From contig CALSOZ010000001.1 in assembly GCA_943788095.1 (NCBI GenBank), positions 310,001 through 374,000 on the forward strand: a stretch of 64,000 bases of DNA, read 5' to 3'. Made by a program: the position numbers and the translations under genes. Below the pieces are notes generated by a model that worked only from the letters and a program-made list of their open reading frames with translations, ran no database searches and was not told where the DNA came from. This DNA comes from an uncultured Flavobacteriaceae bacterium. GTDB lineage: Bacteria > Bacteroidota > Bacteroidia > Flavobacteriales > Flavobacteriaceae. Shown here piece after piece: positions 1-64,000 of this stretch; the stretch's first letter is position 1; every line of letters starts with the position of its first letter.

Positions 1-1
1 T

Positions 2-200
2 AATTATTCATGGGGATCAAGACACAAGTGTTCATTTAGAGGAGGCTCTGATGCTACATACGTGGTGTCCTAATGCATATTTGGCCGTATTGGAAGGTGC
101 GAATCATGTGTTTGGAAGTCAGCATCCTTGGCTATTTGACGAATTACCTCCGTATTTACAGCAAATCCACTCCAAAATCACCCATTTTATTAACAATTAG
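2..200 (+). CDS. C-terminal end of an alpha/beta-hydrolase-like protein (5' truncated by window edge)
   Basis: Frame 2 reads IIHGDQDTSVHLEEALMLHTWCPNAYLAVLEGANHVFGSQHPWLFDELPPYLQQIHSKITHFINN*; HGDxD and GANHVF resemble the acid/His region of alpha/beta hydrolases. Confidence 0.7.
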   Translation, partial: IIHGDQDTSVHLEEALMLHTWCPNAYLAVLEGANHVFGSQHPWLFDELPPYLQQIHSKITHFINN

Positions 201-292
201 GATTAGTTCTTAAAAAAAACTGCATTTATCTGATATTTTTTTTGGAAAGAACAAACTAATTTTTGTAATTTAGACTAAAATAAATATATATT

Positions 293-490
293 ATGGGATA
301 TTCATTCAAAAATAGCAAAGGAAAGACGTACTTTTTACACACTAAAGATGTAATTCTTAAAGGTGGTAGAGAACAAACTATTTATTATTTCGCCAAAGAT
401 GAGCGTGATAATACATGTGATCTTCCTGCTGGAAAAATGATTGTAGAAAACGAAAAAACTGGATTACCTTTTGTGAAAAAGGCCGTTTAA
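293..490 (+). CDS. small conserved hypothetical protein (65 aa)
   Basis: ORF with good codon usage followed by a terminator hairpin; MGYSFKNSKGKTYFLHTKDV...PAGKMIVENEKTGLPFVKK. Confidence 0.75.
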   Translation: MGYSFKNSKGKTYFLHTKDVILKGGREQTIYYFAKDERDNTCDLPAGKMIVENEKTGLPFVKKAV

Positions 491-513
491 AGTTTTTCAA
501 TCTAAACAATTTA

Positions 514-541
514 AAGTCCACTCTTAGAGTGGGCTTTTTTG
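514..541 (+). terminator. intrinsic terminator
   Basis: aagtccactct-tagagtgggcttttttg hairpin plus T tract, just after the 293-490 CDS. Confidence 0.75.
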
Positions 542-591
542 TTTCATGTCCATAATAAATAGCTTAAATTGAAAATAACAATTAACCAATC

Positions 592-1230
592 ATGCGAAAA
601 CAACTTATTATTTTTGCCTTTCTAATCTTAGGCGCAACTGCAGTAGCACAGACCACAAAAACATATTACAATAGCGGAAACACCTCAACGACTAAGAAGT
701 TTGTGGGTTCAAAGTGGCTTCCAGGAACTATAGTGTTAGCAGATGGGAGCGAACTTGTAGGCCAAGTTAAAGGCTATACGTATAAAGAGAATGACATCAA
801 TTCATTCCGGTTTAGAGTAAAAAAAGGAGACAAAGCAAGAACCATTAAAGCAGCGGATTGCCAGTTGATCTCTTACGATGGATTGATTATTCTTTCGTTG
901 CCTAAAAACCTTAAAAAAATATACGGGAAACGCCTATTTTATGTCTCTTTATATTATGGGGAGCATCTCACTATTTTTCAAAACCCCAAAGCAAGTATTT
1001 CAGAAGGTAGTCCAGGCTCGATTACATTTAATGAAGGTCAAATGCTCAGTTACTTAGCGCTAAAAGACGGCCAAATCTCCAAACTTACAGCCTTGAGCTT
1101 TAGAAAACAAATGAGAAGACTTTGTTATGATAATGAAAAATTCATGAACCGCACCACCGACAAAAGATGGTTTAAATATGACAACGTTTATAAAGTGGCT
1201 CATTTCTATAACCAAACCAAAAACAAGTAA
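592..1230 (+). CDS. exported hypothetical protein
   Basis: ORF with N-terminal signal peptide MRKQLIIFAFLILGATAVAQ. Confidence 0.65.
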   Translation: MRKQLIIFAFLILGATAVAQTTKTYYNSGNTSTTKKFVGSKWLPGTIVLADGSELVGQVKGYTYKENDINSFRFRVKKGDKARTIKAADCQLISYDGLIILSLPKNLKKIYGKRLFYVSLYYGEHLTIFQNPKASISEGSPGSITFNEGQMLSYLALKDGQISKLTALSFRKQMRRLCYDNEKFMNRTTDKRWFKYDNVYKVAHFYNQTKNK

Positions 1231-1344
1231 ACAGTTTTCTTTTATCACACTAAATGATCTCACATCCATCTTTAAATCTTGACTCACAGTTGAGAGATTA
1301 AATGGAGGTTACAAGTGACCGATCCCAAACAATAGCCCATACAT

Positions 1345-1902
1345 ATGAAATCAATTCTATTTTTAATCAGCTTCATTTTTTGTAGTCAACTACAAGCCCA
1401 AGACACAACATTTAAATATGTAAAAACAGACGAAACAAAAGCGATTGCAGGTCTCAAATCTGTGATGAACGCTTCTGCCTTTGTATTTAATGAACGGTCT
1501 GCTGCCGAGAATTATGAAATTGTGTACAACTACATCGCTTCTAAGTATGCGTACCCAGAGGATGTTTTGATGTCCTCAACTCCAGCAGAAGAACTCGTGA
1601 TTCAAGAAACAATTTCTGACTTATATACTATGAAGTCTATGGGGTTCGTCAATAGTTTTGCAGTGCGCTACAACCTAGTTTTCAAGACCAATGAAGGCAG
1701 TATAGAATGCATCGTTGTTTCTATGCAACTTGGAAATACAGTAAACATGTCTCAAAACATGGATGTAGAGTGGGATGATTTGAAAGGACTTTATTTGCAT
1801 CGAAAAAATGGGAAGCCTAAAAAAACGATGTTTGGAATAACAGACACAAAAATTGAAAACCATTTTAACGCTATTTTAAAATCCTTAAAACAGTCTAAAT
1901 AA
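1345..1902 (+). CDS. exported hypothetical protein
   Basis: ORF with signal peptide MKSILFLISFIFCSQLQAQ. Confidence 0.65.
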   Translation: MKSILFLISFIFCSQLQAQDTTFKYVKTDETKAIAGLKSVMNASAFVFNERSAAENYEIVYNYIASKYAYPEDVLMSSTPAEELVIQETISDLYTMKSMGFVNSFAVRYNLVFKTNEGSIECIVVSMQLGNTVNMSQNMDVEWDDLKGLYLHRKNGKPKKTMFGITDTKIENHFNAILKSLKQSK

Positions 1903-1946
1903 GGTGTTTATTTTATGATGAAAAGGTGTTGGTTAAACGACAAAAA

Positions 1947-2393
1947 CTAGTTCCAACGAATGTTTGGTGATGTGTGTGATCTAATAATCGCATAAAGCAC
2001 AATTGTGGCCATGCACAAGTGAAAATCGCCAAATAGGATAGGAACATTATTAAGTGATTCACTTAAAATTAGATAGCCGAGACATAAATTTGCGACTATA
2101 ACAGCAAAACCAATTTTTTTAGTTATAGCCAGTGCTGTCGGATCATTTGCGCCATATTTCACTCCTATAGGCAGGGTAATTATGACTTGTGTCAAAAACA
2201 TAATGATTACAGGAAGGCGCACTAAAGCATCGTCTTGGGCATAAAGCAATGACTCTACAATTATTGGGATACTACTGAAAAAACAAAGGCCTAAAGTAAA
2301 CCAGCTTCTATTTCTTTTATATGCGCCATATGCCGTTATTGACAAAAGCGAAAAATGGATAATTGTGATTAAGGTTATAAAAATTAGACTCAT
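1947..2393 (-). CDS. hypothetical multi-pass membrane protein
   Basis: Four or so hydrophobic segments; ORF 148 aa. Confidence 0.6.
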   Translation of the reverse strand: MSLIFITLITIIHFSLLSITAYGAYKRNRSWFTLGLCFFSSIPIIVESLLYAQDDALVRLPVIIMFLTQVIITLPIGVKYGANDPTALAITKKIGFAVIVANLCLGYLILSESLNNVPILFGDFHLCMATIVLYAIIRSHTSPNIRWN

Positions 2394-2596
2394 AATTAAG
2401 CAAAATCTAAATTGAATTATAACACAATATATAGATTTTTAATTTTAATCCAAAAAAGGGGTTGTGGGTTAAAATTAAAAAATAATTTTTTTATCTATTT
2501 TTTTGTAATTTGTGTCTTTTTTTGATTTTATGCACAAAATAGAGCTCTACAGAAAACATTTCACAAATATTTTATCGTTTAACAAAATAAAAATTA

Positions 2597-2840
2597 TTAG
2601 TCCCCTAGAGCTCCATGATTTGACCCATCAACAACGGAGTAGGCAAAGCTATTAAAAGTTGTGCCCGTGCCTTCAAAATGCACGACAGCCGGCTGTAGCA
2701 ATGTGGTTGTGCTCACCAAAGTGGCAGTATAGACATCCTGGACGGCCGGATTTTACGCTTGTAAATTTGCTTGACTTGAAAGCATGGCAAATAACACAAA
2801 AGAGTGCAGAAGGAATTTTTTTTCACTCGAAGACTGTTTT
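2597..2840 (-). pseudogene. decayed fragment of an exported protein gene
   Basis: Minus-strand frame reads EKKFLLHSFVLFAMLSSQANLQA*NPAVQDVYTATLVSTTTLLQPAVVHFEGTGTTFNSFAYSVVDGSNHGALGD*: signal-peptide-like N terminus, an in-frame stop, then a secreted-protein-like stretch. Confidence 0.45.
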
Positions 2841-3094
2841 AAACCTCAAATGGTGCTTGCCATAAGCAATTTTGTTATGAATGATTTTTATACAGATCAG
2901 ACGATTTATATGTTCGGAATATGATACATTGTTTTATAGTTCAAAGTTTAAATAATAGACATATAATTTATTAAAATTAAATTCGGCTTAAAAACGAGCC
3001 CATATTTATATATTAATTCGTGAGAGATTGTTATGATATAGCTTGTTTAACATTTTATTCATATATTTAAACAAAATATTAAAAAATAAATTTC

Positions 3095-3439
3095 ATGGAA
3101 ACTATATCAATTTTGTCGCAGCTTATTGTTTCAATCTCTGTAATTATTGTGTGGGTTTTTAGATATGAAAATATCGTCTTAGAATTTAAACAGTATGGTC
3201 TTTCTAGCTTAGTTAGAAATGCTGTTGGCGCATCTAAAATAGCGTTAGCAACCGTTTTGATTTTAGGAATTTGGTATACAGAATTTTTAATTCCAGCTGC
3301 TCTTTTAATGGCCGTTTTAATGATCGGTGCTCAATATTGTCATATGAAAGTCAAAAACCCGTTGGTTAAATTTATCCCTTCGTTAGCACTCCTCTTACTG
3401 TGTTTATTTGTTGCGGCCTTTAATTATGGCTTAATATAG
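3095..3439 (+). CDS. DoxX-like small membrane protein
   Basis: Four-TM 114 aa protein with VGASKIALATVLILGIW pattern typical of DoxX-like proteins. Confidence 0.55.
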   Translation: METISILSQLIVSISVIIVWVFRYENIVLEFKQYGLSSLVRNAVGASKIALATVLILGIWYTEFLIPAALLMAVLMIGAQYCHMKVKNPLVKFIPSLALLLLCLFVAAFNYGLI

Positions 3440-3442
3440 ACA

Positions 3443-3781
3443 ATGGATTTAAACCTTAGTATCCTCTTGTTTTCGGCAATTTCGTTTATTTTTTATGGCA
3501 TAACTTCTTTTTTTTCCAAAAGGATGTTGTCGGAATATGCTCGTTGGGGCTATAAAAATCAACGAATTTTATTGGGGTGTTTACAACTCTTAGGTGGGGT
3601 AGGTTTGATCGTAGGGATTATCAATTCAACGCTATTAATTATTGCGTCGTTTTTATTAACCTTTATGATGATTACGGCTGTTTTCGTAAGAATTAAAATC
3701 AAAGACAACATCGTTCAGATGTTCCCTGCGATTTTTTATACCGTCTTAAATTTTATAATTTTGTACAACTCAGTCGCGTAA
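3443..3781 (+). CDS. DoxX-like small membrane protein (second of a pair)
   Basis: Four-TM 112 aa protein, 3 bp after the previous ORF; YGITSFFSKRMLSEYARWGYKNQRILLGCLQLLGGVGLIVG. Confidence 0.6.
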   Translation: MDLNLSILLFSAISFIFYGITSFFSKRMLSEYARWGYKNQRILLGCLQLLGGVGLIVGIINSTLLIIASFLLTFMMITAVFVRIKIKDNIVQMFPAIFYTVLNFIILYNSVA

Positions 3782-3828
3782 CTTTTGAGAGACAAAGCGG
3801 TCGCGTTTAACAAGGCGAACGCCTTAAT

Positions 3829-4023
3829 TTAAGCCTTCTTTTTTTTCTTATTTTTAGCGGTAGGGAATCGTCCTTGATTGCCAATACCGTCCATGTCATG
3901 CTCATCGTATGCCTGTTGATGTTCATTTCGTTGGATGCGGTGTTGTTTCGAAACAATCGTCAACAAGAAATAGACGTACACTATAAAAATAATAAACCCG
4001 AAAATAAATATAAGTAAATTCAT
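3829..4023 (-). CDS. small membrane protein with Lys-rich C terminus
   Basis: MNLLIFIFGFIIFIVYVYFLLTIVSKQHR...NKKKKKA; internal ATG at 4023 preferred over the track start at 4077. Confidence 0.5.
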   Translation of the reverse strand: MNLLIFIFGFIIFIVYVYFLLTIVSKQHRIQRNEHQQAYDEHDMDGIGNQGRFPTAKNKKKKKA

Positions 4024-4190
4024 TTCTTTCTTCTTTGTCTTATGGCAATGGAAAGCGATAAAATCGACGGAACCCAAATTCCTACAAAAATTCCTTCTAG
4101 TTTATTTCCCATAAACCACAAGGTTACAGACATTAAAAAAGAGATGAATGCGAGTATAATAGGATAGTAAGCTTCAATAAAATCTTTCAT
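4020..4190 (-). CDS. small membrane protein (56 aa), below the ORF-track length cutoff
   Basis: Minus strand reads MKDFIEAYYPIILAFISFLMSVTLWFMGNKLEGIFVGIWVPSILSLSIAIRQRRKK*; stop overlaps the next start as ATGA. Confidence 0.55.
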   Translation of the reverse strand: MKDFIEAYYPIILAFISFLMSVTLWFMGNKLEGIFVGIWVPSILSLSIAIRQRRKK

Positions 4191-4279
4191 TGTTTTTTAT
4201 TTAAAGTTAGACAAGATTAGTCATTAAAGCGTTACAAAACTCATAAAATTTTAATCATTATGTTAAAATATAGCGAAAA

Positions 4280-4567
4280 ATATTTGGTTTGCATCTAATC
4301 AACAAAGACTATCAGAAGAATATTGCTATTGTAGAAAGCGAAAAGACCGCAATAATTATGAGTATTTTTTTACCTGATTTTATTTGGCTCGCTGCAGCGG
4401 GGAATGAAACTCCAATAGCGGTCTCTATTTACAATGTATCAGGCAAAGAAGTACTTTCTATAAAGAATACAAACAACATCAATGTACAAGCATTGCCAAG
4501 CGGTGTGTATGTGATTAGAATATCAGATGGTGTGGGGCAAACCAATAGAAAGTTTATAAAGAATTAA
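4280..4567 (+). pseudogene. chimeric remnant: Toprim/primase-like fragment joined to a T9SS type A sorting domain
   Basis: Frame reads FGLHLINKDYQKNIAIVESEKTAIIMSIFLPDFIWLAAAG (Bacteroidota mobile-element primase/DUF6371-like) then NETPIAVSIYNVSGKEVLSIKNTNNINVQALPSGVYVIRISDGVGQTNRKFIKN (T9SS C-terminal sorting domain). Confidence 0.6.
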
Positions 4568-4905
4568 ACAGACTTAAAATAATTTAAGAAGCCCTTTCAG
4601 AAATGTGAGGGTTTTTTTTATGCCTGCTTAAATCTACAATTATTGTGTAACTATTTGACGTAGAATGAATAATTATGTTGAGTAGTAACAGTCTTTAATG
4701 AATTCAATTTATAAAGTTATTTCAAGCAGTCAATATTTTATAATGTACCAAATGCACGAAATGAAGCCTAAAAAACAACTTTATTTTTTTACTAAAATTA
4801 TTATATAAATAAAACTAAAATAATTAAATCGTACAATAATCGTACAAATTAAGATACTAAAAAACCCCAACCTATTGATTAACAAATGGTTGAGGTATTA
4901 TTTAG

Positions 4906-4979
4906 TGGTCCCACTTGGGCTCGAACCAAGGACCCTCTGATTATGAGTCAGATGCTCTAACCAACTGAGCTATGGGACC
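4906..4979 (-). tRNA. tRNA with anticodon CAT (elongator Met, or Ile2 if the C is modified)
   Basis: Reverse complement GGTCCCATAGCTCAGTTGGTTAGAGCATCTGACTCATAATCAGAGGGTCCTTGGTTCGAGCCCAAGTGGGACCA folds as a cloverleaf with encoded CCA. Confidence 0.93.
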
Positions 4980-5026
4980 AATAAGGCTGCAATATTACAA
5001 CGTTTTTTAAAATTATAAAAAGAAAA

Positions 5027-5440
5027 TCAGTCTTTATTAGGGCGTTCCTGACAGAGTTCGATCAGAACCCCATTGGTTGATTTTGGATGTAAAAACGCAA
5101 TGCGCTTATGATCTGCGCCTTCTTTAGCGGTTTCATGAATCAATTCAAAACCCTCCGACTTTAAGCGTGCCAATTCAACTTCGATATCTTCCACCTCAAA
5201 AGCAATGTGATGCACGCCTTCGCCTTTTTTAGCAATAAACTTCGCAATAGGGCTGTTGGGATTGCTCGCTTCTAGCAGCTCAATTTTATGTGTTCCCACA
5301 TCAAAAAAAGAAGTTGTCACTCCTTCAGAGGCCACCGTTTCGGTTTTATAATGCGGCACGCCTAAAAGCTTTTTAAACAATTCATTAGAAGTAGATAAGT
5401 CTTTTACGGCAATACCAATATGTTCAATTTTCTTCAGCAT
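5027..5440 (-). CDS. mce: methylmalonyl-CoA epimerase
   Basis: VOC-fold motifs MLKKIEHIGIAVKDL...KKGEGVHHIAFEVEDIE...IELCQ. Confidence 0.9.
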   Translation of the reverse strand: MLKKIEHIGIAVKDLSTSNELFKKLLGVPHYKTETVASEGVTTSFFDVGTHKIELLEASNPNSPIAKFIAKKGEGVHHIAFEVEDIEVELARLKSEGFELIHETAKEGADHKRIAFLHPKSTNGVLIELCQERPNKD

Positions 5441-5507
5441 ATCACAAATTTAACCGAAAAGGACTAGCTTTTAAACAATTCACCCAGAAATATATTATTT
5501 TTACCCT

Positions 5508-5900
5508 ATGGAAAGTCAAAGACAAAAAAAAATAGCCTCCGTTTTACAGCGTGATCTCGTTGAGGTATTACAAGGCGCAGCCACCCAAGGCGGGATGAAA
5601 GGCATTCTAATTTCAGTGACAAAGGTCAATGTGACTGTCGATCTTTCGATTGCGAAAGTGTATTTGAGTATTTTCCCGATTGATAAAGGCGCCGAGCTTT
5701 TGGAAGGGATTCGATCCAATGCACCGCTTATCAAACACGAGCTGTCGCAACGGACCAAGCACCAATTACGTCGCATGCCACAATTGATTTTTTATATTGA
5801 TGATTCTTTGGAGTATATCGATCAAATTGACAAATCACTGAAACGCACCGAAAACCCCATTGAGAATCCAGAATTGTTAGAGAAACGAAAAAAGGCCTAA
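5508..5900 (+). CDS. rbfA: 30S ribosome-binding factor A
   Basis: MESQRQKKIASVLQRDLVEVLQ...VNVTVDLSIAKVYLSIFP...LRRMPQLIFYIDDSLEYIDQID. Confidence 0.92.
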   Translation: MESQRQKKIASVLQRDLVEVLQGAATQGGMKGILISVTKVNVTVDLSIAKVYLSIFPIDKGAELLEGIRSNAPLIKHELSQRTKHQLRRMPQLIFYIDDSLEYIDQIDKSLKRTENPIENPELLEKRKKA

Positions 5901-7100
5901 TTGAAAGTCCCCCTATATATCGCCAAACGTTATTTGTTTTCTAAAAGCAATAACAACGCCATCAACTTTATTACCCTCATTGCTGGCTTTGGGATTATTA
6001 TTGGAACTGCGGCTCTTTTTATTGTACTTTCAGGATTTTCGGGACTTAAAAATTTTAGTTTAGAGTTTACCTCTTTTTCGGATCCCGATCTGAAAATAGT
6101 CCCTAAAACCTCTAAAACCTTTCAATTTACGCCGGCTCATAAAAAAGCCTTACGAGCGTTAAACAGCATTGCATACTACACAGAAGTTGTGGAAGAGCGG
6201 ATGCTAATGAGTTGCGAAAACAAACATTTGGCCGTGACCTTGAAAGGCGTAGATGCAAACTTTCCAAATGCGACCATCGATTCTATTTTAGTCTATGGGC
6301 AGTGGTTTGAACCAAACACGCCTCAAATTGTGGCCGGATGGGGTGTGACCAACGAATTAGGCTTTGGAATTTTTGACGTTACCAAAGTCATTAAACTCTA
6401 TGCACCCAAGCCAGGAACAGGACAGCTTGCCTCCGTTAAGAGTGCCTTTACAAGTCTGAAAGTGGCCAATGTAGGTATCTTTCAGATTAATGAAACCCTC
6501 GATAATTCGCTGGTATTCACATCGCTTGCAAACGCTAAATATTTATTAAATTATGATGCCCAAACGCTGAGTGCAATAGATATTTATCTAAACCTCTCGA
6601 TCGAAGAAGATGTCGCAAGAATGGCTCTTCAAACTATTTTTGAAAACCAAGTAACCATCAAGAATCGAGTGCAGCTAAACGACGCTTTATATAAGATGTT
6701 GAACACCGAACACGTGGCAGTTTATTTGATTTTCACCTTGATTTTGATCATCGCATTGTTTAACATTATTGGATCGATCATTATGATGATTTTAGACAAG
6801 AAAAAGAATTTGAAAACACTTTACAACCTTGGAGCCACCGTTAAAGAGTTACGGAAAATTTTCTATTATCAAGGAATTTTAATGACCATTATAGGCGGTA
6901 GTATAGGGATTCTTATTGGGGTGATCACTATTTGGTTGCAACTAGACTATTCGCTGGTTATGATTACGCCATCGCTTCCATATCCAGTGGATTTGGAATT
7001 GACTAACGTCGGAATCGTTCTAGTTACTATATTGGTGTTAGGCGTTCTCGCCTCTCGAATTGCGTCGCAACGCATTGCTAAAACGTCCTTCAACGCTTAA
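5901..7100 (+). CDS. ABC transporter permease, LolC/LolE-FtsX family (TTG start)
   Basis: KVPLYIAKRYLFSKSNNNAINFITLIAGFGIIIGTAALFIVLSGFSGLK N terminus and C-terminal FtsX TM region. Confidence 0.85.
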   Translation: MKVPLYIAKRYLFSKSNNNAINFITLIAGFGIIIGTAALFIVLSGFSGLKNFSLEFTSFSDPDLKIVPKTSKTFQFTPAHKKALRALNSIAYYTEVVEERMLMSCENKHLAVTLKGVDANFPNATIDSILVYGQWFEPNTPQIVAGWGVTNELGFGIFDVTKVIKLYAPKPGTGQLASVKSAFTSLKVANVGIFQINETLDNSLVFTSLANAKYLLNYDAQTLSAIDIYLNLSIEEDVARMALQTIFENQVTIKNRVQLNDALYKMLNTEHVAVYLIFTLILIIALFNIIGSIIMMILDKKKNLKTLYNLGATVKELRKIFYYQGILMTIIGGSIGILIGVITIWLQLDYSLVMITPSLPYPVDLELTNVGIVLVTILVLGVLASRIASQRIAKTSFNA

Positions 7101-8089
7101 ACAAATTGGTAATCACCAAAGACCTCTTCCACTTCATCAAAGGTCGCAAAAACATCGGCACTGTGATCGCTGGTTACCATTTTTGTTCTGAAGGGTTTAA
7201 AATCTGGAATCCCTTTAAAATAATTGGTATAATGACGTCGCGTTTCTAATACACCCAACACTTCACCTTTCCAATCAATTGCCATTTGCAAATGACGGCG
7301 CGCAGCCTCCACCCGTTCTAGCATGCTAATAGGACCCAAGTGTTGCCCGGTTTGCATAAAGTGCTTGACTTGCTTAAAAAACCAAGGATTACCAATCGTT
7401 GCACGGCCAATCATGGCGCCGTCCAACCCATATTGATCACGCATTTCAATAGCGCGTTCTGGGGAGTTGACATCACCATTTCCAAAAACAGGAATGTGCA
7501 TCCGTGGATTGTTTTTAACCTCTGCAATTGGTCCCCAGTCGGCAGCACCTTTATACATTTGTGCACGCGTTCGTCCATGAATAGAAATAGCTGCACAGCC
7601 TACATCTTGTAGTCTTTCAGCTACTTCCACAATATGAATAGAATCATGATCCCAACCCAACCGCGTTTTGACGGTCACTGGTAAATTGGTACGCTTCACC
7701 ATTTCTGCGGTAAGCTTTTCCATTAAACACACATCTTTTAAAATTCCGGCACCAGCCCCTTTGCTGACCACTTTTTTAACGGGACATCCAAAGTTAATGT
7801 CTATAATATCCGGATTGGATTTTTCTACAATATCAATGGCTTGCAACATACTGTCCAAATTAGCGCCAAAAATTTGAATGCCTACCGGACGTTCTTTTTC
7901 ATAGATGTCTAATTTCATGGTGCTTTTGACCGCATCACGAATCAGGCCTTCGCTCGAAATAAATTCGGTATAGACCACATCGGCACCTTGCTCTTTACAT
8001 AAAGCACGAAAAGGCGGGTCGCTTACATCTTCCATCGGAGCAAGTAATAAAGGGAATTCGGGGAGTTCTATGGAACCAATTTTAACCAT
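7097..8089 (-). CDS. dusB: tRNA-dihydrouridine synthase
   Basis: LLLAPMEDVSDPPFR, DINFGCPVKKVVSKGAGAGILKD, TVKTRLGWD, HGRTRAQMYKG. Confidence 0.93.
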   Translation of the reverse strand: MVKIGSIELPEFPLLLAPMEDVSDPPFRALCKEQGADVVYTEFISSEGLIRDAVKSTMKLDIYEKERPVGIQIFGANLDSMLQAIDIVEKSNPDIIDINFGCPVKKVVSKGAGAGILKDVCLMEKLTAEMVKRTNLPVTVKTRLGWDHDSIHIVEVAERLQDVGCAAISIHGRTRAQMYKGAADWGPIAEVKNNPRMHIPVFGNGDVNSPERAIEMRDQYGLDGAMIGRATIGNPWFFKQVKHFMQTGQHLGPISMLERVEAARRHLQMAIDWKGEVLGVLETRRHYTNYFKGIPDFKPFRTKMVTSDHSADVFATFDEVEEVFGDYQFV

Positions 8090-8092
8090 GCG

Positions 8093-8677
8093 TTATTTAT
8101 AAAAATTCATTTCATCTAAATAGTTCCAAACAGCCTCTGGGAGCATCGGTCGAATGTTTTGACCCGCTTTTATTTGCTGACGAATAAAGGTTGAGGAAAG
8201 TTCCATTATGGGAGCGTCTATTTTAATTATTTTAGCTTCTTTAGTTAAGAGTGCTGTTTTTTTGATCTCAGTTGATTTTCTAGGATACACATAAATGGGG
8301 TAGCGTTTGATAATCACTTCGGCATTTTTCCATTTAGGCAACGAGTTCAAATTGTCTTCACCCATAATAAGCGCAAAGGTATGTTCGGGGTGTTTTTCTT
8401 CTAAATACGCCAATGTATGCACCGTATAGTTGGGTTGAGGTAAACCAAACTCAATAGCGCTTGGCTTTAGTTTTGGATACTCTTTTGTCGCCCGATATAC
8501 CATTTCTAAGCGCTGATGATCATCTAATAAACTTTGCTTTTTTTTATGTGGACTTTGGGGGGTGACTATGATCCAAACTTGGTCTAAGTCCGAATGCTCC
8601 GCCAAATGATTTGCAATGACCAAGTGCCCCACATGCATAGGGTTGAACGTTCCAAAATAGAGTCCAATAGTCATCAC
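8093..8677 (-). CDS. nadD: nicotinate-nucleotide adenylyltransferase
   Basis: GLYFGTFNPMHVGHLVIAN, SSTFIRQQI. Confidence 0.92.
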   Translation of the reverse strand: MMTIGLYFGTFNPMHVGHLVIANHLAEHSDLDQVWIIVTPQSPHKKKQSLLDDHQRLEMVYRATKEYPKLKPSAIEFGLPQPNYTVHTLAYLEEKHPEHTFALIMGEDNLNSLPKWKNAEVIIKRYPIYVYPRKSTEIKKTALLTKEAKIIKIDAPIMELSSTFIRQQIKAGQNIRPMLPEAVWNYLDEMNFYK

Positions 8678-8680
8678 TTT

Positions 8681-9262
8681 TTAGTTTATAAATTCAGCTA
8701 CTTTTTTATATGCTTCTTTCTGAGCGGTTTCTAAAACATCGTTTTCAATAATACAATCAAAAAGAGGCGCAGTCGCCAGTTCTGCGGAGGCTTTCGCAAC
8801 GCGCATATTAATTTTATCTTGGGTTTCGGTTTTTCTTTTTTTGAGACGAATTTTTAATTCATCGATGCTTGGCGGTTTTACAAAAATCGCCAAAGTTTCT
8901 TTTGGAAATTTACGTTTAATCCGCAAGCCACCTGAGACATCAATGTCAAAAATGACATGTTTTCCCAAGGCCCAAATTCGTTCTACTTCCGACTTGAGTG
9001 TGCCATAAAAATTATCTCTATAAACTTCTTCCCATTCCAGAAAATCATCGGATTTTATGTGTTGTTTAAACGCATCACTCGACAAAAAATAATAGTCTTT
9101 TTCATCAACTTCAGTCCCTCTTTTTGGGCGGGATGTAGCCGAAACAGAAAACTCTAAATTCAGTTCTTGTTTTGTTAATAGATGTCTTACAATCGTTGTT
9201 TTTCCCGATCCTGATGGTGCCGAAAACACAATCAATTTTCCTTGTTTTATCTTAGAGGACAT
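8681..9262 (-). CDS. gmk: guanylate kinase
   Basis: GKLIVFSAPSGSGKTTIV, SVSATSRPKRGTEVDEKDYYFLS. Confidence 0.95.
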   Translation of the reverse strand: MSSKIKQGKLIVFSAPSGSGKTTIVRHLLTKQELNLEFSVSATSRPKRGTEVDEKDYYFLSSDAFKQHIKSDDFLEWEEVYRDNFYGTLKSEVERIWALGKHVIFDIDVSGGLRIKRKFPKETLAIFVKPPSIDELKIRLKKRKTETQDKINMRVAKASAELATAPLFDCIIENDVLETAQKEAYKKVAEFIN

Positions 9263-10109
9263 TGAGTAATTGTTCTTTAATTTTTTCTAATTCATCTTTC
9301 ATTTGGACCACCAATTTTTGCATGGATGCAAAATTTGCTTTAGATCCAATGGTGTTAATCTCACGGCCAATTTCTTGAGAAATAAACCCTAATTTTTTGC
9401 CATTTGAATCGGCAGAGTTTAAAGTTTTTATAAAGTATTCTAAATGGTTTTGAAGCCGTACTTTTTCTTCGGTAATATCAAATTTTTCGATGTAATATAC
9501 CAGTTCTTGTTCAAATCGGTTTTCGTCATATTTTTCTTTCAATTCTGCCACCCCTTTATGCAAGCGATCTCGCACATTGCTGATCCGTTCTGGGTCTATT
9601 TCAAGCACTTGCTCCAATAAATCAGAGATGATTGCGATACGGTTTGAAAAATCAGCTTCTAATACTTTTCCTTCTTCTAAGCGATATAATTCAATTTTTT
9701 CTAAGGCTGTGTGAATTTCATTTAGAATGGAAGCCCATTCGTTTTCATCAATATCATCGCGTTCGGTACTGATCGCGTCGGGCATTTTCACCGCCATTTT
9801 TAGAAGCTCCATAGCATCTCCACTTGCGAGACCTTCCAATTGTTTCATGTATTTTCTCACAACAGTTGGGTTGACGTTTGTAAACGTTTCTTCACCAGTA
9901 ATTTCAAAAAACAACGAAAAATCTACTTTACCTCTATGTAATTTTGAAGCAATTAGCTTTCGAAGTTCCAACTCTTTAGCCTTGTACATAGACGGTATGC
10001 GCATGTTGAGGTCTAAGGATTTACTGTTCAATGATTTTAGCTCAATTGAAATAGTTTTGTTTGGTAATTGTAATACAGACTTACCATAGCCCGTCATGGA
10101 ATGTATCAT
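9252..10109 (-). CDS. YicC/YloC family endoribonuclease
   Basis: MIHSMTGYGK N terminus and KLGFISQEIGREINTIGSKA C-terminal motif. Confidence 0.92.
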   Translation of the reverse strand: MIHSMTGYGKSVLQLPNKTISIELKSLNSKSLDLNMRIPSMYKAKELELRKLIASKLHRGKVDFSLFFEITGEETFTNVNPTVVRKYMKQLEGLASGDAMELLKMAVKMPDAISTERDDIDENEWASILNEIHTALEKIELYRLEEGKVLEADFSNRIAIISDLLEQVLEIDPERISNVRDRLHKGVAELKEKYDENRFEQELVYYIEKFDITEEKVRLQNHLEYFIKTLNSADSNGKKLGFISQEIGREINTIGSKANFASMQKLVVQMKDELEKIKEQLLNVL

Positions 10110-10250
10110 TCGTTGGAATTATAAACTTTTTCCAAAGATACTGAAAACCAATAAGTATACCCAAGTAGAATATCAACCTTTACGCATCAAAATGGATAAA
10201 CTCAAAAAATTCCTTATATTGTTTTCAACTTAACTAAAAATCTACTTATT

Positions 10251-10694
10251 ATGGAAAATTTTTCAATGAATTGGTTGGCTGTTATTGTGTCAGCACTAGT
10301 CCCTTTAATTATTGGCGCTTTTTGGTACCATCCCAAAGTATTTGGATCTGCTTGGATGAAAGCAACCGGAATTACCGAAGAAAAAATCAAACCAGCATCC
10401 CCTCTAAAAGCGTATATTATAGCGTTGATCATGTCGGTTGTTTTATCTTTTTATTTATACATCAATGTTTTGGTCGGAGGCCCTGATGAGATGCGTCATG
10501 GCACAGAAGCTTTTATGACCTTTAGACACGGTTTTGTTCACGGCGCTTTTTTAGCCGTTTTTGTGGTACTTCCAACGATGGCGACCAATAGTTTCTTTGA
10601 AATGAAATCGACTAAATACATTTTTATCAATGTGTTTTATTGGGTCGTTTCTTTGGCTTTTATGGGAGGCATCTTAAACGGATGGCCTGTATAA
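10251..10694 (+). CDS. DUF1761-like membrane protein
   Basis: NWLAVIVSALVPLIIGAFWYHPKVFGSAWMKATG... Confidence 0.8.
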   Translation: MENFSMNWLAVIVSALVPLIIGAFWYHPKVFGSAWMKATGITEEKIKPASPLKAYIIALIMSVVLSFYLYINVLVGGPDEMRHGTEAFMTFRHGFVHGAFLAVFVVLPTMATNSFFEMKSTKYIFINVFYWVVSLAFMGGILNGWPV

Positions 10695-10708
10695 CATATA
10701 AATTCATA

Positions 10709-10734
10709 ACAGAAAGGCTTCGGCCTTTTTGTTA
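10709..10734. terminator. bidirectional intrinsic terminator between convergent genes
   Basis: aacagaaaggcttcggcctttttgtt inverted repeat with TTCG loop. Confidence 0.75.
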
Positions 10735-11871
10735 TTTAAAGGGTGAGTGTTGTTTAAATTCTTTGATTTTTATGCGTCTTAAAAAGGGCGTTATTAAAGA
10801 ATTTATGAAGGAGTTTTTGTGTTTTATATAACAACTTAGCTCCAAAGGTTTGGCGCCTATCGTGGTTTTTATTTCGGAAGCTGTGCGACCCAAATTGATA
10901 GAAGACACTTGCTTTTCGATGCCGAGTCTTACATAATCATTTAAAATACGGGTGTAAATGGCATGGGACTTATTCAACTTGTAATCCAATCCAATAAAAT
11001 GTGCATCAAGATGGTTTTTATTGACAAGTGCCGTTAAAAAGCCAACAAGCTTATCGTCTAAAAAATAGGCTTTCACTATAAAATCTTCTTTCAAGGCCGA
11101 TCCTAGATGACTGTACGTGTTTAGATTTAAAACTTGCGCATTAAAGCTCGCATTGGCAATAGTATTTTGATACAAGGCTTGTAATTCTCCTTTATAAGTC
11201 TCCAAATCCTGTGCATTAAATATGCGTGTTTTTAAAGTGCTACTTTTGGAATCGGCTTTGTTTGCTTTGACTCGATATTTTGATTTTAAAACGTTTTTAT
11301 AATCCTCAAAATTTTTCCATTCTGGTTTTAGTTGAATAATCATATTAGGCTCCACCTTGATCTCACTATAGCCAAAATTTAAAAACTGGCGTGTATTTTT
11401 AAGAGATTCAAACCTAAAATCTTTAATGAAAAGGGCATGTAACGGTTTAGAGTTAGCGGCAACAGCATCTAAAGCGGCTCCAATTTCTTTCATAATAACT
11501 TCTGAAGAAATACTTTTGGATGTACAAATACCATGTTCACCACTCAAAAATACATTGCCACAGAACATGATTTTTATATGCTCGTTACAAAAAAAGAAAC
11601 TTAAAAATTTTCGAATGAAGGGCGCTACTTTTATATTTTTCAACATCCCTTCTACATTCAGACTAATGATCTGAACTAGCGCAAGGGCCACCGTGTTTTT
11701 ATTAATATCGGACAGAGCGATGTACTTGAATTCAATTTGAGGGTTAGAAACTTCAAAAGCTTTTAGGAATGGTTTTGAAAAATAGACGTTCTTTTCGGAA
11801 TTAATATGTTCAAAAATAACAGGGTCGATAAGATCAACTGAAGGGTATAAAGAAGTTATATAAGAACTCAT
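10732..11871 (-). CDS. hypothetical protein, possibly GNAT/FemAB-like acyltransferase
   Basis: 379 aa; C-terminal half FLDDKLVGFLTALVNKNHLDAHFIGLDYKLNKSHAIYTRILNDYVRLGI resembles GNAT-fold proteins. Confidence 0.55.
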   Translation of the reverse strand: MSSYITSLYPSVDLIDPVIFEHINSEKNVYFSKPFLKAFEVSNPQIEFKYIALSDINKNTVALALVQIISLNVEGMLKNIKVAPFIRKFLSFFFCNEHIKIMFCGNVFLSGEHGICTSKSISSEVIMKEIGAALDAVAANSKPLHALFIKDFRFESLKNTRQFLNFGYSEIKVEPNMIIQLKPEWKNFEDYKNVLKSKYRVKANKADSKSSTLKTRIFNAQDLETYKGELQALYQNTIANASFNAQVLNLNTYSHLGSALKEDFIVKAYFLDDKLVGFLTALVNKNHLDAHFIGLDYKLNKSHAIYTRILNDYVRLGIEKQVSSINLGRTASEIKTTIGAKPLELSCYIKHKNSFINSLITPFLRRIKIKEFKQHSPFK

Positions 11872-12767
11872 TTTGTAGTGTGTTGTGTCGGATTCTTAGA
11901 AACCAAATATACACCTAAAAATATTAAACCAGCTGCCAGAATTTTAACCGTACTCAAGCTGTCGCTCCCCATCATAATCGCAAAAATTCCTGCAATAATT
12001 GGCTGAATATAGACAAAGGTGCTAACGGTTGTGGCGCTCAGGCTTCGCAATGCGATTGGATTCAACAAATAGGTTGCAAATGTAGCACCCACCACAACAA
12101 ACAAAGACGAAAACCAGATATAAGGCGTGAAGCTACTCCAGTTGACAGCTGCTAACTCACTGCATCCAAATGGAAACACAAAGACGGTTCCAAACAAAAA
12201 CAACCATTTAATAAAAGTATACGGGTGGTATTTATTGGTTAATTTTTTTACCAAAATTAAATAGTAACTGTATGAAGCCGCATTTACTAAAATTAAAAAA
12301 TTACCCAATAAGACATTGTCTCCTGAGCCCATAGAACGATTGTAGATGCTTAAAATTAAGGCGCCAGAAAGCCCTGCCAAAACCCCTGCTACTTTAACTT
12401 TTGTAATCCTTTCTCCAAAAATGATCGCAGAAAGCATCAATACAATAATAGGCGTAGTAACCATAATCACTGACCCATTTATAGGGGTGGTGAACTGAAG
12501 TCCTTTGAAAAAAGCTAGCATATTAAGAGCCACTCCAAAAAGGGCCGCGAGCATAAATTTGGAAAAATCTTCTCGGTCTATTTTCTCACTAGGAGTCCAG
12601 ATACTAAACAGCCAAAAAAGGACTGTTGCTAAGCTGACTCTAAATAAAATAAACCCATAAGGCTGCATATATCCACCATCAATTACATCATTTGCAAAGG
12701 TAAAGGTTACTCCATAGAATAGCTGCACCAATAGAAGCGCAAAGAGAGCAAATCTATTATTTTTCAT
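11868..12767 (-). CDS. EamA/DMT family transporter
   Basis: Ten-TM pattern; GVALNMLAFFKGLQFTTPINGSVIMVTTPIIVLMLSAIIFGERIT. Confidence 0.88.
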   Translation of the reverse strand: MKNNRFALFALLLVQLFYGVTFTFANDVIDGGYMQPYGFILFRVSLATVLFWLFSIWTPSEKIDREDFSKFMLAALFGVALNMLAFFKGLQFTTPINGSVIMVTTPIIVLMLSAIIFGERITKVKVAGVLAGLSGALILSIYNRSMGSGDNVLLGNFLILVNAASYSYYLILVKKLTNKYHPYTFIKWLFLFGTVFVFPFGCSELAAVNWSSFTPYIWFSSLFVVVGATFATYLLNPIALRSLSATTVSTFVYIQPIIAGIFAIMMGSDSLSTVKILAAGLIFLGVYLVSKNPTQHTTK

Positions 12768-13116
12768 TCAAAATCGCTGTTTTTGCGGAATTAATAACTT
12801 TTGAACTATTACCAACAAATAGTTGTCCATTTAAAACGAGAACAGGGCGTTTTAGAAATGTATAATGTTCAAGAATATAATTTTTATAGCCATCTTCGTC
12901 AAGAGATTTATCCTTCAAACCCAAATCTTTGTATAATTTTGCACGCTTGCTAAAAAGCGCCTCGTAGCTGCCAGAGATTTCTTTGAGTTGCTCTAGCTCA
13001 TCTGAACTGATAGGCGTTTTTTTTATGTCTTGTAATTCAAATTCCGCTCCTAAATCCAAGTGATCTAAAATTCGTTGACAGGTATTACAGCTACTCAAAA
13101 AATAGAATTTTTTCAT
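12757..13116 (-). CDS. ArsC/Spx family glutaredoxin-like protein
   Basis: KFYFLSSCNTCQRILDHLDL CxxC, LKRPVLVLNGQLFVGN. Confidence 0.85.
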   Translation of the reverse strand: MKKFYFLSSCNTCQRILDHLDLGAEFELQDIKKTPISSDELEQLKEISGSYEALFSKRAKLYKDLGLKDKSLDEDGYKNYILEHYTFLKRPVLVLNGQLFVGNSSKVINSAKTAILNEK

Positions 13117-13184
13117 GCGATTCTTTTCTTATTTTTACAAAGAAAATCATTTCTTTACAAAGAACTAACTTATAATTCAATAAT

Positions 13185-13640
13185 ATGGATTTCAATCACG
13201 AAGTAACATTACAAAACAGAAAACTTTTACTAAAAATCATTGAAAAATTCTCTTTAGACCAGCTTAATACCATCCCAAAAGGCTACCGAAATTCTATTTT
13301 TTGGAATGTGGCCCACATCGTTGTAACGCAGCAATTGTTGGTATATGGATTGTCTAACACTCCATTATTAGTAGATGACTCCTTGGTACAAGCCTACCGA
13401 AAAGGGACTCAAACAGAACACGATGCAACCGAAGAAGAGTTCGCAATGATAAAATCACTTATGATTTCTACAATTGAAAACACTAAACTAGACTATGAAA
13501 AAGGCGCTTTCAAGAACTTCTCACCCTATACAACTTCCTTAAATGTCACGCTCACAAGTGTGGAAGAAGCTTTGAGCTTCAACACGTTTCACGAAGGTAT
13601 TCACCTAGGATATATTTTAGCGATGAAAAACAGTCTCTAA
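13185..13640 (+). CDS. DinB family protein
   Basis: NSIFWNVAHIVVTQQLLVYGLS...FHEGIHLGYILAMK metal-ligand His pattern. Confidence 0.8.
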   Translation: MDFNHEVTLQNRKLLLKIIEKFSLDQLNTIPKGYRNSIFWNVAHIVVTQQLLVYGLSNTPLLVDDSLVQAYRKGTQTEHDATEEEFAMIKSLMISTIENTKLDYEKGAFKNFSPYTTSLNVTLTSVEEALSFNTFHEGIHLGYILAMKNSL

Positions 13641-13650
13641 CATAAACACT

Positions 13651-14790
13651 ATGAAATTTAATACCAAAACTATCCACGGCGGTCAATCGCCCGACAAAGC
13701 CTATGGCGCTGTAATGCCACCGATTTATCAGACCACAACCTATGCTCAAACGACTCCCGGAGGCCATCAAGGGTATGAATATTCGCGGTCTCATAACCCC
13801 ACGAGACATGCATTAGAAAAGTCGTTTGCGAGTATTGAAAACGGACAATTTGGACTGGCATTTGGATCTGGGTTAGCGGCCATTGATGCCGTATTAAAGC
13901 TTTTAAAGCCAGGCGATGAAGTCATTTCAACCAACGATTTATACGGTGGTTCTTACCGATTATTTACTCATATTTTTGAGAAATTTCAGATCAAATTTCA
14001 TTTTATTGGTATGGGAAATGCCAGTAATATCGAAACACATATCAACTTAAACACCAAGCTAATTTGGGTTGAAACCCCTACCAATCCGATGCTCAATATC
14101 ATTGATATAAAAGCAGTCTCTCGCATTGCAAAGCAACACCAGGTTCTGCTCGCAGTGGACAATACATTTGCGACGCCATACTTGCAACGACCATTAGATT
14201 TAGGTGCTGATATTGTCATGCATTCCGCTACAAAATATTTGGGTGGTCATAGCGATGTGGTGATGGGTGCTTTAGCAGTCAAAGACAAAATCTTAGCGGA
14301 TCAATTGTATTTTATTCAAAATGCGAGCGGAGCTATTTGTGGACCTCAAGACAGTTTTTTGGTTTTAAGAGGAATTAAAACGCTGCACATTCGCATGCAA
14401 CGCCATTGTGAAAATGCAAGAGCAGTCGCGACATTTTTGTTGAATCATCCAAAAGTAGAAAACGTCTTTTGGCCTGGGTTTGAGTCGCACCCAAATCATG
14501 ACATTGCCAAAGAGCAAATGGACGATTTTGGAGGGATGCTGTCATTTACAACCAAAGGAAACAATTTTGAAGAGGCTATTAAAATGGTTGAAAATCTTAA
14601 AATTTTTACATTGGCAGAATCTCTTGGAGGCGTAGAATCTTTAGCGGGGCACCCCGCCAGTATGACCCATGCAAGTATTCCAAAAGAAGCGCGTGAAAAA
14701 ACGGGTGTTATAGATTCATTAATTCGCTTGAGTGTCGGAATCGAAGACGCTGAAGACCTGATTGAAGATTTAAAACAGGCCTTAAACTAG
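13651..14790 (+). CDS. metB: cystathionine gamma-synthase/lyase family PLP enzyme
   Basis: FNTKTIHGGQSPD...YEYSRSHNPTR...VETPTNPMLNIIDI...HSATKYLGGHSDVVMGAL. Confidence 0.87.
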   Translation: MKFNTKTIHGGQSPDKAYGAVMPPIYQTTTYAQTTPGGHQGYEYSRSHNPTRHALEKSFASIENGQFGLAFGSGLAAIDAVLKLLKPGDEVISTNDLYGGSYRLFTHIFEKFQIKFHFIGMGNASNIETHINLNTKLIWVETPTNPMLNIIDIKAVSRIAKQHQVLLAVDNTFATPYLQRPLDLGADIVMHSATKYLGGHSDVVMGALAVKDKILADQLYFIQNASGAICGPQDSFLVLRGIKTLHIRMQRHCENARAVATFLLNHPKVENVFWPGFESHPNHDIAKEQMDDFGGMLSFTTKGNNFEEAIKMVENLKIFTLAESLGGVESLAGHPASMTHASIPKEAREKTGVIDSLIRLSVGIEDAEDLIEDLKQALN

Positions 14791-14921
14791 TGTTTTATGC
14801 AACGAATTACATATTTCATTAAATAATTCCCATTAAAATATCAAATTAAGAATTTATATCTTAATTATCGACCCCTAATTATCAAATACAAAAAAATATA
14901 CCATTATTTTTAAAGATATTA

Positions 14922-14929
14922 TATATTTG
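14922..14929 (+). promoter_or_regulatory. candidate Bacteroidota -7 element upstream of gdhA
   Basis: TATATTTG matches TAnnTTTG, about 42 nt before the ATG; no clean -33 element found. Confidence 0.4.
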
Positions 14930-14971
14930 TAGTCTATAATATTTAAATTTTAACACCCCAAGTAGTTTGAT

Positions 14972-16318
14972 ATGGAAGAAAAAATAAAAGGATTTTTAGA
15001 TCTAGTAAAGGAAAGAAACGGACATGAATCTGAATTTATTCAGGCGGTAGAAGAAGTTGCTGAAACCGTGATTCCTTACATTGTGAAACATGATATTTAT
15101 CATGGAAAAAACATCTTGTTAAGGATGGTTGAGCCCGAACGCGCGATTTCATTTCGAGTCAATTGGGTCGATGATCATGGCGAAATACAGGTGAATCGGG
15201 GGTATCGAATTCAAATGAATTCAGCCATTGGACCGTATAAAGGAGGGCTTCGATTTCATCCAACGGTTAATATGAGTATTTTGAAATTCTTAGCATTTGA
15301 ACAAGTTTTCAAAAACAGCTTAACAACTCTTCCAATGGGCGGCGGAAAAGGTGGAAGTGACTTTGACCCAAAAGGAAAAAGTGATAATGAAATCATGCGA
15401 TTTTGTCATGCATTTATGAGTGAGTTGTTTCGTCATATTGGCCCAAATACGGATATCCCAGCAGGAGATATTGGTGTTGGAGGTCGCGAAATCGGATTCC
15501 TTTTTGGAATGTATAAAAAATTAAAAAACGAATTTACGGGTGTTCTTACAGGAAAAGGAATGACTTGGGGAGGATCACTGATTCGTCCAGAAGCTACAGG
15601 TTATGGAAATGTGTATTTTGCTGAAAAAATGTTGCAAACTAAAGGCGATAGTTTTAAAGGAAAAACAGTTGTAATTTCTGGATCTGGAAATGTCGCACAA
15701 TACGCTGCCGAAAAAACAATTCAACTCGGAGGTAAAGTAGTTACTTTATCAGATTCTTCAGGTTACATCTTAGATCATGAGGGGATTGACACTGATAAGT
15801 TGGCATTTGTAATGGAGCTTAAAAACATTAAAAGAGGCCGAATAAGCGAATATACTAAGGTCTATCCAAATGCTAAGTTTGTGGCTAACAAAACGCCTTG
15901 GGAGGTGAAATGTGAGGTTGCATTACCTTGCGCCACCCAAAATGAGTTAAATGAGCATGACGCTGAGATGTTGTTAAAAAACGGTTGTATTTGTGTGAGC
16001 GAAGGCGCCAATATGCCTTCGACAAAAGATGCAATTACAAAGTTCCACGAAGCTCAGATCTTATTTGCTCCTGGGAAAGCATCCAATGCTGGCGGTGTTG
16101 CAACTTCAGGACTGGAAATGACTCAAAACTCTTTACGTTACAATTGGTCAAGAGAAGAAGTTGATGAAAAGCTAAAAGATATCATGTCTAATATTCACGA
16201 TGCGTGTATTGAATATGGTAAAGACGAAAAAACAGGGTATATCGATTATGTAAAAGGGGCCAATATTGCAGGGTTCGTAAAAGTAGCCGACGCAATGCTC
16301 GCACAAGGCGTCGTGTAA
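14972..16318 (+). CDS. gdhA: NADP-specific glutamate dehydrogenase
   Basis: GGLRFHPTVNMSILKFLAFEQVFKNSLTTLPMGGGKGGSDFDPKGKSD, PAGDIGVGGREIGFLFG. Confidence 0.96.
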   Translation: MEEKIKGFLDLVKERNGHESEFIQAVEEVAETVIPYIVKHDIYHGKNILLRMVEPERAISFRVNWVDDHGEIQVNRGYRIQMNSAIGPYKGGLRFHPTVNMSILKFLAFEQVFKNSLTTLPMGGGKGGSDFDPKGKSDNEIMRFCHAFMSELFRHIGPNTDIPAGDIGVGGREIGFLFGMYKKLKNEFTGVLTGKGMTWGGSLIRPEATGYGNVYFAEKMLQTKGDSFKGKTVVISGSGNVAQYAAEKTIQLGGKVVTLSDSSGYILDHEGIDTDKLAFVMELKNIKRGRISEYTKVYPNAKFVANKTPWEVKCEVALPCATQNELNEHDAEMLLKNGCICVSEGANMPSTKDAITKFHEAQILFAPGKASNAGGVATSGLEMTQNSLRYNWSREEVDEKLKDIMSNIHDACIEYGKDEKTGYIDYVKGANIAGFVKVADAMLAQGVV

Positions 16319-16337
16319 TAACGACCAGACATATTCT

Positions 16338-16369
16338 AAAAAGCTTTCAAATCAATGAAAGCTTTTTTT
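16338..16369 (+). terminator. intrinsic terminator after gdhA
   Basis: aaaaagctttcaaatcaatgaaagcttttttt hairpin plus T tract. Confidence 0.8.
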
Positions 16370-16435
16370 GTTTATATATAATAATGCGACAATTTCTCGT
16401 TAGTTATAAATATATTTGAACCTAAATATCAATTC

Positions 16436-18796
16436 GTGAAAACATACTTTTATGTACTTATCCTCTTTTTTGTGCTCTCCACGTTTTCTTGGGGCCAGAA
16501 CGATGATACATCATGGATTGGACATTTTTCATATTTGAACATTAAGGAAGTTGTTCAAGGGGATACAAAATTTTATGCAGCTTCAGAAAATTCAATCTTT
16601 TCCTATGACCCAAGTACCAATCAACTCGAAACGATTACAACACTTAATGGGCTCTCAGGAGAGTTAATCTCAACAATTCATTATAGCAGCAATTATCAAT
16701 TATTGTTGATAGGTTATAAAAATGGTTTGATCGAAGTTTTTAAAGATACAGAAAAACAAGTTTTAAAAGTAATTGATGTTATCAATAAAACAACCATACC
16801 ATCGTCTCAAAAAAAAATCAACCACTTTAACGAACTTGGTAACGTTGTATATATCGCAACAGATTACGGAATTTCAGTGTATAATCTAGAAAATTTAGAG
16901 TTTGGGGACACATATTACATTGGAACAAATGGGACGCAGGTAAGCGTTAATCAAACCGCTGTTTTTAACAATGAATTATATGCAGCTTGTGGATATAATA
17001 CGGGGTTAAAAAAAGCAAGCTTATCCAATGCAAATTTAATAGATTTTAAATTTTGGGATTTAGTAGTTTCTGGGGATTTTAAATTTATTGGCGCTAATGC
17101 TACTAGTTTATACACGATAAAGTCAAATGATATTTTATATAAAATCGAAGGATCAACCCTAGAGGTTAAGACCGCTTTACCGCAGTCGGTTTTAGAGTTG
17201 AAGCTATCTGACGATTCTGTTTTGGTATCGACTCCATCCGTTATTTATCATTATGATGCGACGATTAACCTTATAGATACGCTTCCAGTTAGGGATGAAT
17301 TTGACACTAGCTATACTAGCGCATTACTCTTAAACGATGCGCTTTATATTGGTACAACTGATTTTGGGGTGTTAAAATCAGATATGAGATCATCCTTAGG
17401 CTATGAGGAAATACACCCCTCTGGACCGCTTAGAAATAGTGTATTTTCTTTGGAATACGGCTATGATAATTTATGGGTTACTTTTGGAGCCTATTCAATA
17501 TTTTTCACCCCAAATTTAAAAAAAAGAGGGATAAGCCGTTTACAAAATGTTGAATGGGATAATGTAATATATGACAGTATTCAAAATACAGTCCAATCCA
17601 ATGTTTACGACTTAAATAAAATCTCCATAAACCCCTTAGACCCAGACCAAATATTTATAAGCTCACTTCACAGTGGCTTATTAAGTCTTAAAGTTGAGGA
17701 CTCCATGACCCTTTTTGACCCGTCTAATAGCGGATTAGAGGCTCTAATATATACACCTGATCCAAATTATATTTCCATTCGTGTTTCAGGATCTGTTTTT
17801 GATGACCAAAGCGATTTGTGGATTTTAAATTCTAAAGTTAAAAGGCCTCTCAAAAAATTAAGCCCAATTAATAACCAATGGACTTCATACGATTTCACAT
17901 CCATTATACCAGATCCTTTAAGTGACGAAAATGGTTTTAGTGAAATTGTTATCGGACCGGATGGAACAAAATGGATTGGGAGTTATAGATCTGGTTTGAT
18001 TGGTTTCAATGAAAATGGGATGTTGCTAAAAAACATAAACGATAAAGATGTTTCGAACCTTCCGACAACCGCAGTCAAAGCATTAGCACTAGATAAAAAC
18101 AACGTCCTCTGGATTGGAACTTACAGAGGTTTAAGAGTTTTGTATAATACCTCAAATTTTTTCACAGAAGATATCGTAAGAACCGAACCTATTATTATTC
18201 TCGAAGATGGCATTGCACAAGAGTTATTGTCGCTACAATTTATATCAGATATCATCGTTGATGGATCAAACAATAAATGGATTTCTACGGCAGATGCCGG
18301 CGTTTTTTATGTATCATCGGATGGTCAAAACACCATTCACCATTTCACTAAAGACAATTCGCCACTTCCTTCAAATGGCGTGAATGATATGGCTTTAGAT
18401 TCCAAAAATGGGATTATATATTTTGGAACCGATCGGGGTTTGGTCGCCTTTAAAACAGGTGGGTCTAGCACAAACGAATCACTCGAAGCGGTTTATGTGT
18501 ATCCAAATCCTGTAAGACCAGGTTTTAATATGGCCGAGGATAAGATCAAAATCCAAAACATTAGTGAAAATGTTAATATCAAAATAACCGACATTGAAGG
18601 TAATTTAGTCGCCGAAGCACAATCGAATGTTAATTTACGTTACAAAGGTAACAACCTTGAGCTCGACGGTGGAACGGCTTATTGGAATGGAAAAAATTTA
18701 GCAAATAACACGGTGGCTTCTGGAGTTTATGTTGTACTTCTTTCAGACTTTGACACCCTTGAAACGAAAGTTTCAAAAATAATGATCATACGCTAA
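16436..18796 (+). CDS. porZ: T9SS component PorZ-like beta-propeller protein (GTG start)
   Basis: NDDTSWIGHFSYLNIKEVVQGDTKFYAASENSIFSYDPSTNQ start, repeated IWIGTxxGL propeller motifs, C-terminal sorting-like domain; adjacent recO. Confidence 0.82.
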   Translation: MKTYFYVLILFFVLSTFSWGQNDDTSWIGHFSYLNIKEVVQGDTKFYAASENSIFSYDPSTNQLETITTLNGLSGELISTIHYSSNYQLLLIGYKNGLIEVFKDTEKQVLKVIDVINKTTIPSSQKKINHFNELGNVVYIATDYGISVYNLENLEFGDTYYIGTNGTQVSVNQTAVFNNELYAACGYNTGLKKASLSNANLIDFKFWDLVVSGDFKFIGANATSLYTIKSNDILYKIEGSTLEVKTALPQSVLELKLSDDSVLVSTPSVIYHYDATINLIDTLPVRDEFDTSYTSALLLNDALYIGTTDFGVLKSDMRSSLGYEEIHPSGPLRNSVFSLEYGYDNLWVTFGAYSIFFTPNLKKRGISRLQNVEWDNVIYDSIQNTVQSNVYDLNKISINPLDPDQIFISSLHSGLLSLKVEDSMTLFDPSNSGLEALIYTPDPNYISIRVSGSVFDDQSDLWILNSKVKRPLKKLSPINNQWTSYDFTSIIPDPLSDENGFSEIVIGPDGTKWIGSYRSGLIGFNENGMLLKNINDKDVSNLPTTAVKALALDKNNVLWIGTYRGLRVLYNTSNFFTEDIVRTEPIIILEDGIAQELLSLQFISDIIVDGSNNKWISTADAGVFYVSSDGQNTIHHFTKDNSPLPSNGVNDMALDSKNGIIYFGTDRGLVAFKTGGSSTNESLEAVYVYPNPVRPGFNMAEDKIKIQNISENVNIKITDIEGNLVAEAQSNVNLRYKGNNLELDGGTAYWNGKNLANNTVASGVYVVLLSDFDTLETKVSKIMIIR

Positions 18797-19512
18797 TGGT
18801 TATTTCAACGAAAGCAATTGTCATCTCAAAAATTAAATATAACGACAACGATCTTATAGTTAAATGCTACACTGCGTCTTCTGGAGTGAAAAGTTATTTA
18901 ATTAAAAACGCCTCTAAAACTAAAAAAGGGAAACTAAAGCCTGCTTATTTTCAACTACTTTCATTACTACAAATAGAAGCAGAGCATAAGGAAACTCGAG
19001 GGTTACAATATTTCAAAGAAGTTCGCCTACACAAACCTTACGAATCGCTACACACCAATATTTTTAAATCAACAGTTTTATTGTTTTTATCCGAAATTTT
19101 ATCAATGATTTTAAACGAGGAAGAAGCCAATACGCCTCTTTTTGAATACATTGAAACCACCCTGTTATGGTTTGATGCCAGTGAAAACACAGGCACATTT
19201 CATCATCAATTTTTAATGGGATTGACAAAGTTTTTAGGGATCAATCCAGATACAACTCAAAACGACCAACCTTATTTTAATTTGCAAGATGGTAAATTTC
19301 AACCCAACCTAGGGGACTACTGTGTTAGTGGTGAAAAATTAAAATTATTAAAACCATTCTTGGGCACAAAATTTGATACGACAATAACGCACGCGCTAAA
19401 TGCTTTTCAAAAGCACGAATTACTCAATATGATTTTAAGCTATTTTAAATTACATTTGCATGCATTTAAACACCCCAAGTCATTAACAGTTTTAAATCAA
19501 GTATACAGCTAA
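18796..19512 (+). CDS. recO: DNA repair protein RecO
   Basis: STKAIVISKIKYNDNDLIVKCYTASSGVKSYLIKNASKTKKGKLKPAYFQLLSLLQIE. Confidence 0.9.
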   Translation: MVISTKAIVISKIKYNDNDLIVKCYTASSGVKSYLIKNASKTKKGKLKPAYFQLLSLLQIEAEHKETRGLQYFKEVRLHKPYESLHTNIFKSTVLLFLSEILSMILNEEEANTPLFEYIETTLLWFDASENTGTFHHQFLMGLTKFLGINPDTTQNDQPYFNLQDGKFQPNLGDYCVSGEKLKLLKPFLGTKFDTTITHALNAFQKHELLNMILSYFKLHLHAFKHPKSLTVLNQVYS

Positions 19513-19513
19513 A

Positions 19514-21915
19514 ATGAATCATTTTGCGTATTATTTTTTTGGCCTTTTTACTCTGACGATTTCAGCGCAACAAATTGTTGTAGCCGACGAAACAACCAGG
19601 GAACCTCTTCCTGGGACTGCTGTGTTCAATCAAGTCAAAACCAAAACATTTGTCACAGATATTGATGGCCAAGTTGGTCTTGAAAAGTTTCAAGATTTTG
19701 AAAAAATTTATGTTCAACACCTTTCCTATCACAAAATTTCAGTTCTTAAATCATCGATTCAGGACACGGTTTTTCTTGCTCCAAAAGCAACAAGTTTAAA
19801 CGAAGTTGTGATATCGGCCTCCAAATTTAAACAGAGTAAAAAAGAAGTCCCACAAAATATTATAAGTATTAGTTCCAAAGAGGTTCGGTTTTCTAATCCG
19901 CAAACTAGCGCAGATTTATTAAGTAATAGCGGACGAGTGTTTGTGCAAAAAAGTCAATTAGGAGGTGGAAGCCCAATGATTCGAGGGTTTTCTACAAATA
20001 GACTCCTAATCACAGTGGATGGTGTGCGCTTGAACAACGCCATATTTAGAAGTGGAAATGTTCAAAACGTATTGTCAATAAACCCTTTTAATGTTGAAAG
20101 AACGGAGGTCATTTTAGGAGCTGGATCTGTTATTTATGGAAGCGACGCCATTGGTGGAGTCATGAACTTTTATACAACAACGCCAAAACTATCCGAATCT
20201 CAAACACCCTATTTGTCGGCGCGAAGCACCATTCGATATGCTTCTGCGAATAGTGAAAAAACATCCCATATCGGTTTTAATTTGGGATTTCAAAAATGGG
20301 GATTTCACAGTAGTGTTAGCGTGTCTGATTTTGGAGATTTGAAGATGGGAACCAACGGCCCAGAAGATTATTTAAGGCTTAATTTTAGCCAACGTTTGAA
20401 CGGTCTAGACCTGATGGTTCCTAACACGTCTCCTAGAGTTCAGAAATTCACTAATTTTCGCCAATTACACCTTGCTCAGAAAGTGTTATATAAAGCAAGT
20501 AACGATTTAAAATTTGATCTGGGGGTTCATTACTCGACGACTTCCGATTATCCTAGATATGATAAACTAGCAACGTATGACGCTGCTGATGTTTTAAGCT
20601 ATGCAGAATGGAATTACGGCCCTCAAGATTGGCTATTAGCAAATGTACAAATGACTAAATTAAGCAGCCGTTCCAATCTGCATGATAAAGTCAAAGTGTC
20701 GCTCGCATATCAGAATTTTAAAGAGAGTCGGATTAATAGAAAATTTAATTCAGACACTCGAAATATTAGAGAAGAGAATGTAGATGCTCTTTCTTTGAAC
20801 TTTGATTTTGATAAAACGATTTCAGAAAAAGCGAACATCTCTTACGGAACAGAGTATATATACAATCGTGTTGGCTCTAAAGGTCGAGCCACCAACATCA
20901 CAACCAATACGCCTCAGGCCATCGCCTCTCGTTATCCCAACGGTTCGAACTGGCAAACCTTAGCAGCCTATTTAAGTCATAAGTACAAACCGAATCCTAA
21001 GCTAACGGTACAATCTGGTGCACGATACAATTATGTAACTATTAATGCAGATTTAACCGCTAATAATTTATTTTTCAACCTTCCTTTTAAAATGGCGAAT
21101 CTAGATACCAGTGCGCTAACGGGGACTCTTGGTTTTAGTTGGAATCCGAACTCCACCTTTCTCTGGAAACTTAATATGACCACGGCATTTCGAGCTCCAA
21201 ATATTGACGACATTGGAAAAATATTTGAATCCGAACCCGGCTTAGTTGTGGTGCCAAATGGTAAGCTTAAGCCCGAATATGCCTATGGTGGTGAATTGGG
21301 AGTTACGGTCAATTTAGACGAATCATTAGTTTTTGATTGTTCCGCTTATTACACTTATTTAGACAACGCATTGGTTCGGAAAAAGTTCGTAGTTGAAGGC
21401 GAATCGGTAATGGAATACTATGGCGAATCAAGCGAAATTCAAGCCATACAAAATGCTTCTAAGTCTTGGATTTATGGTTTTGAAGCAGGCTTAAAAGCGC
21501 GACTTTTAAAGGCTTTAGAATTCACCTCTCAATTTAGTTATGTACACGGTGTTCAAGAAGAATTACCTGGAGTTGAAATGCCTGTGAGACATGTAGCGCC
21601 TGTTTTTGGAAATGCTCATATTATATGGAAACACAATAAATTACAGTTTGATGGATTCGTAAATTATAACGGGGTGCTTCGCAACTCAGATATTTCAGAT
21701 GAATTATCAGACGATTTATTTGCCTTAGACTCTCAAGGAAACCCTTATGCGCCGTCATGGTACACGCTCAACCTTAGAACACAGTTTGATTTAATAAATC
21801 AATTTCTTTTGTTGGTGCTATTGAAAACATCACCAATCAACGGTATCGAACCTATTCATCAGGAATTTCCGCACCAGGAACCAATCTGATTTTCGCGATT
21901 ACTTATAAACCATAA
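19514..21915 (+). pseudogene. TonB-dependent receptor with a 1-nt frame disruption near the 3' end
   Basis: Plug GGGSPMIRGFSTNRLLITVDGVRLNNAIFRSGNVQNVLSINP...GSVIYGSDAIGGVMNF. The +2 frame ends at 21889, but frame 1 from about 21808 continues FVGAIENITNQRYRTYSSGISAPGTNLIFAITYKP*. Confidence 0.85.
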
Positions 21916-21917
21916 GA

Positions 21918-22394
21918 ATGTATCAAACGCATAAAACATACACCTTAGAAGAGGCCCTTTCGAAACTTCAAAGGTATTGCGCCTATCAAGATCGTTGCCA
22001 TAAAGAAGTGGAGCAAAAACTCAAGCAAATGCGAATGATTCCCGAAGCCATTGAAATTATTATGGTGGCACTAATTGAAGACGGTCATCTCAACGAAGAA
22101 CGGTTTGCAAAAGCTTTTGTAAGAGGGAAATTTAACATTAAAAAATGGGGAAAAGTCCGATTGACCTTAGAACTCAAACAAAGACAACTGTCTAAGTATA
22201 TGATTAAAACGGCACTTTTAGAAATTGACCCTAACGACTATCTTCAAACGTTTCACACTTTAGCAGAAAAAAAAGCAGCAACGCTGACCGAAAACGATCC
22301 GTGGAAAAAAAAGAAAAAACTCGCCGACTACCTTCTTTATAGAGGATGGGAATCCCATCTGGTTTATGATAAGGTGAATGCGCTTATCAACTAG
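21918..22394 (+). CDS. recX: regulatory protein RecX
   Basis: YTLEEALSKLQRYCAYQDRCHKEVEQKLKQM...LIEDGHLNEERFAKAFVRGKFNIKKWGKVRLTLELKQR. Confidence 0.9.
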   Translation: MYQTHKTYTLEEALSKLQRYCAYQDRCHKEVEQKLKQMRMIPEAIEIIMVALIEDGHLNEERFAKAFVRGKFNIKKWGKVRLTLELKQRQLSKYMIKTALLEIDPNDYLQTFHTLAEKKAATLTENDPWKKKKKLADYLLYRGWESHLVYDKVNALIN

Positions 22395-22397
22395 TCT

Positions 22398-24245
22398 TTA
22401 AAACGAATAATTAACACCTACTAAAACATTCCCTTTTGGCATTGGCACAAAACCAGTTTCAATATAATCTGTATTGAAAATATTATTTCCAATAATAGAC
22501 AGTTCCAAGTTTCGAAGACTCAACGTTGCTTGTACATCGACCACGCTATAGCTTGTTCCAGAAGCACGTTCGGCAAATTTATACACAATACTTTGTGAAA
22601 TGTTTTTCAGAAACTGAGAACGAACGGTCGCTGTAAAATGATGTGTCAATGAGTTGATGACATACTTAGAGTAAGCTGTCTTCACATCGTTTAGGTCTTC
22701 GTCTAAATACGTATATCCTAAATTAATATTTTGAGGATACAACCCCAAATCAAAACTCGACGACAGATTAAACTCTGCTCCTGTAGAATTTAAACTTTTT
22801 AGATTGGTTGCGAGCCATTTATCGGCTTCATTTTCTTTGGTATAATCAATTAAATTAGTCGAAGATCTGTTAAAAATTGCGACATAAGCATTGAAGTTTT
22901 CTCCAAAATATTTTAACCCAATTTCTTCTGAAAGCGCTTTTTCGGGCTCTAAGTTTTCATTTCCTAAGTCGGTTCTTCCCACATAATATAAGTCGGTATA
23001 AGTTGGGACTCTATAGGTATATCCCACATTTGCATACGCTTTGAAGTTGTCATCAATAGCATAGCCAATATCAACGCCTGGAAGGGCGTGAAATTTAAAA
23101 TCCGAAAAGTAATTCACCGAAACTCCAGGCGTAATATCTAAGGTGTTATTCGCAAAAGAAAACCGGTGTTCAAGGAATAAGTTGGCCATTAGTCGGTCTC
23201 GTTTTCCCAAATTGGTACTGGTCATAAATACCTTAGCAACATCAATTCCAAAGCCTGTGATTCCCGCAGTTGAGCTATAAGAGGCATTGACTTGTAGTCC
23301 TGTTTTGTTAGAAATGTGTAAGTTTCTGAAAAAAGAGGGGTCTTCGCGTTTGAATAGATACATGTCTTGGGTTCGTTTCCAGTAGATCCGTGGCGTTATT
23401 TTAAATGTTTCGGTTTCAAATTTCGTTGAAGCACCAACAAGGCTACTTTGCGTTTCTTCATATTGATCGCTCCCACTTTCAACCGCATAAAATTGGTTTG
23501 CTCCAAATTTTCGCTTGGCCAAATATCCAATGACATCGATAGGATTTGTATTCGCATTAAAGCGGCCTTTTATAAAGTAATTTTGATTTTCAAAATCGGT
23601 GTTATATCGATAGCCTTCCGAAGTATTTATCGAGGCATGCCCTATGAGTGCTGAGTTTTCCAACTGCTTCCCTAAAGTTACAGTGCCTTGTTGCTGCTCG
23701 TAAGATCCTGTTTTATATCCAACTGAATTTACGCTATTGGCATTTGATTTTGTGACAATATTAATTGCACCTGTAAAGGCATTTTGTCCAAAAACGCGTG
23801 CCGCAGGTCCTTTTATAATTTCAACGCGTTCGATAACCTCTAATGGCAGAGCCATGTTTAATGTATGGTGTCCTGTTTGAGGATCTTCGACTTTAATTCC
23901 ATCAATCAAAAGTAAAGTTTGATCAAAACTTCCCCCGCGAATGTATAAATCTGCCTGCATTCCATTGACGCCTTGGCGTCGTATATCGATGCCCGCTTCT
24001 TGTTGTAGAAGTTCGGCTAAATTAGTCGCAGGACTTTCTTGTATAGACGCTGCTGAAATAACGGTTATCGTACGAGAGTTTTTTTTAAAAGGCAATTCTA
24101 TCCTTGTAGAAGTAATCGTAATGGAATCTAATGTTTGCGCTTCTGAAGGCTGTTGTGCCAATATTGTGTGTGGTAAAAAAAAGCTGATAACAAATAGAGA
24201 TAAATAAAATCTAGTTTTCATAAGTAGTTTGCTTAAACTGGTCAA
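22398..24245 (-). CDS. TonB-dependent receptor, BtuB/cobalamin-receptor-like
   Basis: [91 protein letters not shown]. Confidence 0.88.
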
Positions 24246-24395
24246 AATTATTTGGTAAAGATAAAAATACTAGCGCTTCCCAATCAAAAAAAGCAACTAA
24301 AAAATGTTAAAGTTTTACTTATTAAAAAAGGTGAAACGACAAAAATAAACAACGATTTTACTTTAGTCAAACGGCAAATATGCTACCTTTATACC

Positions 24396-25658
24396 ATGTT
24401 TGCACTTGTTGATTGTAATAATTTTTATGCCTCTTGTGAGCGGGTTTTTAACCCTAGTTTACGCCAAAAACCGATTGCTATTTTATCCAATAACGATGGC
24501 TGCGTGATTGCGCGCAGTGATGAAGCAAAAGCGTTAGGACTTCCTATGGGCGCGCCTGCATTTAAGTTTAAAGAATTTTTTAAGGCCAACAAGATCCAAT
24601 TATTTTCATCTAATTATGCGCTCTATGGCGATATGAGCAGCCGCGTGATGCGTATTTTAGAACAGTTCAGCCCCGATGTAGAAGTGTACAGTATCGACGA
24701 GGCTTTTCTAAAACTCAACGGATTTGATACCTATGACTTACATACGTATGGAGTTGAGATGCGTCAACGCGTCCTACAATGGACGGGTATTCCAACTTGT
24801 GTTGGGATTGCACCCACCAAAGCATTGAGTAAAGTTGCGAATAAAATTGCCCGTAAATTCCCTAAAGAAACCGGTGGGGTCTATGTGATTGATAGCGAAG
24901 AAAAACGCATCAAAGCATTGAAATGGACTCAACTTAAAGATGTTTGGGGTATTGGACCAGCACTCCACAAACGCCTTTCGGCAAAGCACTGTAAAACGGC
25001 TTATGATTTTGTACAGCTCCCCGATATGTGGGTTCGTAAAACGTTTTCAATTACAGAATGGAAACTAAAAAAAGACTTGGAAGGCATCTCTAAAATTGAG
25101 ACGGAAACCATTAAAAACAAACGCGCGATTGCCACCACTCGAAGTTTTGAGTCAACCATTACGGATGTTGAGGACCTCAAAGAACGCATCTCTACATTTG
25201 CTTGTAGCGGTGCCGAAAAACTTCGTAAACAAGGGTCTAGTTGTCATATGATGATGATTTTTCTACGAAGTGATTACCATAAAAAAAATACCGAGCAGCA
25301 CCGTGCCAGTGTGGTGGTTAACATTCCGTTTCCGACCAATTCTAGTTTAACGTTAAGTGTCAACGCTGTTAAAGCAGTTGCGTCGATTTATAAAAAAGGC
25401 ATTCACTACAAAAAAGCAGGGGTGATTCTCACAGGAATTGTTCCAACAGATAACCATCAACTGCAGTTATTCAATCAAGAGGATCCAAAACACTTACCCT
25501 TGATGCGTGCGATTGATCATATTAATAAAAAGTACGATAGCCCTAAATTAAAATTAGCCAATCAAGATTTACAACGCACATGGAAAATGCGTCAAGAACA
25601 TTTATCACCACAGTACACGACTAAATTAAAAGATATAATTACAATTCAATGTCCATAA
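24396..25658 (+). CDS. umuC: Y-family DNA polymerase V subunit UmuC
   Basis: [57 protein letters not shown]; start set at internal ATG 24396 rather than track start 24252. Confidence 0.92.
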
Positions 25659-26089
25659 AACCAACCACAACACTAACGTTTTTTACGCCTGAAAACTTCA
25701 ATACGCTAGGCGCAGTTTACTTTGATACAGGAATCTCAGCAGGGTTTCCATCGCCAGCGGAGGATTTTAAGCAGGAGCGCCTTTCGTTAGACAACGAGCT
25801 TATTAAAAATAAAGAAGCCACTTTTTTTGCACGTGTTAGTGGGCAATCCATGATTGATGCGGGACTCAATGACAACGATCTTTTGGTGATTGATCGGAGC
25901 CTTTCTCCAGCACACAATAAAATTGCGGTTTGTTTTTTAGATGGAGAATTTACAGTCAAACGTCTCAAGGTTGAAAAGGATGAGGTTTGGTTACAGCCCG
26001 AAAACAAAAACTATCAACCCATTAAAATCACAGAAGAAAATGACTTTGTGATTTGGGGAATTGTTACCAATGTTATTAAAAAAGTATAA
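25649..26089 (+). CDS. umuD: UmuD-like S24 peptidase (LexA family autoprotease)
   Basis: [75 protein letters not shown]; Ser/Lys catalytic context. Confidence 0.92.
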
Positions 26090-26091
26090 GC

Positions 26092-27546
26092 TTATAGTTG
26101 CTTGCGAAGTCGAGCGACAGGAAGGTCTAATTGCTCGCGGTATTTAGCAATTGTTCTTCGTGCGATTGGGTAGCCTTTTTCTTTTAAAATGAGTGCCAAC
26201 TTTTCGTCTGTAAGCGGTTTTTTCTTATCCTCTTCGACGATCACCGTTTTTAGAATACTTTTGATTTCTCGTGTTGAAACTTCCTCACCTTGATCATTGG
26301 TCATGGACTCACTAAAAAATTCTTTAATTAACTTGGTTCCGTAAGGTGTGTCTACATACTTGCTGTTAGCGACGCGGGATACGGTCGAAACATCCATTTC
26401 TATTTCATCGGCAATATCCTTCAAGATCATAGGTCTTAGTTGTTCCTCATCGCCCGACAAAAAGTACTTTTTTTGATAATGCATAATAGCACTCATGGTC
26501 ACAAATAAGGTTTGTTGCCGTTGCCGTACGGCATCAATAAACCACTTGGCAGCATCTAATTTTTGTTTGATAAATAGAACAGCTTCTTTTTGAGATTTTG
26601 TTTTTTCTTTAGAAGCTTTATAGCCTTTTAGCATTTCGTTATAAGGCTTCGATACGTGAAGCTCTGGCGCGTTTCGTCCATTGAGACTCATTTCTAATTC
26701 ACCTTCTACAATTTTGATGGTGAAATCGGGAACCACATGTTCAATAGAGCGGGTGTTGTTAGAGTAGGAACTCCCAGGCTTAGGATTCAAGCGTTCAATT
26801 TCTGAGATGGCATCCTTCAGTTGTAACTCCGTGATGCTAAATTTATGTAAGAGTTTTTTGTAGTGCTTTTTAGTAAATTGTTCAAATCCCGATTCAATGA
26901 TTTTACTCGCAAGTGCCGTATGGGGTGTTTGCGTTTTTCGATGCAATTGAAGGACTAAACACTCTTGAAGATTTCTAGCACCCACGCCTGCAGGATCTAA
27001 TAAATGAACCACTTTAAGGACGGATTCAATCGTTTTTTCGTCGGTATAGATGTTTTGAGTAAAGGCCAAATCATCCATAATATCGAGCAGTGGACGTCGA
27101 ATGTAACCGCTATCATCGATACTTCCAATTAAGAATTCAGCAATTTGATAATGGGTTTCTTCTAAGGGAAATGTGTTGAGTTGGGCAATAAGGTGTTGTG
27201 TAAAAGAGGTGCCAGAAGCATAAGGCATTGTTTTTTGTTCGTCATCTGCACTATAATTATTGGCATGAAGCCGGTATTCTGGAATTTCATCATCACTCAG
27301 ATACTCATCGACATTGATGTCGTCCGTATTGATTTGCTCATTATCTAGGTCATTTTCATTGGAGTCAAACTCATCTTCATAGGATGTTTCTTGATCTTTT
27401 CCGCTTTCAAGCGCTGGGTTTTCTTCGAGCTCTTGTTTGAGGCGTTGCTCAAAAGCTTGTGTAGGCAACTGTATCAGCTTCATCAGCTGAATTTGCTGAG
27501 GCGATAGTTTTTGTGATAATTTATAGTGTAGATATTGCTTTAGCAT
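26092..27546 (-). CDS. rpoN: RNA polymerase sigma-54 factor
   Basis: QKLSPQQIQLMKLIQLPTQAFEQRLKQELEENPALE and RpoN box ARRTIAKYREQLDLP. Confidence 0.97.
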   Translation of the reverse strand: MLKQYLHYKLSQKLSPQQIQLMKLIQLPTQAFEQRLKQELEENPALESGKDQETSYEDEFDSNENDLDNEQINTDDINVDEYLSDDEIPEYRLHANNYSADDEQKTMPYASGTSFTQHLIAQLNTFPLEETHYQIAEFLIGSIDDSGYIRRPLLDIMDDLAFTQNIYTDEKTIESVLKVVHLLDPAGVGARNLQECLVLQLHRKTQTPHTALASKIIESGFEQFTKKHYKKLLHKFSITELQLKDAISEIERLNPKPGSSYSNNTRSIEHVVPDFTIKIVEGELEMSLNGRNAPELHVSKPYNEMLKGYKASKEKTKSQKEAVLFIKQKLDAAKWFIDAVRQRQQTLFVTMSAIMHYQKKYFLSGDEEQLRPMILKDIADEIEMDVSTVSRVANSKYVDTPYGTKLIKEFFSESMTNDQGEEVSTREIKSILKTVIVEEDKKKPLTDEKLALILKEKGYPIARRTIAKYREQLDLPVARLRKQL

Positions 27547-27637
27547 TAATTATTTGGGTTTTTATAAAAATAAGAAAAAAACACTATAGTATATGTTAAG
27601 CAGCATTGTTTTTAAGCAGCCATCTCTATATTGAGAT

Positions 27638-29080
27638 TTAAAAATCAGCATTAAAAGGGGTTCGAGGATAAGGAATGACATCTCTAATATTGCCCATGCC
27701 TGTAGCAAACATGACGAGCCTTTCAAATCCGAGTCCAAACCCAGAATGCACAGCAGTCCCGTATTTTCTTAAATCTAAATACCACCAAAGGTCTTCCTCT
27801 GGAATATCCAGTTCTGCCATTTTTTCTTTTAAAACGTCCAAACGCTCTTCACGTTGCGATCCGCCCACAATTTCCCCAATTCCTGGGAATAAAATATCCA
27901 TGGCTCGGACTGTTTTCCCGTCTTCGTTGAGGCGCATATAAAACGCTTTAATTTTGGCGGGATAATCAAATAGAATGACTGGACATTTAAAATGTTGTTC
28001 GACCAAAAACCGCTCGTGTTCACTTTGTAAATCGGCGCCCCATTCGTCAATAATATATTTAAATTTCTTCTTTTTATTAGGTTTGCAATTTCTCAAAATA
28101 TCAATGGCTTCGGTGTAGCTAACGCGTTTAAAGTTGTTGTCAACAATAAAGCGAAGTTTTTCTGTTAGCGGCATTGGGGCGCGTTCATTTTGTGGTTTCG
28201 ATTTGTCTTCTTGCTCCAGACGTTGCTCTAAAAAGGCCAGATCCTCTTTGTTGTGTTCCAATACGTAACTAATGACAAACTTCATAAAGTCTTCTGCAAG
28301 GTCCATATTTCCTGCCAAATCCATAAAGGCGACTTCGGGTTCAATCATCCAAAACTCGGCTAAATGTCGCGAGGTGTTTGAGTTTTCGGCTCTAAATGTC
28401 GGTCCAAAAGTATAGACTTTTCCCAAGGCCATCGCATAGGTTTCTGCTTCGAGTTGCCCAGAGACAGTTAGGTTGGTTTCTTTTCCAAAAAAGTCTTTTG
28501 AATAATCCACATCGCCAGCGTCCGTTAGTGGTGGGTTTTTTGGATCTAAAGTGGTTACTCTAAACATTTCGCCCGCACCTTCGGCATCACTTCCAGTGAC
28601 AATTGGAGCATGCATATAATAAAACCCATTTTTATTAAAATAGGAATGAATCGCAAAAGAGAGCGAAGAACGCAGTCGCATCACGGCACTAAATGTGTTT
28701 GTTCGTGTACGCAAATGTGCTTGTTCTCTTAAAAACTCTAACGAATGACGTTTGGGTTGTAAGATGGTTTTTGAAACCTCTTCGGGATCAGCATCTCCTA
28801 AAATGTCTATAGAGCTCACTTGAACTTCTACAGATTGTCCTTTTCCTTGGCTTTCAACCAATCCGCCTTTTATATGAACCGCAGCGCCTGTCGTAATGCG
28901 TTTTAACAAGGCCTCATCCATGGTTTCAAAGTCGACCACACATTGGATACTTTGAAGGCATGAACCATCATTAAGTGCTATAAATCGATTGGCTCTAAAC
29001 GTTCGAACCCATCCTTTGACTTCGATGTCCGTATGTTTGAGCTCTTGAGTTAATAAATGTGCAACGGTGCTGGTGGTCAT
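27638..29080 (-). CDS. asnS: asparaginyl-tRNA synthetase
   Basis: VKGWVRTFRANRFIALNDGS, GPTFRAENSNTSRHLAEFWMIEPE, GFGLGFERLVMFATGMGNIRDVIPYPRTP. Confidence 0.96.
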   Translation of the reverse strand: MTTSTVAHLLTQELKHTDIEVKGWVRTFRANRFIALNDGSCLQSIQCVVDFETMDEALLKRITTGAAVHIKGGLVESQGKGQSVEVQVSSIDILGDADPEEVSKTILQPKRHSLEFLREQAHLRTRTNTFSAVMRLRSSLSFAIHSYFNKNGFYYMHAPIVTGSDAEGAGEMFRVTTLDPKNPPLTDAGDVDYSKDFFGKETNLTVSGQLEAETYAMALGKVYTFGPTFRAENSNTSRHLAEFWMIEPEVAFMDLAGNMDLAEDFMKFVISYVLEHNKEDLAFLEQRLEQEDKSKPQNERAPMPLTEKLRFIVDNNFKRVSYTEAIDILRNCKPNKKKKFKYIIDEWGADLQSEHERFLVEQHFKCPVILFDYPAKIKAFYMRLNEDGKTVRAMDILFPGIGEIVGGSQREERLDVLKEKMAELDIPEEDLWWYLDLRKYGTAVHSGFGLGFERLVMFATGMGNIRDVIPYPRTPFNADF

Positions 29081-29139
29081 AAGTACAATTTTTTAATTCT
29101 ACAAATATATAGTTTTAAGCGAAACGAATTGATTCTGTT

Positions 29140-31533
29140 TTAGTCTTCTTCAAACGCTTCCCCTTCTGGGATGATATTCAATGCAGGTTTCTTTAAAACT
29201 TTCTTGTTTGCAATGCTACGTTCTAACGACAACAATAGGCATGGTAATAACAGTAAATTAGCCAACATTGCCAGTAATAAGGTTGCTGAAATTAAGGCGC
29301 CTAAGGCTACGGTTCCTCCAAAGTTTGAAGTGATAAAAACCGAAAACCCAAAGAATAATACGATGGATGTATAGAACATACTTACCCCAGTTTCACGAAG
29401 TGCAGCAAATACAGATTTTTTAATTTTCCAATGGTTGGCCAGTAGCTCTTGTCGGTATTTTGCCAAAAAGTGAATGGTGTCATCTACAGAAATTCCAAAG
29501 GCGATACTAAAAACTAATATCGTTGAGGGTTTTATAGGAACCCCTAAATAACCCATCATTCCAGCCGTGACTAGTAATGGTAGTAAATTAGGAATCAAGG
29601 AAATAACAATCATCCGCGATGAGCGAAACATATAAGCCATAAAAAGAGAGATCAAAAAGATGGCTAAGGCCAATGATAACACTAAATTTCGTACTAAATA
29701 TTTGGTTCCTTTTTGAAACAAATATGCTTTTCCTGTGATCGATACATCGTACTGCTTTTCAGGAAATAATTTATCGATTTTTGCGAGAAGATCTTCTTCA
29801 ATACGCTCCATTTTATCGATCCCAGCATCTTTCATAAACGAGGTGATTCGTGCATAGCGCCCCGTACTGTCGACAAAGTTTTTTAGGAGCTCAACATCAG
29901 TAGAAGCGTTTTTTGCATAGGATAAAATGAAACTATTTTCTTGTGCGGAAGGCAGCTGATAATATTTTGTATTGCCATTGTAATATGCTTGTTTAGAATA
30001 CTTTACTAAACTGACGACCGAGAGGGGCTTTGAAAGTTCTGGAATTTCAACAATCAAGTCTTCTAGCGCACTCATTCGCTTTAAGGTTGAGAGTTTCATC
30101 ACTCCTTTTTTTCGTTTGGTATCGATTAAAATTTCCAGAGGCATCACCCCATTAAACTCCCGTTCATAAAACGCTATATCTTTATAAAACTCTGCTTTTT
30201 TAGGCATGTCTTCAATTAAACTTCCGGTAGTTTCAATTTGAAAAATTCCAATGATACTGACCGTTAGTAAAATAATAGCCGTAGCATATATGGTGATATT
30301 TTTATGTTTGACAGTGTGCTCGATCCAATCGCCCAATTGATTGATCCAACGCTTATTCAAATGCTCTAAATGCTTCTCTTTTGGAATTGGCATAAAACTA
30401 TAAATCACTGGAATGATAAACAAACACAATAGGAAAATTGCGATGATACTTAGGGAGGCCACAATGCCAAATTCGGTTAGTAATTTGCTTTGTGTAATGA
30501 TAAATGTTGCAAAACCAGAAGCCGTTGTGACGTTGGTCATTAAGGTGGCGTTTCCTACTTTTGAAATAACCCGTTGTAGCGACTTCGCTTTATTTCCATG
30601 TTTGTTGACTTCGTGCTGGTATTTATTAATCAGAAATATACAATTTGGAATCCCAATCACAATAATCAAGGGGGGAATCAAGGCAGTAAGTACCGTGATT
30701 TCATACTCTAATAATCCTAAAATTCCAAAGGTCCACATCACTCCAATAACCACAACAGTCATGGAAATAAAAGTAGCCCTATAAGATCTAAAAAAGAAAA
30801 AGAAAATAAACGAAGTGAGTAAAATAGCCGCTAAAATAAACGTGCTAATTTCATCCACGATATTTTGAGAATTCAGCGTTCGCACATACGGCATTCCAGA
30901 GACACGGACATCTAAATCATACGCTTGCTCAAACGCTTTTACTTTAGGAATCAGCTGTGTTTCAATAAACGCTTTTCGTTCGGGGGTGTTGACAATCGTT
31001 TTATTTAGGTAAATAGCCGTTCGAATGGCTTCTGTGTTTTTATTAAAAAGAATGTTGTCATAAAACGGATAGTCTTGAAAAAGTGCTTTTTTTAGACCCT
31101 CTAGTTCCACTTGAGTTTGAACTGAATCTTTAATAAATGGAACGAGGTCAAATCGCTTTTTTTGTTCATTTTTGATCAGTTTCTGTAAATCTTTGATCGT
31201 AATGACGGCTTCAACGTTCGGGTGGCCATCAAAACTTTTGGAAAAAGTGTTCCAAGCATTCAGTTTTTCGACCGTGAGCAGCGTACGATCTTTAACGCCT
31301 ATGACAATCAAATTACCTTCTTCACCAAAAATATCTAAAAAATGATTGTATTCTAAGTTGATGGGATGATCGTCGGGTAATAAATTCGCTTCGGTATAGG
31401 TAAAGCGCATATTGTTCCACTGCATGGAAAAAAAAACAGTAGTAAGCACTACAGCAATAAGAATGACAATTCTGTTCCTAAGAATCAGTCTTGCAACGGT
31501 TTCCCAAAAACCGTTTGAAAAGAGTTTAAACAT
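29140..31533 (-). CDS. RND/MMPL family transporter
   Basis: Twelve-TM layout with two large loops; FSIAFGISVDDTIHFLAKYRQE. Confidence 0.88.
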   Translation of the reverse strand: MFKLFSNGFWETVARLILRNRIVILIAVVLTTVFFSMQWNNMRFTYTEANLLPDDHPINLEYNHFLDIFGEEGNLIVIGVKDRTLLTVEKLNAWNTFSKSFDGHPNVEAVITIKDLQKLIKNEQKKRFDLVPFIKDSVQTQVELEGLKKALFQDYPFYDNILFNKNTEAIRTAIYLNKTIVNTPERKAFIETQLIPKVKAFEQAYDLDVRVSGMPYVRTLNSQNIVDEISTFILAAILLTSFIFFFFFRSYRATFISMTVVVIGVMWTFGILGLLEYEITVLTALIPPLIIVIGIPNCIFLINKYQHEVNKHGNKAKSLQRVISKVGNATLMTNVTTASGFATFIITQSKLLTEFGIVASLSIIAIFLLCLFIIPVIYSFMPIPKEKHLEHLNKRWINQLGDWIEHTVKHKNITIYATAIILLTVSIIGIFQIETTGSLIEDMPKKAEFYKDIAFYEREFNGVMPLEILIDTKRKKGVMKLSTLKRMSALEDLIVEIPELSKPLSVVSLVKYSKQAYYNGNTKYYQLPSAQENSFILSYAKNASTDVELLKNFVDSTGRYARITSFMKDAGIDKMERIEEDLLAKIDKLFPEKQYDVSITGKAYLFQKGTKYLVRNLVLSLALAIFLISLFMAYMFRSSRMIVISLIPNLLPLLVTAGMMGYLGVPIKPSTILVFSIAFGISVDDTIHFLAKYRQELLANHWKIKKSVFAALRETGVSMFYTSIVLFFGFSVFITSNFGGTVALGALISATLLLAMLANLLLLPCLLLSLERSIANKKVLKKPALNIIPEGEAFEED

Positions 31534-31629
31534 AGCCTATTTTGATGGGCTCAAAGGTAAATAAAAGGAATCTAAAAGAAGGGCATGGAGTGTTTAATTT
31601 CTATACTAAAAAATTAAATAAGTGTGGGA

Positions 31630-32187
31630 TTAAACCTTGAGGATTTCAATTTCTTTTGAAACGAATAATTCGTCAGCTTTTTTAACATGAGCATCCGTTA
31701 GTTTTTGCACATCCATTTCAGCATTTTTTTGAAGATCTTCTGAGGCATCTTCGATATTTTTGATTTCCGAATTCGCATCTTTTCTGGCGGCGCGTATCGA
31801 AATTTTTGCTTCTTCAACTTCAGACTTCGCTTGTTTGGCCAATTCACGGCGGCGTTCTTCTGTTAATGGCGGTACATTGATAATGATGGTTTCGCCATTA
31901 TTCATTGGATTAAATCCTAAATTGGCAACCATAATAGCGCGTTCTATTTCTTGTAACATGGCTTTTTCCCATGGTTGAACGGTAATGGTTCGTCCATCCG
32001 GGGTATTAACATTTGCAACTTGAGTTAAGGGTGTTTGAGAGCCATAATAATCGACCATCACACTGCCCAACATGGCTGGACTTGCTTTTCCGGCACGGAT
32101 ATTCACAAATTGTTTTTCTAAATGCTTGAGCGCATTTACCATCGCTTCTTTTGTGCTATCCAGTATAAAATCTATTTCTTCGTTCAT
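31630..32187 (-). CDS. frr: ribosome recycling factor
   Basis: HLEKQFVNIRAGKASPAMLGSVMVDYYGSQTPLTQVANVNTPDGRTITVQPWEK. Confidence 0.96.
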   Translation of the reverse strand: MNEEIDFILDSTKEAMVNALKHLEKQFVNIRAGKASPAMLGSVMVDYYGSQTPLTQVANVNTPDGRTITVQPWEKAMLQEIERAIMVANLGFNPMNNGETIIINVPPLTEERRRELAKQAKSEVEEAKISIRAARKDANSEIKNIEDASEDLQKNAEMDVQKLTDAHVKKADELFVSKEIEILKV

Positions 32188-32212
32188 TTTAAACGTTTTA
32201 AATCTTTATTTT

Positions 32213-32917
32213 TTAACTAACCGTAGTTCCTATGGCTGCCCCGGACACAATTTTAAGAAGGTTTCCTTTGGTGTTCATGTCAAACACAATGATTGGCAGG
32301 TCGTTTTCTTGGCTTAAAGTAAAAGCGGTCGTATCCATCACTTTTAATCCTTTTTTGAGAACATCCTCAAAACTAATGGTCTCAAATTTAATGGCTGTTT
32401 TATCTTTTTCTGGATCGGTATTATAAATACCATCTACTCGGGTGCCTTTTAAAATAACGTCGGCTTCAATTTCAATGGCACGAAGTACGGCTGCTGAATC
32501 GGTTGTAAAATAAGGGTTTCCAGTCCCACCTCCAAAAATAACAACACGCCCTTTTTCTAAGTGACGCATGGCACGACGACGAATAAAAGGCTCGGCAACT
32601 TCATTAATTTTTATGGCAGACTGTAAACGGGTTGGAATTCCAGCATCTTCTAAGGCACTTTGTAAGGCTAAGCCATTAATAACAGTGGCCAACATACCCA
32701 TATGATCCCCTTGAACACGGTCCATTCCATTACTCGCTCCAGCAACCCCTCGAAAAATATTACCACCACCAATGACAATGGCCACTTGGATGCCTTGATC
32801 GGTAATTTGTTTGATTTCCTTAGCGTAATCGGACAAACGATCGGGATCGATTCCGTAATTGCGATTTCCCATCAGGGCTTCTCCAGAGAGTTTGAGTAAT
32901 ATTCGTTTATATGTCAT
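32213..32917 (-). CDS. pyrH: UMP kinase
   Basis: [28 protein letters not shown]...[11 protein letters not shown]; start placed at internal ATG 32917. Confidence 0.95.
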
Positions 32918-32986
32918 AGTTGTGTCGCTCGTTGCACAAATATACACAATATCTTAAATCCTAAAAGCGGTTTTCTGGAATTCCGA

Positions 32987-34561
32987 TTAATTTATAATCA
33001 CCTTTTTAACCACTCTTTCTGAGTTTGAAGACACTTCCAAAAAGTAAACTCCCGAATTTAAACGACTTACGTCGATGCTATTGGCGTTGTTTTCTTTTTT
33101 AAGGACTAGTTTCCCGTACACATCATAAAGTGCTAAGGCACTGAGAGGCTTTTTAGATGAGATATAAATTTTGTCGGTTGCAGGGTTTGGATACAATTTA
33201 AGTGTGCTGTCTAAATCCAAATCCTTATCAGTACTTAAAACGACTTCTTGGTACACTCTCACATAATCTACAGTCATGGCACTTTCAGTAAACCCAGGAT
33301 CCACAGCTCCAGAAATACCACCCATTGCAACATTGAGTAAAATAAACTGATCTTCATCAAAGGGCCATGTAGCAGTATTTTTATCTGAAGGCTTGTAGGT
33401 GTAAAATCCAACACCGTCCACTAAAAACGTAATTTGATCTGGCGACCAGTTCATAGAATACACGTGGAAATTAGAATTCACATCTGAAATGTTAATTCCT
33501 AAAGTGTTTTCAGTATTACCGCTACTTGAACCTGTATGTAAGGCACTAGACACGTGATTCGTTGCTCCTAAACCGTGCTCCATAATATCTATTTCTCCAC
33601 AGTCTGGCCAACTGGTTGTTCCATGACTAGAATGCCAAAAAGCACCGGGCTCATAAATGTTTTTACCAAGCGTCCAAATGGCAGGCCACGTGCCGTTTCC
33701 TTTCGGAAGTTTTGCACGGACATCGACTCTCCCGTATGTAAACGCAAATTTTGAGTTGAGTCGTGCTGAGGTAAAGCTTTTTGTTAAGCCTTGATCCGAC
33801 CGATTTTTTCTTATAGCGACGATATTTAGGTTTCCTGAAGTGTCTACAAATGAATTTTCCTCAAGATCGGTGTAATGTTGCTCCTCTCCATTAGCCCAAC
33901 CAACTCCCGGAATGATCACTTGGGTTTGATGGTGCCAATTCGTTGAATTCACTGCTCCTGGAGTGTCAAAATTATCTTCCCAAACCGGATCGCCACCATA
34001 TATCACATCCAATGCATTTGGATCTGTCGCTTCTGAGCCATCGTCAATATCATCTATTAAATACGTCCCTGGAGTAGTAATACCACCATCAATAAAAAGG
34101 GTTAAACGGCTGTAGGTTCCGCTGGCATTTATTGGTGTACCAACTCCTGATATTACAGCATTAGAGAAATCGAATGTAATCCCAGTGGTCCATCCACTGC
34201 CTGTAGGTATGTTTTGGGTCACTTCAACATCATCATTTACACTACCTTCTAATTTGAGAACCATAGTGTGCGCATTGGGGTCAAAACCGTAGAATGAAAG
34301 CGAAATGGTTTTTTGAACCTCCAAATCAATATCCCTGGACAAACCAAGTGTAAACCCTTGCCAGGCATCGGGTCCATCATTATAAAATTGCCCGACAGTA
34401 TTCCCAGGATTACTTGGGTCTGTTCTTGTTGAAAAACCACTGCCACCAAAAGCTGTAAAGACCTCTGATGTTTCAGAAAAATCGATGGGCATTTGTTGTG
34501 CTAAAGAAAATTGGACAACAAATAAAAATGTAAATGTAAGCTGAGTAAAGTTAATTTTCAT
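32987..34561 (-). CDS. secreted glycoside hydrolase family 16 (laminarinase-like) with T9SS sorting domain
   Basis: Catalytic motif CGEIDIMEH, WPAIWTLG, ANGEEQHYT; C terminus LKLYPNPATDKIYISS...SGVYFLEVSSNSERVVKKVIIN; start set at ATG 34561. Confidence 0.9.
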   Translation of the reverse strand: MKINFTQLTFTFLFVVQFSLAQQMPIDFSETSEVFTAFGGSGFSTRTDPSNPGNTVGQFYNDGPDAWQGFTLGLSRDIDLEVQKTISLSFYGFDPNAHTMVLKLEGSVNDDVEVTQNIPTGSGWTTGITFDFSNAVISGVGTPINASGTYSRLTLFIDGGITTPGTYLIDDIDDGSEATDPNALDVIYGGDPVWEDNFDTPGAVNSTNWHHQTQVIIPGVGWANGEEQHYTDLEENSFVDTSGNLNIVAIRKNRSDQGLTKSFTSARLNSKFAFTYGRVDVRAKLPKGNGTWPAIWTLGKNIYEPGAFWHSSHGTTSWPDCGEIDIMEHGLGATNHVSSALHTGSSSGNTENTLGINISDVNSNFHVYSMNWSPDQITFLVDGVGFYTYKPSDKNTATWPFDEDQFILLNVAMGGISGAVDPGFTESAMTVDYVRVYQEVVLSTDKDLDLDSTLKLYPNPATDKIYISSKKPLSALALYDVYGKLVLKKENNANSIDVSRLNSGVYFLEVSSNSERVVKKVIIN

Positions 34562-34804
34562 TGGTATAAATTTTAAGAAAGTAAAAATATAGAGTTTCAG
34601 TACAAAAGAGGTCTTTTTTATACTATACAAAAACTATACAAGTCGAAATTAACGCCAAAAATTGTTCAAATGTAGTATTAGATTTACAAACCACCATCGT
34701 CATTATTTTGTCTGTTTACAACGGAATAAAGAAAGTTTTACTTGGCGTTTACCGTTTTTTCTTTAATTTAGATTCTTAAATTGATCCAAAATCTATTCTA
34801 GACC

Positions 34805-35341
34805 ATGAAAAAATCGAAAATGAAATTGAGCGTTAGAGAACTAAAGATACACGAGGTTGGGATTATCGTTGATTATTTATTGAACGCCAAGGATTCATTT
34901 TTGAAAGGAATGGGAGCAGATAAAAATAAATTACCAACCAGAGATGAATGGGTTGACAAGTTGGAATCGGATTTTAATAAATCATATTACGAAAAGGATT
35001 TTTATTACATTATATGGCTGCAAAACAACCAAGCTGTCGGGCATTCAAACATTAATCACATTGAATTCGGGAACACTGCAACCATGCATTTACACCTCTG
35101 GGATACAGCAACAAGAAGAAAAGGGCTCGGAGTCGATTTTTTAAAAATGACAGTTCCTTATTATTTTAAAAATTTCGAACTCCAAAAATTGATTTGTGAG
35201 CCTTATTCAAAAAATATTGCTCCGAATAAAGTCTTGAAAAAGTTGGGGTTTGAATTTGTCAGAACCTATGAAACAACACCAGGTCAGATAAATTTTCTTC
35301 AGTCTGTAAATCGGTATGAATTAAAAGAAGGACCATTTTAA
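34805..35341 (+). CDS. GNAT family N-acetyltransferase
   Basis: WDTATRRKGLGVDFLKMTVPYYFKNFELQKLICEPYSKNIAPNKVLKKLGFEFVRTYE. Confidence 0.85.
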   Translation: MKKSKMKLSVRELKIHEVGIIVDYLLNAKDSFLKGMGADKNKLPTRDEWVDKLESDFNKSYYEKDFYYIIWLQNNQAVGHSNINHIEFGNTATMHLHLWDTATRRKGLGVDFLKMTVPYYFKNFELQKLICEPYSKNIAPNKVLKKLGFEFVRTYETTPGQINFLQSVNRYELKEGPF

Positions 35342-35449
35342 ATAGCGCTAAACATCTCAAAATGGGTCTTAAATCTCTCAGAAATCCCTTTTAAATCCTT
35401 GCTAAATTTCATAAATAACATTAATTTTACAGTAACAAAAGCCTAACAA

Positions 35450-35845
35450 TTGAAACGCGCCCTACCGTTATTTTTTCTTTCCTTGTTTTGTTTCTCAACA
35501 CTACAGTCTGTAATTCCCTATTTCGAATACGTCTTTAATTATGAGTACATTGCTAAAGTTCTGTGTATTAACAAAGAGACTGTAGAACTCAACTGTAACG
35601 GAAAATGTCACCTAAAGAAACAGCTATTGAAGACCGTTAGTGATTCCAAAACCAAGAACCAGAAAAGGGTTCATGACATCAAATTTGACCAACGACTTTT
35701 GATTTTAGTAAAATTACAGCATCCATTCTTACGGATGGAAAGAAGAGGTCTTAAACCCAAGGGCTTATATTTTGAAAATCTGAATCAAAACAGGGCTTCT
35801 AAACCTCCAACACCGCCTCCCAAATTTTATTTATTGTCCATGTAA
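35450..35845 (+). CDS. exported hypothetical protein with CNGKC motif, possible metal-associated (TTG start)
   Basis: Signal peptide followed by YEYIAKVLCINKETVELNCNGKCHLKKQLLK. Confidence 0.6.
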   Translation: MKRALPLFFLSLFCFSTLQSVIPYFEYVFNYEYIAKVLCINKETVELNCNGKCHLKKQLLKTVSDSKTKNQKRVHDIKFDQRLLILVKLQHPFLRMERRGLKPKGLYFENLNQNRASKPPTPPPKFYLLSM

Positions 35846-35879
35846 AAAGTCAATAAATATAAATATTAAATAAATTTTA

Positions 35880-36703
35880 ATGAATAAATTATTTTTCCCA
35901 TTTCTGGGAACACTCTTGCTATGCACCACTTCTAGCATCGCGCAAGATTCACTATGGACTTCTTCAAGACCTGATGGTCACGCACCAATGAGCGTTATGG
36001 GAGATCATACGCACAATAAAGGTGAGCTTATGTTTTCGTACCGAAGTATGCTAATGTCAATGAAAGGCACAATTTCTAACAGCAGCCGTGTCAACAATGA
36101 AACCATCTACGAAACCTATATGGTGAGTCCTCAAGATATGCAAATGCAAATGCATATGATTGGCGCTATGTTTGCGCCATCAGAGAAATTAACATTGGCA
36201 GTCATGGCCAACTATCGTTTAAACACCATGGATTTAAAAACTAAAATGGGGGTCGATTTCACAACGGAATCCGGCGGTTTTGGGGATGTTTTATTAACGG
36301 GTTTATTCCAAGTATTCAATCGACCTATCGATTTAGGCTCGGAACCAATTCTCAAAACTATTCTTTAGGCAATCGATTTGATTTTGTAGGATGGGGAGCC
36401 CTCAAAGCGACGGATTATTTGAGTGTGTCAACAAGTGTTAGTTATTTTAATCTAGGTGAAATAAACGGAAAAGATTCTGATTTGAACCCACTGATGATGC
36501 CTTTATTTAATACGGTCAATTCTGGAAGAAGTCAATGGGATTTAGGGATTGGAGCGAATGTTTTATTTTTAAATGAAGCCTTGAAAAACCTCCGAATCGC
36601 TGCAGAAGTCAAAGTGCCAATTGCTCAAGATGTTTCTGGTATCCAGATGCGCAAAAAATGGTTGGTTACTTTAGGAATTCAATATGCTTTAGGACACAAT
36701 TAG
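35880..36703 (+). pseudogene. Met/His-rich outer-membrane-like protein gene, internally disrupted
   Basis: 5' part SSRPDGHAPMSVMGDHTHNKGELMFSYRSMLMSMKG...MQMQMHMIGAM ends in frame 0 at 36368; frame 2 gives STYRFRLGTNSQNYSLGNRFDFVGWGALKATDYLSVSTSVSYF...IQYALGHN*. Confidence 0.7.
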
Positions 36704-36714
36704 TAGTTCCGGAC

Positions 36715-36752
36715 AAAAAAAAGCCTCGAGATAGTCTCGAGGCTTTTTTTTT
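36715..36752. terminator. bidirectional intrinsic terminator between convergent genes
   Basis: aaaaaagcctcgagatagtctcgaggctttttttt, near-perfect inverted repeat flanked by A and T tracts. Confidence 0.92.
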
Positions 36753-36768
36753 AGATTTAAAATAGATG

Positions 36769-37734
36769 TTATCCTAGAGATACACGTTTAAAACCAGTGA
36801 TAGATACATCACCAAAACTTTCAACATATTTTGCAACGCTTATCTTATCATCTTTGATAAAGTTTTGATCTAACAAACATTGTTCTTGATCCAATGTTGT
36901 GTTGTCAGAAATGAAACGCTCCATTTTACCAGGTAAAATTTTGTCCCAAATTTGTTCTGGTTTTCCTTCAGCTTTCAATTCTGCTTTTGCAGCGTCTTCA
37001 GCATGTGCTAATGCTTCTGGCGTTAATTGAGCCATAGATATGTACTGAGGAATGTTTTTAAGTGTTTTTCCCAAACGACCTAACTCAATATTGTCTTTTT
37101 CGATCACTGCAATTCTAGCTTCTGTTTCAGAGGCAATGAATGCAGGGTCAAAATCTTTGTATGAAAGTGTAGTAGCTCCCATAGAAGCGACTTGCATCGC
37201 AACGTCTTTTACTAAAACGTCAGCGTTGTCAACTTTAGCAGACAACCCTACAACCGCAGCAATTTTATTGATATGTACATAAGAACCCACATAAGCAGCT
37301 TCAATTTTTTCAAACGCTGTAATGTCTAGTTTTTCACCAATTACACCAGTTTGTTCGATCAATTTTTCAGCAACTGTCATGCCTCCAAAATCCGCCGCTA
37401 AAAAGGCTTCTTTAGAATCTTGATTTAGAGCAATATCTCCAAACTGACTCGCTAGGGCTAAAAAGTTTTCGTTTTTTCCAACAAAATCAGTTTCACATCC
37501 CAAAACGATGGCTACACCAACCGTATTGTCCGCATTAATTTTTGCAACGGCAGCGCCTTCAGAAGAGTCACGATCGGCTCTATTAGCAGCTACTTTTTGA
37601 CCTTTTTTGCGAAGGTTATCTATTGCTTTGTCAAAATCGCCTTCGGCTTCAACTAAGGCTTTTTTACAGTCCATCATTCCTGCGCCAGTCGCTTGTCTTA
37701 ATTTATTTACTTCTGCAGCTGTTATTTTTATCAT
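36769..37734 (-). CDS. tsf: translation elongation factor Ts
   Basis: ITAAEVNKLRQATGAGMMDCKKALVEAEGDFDKAIDNLRKKG. Confidence 0.97.
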   Translation of the reverse strand: MIKITAAEVNKLRQATGAGMMDCKKALVEAEGDFDKAIDNLRKKGQKVAANRADRDSSEGAAVAKINADNTVGVAIVLGCETDFVGKNENFLALASQFGDIALNQDSKEAFLAADFGGMTVAEKLIEQTGVIGEKLDITAFEKIEAAYVGSYVHINKIAAVVGLSAKVDNADVLVKDVAMQVASMGATTLSYKDFDPAFIASETEARIAVIEKDNIELGRLGKTLKNIPQYISMAQLTPEALAHAEDAAKAELKAEGKPEQIWDKILPGKMERFISDNTTLDQEQCLLDQNFIKDDKISVAKYVESFGDVSITGFKRVSLG

Positions 37735-37751
37735 GATCTAATAGTTTAAAA

Positions 37752-37792
37752 AAAGTCGTTAAAATTTTCCGTGAGAAGAACTTAACGACTTT
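37752..37792 (-). terminator. terminator-like hairpin between rpsB and tsf
   Basis: aaagtcgttaa...ttaacgacttt inverted repeat; on the minus strand it is followed by a T run 18 nt before tsf. Confidence 0.65.
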
Positions 37793-37822
37793 ATTATTGC
37801 TTAATTACTTATAATTGATTTG

Positions 37823-38758
37823 TTATTTTTTTTCTTCCTTTGCAGCTTCAACAACTGGTGCTTCAACAACTGGTGCCTCAACTACTACCTTTGCTTCTTT
37901 TTTAGCTTTGACTGCTTTTTTAGCCGCTGCTTTTTTAGCCTTAGGCGCTTCTTTAGTTTCTACTTTTGCTTCAGCTTTTACTTCTGGTGCCTCAACTACT
38001 ACCTTTGCTTCAGCTTTTACTTCTTTAGAAGCTTCCGATGCTTTTACAGCATCTTGGGTATCCTTTTCAGCTTTTCTTGCCGCTAAACCTTCAGCAATTG
38101 CATCAGTTACATTGGTAAGGATTTTTTCGATTGATTTCGAAGCATCGTCATTTGCAGGGATTACATAATCCACTTGACGTGGGTCGGAGTTGGTGTCCAC
38201 CATTGCAAAGATTGGAATGTTTAATTTTTGTGCTTCTTTAATCGCGATGTGTTCACGTTTAATATCAATAACAAATAAGGCACCTGGAAGACGTGTCATG
38301 TCAGAAATTGAACCTAAATTTTTCTCTAACTTAGCACGTAAACGATCTACTTGTAAACGTTCTTTTTTGGAAAGCGTTAAAAACGTACCGTCTTTTTTCA
38401 TACGATCAATCGTTGCCATTTTTTTAACGGCTTTACGGATCGTTACAAAGTTAGTTAACATTCCACCAGGCCATCTTTCTGTAATGTATGGCATGTTGAC
38501 GTTTCCTGCTTTTTCAGAGACGATGTCTTTTGCTTGTTTTTTAGTAGCAACAAATAAAATTTTACGACCTGAGACTGCTATTTTTGCTAAAGCTTCAGAA
38601 GCTTCTTCAAGTTTTGCAGCTGTTTTATATAGGTTAATGATATGAATACCATTTCGCTCCATATAAATGTAAGGAGCCATGTTTGGATCCCATTTTCTAG
38701 TTAGGTGACCGAAGTGTACACCGCTATCTAATAATTCTTTTACTTCTACTAATGCCAT
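37823..38758 (-). CDS. rpsB: 30S ribosomal protein S2 with long Ala/Lys/Glu/Val-rich C-terminal extension
   Basis: MALVEVKELLDSGVHFGHLTRKWDPNMAPYIYMERNGIHIINLYKT; start set at internal ATG 38758. Confidence 0.96.
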   Translation of the reverse strand: MALVEVKELLDSGVHFGHLTRKWDPNMAPYIYMERNGIHIINLYKTAAKLEEASEALAKIAVSGRKILFVATKKQAKDIVSEKAGNVNMPYITERWPGGMLTNFVTIRKAVKKMATIDRMKKDGTFLTLSKKERLQVDRLRAKLEKNLGSISDMTRLPGALFVIDIKREHIAIKEAQKLNIPIFAMVDTNSDPRQVDYVIPANDDASKSIEKILTNVTDAIAEGLAARKAEKDTQDAVKASEASKEVKAEAKVVVEAPEVKAEAKVETKEAPKAKKAAAKKAVKAKKEAKVVVEAPVVEAPVVEAAKEEKK

Positions 38759-38894
38759 TTTGTAATAGTTTACGTTCTGTTGAATTAGCAATGATTAAGT
38801 GACTTTTATTTTAGGCCTTAATCATTTAGATGCTAAACTAAGTCTTGGTAGTTGGCCCACCATAGACAACAATAACTGGTTTAAATTTAAAATA

Positions 38895-39281
38895 TTAACG
38901 TTTAGAGAATTGGAATTTTTTACGCGCTTTTTTCTGTCCGAATTTTTTACGCTCCACCATTCTTGGATCTCTTGTTAATAAGCCTTCTGGTTTCAGAACT
39001 CCTCTGTTTTCTTCATCCAATTCGCACATGGCGCGAGACAAAGCTAAACGAATTGCTTCTGCTTGACCTGTAATACCACCACCAAATACATTTACTTTTA
39101 CATCAAAAGAACCTTCGTTGTCAGTCAATGCTAACGGTTGGTTTACTTTGTATTGTAAAGTTGCAGATGGGAAGTAGTCATTAACATCTTTTTTGTTGAC
39201 GGTTATTTTTCCTTTTCCAGGAGATAAATAAATACGTGCAACAGCCGTTTTTCTACGACCAATTTTGTGAATAACTTCCAT
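38895..39281 (-). CDS. rpsI: 30S ribosomal protein S9
   Basis: [26 protein letters not shown]...[29 protein letters not shown]. Confidence 0.97.
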
Positions 39282-39736
39282 TAGTTAATTTCGTTTAATT
39301 GCATTGTTTTTGGCTTTTGAGCTTCATGAGAATGCGCAGCACCAACAACAACGTTTAGGTTACGGAATAAAGCAGCACCTAATTTGTTTTTAGGGAGCAT
39401 TCCTTTTACTGATTTTTCAACTAACCTTGCAGGATCCTTAGAAAATAATTCTGTAGCAGTTAGCGATCTTTGACCACCTGGATAGCCGGTATGACGAATG
39501 TAAGATTTGTCAGTCCATTTGTTTCCAGATAGGTTGATTTTTTCTGAATTGATAACAATGACGTTATCTCCACAATCTACGTGTGGGGTAAAGTTAGGCT
39601 TGTGCTTACCTCTTAAAAGTATTGCGACTCTTGAAGCTAAACGCCCTAACGTTTGTCCTTCAGCATCTATCAAAACCCACTCCTTATTTACAGTAGCTTT
39701 GCTGGCTGAAATTGTTTTGTAACTTAATGTATCCAC
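39281..39736 (-). CDS. rplM: 50S ribosomal protein L13
   Basis: [48 protein letters not shown]. Confidence 0.97.
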
Positions 39737-39981
39737 ACTAATTAGTTTTTACTTATTAAACATTCCTCCCTTAAAAAAGAGTTTGCAAATCTACAATTAT
39801 AAATTGTTATTAACAAAATCTATTTTGGGTTTATTTTTAGATTGATTCTTAAGTGTTTTGCCTTTCAATTTAAGAGATAAGTTCTTTTTTTAATCCGATC
39901 TATTTAAACTTTAACAATTTTTTTCGGTTATTTATAAAATACATTTTTCATATTTGTATCCCCAGCTATCTTAAATATCAC

Positions 39982-42606
39982 TTGATGCAGCCTTGCAAAT
40001 CCATCTATTGTCTTTTATTTTTTTCTTCTTTTAATCTGATAGCTCAACAGCTGCCGGACGCATCTCCCAAAAAATATGATACTCTCGAAATTAAGCCCTC
40101 CTCTGCTCCTGTGATTGATGGAGCCCTTAATGATTCTGTATGGAATTCTGTTGAATGGGGAAGTGATTTTATTGAGGTTGACCCCGATGAAAACACGCCA
40201 GCAACAGTACAAACTAAATTTAAGATAGTTTACGACCAAAAGTATATATACATCGCGCTAAAAGCCCTTGACCCAGAACCAGAAACCATTACTAAACGAC
40301 TTTCGAGGCGTGATGGATTTGTAGGCGATCGAATCAATGTCCTAATAGATAGTTATCACGATTTAAGAACCGCTTTCTTATTCACAGTTACCGCAGCAGG
40401 TGTTCGAGGGGATGAATTTGTCACCGATAATGGAGATGATATTGACGAAAGCTGGAATCCTATATGGAGTACGAAAGCACTTATAGATGACCAAGGTTGG
40501 AGCGCCGAAATGAGAATTCCTTTAAGTCAGTTGCGATTTAGCAACGATCAGAATCAGGTTTGGGGGCTCAATGTCGTTCGAAACTATTTTAGTAAAAATG
40601 AAAGTTCTGCTTGGGATCGAATCCCTTTAGGGTCTGCAGGCTGGGTAAGCGAAGCAGGAGAACTGCACGGACTTAAAAACATAACCCCTCAAAAACAAAT
40701 TGAAATTCAACCTTTCACAGTCGCCTTATTAGATCGTTATGAACCAGAAACAGGAAACCCTTATAAGGATGGAAATGATTTTAACATCAACGCTGGATTA
40801 GATGCCAAGATTGGGATTACAAATGATTTGACGCTCGACGTCACTATCAATCCCGATTTTGGACAAGTCGAAGCAGATCCTGCCGCCATCAATTTGGACG
40901 GGTTTGAAATATTTAACCGTGAACAACGTCCATTTTTTGTAGAAAATAAAAACATCTTTGACTATCAATTTGCACGGAACCGTAATAACTTATTTTTCTC
41001 TCGACGTATTGGAAGATCCCCTCAAGTCTCTCCCGAAATCCCAAATGGATCCTTTGTTGATCAACCTCAAAACACCACCATTTTAGGAGCTGCAAAATTT
41101 AGCGGTAAAACCAAAAATGGCTGGTCCATTGGGCTTTTAGAAAGCATGACTTCTAAAGAGTATGCAGCTATTAGCGACGCTGGCCAAACCTCAAAAAGTC
41201 TTGCAGAGCCGTTTACCAATTACTTGGTTGGACGTGTTCAAAAAGATTTAAATGAAAAAAACACATTTTTAGGCGGCATGTTTACCGCGACGAATCGACG
41301 TCTCACACCTGAAGTGTCTGAATTAAGGAAATCAGCCTATTCTGGGGGGATAGATTTTAAGCATCAATGGAAAAACAGAGCCTATTTTATAGAAGCCAAT
41401 ATGGTGATGAGTCATGTTATAGGGAGTAAAGAAGCAATCAAAAACACACAAGAAAATTTAACCCATTTATTCAATAGAGTCGATGCAAGTCATTTAGAGG
41501 TAGATCCAAATCGAACCTCTTTAACAGGGACAGGAGGTCTTTTTTCTATTGGGAAAACGGGCGGAAAGCATTGGACCTATAACGGAGGATTTAAGTGGGT
41601 CTCCCCAGAACTAGAGTTGAATGATGTTGGGTTTTTGAGAAATGCAGACGAGATGATTCAATATGCGAATTTAAGGTACAGAAGCATCAAACCCACAGGG
41701 GTTTTTAGGGATTATAATGTACATTTTAATCAATTCTCCGCTTTTGATTTTGAGGGAAATTATAATAGAATCCAATATGAGTTGAAGGGTTCTGCGAGTT
41801 TTACTAATAATTGGGGAGTCGATTTTGGTGTGGCTCACAAACCACATATTTACTCAAACAGTATTTTAAGAGGTGGTCCACGCTGGCGTTTTTCAGAAGA
41901 AAAATTTCAATACTTTTTTGTGGGATCCGATCGTCGTAAAAAACTACATGGGGTTCTTGGACTGATTAATTCACGTGCCAAAGAAGATAATTTTTCGTTC
42001 ACAAAGTTTGAGTCCGAGCTAAGTTACCAGCCAACCAATGCGCTTAATATTTCATTAGCCACCGAATATAGTTTGAACCCAAGTAAAACACAATATGTCA
42101 CTCAGAAAGATTATAATGCCTCCACTCGATATGTTTTGGGAACCATAGACAATCAAACCCTCTCAGCATCGATTCGATTGGACTATACGATCAATCCTAA
42201 TTTATCGATTCAATATTACGGTCAGCCCTTTATTTCTCGGGGACGGTATAGCGAATTTAAATATGTAACCAATGCAGTGGCAGATCATTTAGAGGATCGT
42301 TTTCAAAGGTATGATGCTGATCAAATCAATTTGAATAACGACGACTACCATGTTGATGACAATAAAGATGGCACGATTGATTATAGTTTTGAAAATCCAG
42401 ATTTTTCATACGTCCAATTTAATTCTAATTTAGTTTTAAGATGGGAATACATCCCTGGATCCGAATTATTTTTGGTCTGGTCCCAAGGAGTTTCAGGAAA
42501 TGTTTCAACATCAAAAGGGTTATTTGAAGGCTTTGAGACCGGAGTTTTAGAACAGCGTCCACAAAATATTTTCCTAGTTAAAGCCACCTATCGATTTATT
42601 TTGTAA
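39982..42606 (+). CDS. DUF5916 outer-membrane protein with CBM9-like N-terminal domain
   Basis: APVIDGALNDSVWNSVEWGSDFIEVDPDENTPATVQTKFKIVYDQKYIYIALKA...FFVENKNIFDY. Confidence 0.85.
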   Translation: MMQPCKSIYCLLFFSSFNLIAQQLPDASPKKYDTLEIKPSSAPVIDGALNDSVWNSVEWGSDFIEVDPDENTPATVQTKFKIVYDQKYIYIALKALDPEPETITKRLSRRDGFVGDRINVLIDSYHDLRTAFLFTVTAAGVRGDEFVTDNGDDIDESWNPIWSTKALIDDQGWSAEMRIPLSQLRFSNDQNQVWGLNVVRNYFSKNESSAWDRIPLGSAGWVSEAGELHGLKNITPQKQIEIQPFTVALLDRYEPETGNPYKDGNDFNINAGLDAKIGITNDLTLDVTINPDFGQVEADPAAINLDGFEIFNREQRPFFVENKNIFDYQFARNRNNLFFSRRIGRSPQVSPEIPNGSFVDQPQNTTILGAAKFSGKTKNGWSIGLLESMTSKEYAAISDAGQTSKSLAEPFTNYLVGRVQKDLNEKNTFLGGMFTATNRRLTPEVSELRKSAYSGGIDFKHQWKNRAYFIEANMVMSHVIGSKEAIKNTQENLTHLFNRVDASHLEVDPNRTSLTGTGGLFSIGKTGGKHWTYNGGFKWVSPELELNDVGFLRNADEMIQYANLRYRSIKPTGVFRDYNVHFNQFSAFDFEGNYNRIQYELKGSASFTNNWGVDFGVAHKPHIYSNSILRGGPRWRFSEEKFQYFFVGSDRRKKLHGVLGLINSRAKEDNFSFTKFESELSYQPTNALNISLATEYSLNPSKTQYVTQKDYNASTRYVLGTIDNQTLSASIRLDYTINPNLSIQYYGQPFISRGRYSEFKYVTNAVADHLEDRFQRYDADQINLNNDDYHVDDNKDGTIDYSFENPDFSYVQFNSNLVLRWEYIPGSELFLVWSQGVSGNVSTSKGLFEGFETGVLEQRPQNIFLVKATYRFIL

Positions 42607-42655
42607 GCAAAAGAAAAAGGGTTCAAAAAGGGGGTGTTTATTTCTTATATTTACA

Positions 42656-42685
42656 TTGCCAAAATAGATTTTAGAAGTATCTTTG
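42656..42685 (+). promoter_or_regulatory. Bacteroidota-type promoter for the haem/cytochrome oxidase cluster
   Basis: TTG (42656-42658), 19-nt spacer, TATCTTTG (42678-42685), matching TTG-N19-TAnnTTTG, 29 nt before the ATG. Confidence 0.65.
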
Positions 42686-42714
42686 CAGTTCAAATGTGAA
42701 GAAATTTCACCTTT

Positions 42715-43620
42715 ATGTCGAACAATACTTACACATCAATTACAGCAAGCACCTTTCTCTCCAATTTTAAGGCGGTGACTAAAATGGGTTTGTCTATAAG
42801 TGTCGTTTTTTCATCTGTAGCAGGGTATTTATTAGCGGCAGAAACCATCCATTTTCAAACCTTAATTCTTTTGGCGATTGGGGGTTACTTTATGGTTGGT
42901 GCTTCCAATGTGTTTAATCAAATTATAGAACGCGATTTAGATGCACTCATGGATCGCACTAAAAACCGGCCAATACCCTCAGGGCGAATGTCGGTGAATT
43001 ATGCCTTTGTTTTAGCGATTGTATTAACCATAGCTGGCCTGTCTATTTTATACAGTATCAATGAGCGCACGGCTATGTTTGGTGCGATTTCCATCTGCCT
43101 TTATACAAGTGCCTATACACCCTTAAAAACAAAAACACCACTTTCAGTCTTTGTTGGAGCCATCCCCGGAGCCATTCCATTTATGCTAGGATGGGTGGCC
43201 GCCACAGGAACGTTTGGGATTGAACCAGGGGTTTTATTTATGTTACAATTTTTTTGGCAGTTCCCTCACTTTTGGGCCATTGGTTGGTTTTTACATGAGG
43301 ACTATCAGAAAGCGGGGTTTAATATGCTGCCAACAGGAAAGCGCGATAAAGGCACCGCACTCCAAGCGATTATTTACATTGTCTGGACGCTTCTAATTTC
43401 TATCATACCCGTATTTGGGTTCACAGGACAACTTCAATTGTCTATTGTTGCGACAGTCTTGGTGTTTGCTTGTGGCCTCTGGTTTTTGTATTATGGGTTT
43501 CAGCTTTTTAAAAATCAAACCGATAAAGCAGCACGTCAATTGATGTTGGCGAGTGTTGTCTATATTACATTAATTCAAATTATATACATTTCAGATAAAT
43601 TTATCAGACTATGGATTTAA
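42715..43620 (+). CDS. cyoE: protoheme IX farnesyltransferase (haem O synthase)
   Basis: NVFNQIIERDLDALMDRTKNRPIPSGRMS, YTPLKTKTPLSVFVGAIPGAIPFMLGWVAATG. Confidence 0.95.
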   Translation: MSNNTYTSITASTFLSNFKAVTKMGLSISVVFSSVAGYLLAAETIHFQTLILLAIGGYFMVGASNVFNQIIERDLDALMDRTKNRPIPSGRMSVNYAFVLAIVLTIAGLSILYSINERTAMFGAISICLYTSAYTPLKTKTPLSVFVGAIPGAIPFMLGWVAATGTFGIEPGVLFMLQFFWQFPHFWAIGWFLHEDYQKAGFNMLPTGKRDKGTALQAIIYIVWTLLISIIPVFGFTGQLQLSIVATVLVFACGLWFLYYGFQLFKNQTDKAARQLMLASVVYITLIQIIYISDKFIRLWI

Positions 43621-44192
43621 CTCAAGGGACTACTCAAGAAAAACAAAAGCGCGCCAAAAAAATGATGTTATGGTTTGGGATTATTTCCTTAATCATGTCT
43701 TTTGCAGGGCTTACAAGTGCATTCATTGTGAGTAGTTCAAGAGAAGATTGGCTTGTTGGATTTGTGCTTCCAAACGCATTTATATACAGTACTCTAATTA
43801 TTCTTTTGAGTAGTATTGTCTTGTACGCAGCCAAACGAGCCTTACGAAAGAATCAAGCCACCACGACAACGTCTCTTTTAATTGGAGCCTTAATTCTTGG
43901 AACCGCGTTTATTTATTCTCAAATCCAAGGGTTTAATCAAATCATTGATTCAGGCTATAATTTTACAGGGCCCACAAGCAACATTACAATGTCCTACATA
44001 TACATTATTGCAGTGGTTCATATCCTGCATGTTTTAGCGGGGATTGTATGTTTAATAGTGGTCATTGTTAATCAATTAAATAAGAAATATTCAGCTGAAG
44101 ATAGACTCGGATTTGATCTTGCTTCTAGCTTCTGGCACTTTGTAGATGTTTTATGGATATATCTCTTTTTCTTTTTATATTTCTTTAACTAA
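43611..44192 (+). CDS. cytochrome c oxidase subunit III-like protein (short form)
   Basis: YIYIIAVVHILHVLAGIVCLIVVIVNQ...SSFWHFVDVLWIYLFFFLYFFN. Confidence 0.88.
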   Translation: MDLTQGTTQEKQKRAKKMMLWFGIISLIMSFAGLTSAFIVSSSREDWLVGFVLPNAFIYSTLIILLSSIVLYAAKRALRKNQATTTTSLLIGALILGTAFIYSQIQGFNQIIDSGYNFTGPTSNITMSYIYIIAVVHILHVLAGIVCLIVVIVNQLNKKYSAEDRLGFDLASSFWHFVDVLWIYLFFFLYFFN

Positions 44193-44238
44193 ATAAAATT
44201 CTTATTTTTGCACAACTCAAAAAAAACAAATCTCATTT

Positions 44239-45240
44239 ATGGATTCTACAGTAGTTAGCACCGGAACAGAAGTAAAAACTTGGGGCGGAGGGAATCAACC
44301 TCTTAAATCAAGTTATGGAAAAATGATGATGTGGTTCTTCATCGTGTCCGATGCATTAACCTTTTCAGGCTTTTTAGCCGCCTATGGATTTTCAAGATTT
44401 AAGTTCATCGACTATTGGCCAATAGCTGATGAAGTTTTCACACACGTTCCATTTTTACATGGACAAGAACTTCCAATGATTTACGTGGCCTTCATGACCT
44501 TCGTTTTAATTATGTCATCTGTAACTATGGTATTGGCCGTAGATGCAGGACACCAAATGAAAAAAAACAAAGTCATCTGGTATATGTTCTTTACTATTAT
44601 TGGCGGCGCTATTTTTGTAGGCTCTCAAGCATGGGAATGGGCAACGTTTATACAAGGCGATTATGGCGCAGTGCAAACCAAAGGGGGTAACATTTTACAG
44701 TTTGGAACCTATAAAACAATCGATGGGGAAGAGGTCTTTAAGCGAGTCGCTGTAGAGGAATTCGCAACAGCATCTCATAAAGATCGTACACAACACGAAG
44801 CTAAAAACGGAATATGGTTTGTAGATGAAGGCGCTTTACCGGCATTCTCTGTGAATGATGTATTTCATGGTTTAGAATCACATCCCGATATTTTGGTCAG
44901 AACGCAAACAATCAACGAAAAAGGACAGAAAACAGTTCTCTCTAGAGAAGCATCCTTAGAACAAGTTAAAAATAACGGAAGACGGTATGTAAAAGGTGCA
45001 AACTTGGAGGTCAACGAATACGGAACACCTCTATTTGCAGACTTCTTTTTCTTTATTACAGGTTTCCACGGATTTCACGTATTATCGGGAGTTGTCATCA
45101 ATATCATTATCTTTTTTAATGTAATTATTGGAACTTATGAACGGCGTAAAAACTACGAAATGGTAGAAAAAGTTGGTCTTTACTGGCACTTTGTAGATTT
45201 AGTTTGGGTCTTTGTATTTACATTCTTCTACCTAGTTTAA
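44239..45240 (+). CDS. cytochrome c oxidase subunit III (long form with inserted soluble region)
   Basis: MMMWFFIVSDALTFSGFLAAYGFSRF, FFFITGFHGFHVLSGVVINI, YWHFVDLVWVFVFTFFYLV. Confidence 0.9.
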   Translation: MDSTVVSTGTEVKTWGGGNQPLKSSYGKMMMWFFIVSDALTFSGFLAAYGFSRFKFIDYWPIADEVFTHVPFLHGQELPMIYVAFMTFVLIMSSVTMVLAVDAGHQMKKNKVIWYMFFTIIGGAIFVGSQAWEWATFIQGDYGAVQTKGGNILQFGTYKTIDGEEVFKRVAVEEFATASHKDRTQHEAKNGIWFVDEGALPAFSVNDVFHGLESHPDILVRTQTINEKGQKTVLSREASLEQVKNNGRRYVKGANLEVNEYGTPLFADFFFFITGFHGFHVLSGVVINIIIFFNVIIGTYERRKNYEMVEKVGLYWHFVDLVWVFVFTFFYLV

Positions 45241-45253
45241 TCATATAATTTTT

Positions 45254-45703
45254 TTGAAAATGGCAGATCACGCACATAAATTAGAAATTTTTAGAGGCTT
45301 AATTAAATTTAAGTCCAATACTCAAAAAATTTGGGGAGTTCTTTTGTTGCTTTCCATTATTACACTTGTTGAAGTTGTTTTAGGTATCTACAAACCAGCC
45401 TCACTTATGACACCGTCCATGACCCCTTTTGAGGGCGGATTTGGAGCACTGTTAGCAAACATTATCTTTTCCGGGTTCATTTACATGAAAAGCCTCAATT
45501 TAATATTTATAGTCTTAACCATTGTGAAAGCCTATTATATCACTTGGGATTTCATGCACATGCGCGATGAAACCAAATCACTACGTAGATTAGTAGTTTG
45601 GACGACCATCTTTCTAATTTCGTATCTTGTTTTTATATTACTCCAAGAAGGCGGATATATAGAATCTGTTTATACCAATGGATTTGTGAAACGCGATTTT
45701 TAA
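45254..45703 (+). CDS. cytochrome c oxidase subunit IV family protein
   Basis: Three-TM protein, KIWGVLLLLSIITLVEVVLGIYKP...AYYITWDFMHMRDETKSLRRLVVW. Confidence 0.88.
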   Translation: MKMADHAHKLEIFRGLIKFKSNTQKIWGVLLLLSIITLVEVVLGIYKPASLMTPSMTPFEGGFGALLANIIFSGFIYMKSLNLIFIVLTIVKAYYITWDFMHMRDETKSLRRLVVWTTIFLISYLVFILLQEGGYIESVYTNGFVKRDF

Positions 45704-45724
45704 AAAATAGCTTAATATTAACAC

Positions 45725-45755
45725 TAAAAAGACGGCTATTCATGCCGTCTTTTTT
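45725..45755 (+). terminator. intrinsic terminator
   Basis: aaaaagacggctattcatgccgtctttttta. Confidence 0.85.
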
Positions 45756-45766
45756 ATTTTTGTACT

Positions 45767-46486
45767 ATGAAAATTACTAGTTTAAAAAAGTCATTCGTAC
45801 TTTCGGTATTGTTTTTTTTACCCGTTCTGTTTTTATTGTTTTTATACCCCTCAAAACATAATTACAAAACCTTGGATGTCATTAAAAAGAACATCCCAGA
45901 GCTTTCAAATTTTGTAACCGAAAATGGGGATGCGTTACAATTAGAAAACCATCTTACCGTTTTAGGGTTTTTAGGAAAAACGCCTATGGAAGACGCAATT
46001 TTGGCACTGAATTTAAAAGAACTTGTATATGATAAATTTCGAGGATTTAAACGGTTTCAAATTGTAATTTTAGTTCCAGAATCCGCTAAGAATCAGGTTG
46101 AATTATTACAGAAAGAACTCAATCAGTATGAGTTTTTGGAGTACTGGAAATTTGGCTTTGGCTCTGATGCAGATGTTTTATCGGCTTATCAATCCCTCAA
46201 AATATCGACGGTTCTAGATTCAAACCTAAAAACCTCAGATGTTTTTATTATCGATAAAGAGCGCCATCAAAGAGGGCGCATTGATGATCGCGATAAAGAC
46301 CAAATAAAAAACAAAGTTCCGCTTTACGGGATGAGTTCATACGATTGTTTGGAAGTCTCTATCCTTAAAAACAAAATGAGCGAAGACATGCGTATTTTGT
46401 TTACAGAATACCGTCAAAAACGCAAAGGAAATTTTAATTCTACAAGTCGTAGAGCAAACGATTTAAAAGCAGATGAAAAAAACTAG
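45767..46486 (+). CDS. membrane-anchored hypothetical protein, possibly SCO-like without the CxxxC site
   Basis: N-terminal TM, then LTVLGFLGKTPMEDAILAL...FQIVILVPESAKNQ...SDVFIIDKERHQRGRID; overlaps the SCO1 gene by 14 nt. Confidence 0.6.
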   Translation: MKITSLKKSFVLSVLFFLPVLFLLFLYPSKHNYKTLDVIKKNIPELSNFVTENGDALQLENHLTVLGFLGKTPMEDAILALNLKELVYDKFRGFKRFQIVILVPESAKNQVELLQKELNQYEFLEYWKFGFGSDADVLSAYQSLKISTVLDSNLKTSDVFIIDKERHQRGRIDDRDKDQIKNKVPLYGMSSYDCLEVSILKNKMSEDMRILFTEYRQKRKGNFNSTSRRANDLKADEKN

Positions 46487-47222
46487 TTATTCATACGTAG
46501 GTGTTTCATTTATCATTCTAATCTTTGGAATCATTGTGGTGCCAAAAATTGTTGATCGCATTCAAAACAACGATATCACTCGCTCCGAAAGTCGTAGTAA
46601 AGAGGTTCAAATGACGGTATCCGACACCACTGCTTTGTCCTATTTAGTTATTAATGGAGAAGCCAAAAAAGTCATGCCATTTAGCTTCAAAAATCAAAAT
46701 GGAGACACGATCTCTAACAAAGATTTTGCTGGTAAGGTATATCTTGTTGAATTTTTCTTTTCAACCTGCCCGACAATTTGTCCAAAAATGAATAAAAACT
46801 TAGTGGATATTCAAAACACCTTTCCAGATCGCCCTGATTTTGGGATTGCTTCTTTTACCATAAACCCGGATTATGATACCCAAGCGGTTTTAAAAGCGTA
46901 TGCGAATGATTACGGAGTTACCAACCCAAATTGGCATTTTATGACTGGCGACAAAGACGCCCTGTACAATCTTGCTAATACTGGATTTAATCTTTATGCT
47001 GCTGAGGTTGAAGGTGCAGATGGCGGATTTGAACATTCTGGAAACTTTGCACTAATTGATAAAGAAGGCTATATTCGATCCAGAACGGACGCGTTTGGAA
47101 ACCCCAAAATATATTACAAAGGCATTATAAGCCAATCTGAACAATTTGATGAAGATGGCGAATCAGAAGATATAAGTGCACTTAAAGAAGATATCTTAAA
47201 ATTATTAGAAGATGAAAAATAA
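46473..47222 (+). CDS. SCO1/SenC family copper chaperone
   Basis: DFAGKVYLVEFFFSTCPTICPKMNKNLVDIQ. Confidence 0.93.
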   Translation: MKKTSYSYVGVSFIILIFGIIVVPKIVDRIQNNDITRSESRSKEVQMTVSDTTALSYLVINGEAKKVMPFSFKNQNGDTISNKDFAGKVYLVEFFFSTCPTICPKMNKNLVDIQNTFPDRPDFGIASFTINPDYDTQAVLKAYANDYGVTNPNWHFMTGDKDALYNLANTGFNLYAAEVEGADGGFEHSGNFALIDKEGYIRSRTDAFGNPKIYYKGIISQSEQFDEDGESEDISALKEDILKLLEDEK

Positions 47223-47745
47223 ACCAGAGTTCACCAAAAACAAGTATCAACTATGGATTAATGTTGTATCCATAGCAATCCCAATAGTGGTCGCATTATT
47301 ATTTATGGTACGGATTCCTAATGTGGAGCCTCTTTCATTCTTACCACCTATTTATGCTTCGGTTAACGGAATTACAGCAATCTTATTGATTATTGCTTTA
47401 TTCGCCATCAAGAATAATCAAAGAGTTTTACATGAAAACCTTATGAAAACCGCCATTGCTTGTTCTCTTCTTTTTTTGGTAATGTATGTTGCTTATCATA
47501 TGACCAGCGATCCCACAAAATATCGTGGAGAGGGTACGATGGTGTATGTTTATTATGTTATTTTGATTAGCCATATTATACTTTCGATCATCGTGATACC
47601 CTTAGTGCTTATCAGTTACGTACGGGCCTATCTTGGCCAATATGAGTTACATAAAAAAATGGTTCGTTATGCATTTCCAGTTTGGCTCTATGTTGCAGTT
47701 ACAGGAGTCATTGTTTATCTGATGATCTCACCTTATTATAATTAA
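47212..47745 (+). CDS. DUF420 family membrane protein
   Basis: Multi-TM with ACSLLFLVMYVAYHMTSDPTKYRGEG...HIILSIIVIPLVLISYVRAYLGQYELHKKMVRYAFPVWLYVAVTGVIVYLMI. Confidence 0.88.
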   Translation: MKNKPEFTKNKYQLWINVVSIAIPIVVALLFMVRIPNVEPLSFLPPIYASVNGITAILLIIALFAIKNNQRVLHENLMKTAIACSLLFLVMYVAYHMTSDPTKYRGEGTMVYVYYVILISHIILSIIVIPLVLISYVRAYLGQYELHKKMVRYAFPVWLYVAVTGVIVYLMISPYYN

Positions 47746-47748
47746 ATT

Positions 47749-47964
47749 GTGAAGCGAATCCTCTCTTTTTTGATTTTTGGCTTCTTCTACACTGGAAAAG
47801 TACAGGCACAGTGCGCCATGTGCAGAGCCGTTCTGGAAAGTGAAGCTGGCCAAGCAACTGCTAAGGGAGTCAATAATGGAATTGTTTACTTAATGATTAT
47901 TCCATACATACTCATTGGAGGTTTAGCTCTTTTTTTATATCGATATTTGAAAGAAAAGAACTAA
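47749..47964 (+). CDS. small exported/membrane protein with CAMC motif (GTG start)
   Basis: KRILSFLIFGFFYTGKVQAQCAMCRAVLESEAGQATAKGVNNGIVYLMIIPYILIGGLALFLYRYLKEKN. Confidence 0.7.
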   Translation: MKRILSFLIFGFFYTGKVQAQCAMCRAVLESEAGQATAKGVNNGIVYLMIIPYILIGGLALFLYRYLKEKN

Positions 47965-48197
47965 AATTTAAATTTCATTAATTCGCTAACAGGAACCTCT
48001 AAAACTTTGGAGATTTTATATAACGTCAATATTGTAATATTTCGCTTACCGTTTTCAATATTAGAATAACTCCCGCTATCCATATCACAACGCTTCGCTA
48101 CGGTCTTTTGACGTAGATTTTTATCTTGGCGAACTTTTTTTAAATGATATCCTAAAGATTTTAATAATATAATATTTTCGGCTTCTAATTTTTCCAC
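47961..48197 (-). CDS. XRE-family helix-turn-helix regulator
   Basis: GYHLKKVRQDKNLRQKTVAKRCDMDSGSYSNIENGKRNITILTLYKISKVLEVPVSELM. Confidence 0.9.
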   Translation of the reverse strand: MEKLEAENIILLKSLGYHLKKVRQDKNLRQKTVAKRCDMDSGSYSNIENGKRNITILTLYKISKVLEVPVSELMKFKF

Positions 48198-48560
48198 AGA
48201 ATATTGTAATTATTTATGATTAAAAATTGGTTTTAAAAAAATAAAATTTAGTACAATTTATCAAGGTTAATCTAATTAAAAGTGCTAAATCGAGACAAAA
48301 GTTACTTATTTTATTTTAGAAATCTATATTTTAAATGTGATAAATTATCTTTCTTGAACTATACTTCAAAATAGTGAATTTAATGCTAAATCAATAAATA
48401 TTAAGTCGCACTTTTGAACAAAAAAACTTGTTATTTAAAAGTTATTTTGAAAAAAAATGCACAAACAATTTGTCATTTTTTTCGATTTTAGTGTAACAAA
48501 ACTTACTTTGTAGCGTCTTACTAATGGTTATTAAATTATTCATGAACTCAAAATCAAGCG

Positions 48561-49262
48561 ATGCTAGAAATTAAAAAGCTTCATAAGTCTTATGCCATTG
48601 GCGACTCAAGTTTACATGTTCTTAAGGGCATCGACCTTTCTGTAGCACAAGGGGAAATGGTTGCCATTATGGGGTCTTCAGGATCCGGAAAATCAACGCT
48701 ACTTAATATTATCGGAATGTTGGACGAAGCCGATGAAGGAGACTATATTTTAGACCAGGTACCTATTAAAAATCTCACGGAGAAGAAAGCCGCAATATAC
48801 CGCAATAAATTTTTAGGGTTTATTTTTCAATCGTTTAACCTTATTAATTATAAAAATGCTCTTGAAAATGTTGGCTTGCCTTTGTATTATCAAGGATTAA
48901 AGCGAAAAGAGCGTCAAGAAAAGGCGCGGTTTCATTTACAAAAAGTAGGGCTTTTAGATTGGGCAACTCATTTACCAAGCGAATTATCTGGAGGTCAAAA
49001 ACAACGTGTTGCAATTGCACGTGCTTTAGCATCCGATCCAAAATTATTATTAGCAGATGAGCCTACGGGCGCATTGGATACAACGACTTCCTATGACATT
49101 ATGGCCTTTTTACAACAATTAAATGATGAAGGCAAAACGATTCTCATCGTAACACATGAAGAAGACATTGCTGCCATGTGTAAACGAATTGTTCGTTTGC
49201 GAGACGGTGTGATTATGGAAGATAAAAAAGTAACTCAAGTTAGAACAGAAGCCCATGTTTGA
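48561..49262 (+). CDS. ABC transporter ATP-binding protein (MacB/LolD type)
   Basis: Walker A GSSGSGKSTLL, LSGGQKQRVAIARAL signature, DEPTGALD. Confidence 0.95.
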   Translation: MLEIKKLHKSYAIGDSSLHVLKGIDLSVAQGEMVAIMGSSGSGKSTLLNIIGMLDEADEGDYILDQVPIKNLTEKKAAIYRNKFLGFIFQSFNLINYKNALENVGLPLYYQGLKRKERQEKARFHLQKVGLLDWATHLPSELSGGQKQRVAIARALASDPKLLLADEPTGALDTTTSYDIMAFLQQLNDEGKTILIVTHEEDIAAMCKRIVRLRDGVIMEDKKVTQVRTEAHV

Positions 49263-50484
49263 TATCGATCTTTGGCGAGAAATTTTTCAGAGCATCAATA
49301 AAAATCGAACTCGAAGTTTATTATCGGGGTTCACGGTAACTTTTGCGATTCTTTTATTTACCGTTTTGTTTGGGATAGCAAACGGACTCAACAACACTTT
49401 TGCCAAAGAATTTGTGGATGACGCAGCAAATGCTGTTTTTATTCGCTCCGGAACAACTACGAAACCTTATAAAGGATTACAGGCTGGGCGAAAAATTCAA
49501 TTTAAAAACGAAGACTATCAATACATCAAAACCGATTTTGAAGAGAATGTAGAATATATCACCTCTCGGATTTACAAAGATGTTGTTGCTTCCTATAAAA
49601 ATGAAAAAAATAATTATTCATTACGAGCTGTACATCCAGATCATCAGTATTTAGAAAAAACCAAAGTCTATAAGGGACGCTATATCAACCAACGCGATAT
49701 GGATCTTAAAACGAAAGTTATAGTGATTGGAAAATTGGTAAAAGAAGATTTGTTTTTAAAATCAGATCCTATAGGAAAGTATGTGAATTTAAGTGGAATT
49801 TCGTATAAAGTCGTGGGCGTTTTTTCAGATGACGGGGGCGATAACGAAGAACGACTTGTTTATATGCCGCTCACAACAGCTCAACTGGTATATGGGAATA
49901 ATGATTATGTAGATCAAATTAATCTGACTTATAACCCCAAGTTAGATTTTAATGAAGCCATTGATTTTAGTTTGGACTTAGAAAAGAAACTCAAAGAACG
50001 CTTTTTTGTAGCGGCCAATGACCAACGGGCTGTGCGGGTTTTTAACATGGCAATGCAAAATAAAGGGATCAATCAAATGACTTCAGTTTTAGGAATTCTT
50101 ATCTTAGTCATTGGGTTGGGAACACTGATCGCTGGAATTGTAGGAATTAGTAATATTATGATATTCATCGTCAAAGAACGCACCAAAGAAATTGGAATTC
50201 GAAAAGCTTTAGGCGCATCACCAAAATCGATTGTATCGATTATTTTGATCGAATCTATTTTAATAACAACCATTGCAGGCTATTTTGGACTCCTGCTCGG
50301 AGTAGGAATTTTAGAGTGGGTAGGGCCAAGTTTGAAAACCTATTTTATAACCAATCCGTCCGTGAGCACCCAACTTGTTGTGTCGGCCACACTTACTTTA
50401 ATTGGCGCAGGGGCATTAGCAGGGTATTTACCGGCCAAAAAAGCATCAAAAATTAAACCGATTGTAGCACTTAGAGACGACTAA
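49255..50484 (+). CDS. ABC transporter permease (MacB-like)
   Basis: MacB_PCD N-terminal region plus FtsX domain IVKERTKEIGIRKALGASPKSI. Confidence 0.92.
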   Translation: MFDIDLWREIFQSINKNRTRSLLSGFTVTFAILLFTVLFGIANGLNNTFAKEFVDDAANAVFIRSGTTTKPYKGLQAGRKIQFKNEDYQYIKTDFEENVEYITSRIYKDVVASYKNEKNNYSLRAVHPDHQYLEKTKVYKGRYINQRDMDLKTKVIVIGKLVKEDLFLKSDPIGKYVNLSGISYKVVGVFSDDGGDNEERLVYMPLTTAQLVYGNNDYVDQINLTYNPKLDFNEAIDFSLDLEKKLKERFFVAANDQRAVRVFNMAMQNKGINQMTSVLGILILVIGLGTLIAGIVGISNIMIFIVKERTKEIGIRKALGASPKSIVSIILIESILITTIAGYFGLLLGVGILEWVGPSLKTYFITNPSVSTQLVVSATLTLIGAGALAGYLPAKKASKIKPIVALRDD

Positions 50485-51729
50485 ATGATTAAATTTTTAT
50501 TTGATAGAGATACATGGCAAGAAGTCTATGATAGCATGAGCAAAAATAAACTGCGCACAGGCATCACGATGGTGGGTGTTTGGTGGGGAATTTTATTACT
50601 CATTGCACTTTTGGGGGCAGCTCGAGGGATGGAAAATTCATTTAACCGTATTTTTGGGGACTTTGCAACCAATAGTGTTTTTGTGTGGGGCCAGAGTACA
50701 AGCAAGCCTTTCAAAGGATTTCAAGAAGGGCGAATGGTTCGCCTAAAATTGTCCCATGCCAAAAAAATTGAAGAAAATGTAGAAGGCATCGAATTTGTAG
50801 TGCCCCGAAATCGAAACCAAGCATTGGTTGTTCGCAATTTTTTATCAGGAACATATAGTGTAAATGGCGATTATCCTCTGTTAGATAAAGTTCAAAAAAA
50901 GAAACTAATAAACGGCCGTTTCATCAATCAAAACGATATTGATGGCAATAAAAAAGTAGCAGTAATTTCAGAAGATATTTATAAACAACTGTTTGAAAAA
51001 GATGAATTAGCAATTGGCCAATACATCCAAATGAATAGCATCAATTTTACCATCATTGGGGTGTCACAAACAGGAAATTCAAATATGGGTCCCACTAGTG
51101 ATATTCACATTCCTTTTACAACCTTTCAGCAAATTTATAACCAAGGCGATACAATTGGCTGGCTAATGATTACGGGGAAACCAGAATATAACATTAAGCA
51201 AATTGAAGAGGATGCAAAATTATTATTGCGAAATTTAAATAAAGTACACCCAGAAGATAAACGTGCTTTTGGAAGTTTTAACTTGGGAAAAGAGTTTGCA
51301 AAAATCACAGGATTTCTCACAGGGATGCAGTTTCTAACATGGTTTGTGGGTATTTCAACCCTGATCGCGGGAGTCTTTGCTATCGGAAATATATTGTTAA
51401 TTACGGTTAAAGAACGTACCAAAGAAATTGGAGTGAGACGTGCCCTTGGGGCAACTCCTTTTGAAATCAAACGACAAATCGTGGTCGAAGCAGTTTTTTT
51501 AACCCTTGTTGCTGGACTGCTAGGCATCATTACGGGGGGCTGGATTTTGATCGCCGTTGACAAAGCGTGGGGGCAAGGCGATGATGCCACACTCGTCAAT
51601 GCATCCGTTTCAATTGCAGTGGTGTTTGTCGCTCTATTAATATTAGTCGTCTTAGGAACGTTAATTGGACTCATCCCCGCATTTAAAGCCACAAGTATTA
51701 AACCAATAGAAGCATTAAGAGAAGAATAA
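50485..51729 (+). CDS. ABC transporter permease (MacB-like), paralogue of the preceding ORF
   Basis: VKERTKEIGVRRALGATPFEI; same architecture as 49255-50484. Confidence 0.92.
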   Translation: MIKFLFDRDTWQEVYDSMSKNKLRTGITMVGVWWGILLLIALLGAARGMENSFNRIFGDFATNSVFVWGQSTSKPFKGFQEGRMVRLKLSHAKKIEENVEGIEFVVPRNRNQALVVRNFLSGTYSVNGDYPLLDKVQKKKLINGRFINQNDIDGNKKVAVISEDIYKQLFEKDELAIGQYIQMNSINFTIIGVSQTGNSNMGPTSDIHIPFTTFQQIYNQGDTIGWLMITGKPEYNIKQIEEDAKLLLRNLNKVHPEDKRAFGSFNLGKEFAKITGFLTGMQFLTWFVGISTLIAGVFAIGNILLITVKERTKEIGVRRALGATPFEIKRQIVVEAVFLTLVAGLLGIITGGWILIAVDKAWGQGDDATLVNASVSIAVVFVALLILVVLGTLIGLIPAFKATSIKPIEALREE

Positions 51730-51742
51730 AAAAACCAAAACA

Positions 51743-52864
51743 ATGAATAAAACAGTAAAAATTATTTTAGGAATCGTCGTACTTATATTATTAGTATTTG
51801 TATTAAAATACTTTAAAGATTCGAACGCCAAAGAAGTTGTAGATTATAAAACGGAACTCCCTTTTTATAGTTCACTGGACACTAAAATTGTGGCGACAGG
51901 CAAGTTAAACCCTGAAGAAGAAATTGAACTAAAGCCACAAATCTCGGGAATCGTCGATCAAATCTTTGTCGAAGAAGGTGACCTCGTTAGAAAAGGCGAT
52001 TTAATTGCTAAAATAAGAGTGGTGCCAAACGAACAAGCTCTGGTTAGTGCAAAAAGTAGGATTTCAACTGTCAAACTTACCTTTGAAAATGCGAAGACCT
52101 TATTTAATCGAAATAAAACACTTTTTGAAAAAGGAGTGATTTCGAAACAAGATTTTGAAAACAGTGAGTTAAGTCTGAATCAAGCAGAAGAAAATTTCAA
52201 TCAATCCAAAAACGATTACCAAATTATTAAACGAGGATCCTTGTCGGGTGGAAGTTCTGCAAACACAACCATTGTCGCTCAAATTTCGGGAACCGTTTTG
52301 GAAATCCCTGTTCGTGAAGGCGATCAAGTGATTCAAAGTAATAATTTCAATGCAGGAACCACCATTGCGACCATTGCCGACATGAGTAAAATGATTTTTG
52401 AAGGAAAAGTGGATGAATCTGAAGTAGGAAAATTAGAAGAAGGCAAAGACATTGTAGTCATTCTTGGTGCGATCAACGAAAAAGAATTTCCGGCCACCCT
52501 TACGTTTGTAGCTCCTAAAGGGGTGGAACAAAATGGAGCCGTTCAGTTTACGGTCAAAGCGGATGTGAAAATAGAGTCGAGCACAAAAATCCGAGCGGGA
52601 TACAGTGCAAATGCCGAAATCGAAATTGAAAGTAAAGACAGTGTTTTGGTTATTAAAGAAGCCCTTTTACAGTTCAATCGAATTACCGAAAAACCATTTG
52701 TAGAGGTTCTAAAGGACAACGGAAACTTTGAAATTAAGAAGGTTGAAATCGGATTATCGGACGGCATCAATGTTGAAATTACAGAAGGTGTCGAAGAAGG
52801 AGATGAAATCAAGGTTTGGAACAAAGCCTCTGAAGAAAATAACGAGGAAGAAGACGATGAATAA
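51743..52864 (+). CDS. HlyD/MacA-like periplasmic adaptor
   Basis: GKLNPEEEIELKPQISGIVDQIFVEEGDLVRKGDLIAKI plus coiled-coil and barrel regions. Confidence 0.92.
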   Translation: MNKTVKIILGIVVLILLVFVLKYFKDSNAKEVVDYKTELPFYSSLDTKIVATGKLNPEEEIELKPQISGIVDQIFVEEGDLVRKGDLIAKIRVVPNEQALVSAKSRISTVKLTFENAKTLFNRNKTLFEKGVISKQDFENSELSLNQAEENFNQSKNDYQIIKRGSLSGGSSANTTIVAQISGTVLEIPVREGDQVIQSNNFNAGTTIATIADMSKMIFEGKVDESEVGKLEEGKDIVVILGAINEKEFPATLTFVAPKGVEQNGAVQFTVKADVKIESSTKIRAGYSANAEIEIESKDSVLVIKEALLQFNRITEKPFVEVLKDNGNFEIKKVEIGLSDGINVEITEGVEEGDEIKVWNKASEENNEEEDDE

Positions 52865-54254
52865 TAAAACCCCCAAAATGATGAAACAGATATGTACGGT
52901 TCTTTTACTTATAGGAACTTTAAGCAGTTTTGCTCAAAAAAAATGGACGTTAAAAGAATGTGTCGAGCATGCTTTGGAGCATAATATCACGGTAAAGCAA
53001 TCAGAACTAGATATTGATTTGGCAACTCAAGACTTGGTCAACGCTAAAGGAAATTTCATGCCTTCCATTAATGGTTCAGCCTCGCATAACTATAATTTCG
53101 GATCTTTTATTGGTCAAGACGGAACCCGAATTAAAAGCGATACTAGAGGAAATAATTTTGGCTTAAATACGGGTATTACAGTTTTTAATGGATTTCAAAA
53201 TTTAAACCTTTATAAACAAGCAAAACTTGGAGTTGAGTCAAGTCAATTACAACTCGCCATTCTTCAGGATAATATTTCGATGTCCGTTATTAATGACTTT
53301 TTAAACGTCTTATTTAATAAAGAAAATCTTAAAATTGCTGAAGAACAATTAAAAATCAGTCAAAACCAATTGGATCAAATCAAGTCTCAGGTAGAAGCAG
53401 GAACCAAACCAAGATCCGATTTATTTGATATAGAAGCCACACTCGCCTCCAATAGAGAAAGTATTGTAAATGCCGAAAATAGTTTAGATTTATCGATCCT
53501 GAGTTTAAGTCAAAACTTACAAGTTTCTCCGCGTGATTTTGATATTGAAGAAATTGAAATCAATTTAACGTCAGCATCATTATTCTATGATTCTTCAGAA
53601 GAAGTTTTAGCCTATGCGTTAGAAAATCGCTCAGAAATTAAGAATGCAAAACTAGGCATTGAAAACTCGGATTTCGGAATCAAACTGGCCCAAAGTGCTT
53701 TTGCACCGACATTGAGTTTAGGAGCTGGTTTAGGAACGTCCTACCAACACAATCAAGGTGAGCCCGATTTTAGAGTTCAATATTCTGCCGACCCAAATAA
53801 TCCTGGAAGCGTCATTGAAACTATAATCCCCAATGGGTTTAGCACCCAACTTGATAATAATTTAGGGTATAATTTAGGGTTTAATTTAAGGGTCCCCATT
53901 TTTAATGGCTTTAAAACAAAAGCAAGTGTTCAAAAAGCAAGACTAAACAAACAAAAAAGTCAACTAAATCTAGAGAAAGAAAAACAAACCATCACAACGA
54001 CCATAACCCAGGCGTATGCAGATGCGAAAGCCGCTTTGAAGCAATACCAAGCAACCGAGCTTTCTGTGATCAGTCTTGAAGATTCTTTTAAGAATATTCA
54101 AAATAAATTTAATTTTGGAGCAGCGACTTCTTTCGAAGTTGAACAAATAAGAGGACGATTGGTAAATGCAAAATCAAACTCAATCAAATCAAAATATAAT
54201 TTTGTTTTTCGTTCAAAAGTTTTGGACTTTTACATGGGTAAAAAAATCCTATAA
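52857..54254 (+). CDS. TolC family outer membrane efflux protein
   Basis: KWTLKECVEHALEHNITVKQSELDIDLATQDLVNAKGNFMPSINGSASHNYNFG; start set at ATG 52857, overlapping the adaptor stop. Confidence 0.92.
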   Translation: MNNKTPKMMKQICTVLLLIGTLSSFAQKKWTLKECVEHALEHNITVKQSELDIDLATQDLVNAKGNFMPSINGSASHNYNFGSFIGQDGTRIKSDTRGNNFGLNTGITVFNGFQNLNLYKQAKLGVESSQLQLAILQDNISMSVINDFLNVLFNKENLKIAEEQLKISQNQLDQIKSQVEAGTKPRSDLFDIEATLASNRESIVNAENSLDLSILSLSQNLQVSPRDFDIEEIEINLTSASLFYDSSEEVLAYALENRSEIKNAKLGIENSDFGIKLAQSAFAPTLSLGAGLGTSYQHNQGEPDFRVQYSADPNNPGSVIETIIPNGFSTQLDNNLGYNLGFNLRVPIFNGFKTKASVQKARLNKQKSQLNLEKEKQTITTTITQAYADAKAALKQYQATELSVISLEDSFKNIQNKFNFGAATSFEVEQIRGRLVNAKSNSIKSKYNFVFRSKVLDFYMGKKIL

Positions 54255-54259
54255 TAACT

Positions 54260-54931
54260 TTGACTTATATTCTAAATATTGAAACGGCCACGACGAACTG
54301 TTCGGTCTCTCTAGCGAAAGAGGGCACTGTCATTGGACTCAAGGAAGATAACAATTTGTCGTATTCCCACGCAGAGCGTTTACATGTTTACATCGATGAA
54401 GTTTTAAAAACGGCGAATGTGTCTAAGAACCAGTTGAGCGCCATTGCGATCAGCAAAGGCCCTGGCTCTTATACGGGCTTGCGAATCGGTGTTTCAGCCG
54501 CTAAAGGCTTGTGTTATGCACTGAGCCTTCCTTTAATTTCTATTCCAACCTTAGAAGCCCTTGCACATCAGGTTGAAAATCCAAATGGTGTGGTAGTCGC
54601 CATGTTAGATGCCAGACGCCTCGAAGTCTATTCCGCGATCTATGATGGTAATTTTCAGGAGACACGAACCACAGAGGCAGAAATCATCAGCTCTGAGTCG
54701 TATCGTGAATTGTTAGAATCATCTGCGGTTTATTTTATTGGAAACGGGGTCGCCAAAACCAAAGCACTAATCACACACCAGAATGCTCATTTTATTGAAA
54801 ATAAATTGCCTTCTGCCAAACAAATGTGTGCGCTCTCTTTTGACAAATTCAAGTCCAATACTTTTGAAGATGTTGCTTATTTTGAACCTTTTTATTTAAA
54901 AGACTTTATTGCAATTCCATCCAAAAAATAA
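54260..54931 (+). CDS. tsaB: tRNA threonylcarbamoyladenosine biosynthesis protein TsaB (TTG start)
   Basis: YILNIETATTNCSVSLAKEG...AIAISKGPGSYTGLRIGVSAAKGLCYAL. Confidence 0.95.
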   Translation: MTYILNIETATTNCSVSLAKEGTVIGLKEDNNLSYSHAERLHVYIDEVLKTANVSKNQLSAIAISKGPGSYTGLRIGVSAAKGLCYALSLPLISIPTLEALAHQVENPNGVVVAMLDARRLEVYSAIYDGNFQETRTTEAEIISSESYRELLESSAVYFIGNGVAKTKALITHQNAHFIENKLPSAKQMCALSFDKFKSNTFEDVAYFEPFYLKDFIAIPSKK

Positions 54932-54938
54932 ACAACGT

Positions 54939-55745
54939 TTATCCCTTTTTCTGAATTTCAACAGTGTGTGGGTAAGGAATTTCAATACCAGCCGCATCGA
55001 GAGCTAATTTACAGTTTTCGGTAATTCCGAAGTACACCGCCCAATAATCTTCCACGGCACACCATGGACGAACCGCAAAATTTACAGAACTATCGGCAAG
55101 TTCGGAGACATCAACGGTAGGTAAGGGATCTTGTAATACTTTAGGGTGCGAAGTCAGTACAGCCATCAACACGTCTTTCGTTTGTTTAATATTTTCGCTG
55201 TAGCCAACACCAATGGTTAAATCAACCCTTAGTTTTCCTTCCGCAGATAGATTTATAATATTACTATTTGCTAGGGTTCCATTTGGAATGATAATGCGTT
55301 TATTGCTTGGAGATAAAATTTGAGTGGTAAAAATTTCAATCTCCTTCACAATGCCTATCTCACCCTGCACATCTACGACATCGCCCACTCTAAAAGGCTT
55401 GAACAAAATAATCAAAACACCGCCTGCAAAATTTGCTAAGGCACCTTGTAAAGCAAGGCCTAAACCTAATCCTGCAGCAGCCATTACTGCGGCTAGTGCA
55501 GTGGTATCAACCCCAAGTTTAGAAATGACGGCCACCAACAATAGCGCCTTTAAACCCCAAGCTATTAAATTTCCGAGAAACGTTTGAAGGGTTTCGTCAA
55601 CCTGGCGTACATTCAGTAGTTTTTTAGTTAAACGGATGATAAGCTTTATCGCAAATAAACCGACAATTAATAGCCCTAAAGCATAAAGTACTTTTGGTGA
55701 GTATTCTATAAGCAGATTCTTTAAGAGTGTTAGGTATTGTTCCAT
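54939..55745 (-). CDS. MscS family mechanosensitive ion channel
   Basis: AAAGLGLGLALQGALANFAGGVLIILFKPFRVGDVVDVQGEIGIVKEIEIFTTQI. Confidence 0.94.
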   Translation of the reverse strand: MEQYLTLLKNLLIEYSPKVLYALGLLIVGLFAIKLIIRLTKKLLNVRQVDETLQTFLGNLIAWGLKALLLVAVISKLGVDTTALAAVMAAAGLGLGLALQGALANFAGGVLIILFKPFRVGDVVDVQGEIGIVKEIEIFTTQILSPSNKRIIIPNGTLANSNIINLSAEGKLRVDLTIGVGYSENIKQTKDVLMAVLTSHPKVLQDPLPTVDVSELADSSVNFAVRPWCAVEDYWAVYFGITENCKLALDAAGIEIPYPHTVEIQKKG

Positions 55746-55852
55746 GATTTAATTTTTTTATAGGGTTTATTAAATTTTAATATCAAATATATAAAATCTT
55801 AAATAGATTCACTAGTTTATAATTTCTCTCAAAAACATTGTAACTTTGATCC

Positions 55853-56530
55853 ATGAAGTTATTTATTGTACCAACCCCGATAGGAAATTTAGAAGACATC
55901 ACTTTACGAGCGATTAATGTCTTAAAATCGGTTGACTTAATTTTAGCAGAAGACACTCGAACATCTGGGAAACTATTAAAACATTTTGAGATTGGGACGC
56001 AAATGCATTCGCATCATATGCATAATGAACATAAAACGGTTCAAGGGATTATTCAAAAATTAAAAATGGGCACCACCATCGCATTGATTAGTGATGCGGG
56101 AACCCCAGCGATTTCTGACCCTGGATTTTTACTCACAAGAGCTTGTGTCGAAAACGATATTCCAGTGGATTGTTTACCTGGAGCTACCGCCTTTGTACCC
56201 GCTTTAGTAAATTCTGGATTACCAAATGATAAGTTTGTGTTTGAAGGATTTTTACCCATCAAAAAAGGGCGCCAAACGCGCTTACTCTTACTGGCCGAAG
56301 AACCTCGAACGATAATTTTTTATGAAAGTCCTCATAAACTCATAAAGACACTTTCTCATATTTGTGAATACTTTGGAGAAGACCGTCAGATCTCGGTGTC
56401 AAGGGAACTCACAAAACTTTATGAAGAAACTCAAAGAGGCACCGCAAAAGCAATATTAGACTATTATACCAATAAGCCGCCCAAGGGTGAAATTGTGATT
56501 GTTGTTGCAGGAAAATCAAAAGCATCTTAA
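55853..56530 (+). CDS. rsmI: 16S rRNA (cytidine(1402)-2'-O)-methyltransferase
   Basis: FIVPTPIGNLEDITLRAINVLKSVDLILAEDTRTSGKLLKHF, LISDAGTPAISDPGF. Confidence 0.95.
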   Translation: MKLFIVPTPIGNLEDITLRAINVLKSVDLILAEDTRTSGKLLKHFEIGTQMHSHHMHNEHKTVQGIIQKLKMGTTIALISDAGTPAISDPGFLLTRACVENDIPVDCLPGATAFVPALVNSGLPNDKFVFEGFLPIKKGRQTRLLLLAEEPRTIIFYESPHKLIKTLSHICEYFGEDRQISVSRELTKLYEETQRGTAKAILDYYTNKPPKGEIVIVVAGKSKAS

Positions 56531-56682
56531 TTTTACTTTTATATTAGTGACAGGTTTCTTAAGCAGATCCCCTGAAAATATTGAAACACTCGGACATCAA
56601 AATTGTCAAGGGGGAAATCATAGTGTAACTAATAACATTATTTAGTATTTTTGAAAGAATAAAAATTATAAAATAATTTAAT

Positions 56683-57105
56683 ATGTCCCATAAAACAACA
56701 ACCCATTGGAAGGGTGGAATGTTATTTGAATCCGATAACCCAAGCGGAAATACGGTGTTAATGGATACAGTTGTAAAAGGTCAAGACAAGCAATTTGGCC
56801 TCTCTCCAAAAGCAATGATGCTATCCTCTTTAGCGGGATGTTCTGGCGTTGATATTGTTGAGATTTTAGAAAAAATGAAAGTCGTTGATTATAAATTAAA
56901 AATGGAAGTCGAAGGGTTTTTGACCGATGAACACCCAAAGTATTACCACAAAGTTCATGTAGACTATCATTTTTATGGGAAGGATTTAAATCCAAAAAAA
57001 ATTAATAAAGCCGTCACGCTCTCGGTTGAAAAATATTGTGGGGTGATGGAAATGTTTCGACAATTTGCAACCGTAACCACAGAAATTCATATTCATAACT
57101 CCTAA
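56683..57105 (+). CDS. OsmC family protein
   Basis: FGLSPKAMMLSSLAGCSGVDIVEILEKMKV...AVTLSVEKYCGVMEMFR. Confidence 0.9.
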   Translation: MSHKTTTHWKGGMLFESDNPSGNTVLMDTVVKGQDKQFGLSPKAMMLSSLAGCSGVDIVEILEKMKVVDYKLKMEVEGFLTDEHPKYYHKVHVDYHFYGKDLNPKKINKAVTLSVEKYCGVMEMFRQFATVTTEIHIHNS

Positions 57106-57107
57106 CG

Positions 57108-58799
57108 ATGCGTTGGACCCTCAAGCCGAAACCAGATTCTAATAAAGTTGCAGAATTAGCAGCCGAATTAGGGGTGGATTTAGTAATTTCAGAATTATTA
57201 TTGCAACGAGGAATAGAAACTTTTGAAGCTGCTAAAACTTTTTTTCGTCCAAGTTGGTCAGATATACACGACCCTTTTTTGATGAAAGACATGGACAAGG
57301 CGGTTGACCGAATTGAAGTGGCCTTAAAAAACAACGAACAAATTTTGGTGTATGGCGATTATGATGTTGACGGCACCTCATCCGTCGCGTTAATGGCCTC
57401 TTACTTAGAAACCAAAAGCACTCAAATATCCACCTATATTCCCGATCGGTATGCGGAAGGTTATGGGGTGTCCTACAAAGGAATTGATTTCGCATCCGAT
57501 AATGATTTCTCATTAATAATCGCCTTAGATTGTGGTGTAAAAGCCATTGAAAAAGTCGCCTATGCAAAGAAAAAAGGCATCGATTTTATTATCTGTGACC
57601 ACCACCGACCTGGAAAAGAATTACCGCCTGCTGTCGCCATTTTAGACCCAAAACGACCCGATTGCGAATACCCTTTTAAAGAACTATGTGGCTGTGGCGT
57701 TGGGTTTAAACTCATTCAAGCATTAGCCTCAAAAGACGGCACATCTGTAGAATCGCTTGTTGAATATTTAGATTTAGTCGCTACCGCTATTGGTGCCGAC
57801 ATTGTGCCCATTGTTGGCGAAAACAGAACCCTTGCTTATTTTGGTTTACAAATCATTAACACCAATCCACGACCCGGATTTAAAGCACTCATTCATCAGA
57901 TGAAAAAAGAAGTGCTTACGATCACAGATGTTGTTTTTAATATCGCTCCCCGAATCAATGCTGCCGGACGCATGAAACATGGAAATTATGCCGTTTCCTT
58001 GATGAAAGAGACCAATTATGAATCTGCAGAACTTGCGGCTAATGAGATCGAACTTTTTAACACCAACCGTCGAGAAGCAGATAAACGAACCACACAAGAA
58101 GCCCTTTTACAAATTGAAAATTCAGACGAAACTAAGGCTGCCACTACGGTGGTTTATCAAGAGGATTGGCACAAAGGAGTCATCGGCATTGTGGCCTCGC
58201 GATTGATAGAAACCTATTACCGCCCTACTTTAGTCTTTACCAAGAGTGGCGATTTTTTAGCGGCTTCCGCACGTTCTGTCAGAGGGTTTGATGTGTACAA
58301 TGCTTTGGAAAATTGCAGCCATCTTTTAGAACAATTTGGGGGTCATATGTATGCGGCTGGGCTTACCATTAAAGAAGAAAACTATCCGGCATTTAAAGTT
58401 GCGTTTGAAGCAGAAGTTTTAGCGACCTTGCCTGCGCATCTTAAAACACCCGAAATAAAAATTGATGCAGATATTAATTTTGAGTCCATCACTCCAAAAT
58501 TTTATAGAATCTTAAAACAGTTTGCCCCTTTTGGACCTCAAAATATGGCCCCTGTTTTTATGACGGATGCCGTTCTTGACACAGGTTATGGCAAATGTGT
58601 AGGCGAAGATCAAACACATCTACGGGTCACGCTGGCTCAAAATAGCGGTCCCAAAATGGTTGGAATTGGCTTTGGTTTAGGAAGTAATTTACCTATTATT
58701 AAAGAAAAAAATCCTTTTAAAGTTGTCTATTCAATAGATGAAAATGAATGGAATGGACGTGTTAGCTTGCAGTTGAAACTAAAAGGAATTAAACCATAA
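57108..58799 (+). CDS. recJ: single-stranded-DNA-specific exonuclease RecJ
   Basis: ILVYGDYDVDGTSSVALMASYL, ICDHHRPG, NAAGRMKHG, ASARSVRGFDVYNAL. Confidence 0.96.
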   Translation: MRWTLKPKPDSNKVAELAAELGVDLVISELLLQRGIETFEAAKTFFRPSWSDIHDPFLMKDMDKAVDRIEVALKNNEQILVYGDYDVDGTSSVALMASYLETKSTQISTYIPDRYAEGYGVSYKGIDFASDNDFSLIIALDCGVKAIEKVAYAKKKGIDFIICDHHRPGKELPPAVAILDPKRPDCEYPFKELCGCGVGFKLIQALASKDGTSVESLVEYLDLVATAIGADIVPIVGENRTLAYFGLQIINTNPRPGFKALIHQMKKEVLTITDVVFNIAPRINAAGRMKHGNYAVSLMKETNYESAELAANEIELFNTNRREADKRTTQEALLQIENSDETKAATTVVYQEDWHKGVIGIVASRLIETYYRPTLVFTKSGDFLAASARSVRGFDVYNALENCSHLLEQFGGHMYAAGLTIKEENYPAFKVAFEAEVLATLPAHLKTPEIKIDADINFESITPKFYRILKQFAPFGPQNMAPVFMTDAVLDTGYGKCVGEDQTHLRVTLAQNSGPKMVGIGFGLGSNLPIIKEKNPFKVVYSIDENEWNGRVSLQLKLKGIKP

Positions 58800-58800
58800 T

Positions 58801-60073
58801 ATGGCAAAAAGAGATCCCTACGCAGCCCTTCGATTTAAGGAATTTAATATTTTTTTATTATTGCGTTTCATTTTAGTTTTTGGGTGGTCTATGCAATTTA
58901 TCATTATTGAGTGGCAAGTTTATTCACTCACTAAAGATCCTTTGTCTCTTGGGATTATTGGGCTTATGGAAATTATCCCGGCCTTTAGTATGGCGTTATT
59001 TGCTGGGCATGTTGTAGATCAAAGTGAAAAACGAAATTTATTATTAAAGTGTATTGGTCTTTTTTCATTCATTAGTTTTGGACTTTTTTTCTTAACTAGT
59101 CCAAACATAGAATCGACTTGGTCCACTAAAATGATCCTTTATACAATTTATGGTTTTGTGTTTATGGGTGGTCTTTTGCGAGCTTTTTTTGGGCCTAGTA
59201 TTTTTTCACTCGTTGCCTTAATCGTTCCTAAAAAAGTCTATCCAAACGCAGCTACTTGGAACAGCTCTACATGGCAAATGGCTTCTGTTTTAGGGCCTGC
59301 TACTGCAGGGTTTACGATTAATTGGATTGGAGTTCACTGGTCGTTATGCATTGTTTTTGGGTTAGTTGTATTGTCCTTTATCCTTTTATTTGGGATCTCT
59401 AAGAAACCAATTTTAAACCCAAAAATAGGAGAGCCTGTGATGCAAAGCTTAAAAGAAGGGGTTCGATTTGTATTTAAAACAAAAGCTATTTTAGGCGCCC
59501 TAAGCTTGGATATGATTGCGGTTTTATTTGGAGGTGCGGTGGCCTTACTGCCCGTTTATGCACAAGATATTTTGGAAGTGGGTTCTGAAGGATTTGGGGT
59601 GTTGCGTGCGGCACCTGCTGTGGGTGCTTTTTTAACAATGCTAACTACGGCCTACATTCCTATCAGTAAAAATGCGGGACTTAAACTCTTAGCAGCCATC
59701 TTTGGATTTGGGGTGTGTATTATTACTTTTGGAGTGTCGTCTATATTTTGGATTTCGGTCGTTGCCTTATTTTTTAGCGGCGTCACAGATGGAGTGTCGA
59801 TGGTGATTAGACAAACCATTTTACAACTGAAGACTCCCAGATCACATGCGCGGACGTGTGTCTTCAGTCAACTCTATGTTCGTCGGGTCTTCCAACGAGT
59901 TAGGCGCTTTTGAAAGCGGGTTAACCGCAAAACTTATGGGCACCGTAACCGCCGTTGTTTTTGGTGGTACGATGACCTTAATTACGGTCATCACCACCGG
60001 AATTGTATCCCCAACCTTTAGAAAATTAGATCTTCAAAAAGAGTTAGATGCTCATGAAGCTCAGGAAGAGTAA
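58801..60073 (+). pseudogene. MFS transporter with a 1-nt frame disruption near codon 346
   Basis: Frame 1 gives MFS TMs to [20 protein letters not shown]; frame 2 continues [77 protein letters not shown]. Confidence 0.85.
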
Positions 60074-60074
60074 T

Positions 60075-60830
60075 TTATAGTTTGTCAGAAGACTTTTTAG
60101 TTTTTCTTAAATTTAAACTGTAGACATATTTAAACCCTAGGATGGATTTTGAAACGTCAAAACGCTCTTTCTTTATGAGGACGTTTAAATCAGTTTGAGT
60201 CCTATAAAAAACGGCTATTTCCCCGAATCCCTTAAACTTTCGAGACGCCGAAAGCGTAAACCGTCGTCGGTCAATTTTATCCCCATCAGCGCCATCAGAA
60301 AAGGTGCTAAAAAACTCTCCTTTTAACTTTAATAGAACGCTAAGCGGTTTTAATTTATAATCCACCCCAAATAACATTCGAAGTTGTTCTTTGGCAATAT
60401 CCCCCTCATCTTCGGAGAACCCTAGTTCATTTTTATTTTGATATCGAAGTCGATAGGACACTCCAATTTTTTTAATATCGTGCTTGAAACTCGCATCCAA
60501 TTGATATCTAAAATGAGATTCTACTCCTTGTTTTTTTCCAACATCATCATTTTTTTTAATAAACCGAACCCCCCCACCAATTTCAAAATTCTTTGCAATT
60601 TCATACCCAGTTTCGATTTGAGTAAAATAAGTGCTGACCGTTGTGATATCATTTCGATACCTTAGGTGCTCTGAGATAGAAAACGACATTTTTTTAGTCG
60701 CCTCTATGTCAAGCTGAACGGTACTCCATCCTTCTAAATCATTTGAGTTTTGAGCCATTATTTGATTTGAAAACATCAATAAAAAGGCAAGGCAAGTGTA
60801 TACACTGATTTTTTGTTTAGATAGTTTCAT
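60075..60830 (-). CDS. DUF2490-like outer-membrane beta-barrel protein
   Basis: Signal peptide, then GWSTVQLDIEATKKMSFSISEHLRYRNDITTVSTYFTQIETGYEIAKNFEIGGGVRF. Confidence 0.8.
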   Translation of the reverse strand: MKLSKQKISVYTCLAFLLMFSNQIMAQNSNDLEGWSTVQLDIEATKKMSFSISEHLRYRNDITTVSTYFTQIETGYEIAKNFEIGGGVRFIKKNDDVGKKQGVESHFRYQLDASFKHDIKKIGVSYRLRYQNKNELGFSEDEGDIAKEQLRMLFGVDYKLKPLSVLLKLKGEFFSTFSDGADGDKIDRRRFTLSASRKFKGFGEIAVFYRTQTDLNVLIKKERFDVSKSILGFKYVYSLNLRKTKKSSDKL

Positions 60831-60838
60831 AGTAATGA

Positions 60839-61435
60839 TTAGAGTTTATAATAGACCGTCACTTTGGCGACATCTTTTAAGAAATTCACTTTTCCAATCT
60901 CAAAACTTAAGATTTCAACACCAAGTCTTTTTTCTAAATCAGCCTTGAGTTTATCATGATTTTCAGGACGGATGTTTTCAATAATTTCATAAATCACCTC
61001 TTTTGAGAGGGTCTCTGTTCGTGCCCAATAGCGCTCAAGAAAGTATAGAGCCAGAAGAATAATTGTATTGGCTGTAATAATTTCTGCATAGCTCATTTTT
61101 TTGTTTGAAAGGGCATTCATCACTGCAACGCCAATGACCACAAAGAGATAGGTCATTTCTTTGACCTCTAGTGGAAGTGTTCTGTAACGGATAATCCCAA
61201 AAATCGCAAATAATCCCAATGCCATTCCGAGATCCAATTCGTATTTTTTTAAAGTAAAGCATAAAAAGTAAACCACAATTCCAATGAGGTAAAAGGTAAA
61301 CAGATATTCTTTCTTTGGATTGTGTTTGTAGTAAACAAATTTTATAATTCCAGTGAGGAAAAATAAATTCAATAAAAACCGAATTATCATCTTGTAAAAA
61401 TCGTCATCGAATAAAGGAATGCCTAGTAGCTCCAT
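60839..61435 (-). CDS. DUF4956 membrane protein
   Basis: LGMALGLFAIFGIIRYRTLPLEVKEMTYLFVVIGVAVMNAL. Confidence 0.88.
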   Translation of the reverse strand: MELLGIPLFDDDFYKMIIRFLLNLFFLTGIIKFVYYKHNPKKEYLFTFYLIGIVVYFLCFTLKKYELDLGMALGLFAIFGIIRYRTLPLEVKEMTYLFVVIGVAVMNALSNKKMSYAEIITANTIILLALYFLERYWARTETLSKEVIYEIIENIRPENHDKLKADLEKRLGVEILSFEIGKVNFLKDVAKVTVYYKL

Positions 61436-61436
61436 G

Positions 61437-62177
61437 TTAGTGGTTTAGTTTGTTAATTTTTAAATTGAGTTCTTTAAATTTATTAGACTTTACGTCTGAG
61501 AAAATGTTAGCAACGCCGATACAGTATTTGCTAAAGCTAACGGTTCTAATTCTGTTTAATTTGAGCGCGCTATAGATTGGCGTTCTTATGTTTTGTTTTT
61601 CTTGTTTAACTTCAATGACCGCTATATTATTAATTTTTTTTGTGGTCGAATCCGTTTTATATTCCAAGCCGGTATCTATTGTAACACGTTCAGATCGCAG
61701 TTTGCTTACCAATGTAAATCGTTGGAAATAATTATACAAAACAGGCTCTAACTCCAGGTCTTTTTTAGTCGCCTTTTTAATAAACGCATTGGATTTTTCT
61801 GATAAAGATGTTTCAAAATCATCAATTGAACAGCGGACTTTATTGGTCATCCCAGAATTCTGTTTTTCTTTAATCTCCAAAAAACAAAGATCGGAGTCTA
61901 CATATTTACGCATTCGTATTTTTTGACGCCTTGCTTTCCCATTATGGTGTTCTTTATAACAGGTTAAGTCTTTTGTGTCAAAATAAAGGGTTGTGTAATT
62001 CATTAACCGATTTTGGTCAATTTCTAAAATCTGATAATCAGAATACAACAGCGGTAAAAGCTTAGACAGTTCAGAGTTGGAGGTTAGGAACTTGGTGTCA
62101 ACGCGCTTCAATAATGAAACACTATTTATTTCCTCTAAAGAAATAGAGGCAAACCCAGATAATTTTGACGCATTCAT
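61437..62177 (-). CDS. VTC domain-containing protein (polyphosphate polymerase-like)
   Basis: LLKRVDTKFLTSNSEL...YTTLYFDTKDLTCYKEHHNGKARRQKIRMRKYVDSDLCFLEIKEKQN; C-terminal IAVIEVKQEK. Confidence 0.88.
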   Translation of the reverse strand: MNASKLSGFASISLEEINSVSLLKRVDTKFLTSNSELSKLLPLLYSDYQILEIDQNRLMNYTTLYFDTKDLTCYKEHHNGKARRQKIRMRKYVDSDLCFLEIKEKQNSGMTNKVRCSIDDFETSLSEKSNAFIKKATKKDLELEPVLYNYFQRFTLVSKLRSERVTIDTGLEYKTDSTTKKINNIAVIEVKQEKQNIRTPIYSALKLNRIRTVSFSKYCIGVANIFSDVKSNKFKELNLKINKLNH

Positions 62178-62273
62178 TGATTAATTTTTATAAAACTACG
62201 ATTTTTTTTCAAATCAAATCAAAAAAAGTTATCTAATAAGTGCGTTGGGTGTAAACTACAAATAAAAAGGAGT

Positions 62274-63035
62274 TCAAAATTCTTTCAATATCAGTGTATC
62301 CTCTTCGAAAACGGCATACGTATAATAGTGAATCCAATCGCCTAAATTGATGTATTTTGATTGCTCATTCAGCGCAATATCAAGCGGTAAGTGTCGGTGT
62401 CCAAACACAAAATAATCGTGGTGTTTTTCTTCTAATTTTTTTCGACTGTATTGAACTAACCACTCGTTGTCATCGCCCAAAAACTTCACATCCTCGTCTC
62501 CAGAAATGACTTTATTTTTTACAGAAAGGTATTGTGCAAACCGAACCCCAATATCGGGGTGTACCCATCGGTAGAGCCATTGAAAAAATGGATTTGTAAA
62601 TACTTTTTTAAGGCGTTTAAATCCTTTGTCGTTAGGGCCAAGACCATCGCCATGGCCAATAAGAAATGAGCTCGAGTTGAAGGTAAATTCTTTAGGTTTA
62701 TGGTGTACCGTAATCCCTAATTCTTCTTCAAAATAATCAGTGACCCACAAGTCGTGATTCCCTACAAAAAAATGAATTTGGATGCCTTGATCACTGAGTT
62801 CAGCCAATTTCCCTAAAACGCGTGTAAACCCTTTGGGAACAACATATTTATATTCGAACCAGAAATCAAATAAATCCCCTAATAAAAAAATAGCTTCTGC
62901 ATCGTGTTTGACAGAGTCTAGCCATTGCACGAATTTTTTTTCGCGAGGCATAGATTCTTTTGCTGTCGGCGCACCCAGATGGTTGTCAGAAGCAAAGTAT
63001 ATTTTTTTTCCTTGTGGGATTTTTAAATCCGTCAT
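62274..63035 (-). CDS. lpxH: UDP-2,3-diacylglucosamine diphosphatase-like metallophosphoesterase
   Basis: IYFASDNHLGAP, FLLGDLFDFWFEY, VGNHDLWV, VFGHRHLP. Confidence 0.85.
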   Translation of the reverse strand: MTDLKIPQGKKIYFASDNHLGAPTAKESMPREKKFVQWLDSVKHDAEAIFLLGDLFDFWFEYKYVVPKGFTRVLGKLAELSDQGIQIHFFVGNHDLWVTDYFEEELGITVHHKPKEFTFNSSSFLIGHGDGLGPNDKGFKRLKKVFTNPFFQWLYRWVHPDIGVRFAQYLSVKNKVISGDEDVKFLGDDNEWLVQYSRKKLEEKHHDYFVFGHRHLPLDIALNEQSKYINLGDWIHYYTYAVFEEDTLILKEF

Positions 63036-63044
63036 ATCAAACTG

Positions 63045-63494
63045 TTAGTTATCACTTGCATACCATTCTGCAAAACTTGTGGCAGTTTCTTGCAGTTTAA
63101 GGGCGTGTAATTTTATAGCATCGGGCAATCGTTTTTTTATTTTCTCGGCAAAATCAATCACCATCATTTCACTGGTAGGTTGATAGTCAACTAAGAGCAC
63201 ATTGTGTCCACGGTCGGAGAGCTCTTTTGCAAGTTCCACGTGTGGCGTGTTTTTGTTAAAGACCGTTGCATGGTCAAAAACAGTCACAATTTCTTCTGTG
63301 ATGATTTTTTTTAAATCTGTAAAATCAATCACCATCCCAAATTTTACATTGGAAGAATCTGTTATAGGGTGTCCAATCACTGTGACATCTAAGCGATAAC
63401 TGTGCCCATGAACATTTTTGCATTTACCATCATACCCATAGAGTGCATGACCTGTTTCAAAAGAAAATTGTTTCGTAATTCGAATGTTGCTCAT
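63045..63494 (-). CDS. queD: 6-carboxytetrahydropterin synthase
   Basis: FSFETGHALYGYDGKCKNVHGHSYRLDVTVIG, VIDFTDLKKII. Confidence 0.93.
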   Translation of the reverse strand: MSNIRITKQFSFETGHALYGYDGKCKNVHGHSYRLDVTVIGHPITDSSNVKFGMVIDFTDLKKIITEEIVTVFDHATVFNKNTPHVELAKELSDRGHNVLLVDYQPTSEMMVIDFAEKIKKRLPDAIKLHALKLQETATSFAEWYASDN

Positions 63495-63537
63495 CAGTGG
63501 TTTTTTGTGTCCAATCCTAAAAAATTCTTATACAAAG

Positions 63538-64000
63538 TTAATGGTTTTGAACATGCGGTAAAAATTGTTTCCTAAATTTTATTATCAGCGGAATGCCCCT
63601 AGCGACCATCCACAGGAAAAAAGCCGTAAAAACACCATGCAGTTTCCAGCCATAATAATCAAAGATAAAAAGTAGTGGTAAAAACACAATCAGGGTTGAG
63701 AGCAATAATACATCTCTTAAATCTTTCATTTTTCCAAGGCCTTTAAAAATGCCATCAAAGACAAATGCCAATGCACAAAAAGGCTGCATCAGTAAAACAA
63801 TCCAAAAGATGTCATAAAACTGAGTCAACACTTCAGGGTCGTTTGTAAATGTATAGCCAATAGGCTTGTATAGCAGTGCGCCAACACCCCCCATAATGAA
63901 GCCAACAATGAGGGCATATTTTATCAGTTGATTGCTAAGTTTTACGAGTAGATGGTAGTTTTTAGCTCCAAACAGTTTTCCGGACAGGATGTTTCCTGCG
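63538..64000 (-). CDS. MATE family efflux transporter, C-terminal part (truncated at window edge)
   Basis: Minus-strand frame is open to the edge: AGNILSGKLFGAKNYHLLVKLSNQLIKYALIVGFIMGGVGALLYKPIGYTF... Confidence 0.85.
   Translation of the reverse strand, partial: AGNILSGKLFGAKNYHLLVKLSNQLIKYALIVGFIMGGVGALLYKPIGYTFTNDPEVLTQFYDIFWIVLLMQPFCALAFVFDGIFKGLGKMKDLRDVLLLSTLIVFLPLLFIFDYYGWKLHGVFTAFFLWMVARGIPLIIKFRKQFLPHVQNH

Follow-up and report, generated by a model that had tools for sequence, protein, structure and literature searches.

An apparent DUF6371–T9SS domain fusion in a Flavobacteriaceae genome is probably a deletion scar in a tRNA-integrated element

One open frame in the genome of an uncultured Flavobacteriaceae bacterium joins two unrelated domains, and the question arises whether it encodes a new kind of protein or is left over from decay. 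The frame is located in a stretch of 64,000 nucleotides (hereafter the window), which lies inside a 525-kb contig of a draft genome with 23 contigs and 75% completeness. A preliminary description, made from the sequence alone, regarded the frame as a mobile-element primase fragment joined to a T9SS sorting domain, left by the decay of an element after its insertion into, or recombination with, a secreted-protein gene. The present analysis partly supports this interpretation. The domains and the decayed element were recognized correctly, whereas the insertion into a resident gene was not: the element appears to have entered the 3′ end of a tRNA-Met gene and to have brought the T9SS gene with it as terminal cargo.

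The frame runs from stop to stop over 97 codons (4274–4567, + strand), and its translation is identical to that quoted in the preliminary description. According to hmmscan, residues 3–42 match DUF6371 (PF19898; E = 3.5e-17, 63 bits against a cut-off of 27.7) and residues 42–95 match Por_Secre_tail (PF18962; E = 1e-9, 38.9 bits against a cut-off of 27). Residues 43–97 also match TIGR04183, the NCBIfam model of the type A T9SS domain (6.7e-13), in agreement with the type first assigned. When the halves were searched singly, a check that had been proposed, each kept its own domain match (4.1e-17 for DUF6371 and 5.5e-10 for Por_Secre_tail). The two-part frame is real and well beyond chance. The genuine DUF6371 homology, however, corresponds only to about positions 87–126 of the 150 in the profile. 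This piece surrounds the Toprim-like VESEKTA motif and is truncated at both ends; it ends before the PD and DxxD motifs that are conserved in an alignment of 40 members, and the zinc ribbon is absent. Upstream of the T9SS tail, the frame consists of DUF6371 and then a stop codon at 4271–4273, without the passenger or the signal peptide of the T9SS parent. The first in-frame start codons are TTG at 4289 and ATG at 4358, neither of which is convincing, and promoter scans around the frame gave no sites above chance. Because the start regions of both parents and the signal peptide are absent and the primase domain is only fractional, a functional protein is very unlikely to be produced from the frame. 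The tail differs from its relatives in 5–9 of 55 codons. Thus, the remnant is probably young, and its youth would account for the lack of stop codons in the frame.

In Pfam, DUF6371 is a domain of unknown function. The zinc ribbon PF21957 is present at the N-terminus in 35 of the 40 full-length relatives and the DnaG CHC2 finger in four, and acidic residues in the VESEKTA, PD and DxxD motifs are invariant in their alignment. The DUF6371 protein of P. glomeratus was modeled with AlphaFold2 (pLDDT 90.7, pTM 0.63), and the model was compared with the PDB. All the 25 matches at E ≤ 1e-3 are DnaG, T7 gp4, human Twinkle or T4 primosome chains (Foldseek probability 1.00), with modest TM-scores of 0.24–0.55 and sequence identities of 11–17%. 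Solved primases were linked to DUF6371 by this fold comparison alone; when PDB sequences were searched with a profile, no credible match emerged. The model supports a Toprim/DnaG-type fold for DUF6371, that is, the fold and not an activity. The first half of the frame, described earlier as a Toprim-type primase of a mobile element, agrees with this predicted DnaG/T7 gp4-like fold as well as with the DUF6371 match, and the result backs the view of DUF6371 as a putative DnaG-fold primase.

The limits of each piece were placed by alignment with relatives. Two small − strand genes, together with the DNA upstream of them, make up the conserved host left flank (3781–4280). These 500 bp are aligned by blastn with two genomes of the same genus at 97.0% (G008) and 96.8% (G013) identity and with G005 at 93.8%, and all three alignments end at 4280. 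In more distant members of the genus, the left-flank alignments stop between about 4254 and 4290. Element homology begins at 4281. The DUF6371 piece (4281–4397, + strand) shows nucleotide identities of 87% to P. glomeratus (L174), 89.5% to L176 and 75% to Wocania arenilitoris (G023). The DUF6371 relatives align until about 4387–4397, and the T9SS relatives are identical from CGGGGAATG, which begins at 4398. These alignment limits place the joint, previously assigned to the vicinity of 4397, at 4397/4398, where a codon is split G/CG. There is little or no microhomology, at most one or two bases. The joint happens to be in frame (a chance of 1 in 3), and neither piece is long enough for its lack of stops to be surprising. 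A chance in-frame junction of unrelated domains left by decay is supported.

The interval is bounded by a small conserved gene on one side, and by tRNA-Met, methylmalonyl-CoA epimerase and rbfA on the other. The distance between these flanks is 0.7 kb here, as against roughly 10–20 kb in four same-genus genomes that have the locus on one contig. The sister intervals contain variable genes including integrase, GIY-YIG and secreted-protein genes, as well as repeated tRNA-Met ends; copies of 35–59 bp of the tRNA-Met 3′ end recur as att-like repeats in the sister islands. In several draft sisters the contigs break at this interval. The open reading frames listed for 4196–4905 include no integrase and no other intact coding gene. 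No second copy of the tRNA-Met 3′ end (attL) was found within the window, as expected when the left end has been deleted. In a close sister, the left flank is followed by a YceI-like gene, for which this genome has nothing nearer than a 40%-identical homologue at another place; the absence of this gene is consistent with a loss of host genes too, albeit in a genome that is only 75% complete. The comparison of sister loci thus favors the idea of a decayed element, with host homology ending at 4280 and the element starting at 4281, but the host–element deletion at 4280/4281 had not been foreseen in the preliminary description. From the breakpoints given by alignment we infer two deletions, which are the best explanation of the locus. 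The process is ordinary genome decay.

Several other remnants and repeats were observed. Orphan C-terminal remnants of DUF6371 in four lineages (L192, L176/L344, L217 and the window at 4281) begin at nearly the same point within the gene, at profile positions 184, 188, about 190 and 200 of 302; this was noted post hoc. The common start may reflect a breakpoint hotspot or chance, and another fragment (L131) starts at 230. On contig C9 of the same genome, a second orphan T9SS tail is present as a 78-aa frame with no gene body upstream (L077:9250–9489). It has its own terminator-like hairpin and is located between two genes, with similar short sequences (gaactttcaa) on its flanks; as a second copy of the T9SS piece it was rejected, the protein identity being only about 57%. 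A 51-aa remnant of a secreted-protein gene is found at 2597–2752 (− strand) of the window, where G013 and G008 have a 107-aa orthologue (78–82% identity); it is another decayed gene, upstream of the locus. In the same-genus genome G009 (L060:2570–4559 and 11457–12038), a 391-bp unit composed of the last about 35–42 bp of tRNA-Met and a gene for a 119-aa GIY-YIG nuclease is repeated head to tail, with five copies at the tRNA and more 7 kb off. One copy is present in G003 (L058:15654–16119). The unit looks like a minimal tRNA-associated unit, each copy restoring the tRNA end.

The kind of element is indicated by its intact relatives, in which DUF6371 follows a P4-family primase-helicase (TIGR01613, 4.1e-51; PHROG DNA primase). 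In W. arenilitoris, the order is tyrosine integrase, HTH protein, primase-helicase, DUF6371 and the shared right end, which adjoins tmRNA. A complete element with integrase, HTH, primase and DUF6371 genes is located at tRNA-Met in P. glomeratus, and 14 bp of the tRNA 3′ end are repeated at a distance of about 6.9 kb. In the window, the right end (4743–4904, + strand) reaches the 3′ end of tRNA-Met (CAT; 4905–4979, − strand, detected by ARAGORN), the integration target. The region 4742–4982 is 80% identical to that of P. glomeratus, and the right end is 74% identical to that of W. arenilitoris. According to an eight-way alignment, the right end is conserved while the adjoining RNA gene varies (tRNA-Met, tRNA-Cys, tRNA-Leu or tmRNA). 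Within the distances searched, a tRNA or tmRNA gene is found near 26 of the 42 DUF6371 loci of the family, and its 3′ end is directed toward the element in all 26. The geometry of the window is the same, the element end adjoining the tRNA-Met 3′ end, and both the right end and the tRNA gene are intact. No other copy of DUF6371 is present in the same genome. The right end, of about 160 bp, is a usable marker by which such elements can be located at tRNA genes together with their cargo. In the literature, one paper was found to mention DUF6371 once, and no directly useful account of such elements, or of chimeric pseudogenes derived from decayed prophages, emerged from the search. Beside the integrase of DUF6371 elements, a protein of 440–460 aa is encoded (L078:2755–4080 and L337:7727–9115) that has no PHROG match; the W. 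arenilitoris copy has none in Pfam or NCBIfam either.

The T9SS piece (4398–4567, + strand) comprises the last 55 codons of its gene, a type A sorting tail, with the stop codon at 4565–4567. It is followed by a 3′ untranslated region (4568–4742, + strand) that is 92.7% identical to L334 and is also conserved in L165, L166 and L246. This region contains a hairpin-plus-T terminator at about 4586–4620 (−15.2 kcal/mol, z −2.15), which was unlisted by a simple terminator scan. From 4398, past the stop codon and through the terminator, the DNA matches Polaribacter AH-578-A01 (L165) at 92% over 313 bp, and two IMG/VR contigs (L245 and L246) match the T9SS part at 96% over 226 bp. The matched genes encode DUF285/PARCEL surface proteins with a type A tail. 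It is known that PARCEL genes move together with mobile elements (PMC2996958). On contig C17 of Polaribacter AH-578-A01, positions 4549–4909 of the window are matched as one 91% block beside tRNA-Cys, in the order PARCEL-like T9SS gene end, terminator, element right end and tRNA-Cys. Since this Polaribacter block contains the T9SS 3′ end, the terminator and the right end without interruption next to a tRNA, the T9SS gene was most likely cargo, the last gene of the element itself, and not a resident gene hit by insertion. If so, the junction at 4397/4398 would be an internal deletion. The Polaribacter contig begins inside the T9SS gene, and no DUF6371 match is present in that genome. Neither the 42 loci with long flanks nor the DUF6371 loci of the collection scans included an intact element that combines DUF6371 with a PARCEL/T9SS gene. 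A possible exception is Flavobacterium terrae (L206), in which a 152-aa T9SS gene, a candidate member of the element, is located about 2.2 kb downstream of DUF6371. As no complete element of this composition was found, it is the shared right end that supports the cargo step, which is given most, not all, of the weight.

Related arrangements occur elsewhere. In two Polaribacter genomes (L336:7895–9841 at tRNA-Leu and L338:561–1868 at tRNA-Cys), only secreted-protein genes and the right end are found at the tRNA, and the stretches read are without integrase or primase; cargo may outlast the element core. The PARCEL–T9SS genes of L245 and L246 belong to another kind of mobile element, their neighbors being serine recombinase genes and genes for small 'GRPKG/GSQNK'-type proteins. 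We suggest, tentatively and at somewhat less than even odds, that the DUF6371/P4-primase elements constitute a little-described tRNA/tmRNA-targeting family of Bacteroidota with a shared right end, some of which deliver T9SS-anchored PARCEL proteins as terminal cargo between genera. In that case, cargo-plus-right-end loci at tRNA genes, as in Polaribacter, would be scars where the cargo outlived the element.

The history of the locus may be reconstructed as follows. Judging from its relatives, the element would have carried a tyrosine integrase, an excisionase-like HTH protein, a P4-type primase-helicase and a DUF6371 primase, with a T9SS surface protein as the last gene. As in the relatives, it would have entered the 3′ end of tRNA-Met by site-specific recombination. 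One deletion would then have removed attL, the integrase, the primase, the start of DUF6371 and neighboring host genes, joining host position 4280 to DUF6371 at 4281. In the other, an internal deletion, DUF6371 would have become fused at 4397/4398 to the terminal 55 codons of the T9SS cargo gene. We assign a probability of about 0.8 to this explanation as a whole, namely two deletion scars in a tRNA-integrated element. With the same confidence, the frame is regarded as an accident of decay and not a new kind of protein: a chimeric pseudogene within the remnant of an integrated mobile element.

An unlikely alternative is that the tRNA-Met island already contained the T9SS gene, as a resident or as part of an earlier, different element at the same tRNA, and that a separate DUF6371 element was stacked there before a deletion joined the two. 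In the 42 DUF6371 loci, a T9SS gene never intervenes between DUF6371 and a facing tRNA. Another tRNA-Met island, in Polaribacter (L165), contains a PARCEL–T9SS gene and has its own tyrosine integrase and a tRNA-end repeat of 69 bp that is divergent. Sister genomes also have T9SS genes in the interval; however, the LamG–T9SS gene of G003 is on the opposite strand, and its tail identity is only 49%. Moreover, the tail in the window sits between DUF6371 and the right end, and the T9SS 3′ end, untranslated region and right end form the single 91% block in Polaribacter. An assembly chimera at 4280/4281 or 4397/4398 is considered improbable. The genome is an incomplete draft, and several sister drafts have contig breaks in related islands, but the window is interior to its long contig, the order and orientation of the flanks are as in four sister genomes, and each piece of the locus occurs once in the assembly, the pieces following one another as they would in an element at a tRNA. 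Expression of the frame as a new small chimeric protein, for example 69 residues from ATG 4358 with a hydrophobic start and the T9SS tail, is hardly credible: the frame is open and the tail little changed, but the parental start regions are absent, there is neither a positively charged signal-peptide-like start nor a promoter-like site above chance, one copy is known, and a recent deletion accounts for the stop-free frame. A genuine DUF6371–T9SS fusion family, raised at the outset as a possible refutation, was rejected for want of a second example, since none of the 40 full-length DUF6371 proteins has a Por_Secre_tail and, at the sensitivity used, no gene with both domains was found among the matches in 84,980 species genomes, IMG/VR, phages and plasmids. 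Insertion of the element into a T9SS gene was likewise rejected, as DUF6371 and the right end flank the T9SS piece, which is internal to the element, and the 5′ part of the T9SS gene is nowhere near.

An apparent domain fusion is thus traced to a probable deletion scar. This is a lesson for automatic annotation, in which a 97-aa open frame with two good domain matches would pass for a fusion protein.

Compared with the DnaG, T7 gp4 and Twinkle primases, DUF6371 has a similar predicted fold and a zinc ribbon, of the DnaG CHC2 type in some members, whereas the sequence identity is just 11–17% and the piece in the window is one part of the Toprim-like region. The tail and the 3′ untranslated DNA are 92–96% identical to those of the T9SS-tailed PARCEL (DUF285, TIGR02167) surface proteins of Polaribacter, of which only the tail is left in the window, all the repeats and the signal peptide being gone. 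With the DUF6371 integrative elements of Bacteroidota (the P4-primase type, as at tmRNA in W. arenilitoris and tRNA-Met in P. glomeratus), the locus shares the DUF6371 piece, the right end, the order and the orientation to the tRNA 3′ end. It differs in what has survived, namely no more than the right end and a DUF6371 stretch of about 0.1 kb, the integrase, primase and left end being lost, and in having a T9SS tail in between, which is absent from the intact copies sampled. Among degenerate prophages and integrative-element remnants at tRNA genes, it differs in that no left attachment repeat was found in the window, so that excision is unlikely even with a helper. In its other features it resembles them closely: a decayed element at an intact tRNA gene, truncated genes and a chance fusion.
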